A stretch of 35,140 nucleotides of DNA from an uncultured Octadecabacter sp. GTDB lineage: Bacteria; Pseudomonadota; Alphaproteobacteria; Rhodobacterales; Rhodobacteraceae. Below, piece by piece: positions 1 to 35,140 of this stretch. The stretch's first letter is position 1. The number at the start of each line of letters is the position of its first letter. Under the pieces are notes generated by a model. That model saw nothing but the letters and a program-made list of their open reading frames with translations. It was not told where the DNA came from and made no database searches. The position numbers were made by a program, and so were the translations under genes. The DNA lies in assembly GCA_937969445.1 (NCBI GenBank), contig CALBVZ010000076.1, positions 1 to 35,140 of the forward strand, written 5' to 3'.

Positions 1-1
1 G

Positions 2-1102
2 TCTGTGGGCAAAACATCGACAAAGGAAATGTTGCGCGCGGTGTTGTCCAAGCAAGGTAAATGCCATGCCGCCGAAGCATCCTACAATAACCATTGGGGC
101 GTGCCACTGACGCTTGCCCGGATGCCTGCCGATACCGAATATGCCGTGATCGAGATCGGGATGAGCAATCCCGGCGAAATCACCCCGCTTTCCAAAATGG
201 CGCGTCCGCATGTGGCGATGATCACAACCGTGGCGGCGGCACATTTGGCGTCTTTTGACAATCTCGCGGGGATTGCCGTCGAAAAGGCGAGCATCCTTGA
301 CGGGTTAGAGCCGGGCGGCGTTGCCGTCCTGAACGGTGATATCGAAACTGCGGATATTTTGCACGATCACGCAACCAAGGTCGGTGCTGCCAAAGTGATT
401 TTTGGCGAAACGGCGTCCGACTGGACGTTGCAGAATGTGCGGATCAGCGGCGATGTGACCGTGATTGCCGCGCGACATGACGACCAAGAGTATCTTTTCA
501 AACTTTCGGTGCCGGGGCGGCATTTTGCGATGAACGCGCTTGGGGCCTTGGCGGTGTGCGAAGCTCTTGGCGCTGACCCGGCCATTGCGGCGCAGGACAT
601 GGCGCTGTGGTTGCCGCCTGAGGGGCGTGGCAGCCGCGCGATTGTGGCGCTCGACGTGGGATCAGAGGAAGAGACGATTGACCTGATTGACGATGCGTTC
701 AACGCCAATCCAACATCCATGGCCGCCGCGCTGGAGGTACTTGCCGCCACAACTCCCATCGACAACGTCGGTCGTATCATCAAAGGCCGCCGGATCGCCA
801 TTTTGGGTGACATGCTGGAACTCGGACCCGATGAGGCCAACCTGCACCGCGACTTAGCCTCAAACGCTGATCTGATACAGGCGGATCTGGTCCATTGCAC
901 CGGTCCTCGTATGAAACACCTGTTTGACGCACTTCCCGAAGAGATGCGGGGGCAGTGGATGGAAAACGCCAAGGACCTCGCCGCCAAGCCCGCCACGCTG
1001 GTGGATGCAGGTGACGTTGTGTTGGTCAAAGGCTCCAAAGGCAGCAAAGTCAGCTTGGTCGTTGACGCCATCCGCAAACTGGGGCATCCCGACACGATCT
1101 AG
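2..1102 (+). CDS. murF: UDP-N-acetylmuramoyl-tripeptide--D-alanyl-D-alanine ligase (MurF), 5' end truncated by window
   Basis: Mur ligase ATP-binding [33 protein letters not shown] and GSKGSKVS motifs; frame open to window edge; followed by mraY. Confidence 0.95.
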
Positions 1103-1127
1103 TGATAACGCGATGGGGTTTACGTAT

Positions 1128-2210
1128 ATGTTGTTTTGGCTCACGGCACTTTCTGACGGCGGGGACTTCTTCAACCTCTTTCGCTACATCACGTTCCGCG
1201 CAGGCGGCGCGTTTCTAACTGCGCTAATTTTCGGTTTTGTGTTTGGTCCATCCCTTATTCGTGTGCTGCGCAAGCGTCAGGGCAAAGGTCAGCCGATCCG
1301 TGATGACGGCCCAGAAAGCCACTTTGCCAAAGCGGGCACTCCGACAATGGGCGGTTTGCTGATTGTGGGCGCATTGCTAACGTCAACGTTGTTGTGGGCA
1401 CGTTTGGATAACCCGTTTATCTGGATGGTATTATTCGTGACAATGTCGTTTGCTTTGATCGGATTTGCCGATGATTACGCAAAGGTGTCCAAGCAAAACA
1501 CGGCGGGCGTATCTGGCAAACTGCGCCTTGCGCTGGGCTTTCTCATCGCGGCCGTTGCGGCCTATTGGGCGGCGCAATACCACCCCGTTGAGCTGTCCAA
1601 CAAACTTGCCCTTCCTGTTTTCAAGGACGTTTTGGTCAACCTTGGCGTACTGTTCATTCCGTTTGCAATGATCGTCATTGTTGGTGCAGCGAACGCTGTG
1701 AACATGACCGACGGTTTGGATGGCCTTGCTATTATGCCCGTGATGATCGCGGCAGGTGCCTTTGCTGTCATCGCCTATTTCGTTGGCCGTACTGATTTCA
1801 CAACCGAACTTGGCCTGCACTACGTTCCCGGAACCGGTGAGCTTGCTATCTTTGCAGCCGGAATTATCGGCGGCGGTTTGGGTTTCTTGTGGTACAACGC
1901 CCCACCTGCAGCCGTGTTCATGGGCGACACTGGATCGCTTGCACTGGGCGGCGCGCTGGGCGCAATCGCAGTCGCGACCAAGCACGAAATCGTTCTCGCA
2001 ATCGTTGGCGGCCTCTTCGTGGTTGAGGCCATGTCCGTGATTATCCAAGTGCTGTACTTCAAGCGCACAGGAAAACGCGTGTTCCTTATGGCGCCGATCC
2101 ACCATCATTATGAGAAAAAGGGATGGGCCGAACCGCAGATCGTTATTCGGTTCTGGATCATTTCCCTGATCCTCGCAGTGATTGGTCTTGCGACGTTGAA
2201 GGTCCGCTAA
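1128..2210 (+). CDS. mraY: Phospho-N-acetylmuramoyl-pentapeptide transferase
   Basis: [28 protein letters not shown] start, [35 protein letters not shown] motifs; ORF track extends upstream to 924 but start at 1128 (or 1113) fits family. Confidence 0.95.
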
Positions 2211-2623
2211 ACGGGCATATTGTCCATCGGGTCGAATTCTTCTTCTGCGGGCGCAGGCGTTCCTGTTAGCCATGTTTCTGCAGCAGGTGCATCTTCCATA
2301 TCAAACGCTTTGATTTCCAAACCAGGCATGAGCGCGCCTTCAATCTGGGCCGCCTTTTGCATCCACTTCGCATCTGTCAAAACAGCGCATTTTTCGAACC
2401 GTCGCATCGCGGTAAACAGCGCCGGAAGCCGTGCCATTTCAATCATGACGGCGGCAAATGTCGGCATCGCAAAATCTGCAATCTTTATTATCATTTGAGC
2501 ATCAGACATGCCTTCGGATTTTTGGAATAGATCTTCGAGACCTAGTTTCATCATATCTGCATCCAGCGGCCCGCCGATTTCAAGGTCGAGGCGGTGAGAA
2601 TTAGTTTTATGTACGAGTAACAT
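2207..2623 (-). CDS. SpoIIAA-like STAS-domain protein
   Basis: 138 aa, [23 protein letters not shown]... resembles the SpoIIAA-like/STAS family; strong SD CAGGAGG 7 nt upstream of ATG. Confidence 0.6.
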
Positions 2624-2681
2624 CGCGCGTCCTCCTGTTTTGATTACAGTTTGATTTTACTTCATTCACGTATTGACCGCC

Positions 2682-2695
2682 TTGATCTGGCTCAA
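2682..2695. promoter_or_regulatory. Candidate FNR/FnrL-type box TTGAT-CTGG-CTCAA
   Basis: One mismatch from TTGAT-N4-ATCAA; centred about 65 bp upstream of the STAS start codon. Confidence 0.45.
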
Positions 2696-2792
2696 TTGAA
2701 TGGGATTACACAATCTTTGACGGCTTTGATCTGATGCTTGCGAAACCACGGCGCACGCGGCACTCTGCGCGCCAATCAAAGGGGCTAAAAAC

Positions 2793-4187
2793 ATGATTCC
2801 AGTTCAAGGTTATTCAGGCAAAACCGTCGCGGTTCTAGGCCTTGGACGATCAGGTCTTGCAACTGTCACGGCACTTCAAGCGGGCGGCGCTGATGTGATC
2901 GTGTGGGACGACAGCCCTGAAGCCGCTGACAAGGCGAATGACGCTGGCGCGACGCTGCGCGATCTGACCAAGCAGGGCGCGTTCAAGGATGTTGCCGCGC
3001 TGATAACATCCCCAGGAATTCCGCATCTATACCCTGAACCGCACCCAGCAATTGCACGCGCCATGACTGAAGGCTGCCCCGTCGACAATGACATCGGTCT
3101 GTTCTTTCGCAGCTTTGCCACGGGCGAGTGGGACAATTTCGAAACCATCCCAAAGGTCATTGCGGTGACTGGGTCCAACGGTAAATCTACGACCTCTGCG
3201 CTGATCCATCACATTCTGGAAGAGGCGGGCCGTCCGACCCAGTTGGCCGGAAACATCGGGCGCGGCGTTCTCGACATTGATGAAGCGCATGACGGCGAAG
3301 TTATCGTGCTCGAACTCAGCTCATACCAAACCGACCTTGCCCGCGCACTCACGCCGGATGTGGCCGTGTTCACCAATCTCTCATCGGATCATTTGGATCG
3401 CCACGCAGGGCATGGCGGTTATTTCGCCGCCAAACGACGCCTGTTCGCAGAAGGCGGGCCTGATCGCGCGGTGATCGGCGTGGATGAACCGGAAGGGAAC
3501 TACATCGTTAACCAACTTTCTGAGGGGCCAACCGATGATCGTGTGATCCGCGTCTCAAGCGGTACCAAGCTTGGCGGGGATGGCTGGAACGTCTTCGCTC
3601 GCAAAGGTTTCCTGAGCGAAACGCGCAAGGGGCGGCAGGTCGCATCAATCGATCTACGCCAAATCGCGGGATTGCCGGGGGCGCATAATCATCAGAATGC
3701 CTGCGCCGCATATGCTGCGTGTCGATCTCTGGGGATTGGACCACGGGTGATTGAGCAAGCCTTGCACAGCTTTAAAGGCCTGCCGCACCGCAGTCAGCTG
3801 ATCGCGCAGCGCGATGGCGTTGCATTTGTGAACGATAGTAAAGCCACCAACGTCGATTCAGCCGCCAAAGCGTTGGCAGCGTTCAGTAAGGTGCGTTGGA
3901 TCTGCGGCGGGTTGGAAAAAGAGGGTGGGCTGGATGCGCTTTTGCCTGCCTCCACAGTTGTCAAAGCCTACGTCATCGGGCGTGAAGCCGCGGCGTTCGC
4001 TATGAAGCTCAAAGGCGTAGACGTGGAAATCTGCGGGGACATGAAATCGGCTGTGACAAAGGCCGCGGCGGATGCGCAATCGGGTGAAACCGTGTTGCTT
4101 GCCCCAGCCGCAGCATCCTTCGATCAATACGATAGCTTTGAGAAACGTGGCGATGATTTTGCGCGCCAAGTTGCTGATATAACTTAG
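2793..4187 (+). CDS. murD: UDP-N-acetylmuramoyl-L-alanine--D-glutamate ligase
   Basis: [53 protein letters not shown] motifs. Confidence 0.96.
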
Positions 4188-4191
4188 AACG

Positions 4192-4935
4192 ATGCTCCGT
4201 TTCGTTGCTCTAGCGATTGCGGCAGTATTTCTAACGGTAATTTCACAACTTGGCGGGATCGCGTTGCTGATCGCGGCCTGTTTTCGGCGCAAGTTTCTTA
4301 CGTTCTTGGTTGTCTATTCGATGCTGTCGATTTCGGCTGTCTGGGTCGCCCCGATGTTTGGGCGCGTCGCGCTTTCATGTACGTCAAGCGGCCCGTTGCA
4401 GATGCGCTCGGTCTTGTTTTGCGCGTTGAATCGCCAATACGTTGTCCCAGAGCTTCAGGCGGTTTTGACTGACTTCGCGGAACAAATGGACGCTGACTTC
4501 GCGGGAACCGAGACACACGTATTAGACGCGAATTTTCCATTTTTCACGGGGTTTCCGTTGCTGCCGCATTTGTCCCATGACGATGGCGAAAAAGTGGACT
4601 TGGCGTTTTACTACCAAGGCAACGATCAGTACCTTCCCGGCGTGACGCGATCCCCGCTTGGGTATTTTGCCTTTGAGGACGGGCCAACTGACTGCCCAGA
4701 CAACAGACTAACGCTGCGCTGGGATATGCCTTGGTTGCAGCGGGTTTGGCCTGACTATCAGCCGGATCATCGCCGCATGACGGCGGCGCTCCGGTTGCTC
4801 ACGCAGGACGACCGCGTGGGTAAGTTATTCATCGAGCCGCACTTGCGCACGCGCTTTGGCGTTTCTAGCGACAAAATCCGATTTCAAGGCTGCCGCGCTG
4901 CACGCCATGACGATCATATTCACGTCCAGCTTTAG
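4192..4935 (+). CDS. Membrane-anchored protein with LAS/MepA-like peptidase signature
   Basis: Two N-terminal hydrophobic segments, then SHDDGEKVDLAF (H-x6-D) and C-terminal DDHIHVQL (H-x-H); starts 4 nt after the murD stop. Confidence 0.65.
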   Translation: MLRFVALAIAAVFLTVISQLGGIALLIAACFRRKFLTFLVVYSMLSISAVWVAPMFGRVALSCTSSGPLQMRSVLFCALNRQYVVPELQAVLTDFAEQMDADFAGTETHVLDANFPFFTGFPLLPHLSHDDGEKVDLAFYYQGNDQYLPGVTRSPLGYFAFEDGPTDCPDNRLTLRWDMPWLQRVWPDYQPDHRRMTAALRLLTQDDRVGKLFIEPHLRTRFGVSSDKIRFQGCRAARHDDHIHVQL

Positions 4936-4956
4936 TACTGCGCATTTTTTAGATTT

Positions 4957-5226
4957 TTAATGTTTCCAAAACCGTTTCGACTTGGGCTTTTGCGCCTTCA
5001 GGTGGTTTTTCAAATCGGTAAATCCACCGATCTTTTCGCCGTCAATGAAGATCAACGGCGTCGTCGTGATACGGTGTTTGTCTTTAAACGCATCCGTTTC
5101 GCGGCGTGTGCGCAGCACGTGTTCTTCAATCTCAAACCCGTTGGCGCGCAACAGGTCGCGTGCCGCAGTGCCGTAGCCGCACGTGTAATTGGGCAAATCC
5201 ATTCGGTGTAGTGTCGCTTTGGGCAT
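4957..5226 (-). CDS. Glutaredoxin-like protein (CGYG active site)
   Basis: 89 aa; YTCGYGTAARDLL, TTPLIFIDGEKIGGFTDL typical of glutaredoxin cis-Pro and GGxxD motifs. Confidence 0.8.
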   Translation of the reverse strand: MPKATLHRMDLPNYTCGYGTAARDLLRANGFEIEEHVLRTRRETDAFKDKHRITTTPLIFIDGEKIGGFTDLKNHLKAQKPKSKRFWKH

Positions 5227-5234
5227 GTTCGCAT

Positions 5235-5278
5235 CCTTTATCGTTGTGCTTGATAAAGGGTGAAACAGGTCGTTTCAC
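5235..5278. repeat. Two adjacent perfect inverted repeats
   Basis: CCTTTATC-N9-GATAAAGG (5235-5259) and GTGAAAC-N5-GTTTCAC (5260-5278). Confidence 0.7.
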
Positions 5279-5312
5279 AAGCCCACGAGAGGTCACATCG
5301 CTGTGCGAAGTG

Positions 5313-6497
5313 TTACGAGTTTTGCGTGATGGCCGTTCCAGCGGCAAAACCTGAAGACCACGCCCACTGGAAGTTATACCCGCCAAGCCAACCTGTGACG
5401 TCCACAGCTTCGCCGATAAAATAGAGACCCGCTTGCGCTTTGGTTTCCATTGTCTTTGAGGACAGCCCGTTTGTGTCGATGCCACCTGCCGTGACTTCGG
5501 CGGTACGGTAGCCTTCGGTGCCGGATGGTTTAAGGGACCAATTGTGCAAGTCTGCGATCAAGCCGTCGATGCGTGCGTCTGACAGGTCGCCTGTATTTCC
5601 GGTTAGCTTTAGGCCCGCTGCCAAGAAATCGACCAGTCGGGCAGGGATGTATTTTGCCAATGTTGTGGTCAGTGCTTTACGACCTTCTTGCGTGCGGTCC
5701 GCCTTCAATGCGCTTGCGAGGTCGAAGTCCGGCGAGATCGACACGGAGACATCTTCACCCTCTACCCAGTAGGATGACGCTTGCAGAACAGCAGGGCCAG
5801 ACAGCCCGCGATGGGTGAACAACAGGGCCTCATCAAACGCGGTGCCGTCGTTCGTTGTCACACGTGCAGGAGTGGCCACGCCAGCCAGCGGTTTGAATTT
5901 CTCATCCGAAAACGTAAACGGTACGAGGGCAGGGCGGGTATCGGTAACGGTAAGCCCGAACTGCGTTGCGATCTCATAGGCCAGCCCAGTGGCACCCATT
6001 TTGGGAATGGATTTGCCACCCGTTGCGACCACCAGATTGTTAGCAGTCACGACTTGCGCTTGCCCGTGGCGCTTCAGGGCGACCTGAAACAGGGCACCGT
6101 CGTGGCGGATATTGCCAATGCTTGTTTGTGTCCAAACCTCGCCGCCAGCGATTTCAACTTCAGCCAGCAGCATCGCGATAATGTCCTTGGCCGTGTCATC
6201 GCAAAACAACTGGCCCAGCGTTTTCTCGTGCCAGGCGATTTTGTGTCGATCCATCAAGTCAATAAAATCCCACTGCGTGTACCGCGCCAAAGCGGATTTC
6301 GCGAAATGGGGGTTCTGGCTGATGAAATTCGCGGCCTTCGTGCCAAGGTTGGTGAAATTACAGCGCCCACCGCCTGAAATGCGGATTTTTTCACCCGCAG
6401 ACTTGGCGTGATCAACGACCAATGTGCTGGGCCCCGCGAAGGCGGCGCAGTGTAGTCCGGCGGCGCCGGCACCAAGGATAAGAGTGTTTACATGCAT
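5313..6497 (-). CDS. HI0933/BaiN-like FAD-dependent flavoprotein (possibly TIGR03862 type)
   Basis: LILGAGAAGLHCA Rossmann motif, SGGGRCNFTN, VVATGGKSIPKMGATG, GGYNFQWAWSSG; likely ATG at 6497 rather than 6530. Confidence 0.88.
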   Translation of the reverse strand: MHVNTLILGAGAAGLHCAAFAGPSTLVVDHAKSAGEKIRISGGGRCNFTNLGTKAANFISQNPHFAKSALARYTQWDFIDLMDRHKIAWHEKTLGQLFCDDTAKDIIAMLLAEVEIAGGEVWTQTSIGNIRHDGALFQVALKRHGQAQVVTANNLVVATGGKSIPKMGATGLAYEIATQFGLTVTDTRPALVPFTFSDEKFKPLAGVATPARVTTNDGTAFDEALLFTHRGLSGPAVLQASSYWVEGEDVSVSISPDFDLASALKADRTQEGRKALTTTLAKYIPARLVDFLAAGLKLTGNTGDLSDARIDGLIADLHNWSLKPSGTEGYRTAEVTAGGIDTNGLSSKTMETKAQAGLYFIGEAVDVTGWLGGYNFQWAWSSGFAAGTAITQNS

Positions 6498-6636
6498 GTT
6501 GTTCAGGTGCCTTGAAAACGCCGCGCGCACAAGGGGGCTAAAAAACGTGTCATTTCACTGGAATCGTAAGCCTTTTGTCGTTAGAGTTGGAATTAGACCC
6601 GGCAAACGGGCGTTTTGAGGCAGTAAGGCAGTCGCC

Positions 6637-7803
6637 ATGACAGAAATGGTTTTCGGTGCGATCCCCGTGCAATCGGGCGATCCGGTTCTTCCACGTTGGT
6701 GGAGAACGGTTGATAAATGGACGTTGTCCTGCATCATCGTTTTATTCGGTATTGGATTGTTGTTAGGGCTGGCCGCGTCGCCGCCTTTGGCCGCAAAGAA
6801 TGGGTTTGAACCCTTCCACTACGTGCAACGTCAGGCATTGTTTGGCTCTATCGCGATGGTGGTGTTGATCGTTACCTCGATGATGTCACCGACATTGGTG
6901 CGCCGCTTGGCTGTCCTTGGCTTTTTGGCCGCGTTCATCGCGCTGGCTGGCCTCCCATTCTTGGGGACAGACTTCGGCAAAGGCGCTGTGCGCTGGTATT
7001 CATTGGGCTTTGCGTCCGTGCAGCCGTCCGAATTCCTTAAGCCCGGATTTATCGTTGTAGCAGCGTGGTTTATGGCCGCGAGCCAAGAAATTGGCGGCCC
7101 TCCAGGTAAGTCATATTCGCTTATTCTGACCGCCGTGATCGTGTTGATGCTGGCAATGCAGCCTGACTTTGGCCAATCCGCGCTAATCCTGTTTGGTTGG
7201 GGCGTGATGTATTTCGTCGCCGGTGCGCCGATGCTTATTCTTGTTGGGCTGGCGGGTGTTGTCATTTTTGGCGGCACAGTTGCCTATTCAAATTCAGAAC
7301 ACTTTGCGCGACGCATTGATGGGTTCTTGAACCCTGATGTCGATCCGACCACCCAGCTTGGCTATGCTACAAACGCGATCCGTGAAGGCGGTTTCTTCGG
7401 TGTTGGCGTGGGCGAGGGGCAGGTGAAATGGTCGCTGCCAGATGCGCACACGGATTTCATTATCGCAGTCGCGGCTGAAGAATACGGGCTGATTTGCGTT
7501 CTGGCGATCATTGGTCTTTATGCCACTGTCGTTGTGCGCTCCCTGATGCGCCTGATGAAGGAACGTGATCCGTTCATTCGTTTGGCGGGTTGTGGGCTTG
7601 CCTGCATCGTCGGTGTTCAAGCGATGATTAACATGGGCGTGGCGGTGCGTTTGCTGCCTGCCAAAGGCATGACATTGCCGTTCGTGAGCTACGGTGGGTC
7701 CTCGGTTATTGCATCCGCAATTGCAGTGGGCATGCTGCTGGCGTTCACGCGCACGCGTCCACAGGGCCAAATTGGCGACATTTTGCTACGGCGGGGGCGC
7801 TAA
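6637..7803 (+). CDS. ftsW: SEDS peptidoglycan glycosyltransferase FtsW
   Basis: Multi-[55 protein letters not shown]. Confidence 0.95.
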
Positions 7804-8897
7804 TGGCTGATCCACTTCTGATTATCGCAGCGGGCGGCACGGGTGGGCATATGTTCCCAGCCCAAGCTTTGGCTGAAGCGATGCTGGCACGTGGGTGGCG
7901 GGTCAAACTGTCCACGGATGTGCGCGGTGCGCGGTATACGGGTGGCTTCCCCCACGCGGTTGAGATTGAGCAAGTCGGTTCTGCCACCTTCGCACGCGGT
8001 GGATTGCTCGCGAAACTCAAAGCGCCGTTTACGATTTTTGGCGGCGTGATTTCGGCTGTGTTCAAGATGCTGCGCGATAAGCCGACGGTCGTTGTGGGCT
8101 TTGGCGGCTATCCAACTATTCCGGCGATGTCGGCAGCGTGGATCTTGCGCAAACCGACCATGATCCATGAGCAAAACGGCGTTCTTGGCCGTGTGAACAA
8201 GATTTTCTCAAAGCGCGTGAATAAGGTGGCTTGCGGTACTTGGCCGACTGAATTGCCAAGTGGTGTTGAAGGCGTGCCCGTTGGGAACCCTGTTCGGAAT
8301 GCGATTTTAGAACGTGCGGGTGCAGGTTACATCGCGCCGGGTGACTATCCGATGTCCATTTTAGTGATGGGTGGATCGCAAGGCGCGCGCATTTTGTCCG
8401 ACATTGTCCCACCTGCGATTTCTGGGCTTCCGTCAGCCATTCGCCGCAACATTCGCGTTAGCCATCAGGCCCGTTCCGAGGACCTTGAGCGCGTGGCGCA
8501 ATATTATGCAGACGAGGGTATTCCCGCTGATGTGCAGCCGTTCTTTAATGACGTGCCGACGCTGATGTCTGAATGCCAACTGGTCATTTCACGTGCTGGT
8601 GCGTCGTCTATTGCTGATCTTAGCATTATCGGACGCCCCGCAATTCTGGTGCCCTACGCTATGGCGCTGGCCGACCATCAAACGGCGAATGCACGCCAAC
8701 TGGTTGACGCAGGAGCGGCTATTTTAGTCGCCGAGGCGGACCTTCAGGTCGACAGTCTTTCGGAACAGATTTCAGACGTGTTGGGCGATGCGAGCAAAGC
8801 GCAATCCATGTCCCAAGCGGCACTTGCTTGTGGCAAACCAGATGCGACAGAAACCCTTGTCGCACTCACGTTAGAATTGACCCAACCTAAACCGTAA
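7803..8897 (+). CDS. murG: UDP-GlcNAc--MurNAc-(pentapeptide) pyrophosphoryl-undecaprenol GlcNAc transferase
   Basis: [57 protein letters not shown] overlap with ftsW. Confidence 0.96.
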
Positions 8898-8935
8898 ATA
8901 CGAGTAACACTAAGAAGATGGACGGAAGCAGACCC

Positions 8936-10336
8936 ATGAACGCAGCAGCGACAAAACTCCCCCTCGACGTCGGCCCGATCCACTTTGTGGGGATTGGCGG
9001 TATTGGCATGTCGGGGATCGCCGAAGTTTTATTGTCGCATGGGTACACTGTACAAGGGTCCGATCTTAAGGAAAGCCCGATCACCAAGCGGCTGACCAAA
9101 CTGGGTGCGCATGTTTTTGTCGGTCAAAAGGCCGAAAACATTGCCGACGCCGAAGTCATCGTGATTTCAAGTGCAATCAAAACAGGTAACCCTGAACTGG
9201 ATGAAGCCCGTGCGCGTGGTCTTCCGATCGTGCGCCGTGCTGAAATGCTGGCCGAGCTGATGCGCATGAAGTCCAACATTGCTGTCGCGGGGACGCACGG
9301 CAAAACAACAACCACGACGATGGTTGCGGCACTGCTTGATGGTGGCAATTTCAACCCGACGGTCGTCAACGGCGGTATCATCCACGCCTACGGGTCCAAC
9401 GCACGCGTTGGTGACGGCGAATGGATGGTCGTTGAAGCGGACGAGTCTGATGGCACGTTCAATCGCCTGCCCGCGACAATCGCGATTGTGACCAACATCG
9501 ATCCAGAGCACATGGAGCACTGGGGCACCGAAGAAAATCTGCACCGCGGGTTTTATGATTTCGTGTCCGGCATTCCGTTTTACGGGCTGGCTGTGTGCTG
9601 CACGGATGACAGCGACGTTCAGGCGCTGGTTGGTAAAATCACGGATCGCCGCGTGATGACCTATGGGTTTAACGCCCAAGCGGATGTGCGGGCGATCAAT
9701 CTGACTTATAAACAAGGCGTCGCGCATTTTGATGTGGTCTTGCAGAACGAAGATATGACGATTGAGGGCTGCGCATTGCCAATGCCCGGTGATCACAACG
9801 TATCTAACGCGTTGTCGGCAATCGCTGTTGCGCGGCATTTGGGGATGAAAGCCGAAGAAATTCGCACAGCGTTGGAAAACTTTGGCGGCGTGAACCGTCG
9901 CTTTACCCGTGTGGGCGAAGTGGATGGCGTGACGATCATTGATGATTATGGTCACCACCCGACCGAAATTCTGGCGGTGCTAAAGGCCGCACGCCAAGCT
10001 TGCGATGGGCGTATCATCGCCGTGCACCAGCCACACCGCTACACGCGCGTTCATCATCACTTTGACGACTACTGCGCATGTTTCAACGACGCGGATGTCG
10101 TCGCTATTTCCGAGGTTTTTGCCGCGGGTGAAGACGTCATTGAAGGCGCAACACGGGATGATTTGGTCGCCGGATTGATCCGCGCAGGGCACCGCCACGC
10201 TCGCGCAATTACGGATGAGGCCGATTTGGTGCGTTTGGTGCGCGAGCAAGCAAAGCCAGGTGATATGGTTGTGTGCCTTGGTGCCGGTTCTATTTCCAGC
10301 TGGGCAAATGCATTGCCGGAGCTACTTAAAGCGTGA
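8936..10336 (+). CDS. murC: UDP-N-acetylmuramate--L-alanine ligase
   Basis: [49 protein letters not shown]; alternative start at 8918. Confidence 0.96.
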
Positions 10337-10560
10337 CCTATGAATGGCTCATCCTTGCTGCGGTCCTGATCGTCGCGCTTTTACCGATGATCAAGTGGGT
10401 GCGCCGTTTGCTGTGGGCGTTCACGATTGCATTCGTTGGCATGATGTTAATTCATATGCAACACAATCCCGGTGAAGCGACGCTGGCATTGGGTGCGATG
10501 GGGGGCGGATTGATGTTTGCGCGCCCAATTCGGCGCATGGTTTTGGGTGGAATGTTATGA
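10333..10560 (+). CDS. Small membrane protein (75 aa)
   Basis: GTG start overlapping murC stop (GTGA); hydrophobic segments. Confidence 0.65.
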
Positions 10561-10658
10561 TGGGTTCGAATTGGCTACGCCAATCCGACCAATGCGGGGG
10601 CCAGCCCCCGCGCCCCCGGGATATTTTTGAAACAAAAGCAAAGGGGGGCTTGGCGTGA
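10557..10658 (+). CDS. Possible 33-aa small [36 protein letters not shown]
   Basis: ATGA overlap with preceding ORF and GTGA overlap with the following ORF; no independent coding evidence. Confidence 0.25.
   Translation: MMGSNWLRQSDQCGGQPPRPRDIFETKAKGGLA
10594..10628 (+). repeat. GC hairpin + ATATTTTTGA element (Rhodobacterales-type intergenic repeat)
   Basis: GCGGGGG-CCAG-CCCCCGC stem loop then CGCCCCCGGGATATTTTTGAAACAAAAGCAAAG; related tail near 28466-28496 on the minus strand. Confidence 0.6.
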
Positions 10659-10909
10659 GTTGGTCGATTGTCATCGCAGCCCTTTGGGTCTTGGTCGCGA
10701 CAGGGACGGCGTTGCTGCCGATGCGAAGGCAGTACGTTCCCGGTGTTACGTTGCTGTTGATTGCGCCGGTTCTTATCATTTGGCTTGGATATGATTTTGG
10801 TTGGGGTTGGAGTGCGGCGGCATTCCTTGGGTTTGCGTCGATGTTTCGCAATCCGCTAAAATATTTGTTCGCGCGTGCGCGCGGGCAACGTCCGGAGATT
10901 CCACGATGA
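10655..10909 (+). CDS. Small membrane protein, probably DUF2484 family
   Basis: 84 aa; MSWSIVIAALWVLVATGTALLPMRRQYVPGVTLLLIAPVLIIWLGYDFGWGWSAAAFLGFASMFRNPLKYL. Confidence 0.65.
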   Translation: MSWSIVIAALWVLVATGTALLPMRRQYVPGVTLLLIAPVLIIWLGYDFGWGWSAAAFLGFASMFRNPLKYLFARARGQRPEIPR

Positions 10910-11160
10910 TGGCGATGGGTTTAGGGTTTGCTTGGTTGATTGCAGCCAATTTTCTGGCGTTAGTGCCAAGCCGCGACAATTTGTGGACACGGGCCTATGT
11001 GCTGATCGCCATTGGCATCCCGCTGTTGGGGTACATTACATACACTAACGGTCCGCTTTTAGGGATGGTGTTTTTGGTTGCCGGATGCAGTGTGTTGCGC
11101 TGGCCGGTGATCTATTTGGGGCGTTGGATACGCCGCGTTATGGCGAAGAGCGAAAGCTAA
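10906..11160 (+). CDS. Small membrane protein, probably DUF2484-like
   Basis: 84 aa from ATG 10906 (ATGA overlap with previous stop); RWPVIYLGRWIRRV tail similar in layout to the preceding protein. Confidence 0.6.
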   Translation: MMAMGLGFAWLIAANFLALVPSRDNLWTRAYVLIAIGIPLLGYITYTNGPLLGMVFLVAGCSVLRWPVIYLGRWIRRVMAKSES

Positions 11161-11210
11161 GGGCGCGACAAATGCTTGGCAGCAGTGGTGTGTCGCGCTA
11201 AACGAACCCC

Positions 11211-12146
11211 ATGATGTTGAATGATTTGCCCGATGTACGCGGCGTGTTAACGCCAAACCGTGACCTGTCAGAACTGACGTGGATGCGCGTGGGTGGACCT
11301 GCGGATGTGTTGTTCCAGCCTGCCGATGAAGATGATTTGTGCGCGTTTTTGACGGCTTTGCCACGCGACATCCCAGTTTTTGCCATGGGGGTCGGGTCCA
11401 ACCTGATCGTTCGCGATGGTGGCGTGCGCGGTGTTGTGATCCGGCTTGGGCGTGGTTTCAACGGCATTGAGTTTGACGGAAACACTGTGCGGGCAGGGGC
11501 GGCGGCATTGGATATGCATGTGGCGCGCAAGGCTGCGGCGCAGGGGCTGAATCTGACGTTTTTGCGCACCATTCCCGGATCCATAGGCGGCGCTGTTCGA
11601 ATGAATGCGGGGTGCTACGGCGACTATATGGCCGATGTTTTGCAGGACGTACGCGTTGTGATGCGCGATGGCTCTGTGCAAACGCTGGCCGCTGATGCAC
11701 TTGATTTGCAGTATCGCTCGTCCACTTTGCCGGAAGGAGCCGTGATCGTTTCGGCCACTATGAAAGCCTCAAGTGAGGATGCACAGGTTCTTGAAGATCG
11801 CATGGCGGCGCAGCTGGCCAAGCGGGACGAAACACAGCCAACCAAAGACCGCACAGCTGGCAGCACGTTCCGAAATCCGGCAGGGTTCTCCAGCACCGGT
11901 AAGGCGGATGACAGCCAAGATTTGAAGGCGTGGAAGGTGATTGATGACGCTGGAATGCGCGGCGCAACCATTGGTGGCGCGGTGATGAACGTTAAACATT
12001 CCAACTTTTTAACCAACGCGGGCGGGGCTACTGCGGCGGACCTAGAAGATCTAGGGGAAAGCGTTAGAAAAAAGGTTTACGAAACCAGTGGATTAACGCT
12101 AGTATGGGAAATTATGAGGGTTGGTGAACCGGCCCCGAAAGACTGA
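11211..12146 (+). CDS. murB: UDP-N-acetylmuramate dehydrogenase
   Basis: [58 protein letters not shown]. Confidence 0.95.
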
Positions 12147-12165
12147 TCCCCTTTATCGGGTCAAA

Positions 12166-12220
12166 GCCCCACAGGCAGGGGCGCGGTAAACAAAGTATAT
12201 GACGACCCAACAAAGGGTCG
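12166..12220 (+). other. Two hairpins in the murB-ddl gap
   Basis: GCCCC-N7-GGGGC (12166-12182) and CGACCC-AACAAA-GGGTCG (12203-12220). Confidence 0.5.
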
Positions 12221-12236
12221 CGAAAGAGGCGATAGC

Positions 12237-13172
12237 GTGTCGAGCAGGACACCCCAAACCGTAGCCGTTCTAATGGGCGGCCCCTCGGCTGAACGTGAGG
12301 TATCCCTCAGTTCAGGCAAAGAATGTGCGGCCGCTTTGCGCGTCGCCGGTTTCAACGTGGTTGAGATCGATGCCGGTGCCGACCTTGTTGAGCAGCTGAA
12401 AGCCGCTAAGCCAGATGTTGCGTTTAATGCGCTTCATGGCCGTTGGTGTGAAGACGGTGTTGTGCAGGGCGTGCTTGAATGGTTGCGCATCCCGTACACG
12501 CACAGCGGCGTTCTGGCGTCTGCAATGGCGATGGATAAGCAAAAAACCAAAGACGTTTATCGCACGTACGGCTTGCCGTTTGTCGACAGCGTTTTGGCGA
12601 CCAAGGCACAGATTGAGGCGAGCCATGTGATGGAGCCGCCCTACGTTGTGAAACCGTTCGATGAGGGCTCTAGCGTTGGCGTGTATCTGGTTCACGAGGC
12701 CGCCAATGGCACGCCAAAGATTGCGCCGGAATTACCAGATTTGTTGATGGTCGAGGCCTTTGCGCCGGGCCGTGAGTTAACGACAGCTGTAATGGGGGCG
12801 GGGGCCGCATCTGCAGAAAGCCGCGCGTTGACCGTGACGGATATCATCGTGGACGGCTGGTATGACTATGAAGCCAAGTATGGCGATGGCGGGTCAAAGC
12901 ACGTTCTTCCCGCTGATATCCCACAGGAAATTTTCGATGCTTGTCTCGATTACGCAGTGCGCGCGCATAATGCGCTTGGGTGTCGCGGGCTTAGCCGCAC
13001 GGATTTCCGCTGGGACGAAAACCGCGGTGTTGATGGGCTGATCTTGCTGGAAACGAATACACAGCCTGGAATGACACCGACTTCGTTGGCCCCTGAACAG
13101 GCGGCGCATGTTGGCATTTCTTTCCCAGAATTGATGACTTGGATGGTGGAGGACGCGTCATGCGATCGCTAA
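12237..13172 (+). CDS. ddl: D-alanine--D-alanine ligase
   Basis: [64 protein letters not shown] start. Confidence 0.95.
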
Positions 13173-14038
13173 AGGCACAACGTTCCGAGGGCACGCGCCG
13201 CGACCCAGCGCCAAGCCGCTGGGGATATCGTTACCAGCGTTTGATGTTGACACCGGGCTTTCGCAAACTGGTTAAGGTTGGCGTGCCGCTATTGGTTGTT
13301 GGCGGCCTGATCGCAGGCTGGACCGCACGTGAGGCGAACCGCCAGATGATTGCGGATGCCTACAACAACACCAAAACCCAAATTCAGCAACGCGATGAAT
13401 TCATGGTTAAGGTGATGGCGATTGATGGGGCTGATGACACGTTGGCGGCTGATATCCGCACGGTTTTGCCGTTGGAATTCCCGCAGTCCAACTTTGACCT
13501 CGACCTAGAGGAAATGCGCCAAACGGTTGCAGCTTTGCCCGCCGTAGCTGAGGCCGCATTGCGCGTGCGTCCGGGTGGAATTTTGCAGGTGAACGTCACG
13601 CAACGGGTTCCGGTTGCTGTGTTTCGCGCGCCCGAAGGCCTCAAGCTGATCGACAGTGAAGGTGTGCTGATCCAAAACATTATCGCGCGTGCGGATCGTT
13701 CTGATCTGCCGCTGATCACAGGTGATGGCGCCCGCGAAGCGCTTGGTGAAGGGCTTGAGATCTACCGCGTTGCAGGGCCGCTTGCGCCGCGTATGCGCGG
13801 TGTTGTGCGCATGGGGGAACGTCGTTGGGACGTTATCCTTGATAGTGGCCAACGCATTTTACTGCCAACAGAAAACCCGGTGCCTGCGTTCGAGCGCGTT
13901 GTTGCATTGAATCAAGCCCAAGACTTGCTGGAACGGGATGTCGCCGTCGTCGACATGCGCCACCCAGCCCGCCCGACAATCCGATTGAACGAACAGGCCG
14001 TGACGAATTTGCGTCAGATCAACGCCGAACAAGAATAA
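13160..14038 (+). CDS. ftsQ: Cell division protein FtsQ
   Basis: Position between ddl and ftsA, N-terminal TM, POTRA/FtsQ-like region [31 protein letters not shown]. Confidence 0.9.
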
Positions 14039-14055
14039 GAATAGGTGTGTAAAAC

Positions 14056-15402
14056 ATGAGAGATCTTTACCAATCCCAGCGCGCCATGCGCGCCATGCGT
14101 CAGGCGGCAATGCAACGCGGTGTTATCGCGATTTTAGACATCGGCAGTTCCAAGATTGCCTGCCTTGTTCTGCGGTTCGACGGACCTGAGCAGTTTAGCG
14201 CCAAGGATGGCATCGGGGATGGTGTTGGTTCCATGGCGGGGCAGTCCTCGTTTCGGGTGATTGGTGCGGCGACGACCCGTTCACGCGGTGTGCGTTTTGG
14301 TGAAGTTGAAGCAATGGCTGAAACGGAACGCGCTGTTCGCACGGCGGTTCAAGCGGCCCAAAAGATGGCGAACGTGCGTGTTGATCACGTGATTGCCTGT
14401 TTGTCTGGTGGCCGTCCGCGGTCCTACGGTTTGGACGGGCAGGTCGAGGTAATGGGTCAAACCGTTACAGAAGGTGACATTGGCCGCGTGTTAGCAGAAT
14501 GCGAAGTGCCGGATATTGGCGAAGGCCGCCAAGTGTTGCACGCGCAGCCGATCAATTTCGCGCTTGATCACCGGTCGGGTCTTGAAGACCCGCGTGGGCA
14601 GATCGGGTCTACATTGACCACAGACATGCACCTTATGACTGTAGAAGACAGCATCATTGAGAACCTTCTTTACTGTATCAAACGCTGTGATCTTGAGCTG
14701 GCGGGCGTTGCGTCCTCTGCTTATGCGGCTGGAATTTCATCGCTGGTCGAAGACGAACAAGAACTCGGCGCGGCCTGTATTGATATGGGGGGCGGCTCGA
14801 CCGGAATCTCCATCTTTATGCGCAAACATATGATCTACTCAGACTCCGTTCGCATGGGCGGGGACCACGTGACGTCCGATATTTCGATGGGTCTGCAAGT
14901 TGCGCCTGCGATGGCGGAACGGATCAAAACATTCTACGGCGGCGTCCTGGCGACAGGCATGGATGATCGCGAGATGATCGAAGTTGGCAGCAACACAGGC
15001 GACTGGGAGCGGGATCGCCGCACCGTCAGCCGCGCCGAACTGATTGGCATCATGCGCCCACGCGTTGAAGAAATCCTTGAAGAAGTGCGCGTGCGTTTGG
15101 ACGCGGCGGGCTTTGAACATTTGCCAAGCCAACAGATCGTTCTGACCGGTGGGGGCAGCCAAATTCCGGGCCTCGACGGTCTGGCCAGCAAAATCCTTGG
15201 CCAGCAAGTGCGCCTTGGTCGCCCGTTGCGCGTGCAAGGTTTGCCGCAAGCCGCGACTGGGTCTGCATTTTCGGCGGCCGTTGGCCTCAGCCTTTTTGCG
15301 GCGAACCCGCAAGACGAGTGGTGGGACTTCGATATTCCTGCCGAGAAGTATCCAGCACGCTCCCTCAAACGGGCGGTTCGTTGGTTCAGAGAGAACTGGT
15401 AG
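14056..15402 (+). CDS. ftsA: Cell division protein FtsA
   Basis: VIAILDIGSSKIACLVLR, CIDMGGGSTGISIF, VLTGGGSQIPGL, C-terminal amphipathic SLKRAVRWFRENW. Confidence 0.95.
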   Translation: MRDLYQSQRAMRAMRQAAMQRGVIAILDIGSSKIACLVLRFDGPEQFSAKDGIGDGVGSMAGQSSFRVIGAATTRSRGVRFGEVEAMAETERAVRTAVQAAQKMANVRVDHVIACLSGGRPRSYGLDGQVEVMGQTVTEGDIGRVLAECEVPDIGEGRQVLHAQPINFALDHRSGLEDPRGQIGSTLTTDMHLMTVEDSIIENLLYCIKRCDLELAGVASSAYAAGISSLVEDEQELGAACIDMGGGSTGISIFMRKHMIYSDSVRMGGDHVTSDISMGLQVAPAMAERIKTFYGGVLATGMDDREMIEVGSNTGDWERDRRTVSRAELIGIMRPRVEEILEEVRVRLDAAGFEHLPSQQIVLTGGGSQIPGLDGLASKILGQQVRLGRPLRVQGLPQAATGSAFSAAVGLSLFAANPQDEWWDFDIPAEKYPARSLKRAVRWFRENW

Positions 15403-15405
15403 TTC

Positions 15406-15423
15406 CGTGGGTTACCACCCACG
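15406..15423 (+). other. Hairpin just after the ftsA stop
   Basis: CGTGGGT-TACC-ACCCACG perfect stem, no T tract. Confidence 0.5.
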
Positions 15424-15601
15424 CATACGCAAGATTTCGCCGATCACCCCAGATACGGCGGAAAATATCGCCGAGAGGCCCACATTTTGCGGTTTTTTGG
15501 CACTTTAGACGTGACCCAAGGGGCAGAGGCCGTTAAGGTCCAGTGAATAATTCGACAAGAACGCCCGATGGGACGGGCCCAACAAGACAGGCGGACAGCA
15601 C

Positions 15602-17182
15602 ATGACATTGAACCTCTCCATGCCCGGGCAGGAAGAACTGAAACCACGCATCACCGTATTCGGTGTCGGCGGCGCAGGCGGTAACGCAGTAAACAACATG
15701 ATCGAGCAAGAGCTTGAAGGTGTTGAATTTGTCGTCGCCAACACAGACGCGCAGGCGCTTCAGCAGTCCCGCTCAGATGCGAAAATTCAGATGGGTGTCA
15801 AAGTCACCGAAGGTTTGGGTGCAGGTGCACGTGCAACCGTTGGTGCAGCTGCCGCAGAAGAATCAATTGAACAGATCGTTGACCACCTAGCTGGCGCACA
15901 CATGTGCTTCATTACAGCAGGTATGGGCGGCGGCACGGGTACCGGTGCTGCACCGATCATCGCCCAGGCTGCCCGCGAGCTTGGCGTTCTGACTGTTGGT
16001 GTTGTCACCAAGCCGTTCCAGTTTGAAGGCGGCAAGCGCATGACCCAAGCTGATGCAGGCATCGAAGCCCTGCAAAAGGTTGTCGACACGCTGATCATCA
16101 TTCCAAACCAGAACCTGTTCCGTCTGGCGAATGAAAACACAACTTTCACCGAAGCGTTCTCCCTTGCGGATGATGTGCTTTATCAAGGTGTTAAGGGTGT
16201 TACAGACCTTATGGTTCGCCCTGGTCTTATCAACCTCGACTTTGCTGACGTTCGCGCCGTAATGGACGAAATGGGCAAGGCGATGATGGGCACAGGCGAG
16301 GCTGACGGCCAGGACCGTGCGGTTCAGGCGGCAGAAAAAGCCATCGCGAATCCATTGCTGGACGAAATCAGCTTGGAAGGCGCACGCGGCGTTCTGATCA
16401 ACATCACTGGTGGCTACGACCTGACGTTGTTCGAACTCGACGAAGCCGCCAACAAGATCCGCGAAAAGGTCGACCCAGAAGCAAACATCATCGTTGGTTC
16501 CACGCTGGATACTGGCATGGAAGGCAAGATGCGCGTGTCCGTTGTGGCCACAGGTATCGACGCTGTTGCGAAATCGTCCGATATGCCGGTTCCGCGTCGT
16601 CCAATGGCTGCACCTTTGACGCAGCAAGTTACGGCTGAAGTAAAAGAAGCAGCACCGGCACCAGTTGAAGCGGCAGCAGAAGTTGCTGCGGTTGTTGCGC
16701 AAGCAGCACCTGAGCCAACTCTGTTTGACGAAGCAGCCGCACCAGCACCGGCACCAGCGCCAACATTTGACGCACCGGCGGCCGCCGCTGCAGCCGAAGC
16801 TGATCTGCCACCGGCCGCTTACCAGCCACGCGCAGAACCAGAGATCGAAGCAACAACTGACGCATTCGTTGCACCGCAGCGCCCAGCAGTTGGAACGCCT
16901 TCTCAGGAAACGCTTGATCGCCTGCGCACTGCAGCGACACGTAGCGCGCCAGCGGCTGCTCCAGTGGCTGAGCCAATGGAAACAGAAGAGGCGGCAAAGC
17001 CACGGATGGGTGGGTTGAACAGCCTGATCAGCCGTATGACTGGCCATAACGAAAGCCAAGCCAATGAGCGCCCGCAGCCACCAGTTGCGACTCTGCGCGA
17101 AGAGGCTGCTCCGACGTCTGAAGCGGATGCAGACCAAGAACGCATCGAAATTCCAGCGTTCCTGCGTCGCCAAGCGAACTAA
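15602..17182 (+). CDS. ftsZ: Cell division protein FtsZ
   Basis: [28 protein letters not shown] tubulin signature, Ala/Pro-rich linker, C-terminal [10 protein letters not shown] peptide. Confidence 0.98.
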
Positions 17183-17216
17183 ATTGATGTGACGCAAGGT
17201 CACAATTTACGGAGAA

Positions 17217-17247
17217 GGGCTGCCAATTGGCGGCCCTTTTTCTTTTT
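17217..17247 (+). terminator. Intrinsic terminator of ftsZ
   Basis: GGGCTGCC-AATT-GGCGGCCC stem (one G-T pair) followed by TTTTTCTTTTT. Confidence 0.85.
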
Positions 17248-17391
17248 GTATCAAGTGTTTGCCGCGTTGCGGCGATAAGGCAGGCTGTTTTGTGCCGTTT
17301 TGTAACAGGGATGTTTCAGTCCGTTGCAAAGAGTGTGTTGAGAGAAGGCCTGCCACCTCTTAAGTCTTTTTCAACAAAGAAGGTTTTATCC

Positions 17392-18312
17392 GTGCAAACG
17401 ACTCTCGACACAACAGTGGCATTTGAAGGCAAGGGGCTCCACCTCGGGCAGCCTGTGTCTGTTGTTGTGCGTCCTGCGCCTGCGGATCACGGGATTATCT
17501 TTCGCCGCATGGATGTTGATGCATCCAAAGCAGATGTTCCGGCACTATGGCACCGCGTCATCGTTTCACCGCTGAACACGCGGATTGAAAACGCGGCGGG
17601 GACGTCTGTTTCCACGATCGAACACATCATGGCAGCACTTGCCGGCTGTGGCCTGCACAACGCATTGGTTGAAGTAACGGGCCCTGAAATACCGATCCTC
17701 GATGGGTCTGCTGCGCAATTCGTTGAAGGGTTTCTTCACGCAGGCGTTCGCCGTCTGAATGCACCTTTGCGTGTTATCGAAGTGTTGAAACCCGTTTCGG
17801 TGAAGGTGGGCGATGCTACTGCGCGTCTTGACCCCGCCGACACCCTGCACATCCGTTTTGAAATTGATTTTGCTGATCGTGCAATCGGCCATCAGGAAAA
17901 GACCTTGAACATGTCGAATGGCGCATTCGTGCGTGAGCTGAGCAATAGCCGCACGTTCTGCCGTTCCTCTGATGTAGACGCGATGCGCGCACAGGGCCTT
18001 GCCCTTGGTGGCACGTTGGAAAACGCCGTTGTGGTTGATGGCGCTGAGGTTCTTAGCCCTGGTGGTTTACGCCACAAGGACGAAGCCGTGCGCCATAAGA
18101 TGTTGGATGCATTGGGTGATTTGTATACTGCTGGCGCGCCTATTCTGGGTCGCTACACTGGATCCAAGGCTGGTCATGCGGTCACGAACGCCTTGCTCTG
18201 TGCGTTGTTTACCGATCCTGGTGCTTGGGCGTGGCGCGATGCTGACGTGGCAACCGCGGCTCGTTTGCCGGGTGTTGGTCTTCGTTGGGCTGACGTTCCG
18301 GCCGTCGCTTAA
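17392..18312 (+). CDS. lpxC: UDP-3-O-acyl-N-acetylglucosamine deacetylase
   Basis: QTTLDTTVAFEGKGLHLGQPV, STIEHIMAAL, ILDGSAAQFVEG, RHKMLDALGDLY; GTG 17392 preceded by AAGAAGG; the 17227 start of the ORF track lies inside the ftsZ terminator. Confidence 0.92.
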   Translation: MQTTLDTTVAFEGKGLHLGQPVSVVVRPAPADHGIIFRRMDVDASKADVPALWHRVIVSPLNTRIENAAGTSVSTIEHIMAALAGCGLHNALVEVTGPEIPILDGSAAQFVEGFLHAGVRRLNAPLRVIEVLKPVSVKVGDATARLDPADTLHIRFEIDFADRAIGHQEKTLNMSNGAFVRELSNSRTFCRSSDVDAMRAQGLALGGTLENAVVVDGAEVLSPGGLRHKDEAVRHKMLDALGDLYTAGAPILGRYTGSKAGHAVTNALLCALFTDPGAWAWRDADVATAARLPGVGLRWADVPAVA

Positions 18313-18436
18313 ATTACGACATTTATCAATCGTGATCACGCGCGTGCAAAAGGCATTTTGCACCCAATATTTATGTGCTAGACCGATCCCAACGAGAAAC
18401 GATGTTCGAACAATAACCTTGAGCGGGGGCGCCTCA

Positions 18437-19291
18437 ATGTCAGGCCGCAGCAGCATTTTGAAACTTCGTAAAGGTCTGGCCACAGGCGTGCTTTCGCTTG
18501 GTCTGTTGGCAGGGTGCAACGCGCTAAATACCCGCGCGCCAGGGGCTTTGGAGACATATTCAGCACAAGAGATCTTTGAACGCGGCGAGTTTGAACTCGA
18601 ACGCGGGCAGGGCGATGAGGCTGCGTTCTACTTCGGTGAAATAGAACGCCTCTATCCCTATTCTGAATGGGCCAAACGCGCATTGATTATGCAGGCGTTT
18701 TCCTACCACCGTGATCAAGACTACCCGAATTCACGCGCCGCAGCCCAACGTTACATTGACTTTTACCCAGTGGATGCAGACGCGGCTTACGCCCAGTATT
18801 TGCTGGCGCTGTCCTACTATGATCAGATTGACGAAGTTGGCCGTGACCAAGGTTTGACGTTCCAAGCGCTGCAAGCATTGCGGGTTGTGATCGAACGCTA
18901 CCCTGAAAGCGAATATGCGCGTTCTTCGGTTCTGAAATTCGACCTGGCCTTTGACCACCTCGCCGCAAAAGAGATGGAAATCGGCCGTTATTACCTCAAG
19001 CGCGACCATTTCGCAGCATCGATCAACCGGTTCCGCATCGTTGTCGAAGACTTCCAAACAACGTCGCACACACCCGAAGCCTTGCACCGCTTGGTTGAAG
19101 CGTATCTGTCGCTTGGTCTTGTTGAAGAGGCCCAAACCGCAGGTGCGATCCTTGGCTACAACTACCAATCAACTGAGTGGTACGAGGATAGTTTCGCATT
19201 GCTGACAGGGCAGGGGCTTGAGCCGAAATCTATCGGCGACAACTGGCTGTCCGCCATCTATCGTCAGATGGTTCGCGGCGAATGGCTCTAG
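18437..19291 (+). CDS. bamD: Outer membrane assembly lipoprotein BamD (ComL)
   Basis: Lipobox LLAGC, TPR-like YPYSEWAKRALIMQAFSYHRDQDYPNSRAAAQRYIDFYP; start trimmed from 17999. Confidence 0.92.
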   Translation: MSGRSSILKLRKGLATGVLSLGLLAGCNALNTRAPGALETYSAQEIFERGEFELERGQGDEAAFYFGEIERLYPYSEWAKRALIMQAFSYHRDQDYPNSRAAAQRYIDFYPVDADAAYAQYLLALSYYDQIDEVGRDQGLTFQALQALRVVIERYPESEYARSSVLKFDLAFDHLAAKEMEIGRYYLKRDHFAASINRFRIVVEDFQTTSHTPEALHRLVEAYLSLGLVEEAQTAGAILGYNYQSTEWYEDSFALLTGQGLEPKSIGDNWLSAIYRQMVRGEWL

Positions 19292-19299
19292 GTTAGGGC

Positions 19300-20949
19300 A
19301 TGCTCCGCAGCCTTGATATTCGTGACATGTTAATCATTGATCGGTTGGAACTTGCGTTTCAACCGGGCCTTAACGTGCTGACGGGTGAAACTGGTGCGGG
19401 TAAATCTATCCTTTTGGATTCATTGGGTTTTGTTCTTGGATGGCGTGGCCGAGCTGAGCTTGTTCGCCAAGGCGCAGACCAAGGTGAGGTGATTGCCGAG
19501 TTTGATCTCGCCGATAGTCACGCGGCATGGGATGTGCTGCGTGAGGCGGGTTTCACATATGATGACAGCCTGATTTTGCGACGCATTAACACGCGTGACG
19601 GGCGCAAAACGGCCTGGATCAATGACCGTCGCGTCAGTGGTGAAATTTTGCGGGCGGTGTCTGAAACGCTTGTCGAATTGCACGGCCAACACGATGATCG
19701 CGGATTGCTGAACCCACGGGGGCACCGTGTGCTTCTGGATGATTTTGGCGGTCTCGCGCCTGAGTTGGCTAAGGTTCGCAGCACGTGGAAAATCTTGGTG
19801 GCAGCGAAGAAAGAACTCACTGCGGCTGAGGCACGCGTTGCTGAACTGCAGGCGGAAGAAGAGTTTCTGCGCCACGCTGTGGCTGAGCTCGATGGGCTTG
19901 CGCCGACAGCCGGTGAAGATGCCCACCTTGATCAGCAGCGCCGCAAAATGCAGGCCGCTGAGAAAATTGGCGTTGATATTTCCAAAGCACAACAAGCACT
20001 TGGCCTAAACGGGGGCGAAGGCATGCTTGGCGATGCGATGCGTTGGCTCAGCGATTCAGCTGACCAAGCAGACGGCACATTAGAAGCGCCGATCGCCGCA
20101 TTGGAACGCGCAATGGCCGAACTAAGTGAAGCGCAAGCGGGCGTCGAAGCCTGCATCGATGCGCTGGCGTTTAATCCGTTTGAGCTGGAACAAGTCGAAG
20201 AGCGCCTGTTCGCGATCCGTGGTTTGGCGCGTAAACACAATATCCTAGCGGATGAGCTTGGGCCATTTGCCGATGGATTGCGCGAGCGACTGAACGCGCT
20301 GGATCGCGGCGCGTCTGACCTTGCCGATCTAACGACAGAATTGGACATTGCGCAGGCTGGATACGACAAAGCGGCGGCTAAGTTAACGGCGTCGCGGCGC
20401 AAGTGGGCCGTGAAGCTTGATAAGGCGATGGCGAGTGAGCTTGCCCCGTTAAAAATGGAACGCGCTGTTTTCGTTACGGAAATCACAGAAGCCGAGGCTG
20501 GGCCGGATGGGGTTGATACGGTTGCCTTTACAGTTGCAACCAACCCAGGCGCGCCCGCTGGGCCGATCGGAAAGATCGCATCGGGTGGTGAATTGAGCCG
20601 CTTCCTGCTTGCGCTCAAGGTCTGTCTGACCGGCGCTGAGTCCGGCCTGACTTTGATTTTTGATGAGATCGACCGCGGTGTAGGTGGTGCGACGGCGGAT
20701 GCTGTTGGCCGCCGTTTGTCAGAGCTGGCAGGGCAGGGCCAAGTACTGGTGGTGACGCACAGCCCACAGGTTGCTGCTCTCGGGGATCATCATTGGCGAG
20801 TCGAGAAACGCCAGACCAAAGACGCGACGCTGTCGACTGTCGTTGGATTGGTGGATGATGCGCGTATCGATGAAATCGCACGCATGCTTAGCGGTGATCG
20901 CATCACTGAAGAAGCCCGCGCTGCTGCAAGGGCGTTGGTTCCTGTCTGA
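19300..20949 (+). CDS. recN: DNA repair protein RecN
   Basis: MLRSLDIRDMLIIDRLELAFQPGLNVLTGETGAGKSILLDSLGFVLG, IASGGELSRFLLALK, LIFDEIDRGVGG. Confidence 0.96.
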   Translation: MLRSLDIRDMLIIDRLELAFQPGLNVLTGETGAGKSILLDSLGFVLGWRGRAELVRQGADQGEVIAEFDLADSHAAWDVLREAGFTYDDSLILRRINTRDGRKTAWINDRRVSGEILRAVSETLVELHGQHDDRGLLNPRGHRVLLDDFGGLAPELAKVRSTWKILVAAKKELTAAEARVAELQAEEEFLRHAVAELDGLAPTAGEDAHLDQQRRKMQAAEKIGVDISKAQQALGLNGGEGMLGDAMRWLSDSADQADGTLEAPIAALERAMAELSEAQAGVEACIDALAFNPFELEQVEERLFAIRGLARKHNILADELGPFADGLRERLNALDRGASDLADLTTELDIAQAGYDKAAAKLTASRRKWAVKLDKAMASELAPLKMERAVFVTEITEAEAGPDGVDTVAFTVATNPGAPAGPIGKIASGGELSRFLLALKVCLTGAESGLTLIFDEIDRGVGGATADAVGRRLSELAGQGQVLVVTHSPQVAALGDHHWRVEKRQTKDATLSTVVGLVDDARIDEIARMLSGDRITEEARAAARALVPV

Positions 20950-21255
20950 CCCACTTTAGGTCGCGAAAAGTCAATCTTACCCTGTATAGGCGCAGCTAAA
21001 TTTTGAGTTTAGTTGAGAAAAGACAAGCCCAGCCGGTTGGTGTTTAACGCTGAAATACCCACGTCATTGCCACCGTCCGACCAAAACCAGCGCCGATTGC
21101 TCGACTTGTTAAAATACTCGATCTGCGATTAGAAAATCGCGCCACGAGGTCTAAAAGAAATTCTGTGACCCGAGAGTCAAATTCCAATTCACCACTCTAA
21201 TAGTGAGTAAGTTAACCTTTTGGTCAATTTCTCGCTTACCCCATTTGGGTTAAAA

Positions 21256-23028
21256 TTAGGTTTTATTGAGAAATTGTTGAAGACGCTCAAGAACTTGCGG
21301 CCATTTGGCAAAGAACAGCAGTTGGCCAGCGTCCGGAAACACGTCAAAGGTTATCCACGGATAGTCGCGCCGAAATTCCGCAAGCGTTTCCGCCGGAACC
21401 TGTGGGTCTTGCAGCCCATTCATCATGATGACAGGGACAGCCCCCTTCAACGCCAAGACGGAATCCGTCCACTCGGTCGTCTCATGGGCGATAACTTCGC
21501 GGGAAAACGCGTCGTGGGCACTGTGAGTTTCTGAAAGGCAAACTTCTGAGCCAACAACCAGTGCCTCAAACACATCCGGGTTCGCGACCGCTGCCATATC
21601 CGCATCCGACTTTCCATAAACCGCTTGGAGAAAACCAGATTTCCCGAGCCTTTTGGCCAAGGCGAACCCAGCCTTAACCATAAACGGCAACAGATGAGGC
21701 GTGTAGCGTGCGCCAGCGAGGATGAAGCGGTGCCATTTATCCATTCGATCGTATTGTTCGGCACGGGTTAGGGGAAGAACGCCGGCACAGGCGATGAGCG
21801 CCGTGAGGCGACCTTCGTGTAGTAGATTGAATTGGCAGGCTAAATGAGTGTCGCTACCGAGGGTAAGCATGGGCGCTGCTTCTACGCCGACGTGGGTCAT
21901 CAGGGCGGCAAGATCATCGCAGAGTTGGGGCACATAGGGCGTTCGTTTTGGAATGGGATCAGATTTACCGTATCCAGCCCGAACAGGTACAATCACCTTT
22001 ATGCCAAGACGCGCGGCTTCCACTTCCGCCTTTGCCGGCCAACGCACCAAGCCATAATCGAGCGGCGAATAAACGAGGGGTGCCCCAAATGGATCGCCTA
22101 AAATTAGGTAATCCATTCGCCGCCCATCTTCCAATGTAAACGTCTGGAAAGGGCGGGGCGGCAAGGTGTCGTACCCTTGCGAAATGGCTTTTGTCTTTTC
22201 GGACACTTGCGTCGTGAACTGGGCAATTTCCATCGTCGAGAGTGTGAGTCGAACCAGTTCTGTTTGGCTGCGCGTCTCGGTTTTGGCCATGATGGATTTG
22301 AGCTGCGCACGGATCGTATCAACGCTGCGCCCACGGATTTTGGCCGCTTGCTGAAGAGTATTTCCCTCGGTTAGGGCGCGAACAACTTGGGATTCAGCAG
22401 GGGTTAGGTCAAAAGCGGCCCGCAACATTTCGGAAAACCCGTCAGGCCAATGGATATCTGAGGAGAGGATCAGAACATATGGCTCGCTGTCGTCAGTGCG
22501 AATGACCCGCATGTGAAACACAACTAAGCGGTCGCCTTGTGCGGTGTGGCCCCGCAAAACGACAGGTTCATCTTGTTTCACGTTCAATAGTCGGCCGATG
22601 TGGTGCGCGAGCTGGTCCGTATCACCCTCGCCAAGTTGGGCATCTTGTAAACGGTTGCCATGCTGAACGTGCAGTAGTTGGGTCGCACCGGCATTTGCCG
22701 CGATGATTGTGAGGGACCGATCAACTGCAAACGCAGCGGAATGGTCAATTTGATCGATTATCGTGCGCGGCCCTTTGCTGAAATCATCGCGCAGGACACG
22801 ATCCAAAACCTGATCCGCCCGTTCAACATGCCCTGTCAAATGCTCCAGCCCGATAATCGGAGTTTTCGACTTGTGCGCCGCAAGGCGTTCCGGCCCGATC
22901 ATGGCTTCCCAATGGTCTAACAAGGCCTCATAGCGAGACGGATCGACGGCGACTTCATAAAGCCGATCGATCATCTCGTTTGTGTTTGCGGCACTTTGCG
23001 GCGCCGCTGGCTTGTCGTCGGTACCCAT
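21256..23028 (-). CDS. LuxR-type HTH regulator fused to C-terminal alpha/beta-hydrolase-like domain
   Basis: DLTPAESQVVRALTEGNTLQQAAKIRGRSVDTIRAQLKSIMAKTETRSQTELVRL (LuxR HTH) followed by YLILGDPFGAPLVYS...VPVRAGYGKSDP...GLQDPQVP hydrolase-fold motifs. Confidence 0.85.
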   Translation of the reverse strand: MGTDDKPAAPQSAANTNEMIDRLYEVAVDPSRYEALLDHWEAMIGPERLAAHKSKTPIIGLEHLTGHVERADQVLDRVLRDDFSKGPRTIIDQIDHSAAFAVDRSLTIIAANAGATQLLHVQHGNRLQDAQLGEGDTDQLAHHIGRLLNVKQDEPVVLRGHTAQGDRLVVFHMRVIRTDDSEPYVLILSSDIHWPDGFSEMLRAAFDLTPAESQVVRALTEGNTLQQAAKIRGRSVDTIRAQLKSIMAKTETRSQTELVRLTLSTMEIAQFTTQVSEKTKAISQGYDTLPPRPFQTFTLEDGRRMDYLILGDPFGAPLVYSPLDYGLVRWPAKAEVEAARLGIKVIVPVRAGYGKSDPIPKRTPYVPQLCDDLAALMTHVGVEAAPMLTLGSDTHLACQFNLLHEGRLTALIACAGVLPLTRAEQYDRMDKWHRFILAGARYTPHLLPFMVKAGFALAKRLGKSGFLQAVYGKSDADMAAVANPDVFEALVVGSEVCLSETHSAHDAFSREVIAHETTEWTDSVLALKGAVPVIMMNGLQDPQVPAETLAEFRRDYPWITFDVFPDAGQLLFFAKWPQVLERLQQFLNKT

Positions 23029-23076
23029 GTTCCCTCACTGCTTCGAAAGATAGCAGAAAGTTTACCCTAGGTCACC

Positions 23077-24453
23077 TTAGCCATTTAGACGCACGACTTT
23101 GCCGGGGTTGAGGACATTTTCGGGATCCAGCGCCCGCTTGATTTGGGCCATAACATCCCAACCCGTGCCATGTTCGGCGGCCATGTAGGGCAATTTCCCC
23201 ATGCCAACGCCATGCTCGCCCGTAATGGTGCCACCAAGGGCGATAGCGCGCTCAGCCATGCGAGAAGACAGGCGCTGAGCCTCCTGTTTTTCGTTAGCAT
23301 TGCCAGGGTCGATCAAAAGGATCGCATGAAAATTGCCGTCACCAACATGGCCCAAAATCGGGGCAGGGATTGAGGATGCGTCAATGTCGGCTTGGGTTTC
23401 CGCGACGGCCTGCGCGAGTTTAGAGATCGGCACGCAGACGTCCGTCACAATCGCCGTCGCGCCCTTGCGGGACGCAAGAATGGCCCAGTACGCGTGGTGG
23501 CGCATCTGCCAAAGACGCGTGCGGTCCTCGGGTTTGGTGGCCCATTCAAAGGCAGACCCGCCAAAGTCAGCGGCAATTTCGCCAAACCGTTCGGCTTGTT
23601 CTGCAACAGCCTGATCAGAGCCATGAAATTCCACCATCAGGTGCGGCGACACGGGAATGCTTGCTTTAGAATAGGCATTCACTGCGGCAACGCTGGCTGC
23701 ATCCAGAAATTCGATGCGAGCCATAGGGATACCCATCGCAATCGTGGTGCTGACAGCCTGAACTGCGTCGTCAATCGTTTTAAAGGCACAAGTGGCGGCG
23801 GCAACCGCCTCGGGCTGGCCTTGTAGTTTAAGGGTGAGTTCGGTCATCAGCCCCAATGTTCCTTCGGATCCGACCATCAGCGCGGTCAGATCATATCCGG
23901 CACTGGATTTGCGCGCACCGGATCCCGTGCGTATGATACGCCCATCCGCCAGCACAACCTCAAGCGCCATGACATTATCGCGCATGGTGCCGTAACGAAC
24001 GGCAGTGGTGCCACTGGCGCGGGTGGACGCCATGCCGCCAAGCGACGCGTTTGCCCCCGGATCGACGGGAAAAAACAAGCCCGTCGCGCGTAGGTCTTCG
24101 TTCAAGGCCTCGCGTGTGATGCCGGGTTGCACACGTACGGTCATGTCCTCTGTGTTGACTTCAAGCACCTGTGCCATGTCGCGGAAATCCAATGCGATGC
24201 CACCTTGGACCGCCAATGTATGGCCTTCCAATGACGTGCCAGCGCCGTAGCCCACGACCGGGCAGTTGTGCTGTGAACAGATCCTCATGATTTCTGAAAC
24301 CTCACCCGTTGAGGCCGGATAAGCGACGGCATCGGGAGCAATCGCATCAAAGTGAGCCTCTGATTGGCCATGCGCGGCCAAATCGGACTTGGACACGGAC
24401 AGCCTATCGCCTAACACTGTGGAAAGCGCACGTATGGCGGCGTCGATGGGCAT
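23077..24453 (-). CDS. FAD-binding oxidoreductase, D-lactate dehydrogenase (cytochrome)/glycolate oxidase type
   Basis: GYGAGTSLEGHTLAVQGGIALDF, PVDPGANASLGGMASTRASGTTAVRYGTMRDNV, GEHGVGMGKLPY; SD AAGGAGA before ATG 24453. Confidence 0.9.
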   Translation of the reverse strand: MPIDAAIRALSTVLGDRLSVSKSDLAAHGQSEAHFDAIAPDAVAYPASTGEVSEIMRICSQHNCPVVGYGAGTSLEGHTLAVQGGIALDFRDMAQVLEVNTEDMTVRVQPGITREALNEDLRATGLFFPVDPGANASLGGMASTRASGTTAVRYGTMRDNVMALEVVLADGRIIRTGSGARKSSAGYDLTALMVGSEGTLGLMTELTLKLQGQPEAVAAATCAFKTIDDAVQAVSTTIAMGIPMARIEFLDAASVAAVNAYSKASIPVSPHLMVEFHGSDQAVAEQAERFGEIAADFGGSAFEWATKPEDRTRLWQMRHHAYWAILASRKGATAIVTDVCVPISKLAQAVAETQADIDASSIPAPILGHVGDGNFHAILLIDPGNANEKQEAQRLSSRMAERAIALGGTITGEHGVGMGKLPYMAAEHGTGWDVMAQIKRALDPENVLNPGKVVRLNG

Positions 24454-24530
24454 GGAATTCTCCTTCATTGGCTTGGTCAAAGACTATGCGGTTCCATTCA
24501 AAGGGGCCAGTCGTGCAGCAGGGGAAAGAT

Positions 24531-26219
24531 ATGGCGGAACCGCAAAAGTCAGCGATACGGCAAGGGGTAGATGATGCCCTTCAAGCCGCGCGTGATATGT
24601 GGAATGTGATCCGTGATCGTGGCCCTTCACAGGTGCAGTTTTGGTTCATTGCGCTGCTGGTCGGGATCGCCGCAAGCTTTGCTGCCATTGGCTTTCGCTT
24701 CGGGATCGAGGCGTTGCAAGCCTGGCTTTACCGCACGGATGACATTGCCAATTTGCGAACTGATGCCGCGCGTCTTGATTGGTGGTGGATACTAATTATT
24801 CCGATGGTTGGTGGTTTGCTGGTTGGGTTGATCTTGAACCGGTTCACAGACGATGGGCGCGTGCGTTCGGTTGCTGATGTGATTGAGGGGGCCGCACTTT
24901 ATGATGGTCGGGTTGAGCGGAGCAAAGGTCTTGCCTCGGCGCTGGCGTCTTTCATTACGTTGTCTTCGGGGGGCTCAACGGGGCGCGAAGGGCCGGTTGT
25001 CCATTTGGCGGCAGTTGTCTCGACATACGTGAGCCGGTTGATCCGCGCGGACGGGATTACCGGCCGTGATCTGTTGGGCTGTGCTGTTGCCGCCGCTGTT
25101 TCTGCGAGTTTTAACGCGCCAATCGCAGGTGCGCTTTTCGCACTTGAGGTCGTGCTGCGCCACTTTGCGGTACATGCCTTCGCCCCAATTGTTATCGCCT
25201 CTGTTGCGGGCACAGTGATCAACCGTCTTGTGTACGGCGATGTCACCGAATTCCTTATTCCAAATCAGAACGTGCTGGCCTTCTACGTTGAACTTCCTGC
25301 GTTCCTGATCCTCGGGTTGCTTTGCGGGCTGATTGCTGTCGTACTTATGCGATCAATCTTTTGGGCGGACAATTTCGGTTCGAACTTGCAAGCGCGGATT
25401 GGCATGCCACGTTACCTGCGTCCGATGATTGCAGGTACATTGCTGGGTGTTTTGGCGATATTTTATCCGCATATCATCGGCGTTGGATATGAGACCACAT
25501 CGGACGCCCTAACGGGCCGCTTGGTCATGCACGAGGCCGTGGTATTTGTGTTTATCAAGATCGTCGCCGTCGCCATCACAATGGCGGGGCGCATGGGGGG
25601 CGGGGTGTTTTCACCATCTTTGATGGTCGGCTCCTTAACGGGCTTGGCCTTTGGCATTATCGCCACGGGGATATTCCCAGACGTTTCGGGCGAGGGGACG
25701 CTTTATGCACTGGCCGGAATGGGCGCTGTGACCGCGGCGGTTTTAGGTGCCCCGATTTCAACGACGCTGATCGTTTTTGAATTAACGGGTGACTGGCAAA
25801 CAGGCATCGCGGTGATGGTCTCCGTTTCGCTCTCTTCGGCGCTGGCCTCAAAACTGGTGCACCGCAGTTTCTTCCTAACGCAACTGGAACGGCGCGACGT
25901 GCACTTGGCGGCAGGGCCACAGGCCTATCTGCTCGGGACGTTCAAAGTTGCCAGCGTGATGCGCGGGGTTGATCACCCCAAGGCGGCCGACCATGAAACT
26001 TGCGCGATGCTGATCTTGGAGGGAACATATGTGTTTGAAGACAAGACCTTAGATCAAGCAATGCCCATCCTTGAAGCCACGGGATCAAATTTTATTCCTG
26101 TTGTCGCCCCCGCCAACGGCGATGGCCCACCCGAGCTACGCGGTGCGCTGTTTCAGGTGGATGCCCTGCGTGCGTTTAACCGTGCATTGGCCGCAACCGC
26201 AGCCGAAGAACATTCTTAA
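24531..26219 (+). CDS. ClC family chloride channel/transporter
   Basis: SSGGSTGREGPVVHLAA (GREGP), NAPIAGALFALEVVLRHF, GGVFSPSLMVG, VTAAVLGAPISTTLIVFELTG; start trimmed from 24309. Confidence 0.93.
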   Translation: MAEPQKSAIRQGVDDALQAARDMWNVIRDRGPSQVQFWFIALLVGIAASFAAIGFRFGIEALQAWLYRTDDIANLRTDAARLDWWWILIIPMVGGLLVGLILNRFTDDGRVRSVADVIEGAALYDGRVERSKGLASALASFITLSSGGSTGREGPVVHLAAVVSTYVSRLIRADGITGRDLLGCAVAAAVSASFNAPIAGALFALEVVLRHFAVHAFAPIVIASVAGTVINRLVYGDVTEFLIPNQNVLAFYVELPAFLILGLLCGLIAVVLMRSIFWADNFGSNLQARIGMPRYLRPMIAGTLLGVLAIFYPHIIGVGYETTSDALTGRLVMHEAVVFVFIKIVAVAITMAGRMGGGVFSPSLMVGSLTGLAFGIIATGIFPDVSGEGTLYALAGMGAVTAAVLGAPISTTLIVFELTGDWQTGIAVMVSVSLSSALASKLVHRSFFLTQLERRDVHLAAGPQAYLLGTFKVASVMRGVDHPKAADHETCAMLILEGTYVFEDKTLDQAMPILEATGSNFIPVVAPANGDGPPELRGALFQVDALRAFNRALAATAAEEHS

Positions 26220-26557
26220 ACGCGTTCAACGTTAACTTTGGTCAGATCAAACGCGAGGTATCCGGAAATCTCGGACACGCCATCAATCGGCGCTTCATAA
26301 GACCAAGCCGCATTCGCAAAGGTGCCGCTCTTGGCTTCCAGATTGTAATAGGTTGCCGTGCCCTTGTGAGGGCAGCTGGATGTCGTTTCAGACTTATCAA
26401 AGAACGCCATCGAGATGTCTTTGCGTGGAAAGTAGATGACCTCAGGTAAGGCACCTTCGGACAGCTCCAAGGCATCATTGCTTTCACCTAGAACAGCCCC
26501 TGCAGCACGCACAACCCACGTGCCAGAAGCAGCTTTTATCTTGATATGATCAGACAT
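26216..26557 (-). CDS. DUF427 family protein
   Basis: GTWVVRAAGAVLGESNDALEL, VIYFPRKDISMAFFDKSETTSSCPHKGTATYY. Confidence 0.85.
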   Translation of the reverse strand: MSDHIKIKAASGTWVVRAAGAVLGESNDALELSEGALPEVIYFPRKDISMAFFDKSETTSSCPHKGTATYYNLEAKSGTFANAAWSYEAPIDGVSEISGYLAFDLTKVNVERV

Positions 26558-26643
26558 TTGTATCGTCCCCCCAAAAGACAGTATTTCCGTGATCTTCATG
26601 ATCAGGGATACTGGCCCATTCGCGTTAAGTCATAGTGTAGAGA

Positions 26644-28461
26644 CTAAAGCGGCGCACAGGCGGCAGTAAGCCAATCCAGCGCCGAACCGTCTACACGTGG
26701 GCCAATTTTTTGCAACGTATCAGAATGATATTGATCAATCCATGCGCGTTCGTCACCCGTCAAAAGTGTCGCATCTATCAAGCGACGATCAAGCGGCACA
26801 TAGGTCAGTGTTTCGAAATCCAGCATGTTGCGTGCATCACCACCCGCAACGGCGTCCGCGTCGCGCACAACAATAAGGTTTTCAAGGCGAATGCCGAATG
26901 CCCCCTCACGGTAGTACCCCGGTTCGTTAGACAGAATCATTCCGACCTCGAGCGGGGTTTTCGCCCGCCGTGACAGTCCCTGCGGCCCTTCGTGCACGGA
27001 TAGATATGACCCAACACCGTGGCCCGTTCCGTGATCATAGTCTTGCCCAGCCAGCCACAAGGGATACCGTGCCAAGGCGTCCAGATCAGAGCCCGCAACG
27101 CCTTTTGGAAACCGCACACGGCTGATGGCGATCATGCCTTGCAGCACACGGGTGAAACAGGTTTTCTCATCAGCACCGACATCGCCAATGGAAATGGTGC
27201 GTGTGATATCCGTGGTGCCATCAAGATACTGTCCACCACTGTCGACCAATAGTAGTTCGCCAGGCTTAACAGCACGGTTCGTATTCTCGTTCACACGATA
27301 ATGCACGATGGCCCCATTAGGCCCTGCGCCGCTGATGGTTTCAAACGAAATGTCTTGTAACGCATTGGTATCGCGCCGGAACCCTTCGAGCGCGGTGACA
27401 ACATCAATCTCAGTCAACTTCCCCTTCAGGCCCTCAGCATCCAACCACGCCAGAAACCGCACCATCGCCGCGCCGTCCCGCAAATGCGCCTGACGGGATC
27501 CTTCAACCTCGACCGCATTCTTGCACGCTTTGGGTAAAATGCAGGGGTCTTGGCCTTCTGAAATTAGGTTTGACGCGCTTCGTTCTTCAAAGATTGTCAA
27601 CACAGCGTGCGGGGTAGATGCAGGGTCAATCTGAAACGCTTGGTCGATGGATTTTTTTAACACTTCCTCAAGTGCATCAAGCGGGTGGAGTTCAACATTT
27701 CTATCATCAGCGCCTAAATGCGCTCGGGCATCGTCACCGACCTGCGCGTTGGTGAACAGCTGAACCACACCATTTGCGCCTAGAATGGCATAGGCCTGCA
27801 TTACAGGATTTCGCGGGATATCGCTGCCGCGAATATTAAGCAGCCAACATATGGAATCTGGCAATGCGATGAATGCGCTTTGCTGCCCATTCTTCATAAG
27901 TGCCGCTGCAAGCTGGTTGCACTTTTCGCCAGACGATTGTCCCGCCAACTCATCTGATTGGACGCGAACGGGATTACGCGGTGGGGCGGGGCGGTCGTCC
28001 CAGATCGCGTCTACAAGATTGCCAACAGGCCGCAATTCGATCCCCGTCTTATCGAGCGCTTTGGTCAACTCGCGCACCTGCGCAACTGTATGCAACCAAG
28101 GATCAAACCCGACGACGCCGCCGTTCGGCAGCTGCTCTTTCAACCAATCTGCGAGCTGAACCTCTGGCCAGTGTACTGGCGTAAACGCATCCGCCACTTG
28201 GTCGCGCACCTGAACGCGGTAGCGTCCGTCAATGAACACACCCGCCACATTCGCAAGCACGGCACTAAACCCAGCCGAGCCCGTGAACCCAGTCAACCAT
28301 GCCAATCGTTCATCACATGGGGCAACGTATTCGCCTTGGAACCGATCCGCACGGGGCACCAAAAAGCCGTCCAGATTTCGCACATCCATCTCGGCGCGCA
28401 ACGCATTCAAACGCGCAGGCCCCGTCTCAGGTGTCGAAGTCACATCAAACGTTTGAAACAT
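26644..28461 (-). CDS. Xaa-Pro aminopeptidase (M24B, aminopeptidase P)
   Basis: LVDSGGQYLDGTTDITRT, DHGTGHGVGSYLSVHEGP, NEPGYY, GIRLENL metal ligands; start MFQTFDVTS. Confidence 0.93.
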   Translation of the reverse strand: MFQTFDVTSTPETGPARLNALRAEMDVRNLDGFLVPRADRFQGEYVAPCDERLAWLTGFTGSAGFSAVLANVAGVFIDGRYRVQVRDQVADAFTPVHWPEVQLADWLKEQLPNGGVVGFDPWLHTVAQVRELTKALDKTGIELRPVGNLVDAIWDDRPAPPRNPVRVQSDELAGQSSGEKCNQLAAALMKNGQQSAFIALPDSICWLLNIRGSDIPRNPVMQAYAILGANGVVQLFTNAQVGDDARAHLGADDRNVELHPLDALEEVLKKSIDQAFQIDPASTPHAVLTIFEERSASNLISEGQDPCILPKACKNAVEVEGSRQAHLRDGAAMVRFLAWLDAEGLKGKLTEIDVVTALEGFRRDTNALQDISFETISGAGPNGAIVHYRVNENTNRAVKPGELLLVDSGGQYLDGTTDITRTISIGDVGADEKTCFTRVLQGMIAISRVRFPKGVAGSDLDALARYPLWLAGQDYDHGTGHGVGSYLSVHEGPQGLSRRAKTPLEVGMILSNEPGYYREGAFGIRLENLIVVRDADAVAGGDARNMLDFETLTYVPLDRRLIDATLLTGDERAWIDQYHSDTLQKIGPRVDGSALDWLTAACAPL

Positions 28462-28523
28462 GTGCGCGTCCCCGCTTCTTTGGCTCAAAAATACTCAAAT
28501 TCGGCGTTAACCTAACCCACAGG

Positions 28524-30398
28524 CTAACCCGCCTTGCGCATCCCCAGAACACGGGCCCGTTTACGTGGGTCGCTGTCAAAAAGGCTCGCCAATTGCTCGG
28601 TCATCGCACCCGCCAATTGTTCGACGTCCGTAATGGTGACCGCCTTGTCATAATAGCGAGTAACATCATGGCCGATGCCAATCGCGATCAGCTCGACCGC
28701 TTTGCGTTTTTCGACCATGGCGATCACATCGCGCAGGTGTTTTTCCAAGTAATTCGCGGGGTTAACGGACAAAGTTGAATCGTCCACCGGCGCGCCGTCT
28801 GAAATCACCATCAGTACTTTGCGGGCTTCCTGACGGGCCACAATGCGGCGGTGTGCCCATTCCAGCGCTTCGCCGTCGATGTTTTCTTTCAGTAGGCCTT
28901 CTTTCATCATCAGACCAAGATTGTCGCGTGACCGACGCCACGGCGCATCGGCACGTTTATAAATGATATGACGTAAATCGTTCAGGCGGCCGGGCTGTTG
29001 TGGGCGGCCCTCGGCTAGCCATTCCTCGCGGGACAGACCGCCTTTCCAAGCCTTCGTCGTGAAGCCCAAGATTTCGACCTTCACCGAGCACCGTTCCAAA
29101 GTACGCGCCAAAACATCCGCACAAATCGCAGCAATCGAAATCGGACGGCCACGCATAGAACCGGAGTTATCCAGCAGCAACGTCACGCAGGTATCGCGAA
29201 ATTCGGTGTCTTGCTCGACTTTGAAGGACAATGGCGTGGTCGGGTTGGCAACAACACGTGCCAAACGACCCGCGTCCAGAATGCCTTCTTCTTGGTCAAA
29301 CGACCACGAGCGGTTTTGTTGCGCCTGAAGCCGGCGTTGCAACTTGTTGGCCAGACGCGACACCGCACCCTTCAATGGCTCAAGCTGTTGGTCGAGGTAA
29401 GCACGCAAGCGTTCCAGCTCAGCAGGTTCCGCCAAATCTTCCGCGCCGATTTCTTCGTCATGCTCGGTGGAGTAGACGATGTAGTTCGGGTCGGCGTCCG
29501 ACACGGGCTGCGGGGCGGGGGGCTCCATCGGGGCTTCGCCCTCGGGCATCTCCGCTTCTTCGGCCATCTCGGACTCAGCGCTGTCATCCATGCTGACCTG
29601 CGCTTCGGCACTGTCTTGCTGTTCTTCTTGCGACTGCTCGGGCGTGCCCTCGGTCTCTTCTTCGTCGCCGTCATCTTGTCCGGTGGAATCTGGTTCTTGT
29701 TCGTCCTCGCCGCCTTCATCTGCGGCTTCGTCTTCTTCGCCGGTGTCGTCAGGGTCGTCGCCCAACTGGTCGCCGTATCCCAAATCTGAAATCACCTGAC
29801 GTGCGAATTTGGCGAATGCCGCTTGGTCTTCGAGCGTGTTTTGAAGATCATCGAGCGTTCCGCCGGCGGAATCTTCAATAAACCCGCGCCATAGCTCCAT
29901 CACATTGGCCGCACCACGAGGCAAATCACGACCCGTCGCAAGGTGTCGGATCAGGTAACCCGCCGCCGTCGCCAGTGGGGCCTCGGACGCCTCGCGCACT
30001 TGATCGTACCCTTTGCGCAGGGCCTCGTTGCCGATTTTGGCTTCAATGTTGCCCGCGGTGCCCGGCATATGACGCGCGCCAACGGCCTCAACCCGCGCGT
30101 TTTCCATCGCTTGGTAAAGGTCCTGCGCCATCTGGCCTTGGGGCATGTATTTGGCGGACACTTTGGCGTCATGGTATTTGTGGCGCAGCGCGAATGCGTC
30201 TGCAGTCCCACGTGCGATCAAGACCTCTTCGCGGGTCATGCGGCGCGACACCTGCGGCAAACGAACGGTTTCTTGTGTCGCACCCGGAGGGTCCACAGTG
30301 AACGTCACGGCCAATTCAGGATCATCCGCCATGACTTTGGTCGCTTCGGCCAAGGCTTTCTTGAACGGATCGGCAGGGTTGTCTGACGGCTTTTGCAT
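28524..30398 (-). CDS. cobT: Cobaltochelatase subunit CobT
   Basis: Acidic central region, [55 protein letters not shown]. Confidence 0.95.
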
Positions 30399-30471
30399 GG
30401 TGATCCCTTGGGCACAGATTACAGGCCCAATCTAGTCCGACAAGACGCAGAAAACCAGAGCGTCTAGGCCT

Positions 30472-30852
30472 TCAAGACATCATTATTGACGTGCAGGCCT
30501 GCACCATTTGAACGGCGCGATCTTTGGCCCAAGTATCTTCGCGAAATGTGGCGCGGGTTAGTAGTTGCGAATGGGCGGCTTTAGCCTCAATGCGCCACGC
30601 CAAAACCTGTCTTCCATCGTCTGGTCCCATCGTCGCGTCCAGTAGGCTGATCATCGCTGCGCGGTGGCTTTCTGTTTGATCTGAGTTTTGGTCTGCCAAA
30701 AGCCATTCATGTTCCATTTGCGCTGAAAGTCGTCCTGCGCAAGAGGCGAAATATCGCAACGGATTTTCAATGTCGGCTTGTGCTGGCGCAGGGGCTGACA
30801 GCGCCAAAAACGCCAAAAGCCCGATGGGGGTGAAAGTTTTTATTCCGCCCAT
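30472..30852 (-). CDS. Hypothetical secreted protein (126 aa)
   Basis: N-terminal signal peptide FTPIGLLAFLALSAPAPAQA; two Cys in mature region. Confidence 0.6.
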   Translation of the reverse strand: MGGIKTFTPIGLLAFLALSAPAPAQADIENPLRYFASCAGRLSAQMEHEWLLADQNSDQTESHRAAMISLLDATMGPDDGRQVLAWRIEAKAAHSQLLTRATFREDTWAKDRAVQMVQACTSIMMS

Positions 30853-31011
30853 AACTTATGCAAGCATGGCGAAATAGCGCACGTCAAGTGTGCGAAATGA
30901 AAACTTTTATTGAATGGTGGGAGTGCTTAACGGGCGTTGCTGTGCCGAACGGGGCAACTAGGTGATCGGTTTGTGCATTATGTGTGTGTTTCGATGCTCA
31001 GCGCCAACGCT

Positions 31012-31479
31012 TTAGCGGAGAGGGTATAGATCTTGTTCAATAGCCCACTGGGTTTGCTCACTCAGCGCATTAAACATCACTTCGCAGGGAGCGCTGCCTT
31101 CGGCTGCCGCGTCAAAGCGCGGGTCCTCAAGCGGCACGTTTTGCTGCACAAGTACTGCAACTTCCCGCGCCAAAGGGCCAAGTTTTTGCGCTGACTCTTC
31201 AATCATTGCGGCCAGCTCAGCTGCTGGGCCTTGTGTTACAAGATACGAATTTAAACTACGCACACCAAACGCAAGTTCATCTTCTGGCGTACGCGAGGGC
31301 GTTTCACCAATTGCGAGACGTTCTTTGTTCAGCGCGAGTTCATAGGCCTGACACGCGACGCCACTTTCAAGGATGATTGCATCAAACCCATCTAGGACAC
31401 TCTGTTGCTCGGCGGTGTAGGCCGCAGCGCTTAGCGGTGCGGCCCCCAAAAGCATACCTATTAGAAATGCCGGTTTCAC
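31012..31479 (-). CDS. Hypothetical secreted protein (155 aa)
   Basis: Signal peptide [24 protein letters not shown] start overlapping cobS stop (GTGA); two Cys. Confidence 0.65.
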
Positions 31480-32465
31480 CCCAAGCTTAAGCTCGCAGCA
31501 CTTTCCGGTAGTTCTTCGTCAAAGCAACGCTGGTAGAACTCGGCAACCGTCTGGCGCTCTAGCTCATCACATTTGTTCAAGAACGAAAGACGGAACGCAT
31601 ATCCGACATCTTGGAAGATGCGGGCGTTTTCGGCCCATGCGATGACGGTTCGTGGCGACATGACGGTTGAAAGGTCGCCGTTCATGAACGCGGTGCGGGT
31701 CAGGTCGGCGACGGTCACCATTTGGGAAATCGTCTTGCGACCGCTTTCAGAATTAAACGTCGGCGCTTTGGATAGGATGATGTTGGTTTCCGCATCATGG
31801 CTAAGGTAGTTCAACGTTGCGACAAGGGACCAACGGTCCATCTGCGCTTGGTTGATCTGTTGTGTGCCGTGGTACAGGCCAGTCGTGTCGCCAAGACCAA
31901 CGGTGTTGGCCGTCGCGAACAGGCGAAAGTTCGGGTTTGGCGTGATGATTTCGTTCTGGTCCATCAGCGTCAGTTTACCGTCGGCTTCAAGAACGCGCTG
32001 GATCACGAACATAACGTCCGCGCGGCCTGCATCGTATTCATCAAACACAATCGCCACAGGGTTACGCAGCGCCCACGGCAAGATGCCTTCGTGGAATTCA
32101 GTCACCTGCACACCGTCGCGCAGTTTGATCGCGTCTTTACCGATCAGATCAATCCGAGAGATGTGTGAATCGAGGTTCACACGCACAGTTGGCCAGTTCA
32201 GGCGTGCGCCGACCTGTTCAATATGCGTGGATTTACCTGTGCCGTGATAACCCTGCACCATGACGCGGCGGTTGTAACCAAAGCCGGCCAAAATCGCCAT
32301 CGTGGTGTCTGGGTCAAATTTATAAGTTGGATCAATTTCCGGGACGCGGTCGCCCGTGCCTTTGGGAAAACCTTTGACCTTCATGTCAGTATCAATGCCG
32401 AACACTTCACGGACCGAAATCTCTTCGGTTGGCTTCATATTCGGGTCAAGGTTTTCTTCGGCCAT
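31476..32465 (-). CDS. cobS: Cobaltochelatase subunit CobS
   Basis: [33 protein letters not shown], Walker [37 protein letters not shown]; start trimmed from 32597. Confidence 0.95.
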
Positions 32466-32547
32466 GATGGTGCCCTTACTAATAAAAATCTGCGTGGTCG
32501 CTTTGCGATTTGAGATGCAACAATTCGCGGCAAGCTGCAAGGGGAAG

Positions 32548-32600
32548 GGGCATTCCAATTGGATGCAGCGGGCATTCCAATTACTTGTATTTGGCATTCA
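32548..32600. repeat. Three direct repeats of GGCATTC(CAATT) at 22-bp period
   Basis: GGCATTC at 32549, 32571 and 32593; first two copies extend to GGGCATTCCAATT. Confidence 0.75.
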
Positions 32601-32636
32601 CTCTGTCATGCTGCGTGACAAGGGGACCGCTTGGAC

Positions 32637-33179
32637 ATGACGACACGTCAAGACATCGAGGATATGATCAATCGCGTTGCGCTGAATGACCGCGCAGCGT
32701 TCGAGGCGTTGTATACCGCGACAAGTGCGAAACTTTTTGGGATTATCCTACGTGTCTTAAAGGATCGCGCCGCTTCTGAGGATGTGTTGCAGGACGTTTA
32801 CCTGCGTCTTTGGCAGGGCGGAGCGCAGACATTCGCAACAGGGCGTGCCAGCCCGATCAGTTGGCTTGCCACAATTGCACGCAACCGCGCGATTGATCGG
32901 TTGCGGCGCGTTAAACCTGTCAGCAACCTTGATGGTGTTGCTGAACCAAGCGATCCGGCACTGGGGCCGGAAGACCTTGCTGTTGCCTCATCCGAACGCG
33001 CAATGATCGATGCGTGTTTGGATGAATTACAGCCCGACCGTGCAACAGCCGTGCGCGGTGCCTATCTAGACGGGGACACATATGCCGACCTCGCGGCGCG
33101 TTTTGATGTACCGCTAAATACAATGCGAACATGGCTGCGCCGTAGCCTAATGAGTTTGAAAGACTGTTTGAGCAGATGA
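32637..33179 (+). CDS. ECF-type RNA polymerase sigma factor
   Basis: DRAAFEALYTATSAKLFGIILRVLKDRAASEDVLQDVYLRLWQ (region 2), SWLATIARNRAIDRLRR, DTYADLAARFDVPLNTMRTWLRRSLMSLKDCL (region 4). Confidence 0.92.
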   Translation: MTTRQDIEDMINRVALNDRAAFEALYTATSAKLFGIILRVLKDRAASEDVLQDVYLRLWQGGAQTFATGRASPISWLATIARNRAIDRLRRVKPVSNLDGVAEPSDPALGPEDLAVASSERAMIDACLDELQPDRATAVRGAYLDGDTYADLAARFDVPLNTMRTWLRRSLMSLKDCLSR

Positions 33180-33871
33180 GCGACGAGAGAACAATTCCAG
33201 AAGACAACGACGATGTCATCGCGGCTGAGTTGAGTCTTGGGTTGTTGTCAGGCGATGCGCTGACCTATGCACAACGTCGTGTGCGTACGGATCTGCGGTT
33301 TGCCAGTTTAGTCGAAGACTGGGATATGCATTTCAGCACGCTTACCGAAACGATTGAGCCGGTGACACCACCGAATGGTTTATTCGAAAAGATCACACGA
33401 CAGGCGTATCCAGATAGCCCGCACCGCATTTGGCGCTGGCTTGGCGTTCTCCCTGCATTTCTGGGGGCAGGTGCTGCGGCCCTCGTGCTGATCCTTGCGC
33501 TGCAATACGGCAATTACATGCAGCCCGACACACCAGTTGCCAGCCTTGCGGCTGAAATGATTGCCGAGGACGAAAGCATCATCGTTGCGGCTGCCTATGT
33601 TGGCGACAGCAATACATTGTTTGTCGAATGGCAAGTCGGCGAACGACTGCCTGACCGTGATGTTGAACTTTGGCTGGTTGCCGAAGGCGAAGCAATTTCC
33701 CTCGGTGTCCTGAGCAAAGAAGGAAAGATTACGGAATTCACTGTTCCTGCTGAGTTGCAAAACCTGTTAACTGGCGGCGCGCTTGCGGTGACTGATGAAC
33801 CGATTGGCGGCTCACCCACTGGCGCCGCGACGGGTGCTGTTCTCGCGGTTGGGCCAATTACCACCCTTTGA
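33176..33871 (+). CDS. RskA-like anti-sigma factor
   Basis: ATGA overlap with sigma gene; single central TM; RDVELWLVAEGEAISLGVL...VTDEPIGGSPTGAATGAVLAVG RskA-type C-terminal domain. Confidence 0.85.
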   Translation: MSDERTIPEDNDDVIAAELSLGLLSGDALTYAQRRVRTDLRFASLVEDWDMHFSTLTETIEPVTPPNGLFEKITRQAYPDSPHRIWRWLGVLPAFLGAGAAALVLILALQYGNYMQPDTPVASLAAEMIAEDESIIVAAAYVGDSNTLFVEWQVGERLPDRDVELWLVAEGEAISLGVLSKEGKITEFTVPAELQNLLTGGALAVTDEPIGGSPTGAATGAVLAVGPITTL

Positions 33872-33879
33872 TCACGGCG

Positions 33880-33899
33880 GCCTCACATCGCTGTGAGGC
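33880..33899 (+). other. Hairpin downstream of anti-sigma gene
   Basis: GCCTCACA-TCGC-TGTGAGGC perfect 8-bp stem; no strong T tract. Confidence 0.5.
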
Positions 33900-33997
33900 G
33901 CTGTAATATGCTGAAACTCATTTCATGAAACATCCGTTGCTGCTGGCATCGGGGTCGCAATCACGCGGTTCCAAGTTCAACAAACTGGAGAAGTTTC

Positions 33998-34525
33998 ATG
34001 ACTATCAAGACATTCACAACTGCCGCCGCCTTTGTTGTAACCGCTGGTATGGTTTTCGCTGATGGACACGCTGCAGGGAAGACGATCGTCGAAAACGCCG
34101 TAGACTCACCAATTCACACAACGCTCGTTGCCGCAGTTACGCAGGCGGGGCTTGTCGAAACGCTGTCCGGCGCGGGACCATTTACGGTGTTTGCACCAAC
34201 AGATGATGCGTTTGGGATGATTGCAGACGCCTCGCTTGGCGCACTTCTGATGGACGAAAACAAAGCGCAACTGACGCAAATTTTGACCTGCCACGTTGTT
34301 GGTGCAGAGGTGTTTTCTGATGCCCTCGCGGGCTTGATTGCCGATAACGGCGGTGCGTTTGCGGTTGAGACATTGGGTGGTTGTACCTTGAACGCAGAGA
34401 TGGACGGCGACAGCATTACGCTTACGGATGAAAACGGTCGCGTTGCGACTGTGGGTGTTGCTGACATTGCGTCTTCAAACGGTGTAATCCACGCGATCGA
34501 CAGGGTTATTTTACCTCAGCAATAA
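33998..34525 (+). CDS. Secreted fasciclin (FAS1)-domain protein
   Basis: Signal peptide, GPFTVFAPTDDAFGM and NGVIHAIDRVILP FAS1 motifs. Confidence 0.93.
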   Translation: MTIKTFTTAAAFVVTAGMVFADGHAAGKTIVENAVDSPIHTTLVAAVTQAGLVETLSGAGPFTVFAPTDDAFGMIADASLGALLMDENKAQLTQILTCHVVGAEVFSDALAGLIADNGGAFAVETLGGCTLNAEMDGDSITLTDENGRVATVGVADIASSNGVIHAIDRVILPQQ

Positions 34526-34672
34526 TACCCGACACCAAGATCGGGCTATGGATCGAAGGCTATTCCCCCCGGTGAACAGGCTTTCGGTCACATCTACGTG
34601 CGTTGCGACGAAAACTATCCCCATGTCGCGGCGCACGTTTTACAAAGGGAGCAAGTAATCAGGAGCACCGCC

Positions 34673-35140
34673 ATGAACCGCCGGACGTTTTCATTCACCG
34701 CCCTCGCTGCCGCCGCATTTGGCGCAACCCGAAGCGCTGCCGCTGACGGCCCCTATGAGGTGACCCGAACACAGGCCGAATGGCGTGCTATGCTGACCAA
34801 CGCGCAATACCGTGTCATGCGTGAAGAGGGCACCGAACGGGCAGGGTCCTCGCCGTTGGATAAGAACTATGCGGATGGCGTTTATCACTGCCGCGGGTGC
34901 GATCAGGCGCTGTATTCGTCCGAGCATAAGTATGACAGCGGAACAGGCTGGCCATCTTTCTATGACGTATTGCCAAGCGCGATCCAGACCAAGGAAGATC
35001 GGCGTATTCTATCTGTGCGCACGGAATGCCACTGTGACCGTTGTGGTTCCCACCTTGGGCACATCTTCAATGACGGCCCAGCTCCGACAGGCCTGCGTCA
35101 CTGTCTGAACGGCGTCAGCTTGGTGTTCCGTGCGGCCTAA
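34673..35140 (+). CDS. msrB: Peptide-methionine (R)-S-oxide reductase with putative Tat signal
   Basis: MNRRTFSFTALAAAAFG twin-Arg signal; CRGCDQ and CDRCGSH Zn ligands, GTGWPSF, RHCLNGVSL. Confidence 0.93.
   Translation: MNRRTFSFTALAAAAFGATRSAAADGPYEVTRTQAEWRAMLTNAQYRVMREEGTERAGSSPLDKNYADGVYHCRGCDQALYSSEHKYDSGTGWPSFYDVLPSAIQTKEDRRILSVRTECHCDRCGSHLGHIFNDGPAPTGLRHCLNGVSLVFRAA

Follow-up and report, generated by a model that had tools for sequence, protein, structure and literature searches.

A predicted membrane-anchored peptidase related to the M74 (MepA) family, encoded behind murD in an uncultured Octadecabacter sp.

The stretch of Octadecabacter DNA analysed here (35,140 nucleotides, hereafter the window) carries a gene that probably encodes a membrane-anchored, zinc-dependent peptidase related to family M74, which is predicted to lie in the periplasm, appears to be a mobile accessory and, as we infer, has peptidoglycan or a peptidoglycan precursor as its substrate. 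The protein probably belongs to a membrane-anchored branch, so far uncatalogued, that is distantly related to M74 (MepA). All four annotated homologue records that were checked read "hypothetical protein", and literature searches, with most subscription journals outside their coverage, found no paper describing the family.

The gene, whose ATG start lies 4 nt past the murD stop (4187), is the last in a run on the + strand and is followed after 21 bases by a convergent glutaredoxin gene (PF00462, 4957-5226, - strand), which confirms the position given in the preliminary description. It is not a chance open reading frame, since full-length homologues (33-66% identity) are present in many species and the putative metal-site residues are invariant. 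Hydropathy places two hydrophobic segments at about residues 1-31 and 34-57, and the full-length model has helices at 2-18, 21-28, and 34-56. Helix 1 of the resulting hairpin possesses the conserved residues L14-T15-x3-Q19-x-G21-G22, helix 2 possesses Y42, and the loop between them is basic (R32-R33-K34). The H-x6-D motif is found in the stretch SHDDGEKVDLAF (H129-x6-D136), while H-x-H is found in HDDHIHVQL (H242-x-H244) at the very C-terminus; both motifs and the two hydrophobic segments had been pointed out beforehand, as had the four cysteines of the soluble part, which are C63, C77, C168, and C234, all past residue 57. A fifth cysteine, C30, ends the first hydrophobic stretch.

Table 1. 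Positions in the window of the peptidase gene, its parts, and its upstream neighbour
Feature	Positions	Strand	Basis or remarks
M74-like LAS peptidase gene (candidate), membrane-anchored	4192..4935	+	247 aa, stop inside coordinates; 80 homologous loci; AF2
Two-helix membrane hairpin, residues 2-56 (predicted)	4195..4359	+	hydropathy, model, conservation, loop charge
Soluble LAS/M74-like domain, residues 57-247, predicted periplasmic	4360..4932	+	domain-only model, Foldseek
Conserved loop L111-D112-A-N-F115-P116-F117...P125, runs into active site	4522..4566	+	conservation, pLDDT blocks
First metal-site motif H126-L-S-H129-x6-D136 (MepA counterparts H110, H113, D120)	4567..4599	+	
Block K211-L-F213-I-E215-P216-H217-L218...R221 (MepA counterpart RIFVxPxxK)	4822..4854	+	
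C234 and second metal-site motif R238-H239-D-D-H242-I-H244 (presumed MepA counterparts H206, H209, H211)	4891..4923	+	
murD, upstream neighbour	2793..4187	+	adjacency specific to this genome

Judging from structure models, the soluble domain very probably adopts the LAS/M74-like metal-site fold. The AlphaFold2 model of the full-length protein, built with 62 family sequences, reached a pLDDT of 95.9 and a pTM of 0.91, and Foldseek returned five PDB matches below 0.001, all of which were MepA structures (1u10 and 1tzp; best 1.6e-7, probability 1.00). The next matches were weak and comprised hedgehog domains (E about 0.2), VanXYc, and other LAS proteins, with VanXYc and LdcB at E about 2 only and VanY-like structures weak as well. 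The domain-only model (pLDDT 90.4) again had MepA structures for all of its best matches, with TMq up to 0.58. Moreover, when hhalign was used to compare the family with six canonical M74 proteins (E 2e-6, probability 89.5), H126/H129/D136/H239/H242/H244 fell in register with H159/H162/D169/H255/H258/H260 of the host's own MepA, and all six M74 active-site residues are thus present in the family by alignment position. Through an alignment of the host MepA with 1tzp, H126/H129/D136 correspond to H110/H113/D120 of E. coli MepA, while the counterparts of H239/H242/H244 are presumably H206/H209/H211; the ligand roles of the E. coli active-site residues were reportedly described by Marcyjaniak et al. 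in 2004. The preliminary description had proposed a LAS-type fold resembling VanX/VanY and MepA. The fold is supported by the Foldseek matches, the catalytic residues in register, and their conservation, and it is closer to MepA/M74 than to M15 (VanX/VanY): M15 structures are not the best match and no M15 profile in Pfam matches the protein or family members. Superposed as a whole on MepA, the model fits loosely (rmsd 5-8 A, TMq 0.45-0.58), so that its substrate cleft need not resemble that of MepA.

At the level of sequence profiles, the full-length protein scored 19.7 bits with PF03411 (M74), below the cut-off of 25, and 19.8 bits with NF006947, below the cut-off of 272. Sub-threshold Pfam M74 matches at E<0.1 were obtained for 41 of 62 family members, and among ten other members scanned singly, one passed the PF03411 cut-off with 26.9 bits. 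Searches of PDB sequences were uninformative, both by phmmer with the protein (MagC at 0.51) and with the family profile (MepA at 0.93 amid chance matches).

MepA, a penicillin-insensitive murein endopeptidase (MEROPS M74, PF03411, 1u10/1tzp) whose own family is characterised by metal-dependent D-Ala-mDAP endopeptidase activity, and the present family have in common the LAS fold with its six active-site residues, the RIFVxP block of the former resembling the KIFIEP block of the latter, and an extracytoplasmic location, which in the family is a prediction. Unlike MepA, the family falls below the Pfam and NCBIfam M74 cut-offs, carries a two-helix hairpin where MepA has a signal peptide, and lacks both the RGG (RGGPM) segment that precedes H-x2-H and the Cys-Pro/C-terminal extension past H-x-H. 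Both RGGPM and Cys-Pro are invariant in six canonical alphaproteobacterial M74 sequences, while neither was found in the family. In addition, the conserved loops LDxxFPF, RHDDHIH, and GC differ from those of MepA, and the family is accessory and patchy while MepA is near-universal in Rhodobacteraceae. The M15 LAS peptidases (VanX, VanY, VanXYc, and LdcB) share the metal-site logic and some are membrane-bound, but their structures match the family model very weakly. The N-terminal signalling domain of hedgehog, the second-best Foldseek group, has the LAS core in common over about 85 aligned residues but belongs to a eukaryotic signalling protein. RgsM of Rhizobiales, described as a putative membrane-anchored peptidoglycan metallopeptidase (PMC6107284), offers a further comparison. 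The common idea is a membrane-anchored peptidoglycan peptidase in Alphaproteobacteria, but RgsM would differ from the present family in being of the M23/LytM type and not M74.

A scan of GTDB genomes yielded 125 relatives, and 80 loci were retained from these. Homologues from Rhodobacterales, Hyphomicrobiales, and other Alphaproteobacteria are 43-66% identical, a few from other Pseudomonadota 37-41%, and many from Bacteroidota 33-43%. Family-specific blocks in the alignment are LDxxFPF, GY, GC, and RHDDHIH, and the residues H126, H129, D131, D136, C234, R238, H239, D240, D241, H242, and H244 are invariant in its 79 rows, with a bias towards the C-terminal stretch, where HDDHIHVQ served as one pattern of the scan. 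In an unbiased set of 30 sequences found by whole-protein or profile search and not via the C-terminal motif, H126, H129, D136, C234, H239, D240, D241, H242, and H244 remain invariant, while positions I243, V245, and Q246 vary. The motif histidines and aspartate, whose loss among orthologs would have spoken against the original assignment, are therefore kept in both samples.

The N-terminal hairpin bears on both topology and catalysis. The loop between the helices carries more positive charge than the N-terminal tail in 70 of 79 members, and under the positive-inside rule the more positive loops lie on the cytoplasmic side; the catalytic domain is thus predicted to face the periplasm, a prediction that the charge pattern supports well. 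As well, C63 is never seen without C77 (both in 31 rows, C77 alone in 18), a co-occurrence by which disulfides in the soluble domain are plausible and well supported as a prediction. In the full model residues 111-130 have pLDDT values of 90-96, while without the hairpin the mean for residues 117-126 is about 51. This drop suggests, from confidence values and not from coordinates, that the hairpin supports the loop leading into the active site, and catalysis would then take place at the membrane surface. A bolder reading, offered tentatively, is that the proteins are LAS peptidases integrated in the membrane and make up a family of their own. The conserved transmembrane hairpin would then be part of the active-site environment, and a lipid-linked or membrane-embedded substrate (e.g., lipid II or a membrane peptide) might be cut at the bilayer surface, as a mobile accessory activity in Bacteroidota and Pseudomonadota.

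The family is present in 28 of 298 Rhodobacteraceae genomes sampled (about 9%) and in 7 of 299 genomes of a thinner, phylum-wide sample. Canonical MepA was found in 284 of the same 298 genomes, including 27 of the 28 family carriers, and the host of the window has a normal MepA on another contig. Replacement of canonical MepA was rejected, as 27 of 28 carriers keep both. Homologues, all annotated as hypothetical protein, are carried by plasmids of Rhodobacter capsulatus SB 1003, Rhodovulum, Agrobacterium, and Chondrinema. The one from R. capsulatus (RCAP_RS17660, plasmid pRCB133) is 60% identical and belongs to a laboratory strain amenable to gene disruption. In the tree the window protein groups with Cohaesibacter, another Hyphomicrobiales bacterium, Ruegeria, and Pseudooceanicola (support 99/94) and not with a single taxonomic family, a mixture of orders that fits transfer. 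The GC content of the gene (55.2%, against 55.7% for the window) gives no hint of foreign origin. Collectively, this is probably an accessory gene with a patchy distribution that moves horizontally. An origin from phages was rejected, with no match in 50,697 phage records, no PHROG match, and no significant BFVD fold.

Several individual loci were also noticed. The pRCB133 homologue (L133, 4333-5705) overlaps the end of an RNA ligase family gene by 4 nt, and the one on plasmid pAt of Agrobacterium tumefaciens (L135, 1243-6552) is flanked on one side by type I secretion genes and on the other by a gene for a lytic transglycosylase, the sole cell-wall-related neighbour noticed. The chromosome of Pseudooceanicola spongiae carries the same protein at 3.93 Mb and at 0.38 Mb (L002 and L003), each 63.6% identical to the window protein, apparently through recent duplication or as a mobile copy. 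In some of the Bacteroidota loci (L048, L136, L050, L064, L066, and L078), small genes of the DUF1801, AHSA1, and GNAT families lie nearby, a combination that may point to mobile cassettes. Neighbour clustering over 80 loci revealed no operon partner conserved across lineages and no consistent cell-wall gene; the genes immediately upstream of homologues are unrelated metabolic or regulatory genes. At 25 of 74 loci an ORF in the same direction lies no more than 30 nt upstream, presumably about the share that any bacterial gene shows.

As to mechanism, the protein is proposed to be a LAS peptidase that depends on a metal, probably zinc. H129, D136, and H244 would hold the metal, with H126, H239, and H242 around it. 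Zinc centres of LAS proteins consist of two His, one Asp, and water (PMC4102407). The zinc-activated water would attack a peptide bond, helped by H242 and the flanking His, and the bond might belong to nascent peptidoglycan or to a membrane-bound precursor. According to the modelled packing of loop on hairpin, the active site would work at the outer surface of the cytoplasmic membrane, as a patchy accessory function in a host that retains MepA. The endopeptidase activity and zinc dependence of MepA are summarised in PMC6403190, and for the family we infer an endopeptidase rather than a carboxypeptidase.

A possible but rather doubtful alternative is that the enzyme acts as a D,D- or L,D-carboxypeptidase and, in a role like that of membrane-bound VanY, shortens the stem peptides carried by lipid II or by nascent peptidoglycan. 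The predicted membrane-proximal active site and the weak structural matches to VanXYc, LdcB, and VanY-like structures are consistent with such an enzyme, but in fold and in profile the endopeptidase MepA matches best, with the M15 structures a long way behind. Less probable still is an active membrane LAS peptidase whose target is not peptidoglycan but a membrane protein, a lipoprotein, or a foreign peptide near the membrane. That the hairpin is apparently integral to the active-site loop, that the RGG segment of MepA is missing, that cell-wall neighbours are not conserved, and that hosts already own MepA would all suit this target; against it, the closest fold is a murein endopeptidase, and LAS proteins except hedgehog are all enzymes, mostly peptidases (PMC4102407). 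A catalytically dead LAS-fold binding protein, as argued for hedgehog signalling domains, is highly improbable, since the six MepA-equivalent residues are invariant even in the unbiased sample, despite hedgehog being the second-best structural match.

The preliminary description had suggested co-expression with precursor synthesis, and the 4-nt spacing on the same strand would fit an enzyme that acts in that pathway, but such a functional linkage deserves very little credence. Among the loci retrieved with 1.5-6 kb of flanking sequence, no other has murD next to the gene, and homologues lie behind genes for malic enzyme, ThiF, glutamine synthetase, GroEL, Nudix, AHSA1, and other proteins. Homologues (53-63% identity) are present in 5 of 18 relatives from the genus but at sites away from murD; in the closest relative by MurD (97%), it is 63% identical and about 0.9 Mb away. 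All 15 congeners whose murD locus was read (MurD 82-97% identical) are without the gene there. Functional coupling to murD was rejected on this synteny, which shows no conserved association of the gene with murD or with the rest of the dcw cluster. In seven of the 15 congeners, about 30-100 bases are all that separates murD from the HI0933-like gene. In the others this interval holds a match to the glutaredoxin gene (two congeners), an RsmJ-like methyltransferase (three; PF04445 in the one tested), an unrelated ORF (the closest relative), or other sequence (two). The corresponding segment of the window (4188-5312) is a variable gene slot in the genus. As a separate observation, a SpoIIAA-like gene (PF11964, 50.5 bits; 2207-2623, - strand) lies between mraY and murD on the opposite strand. 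The location behind murD looks like a local insertion event without evident functional meaning, an accident of this genome, where read-through driven from murD may express the gene.

The murD adjacency, seen in a single genome, is a warning against inferring pathway membership from it. For the family itself, a conserved and scattered set of "hypothetical" proteins gains a concrete and testable candidate function as a membrane-held relative of MepA, and it would represent a candidate activity in peptidoglycan remodelling that lies beyond the known M74, M15, and M23 sets.
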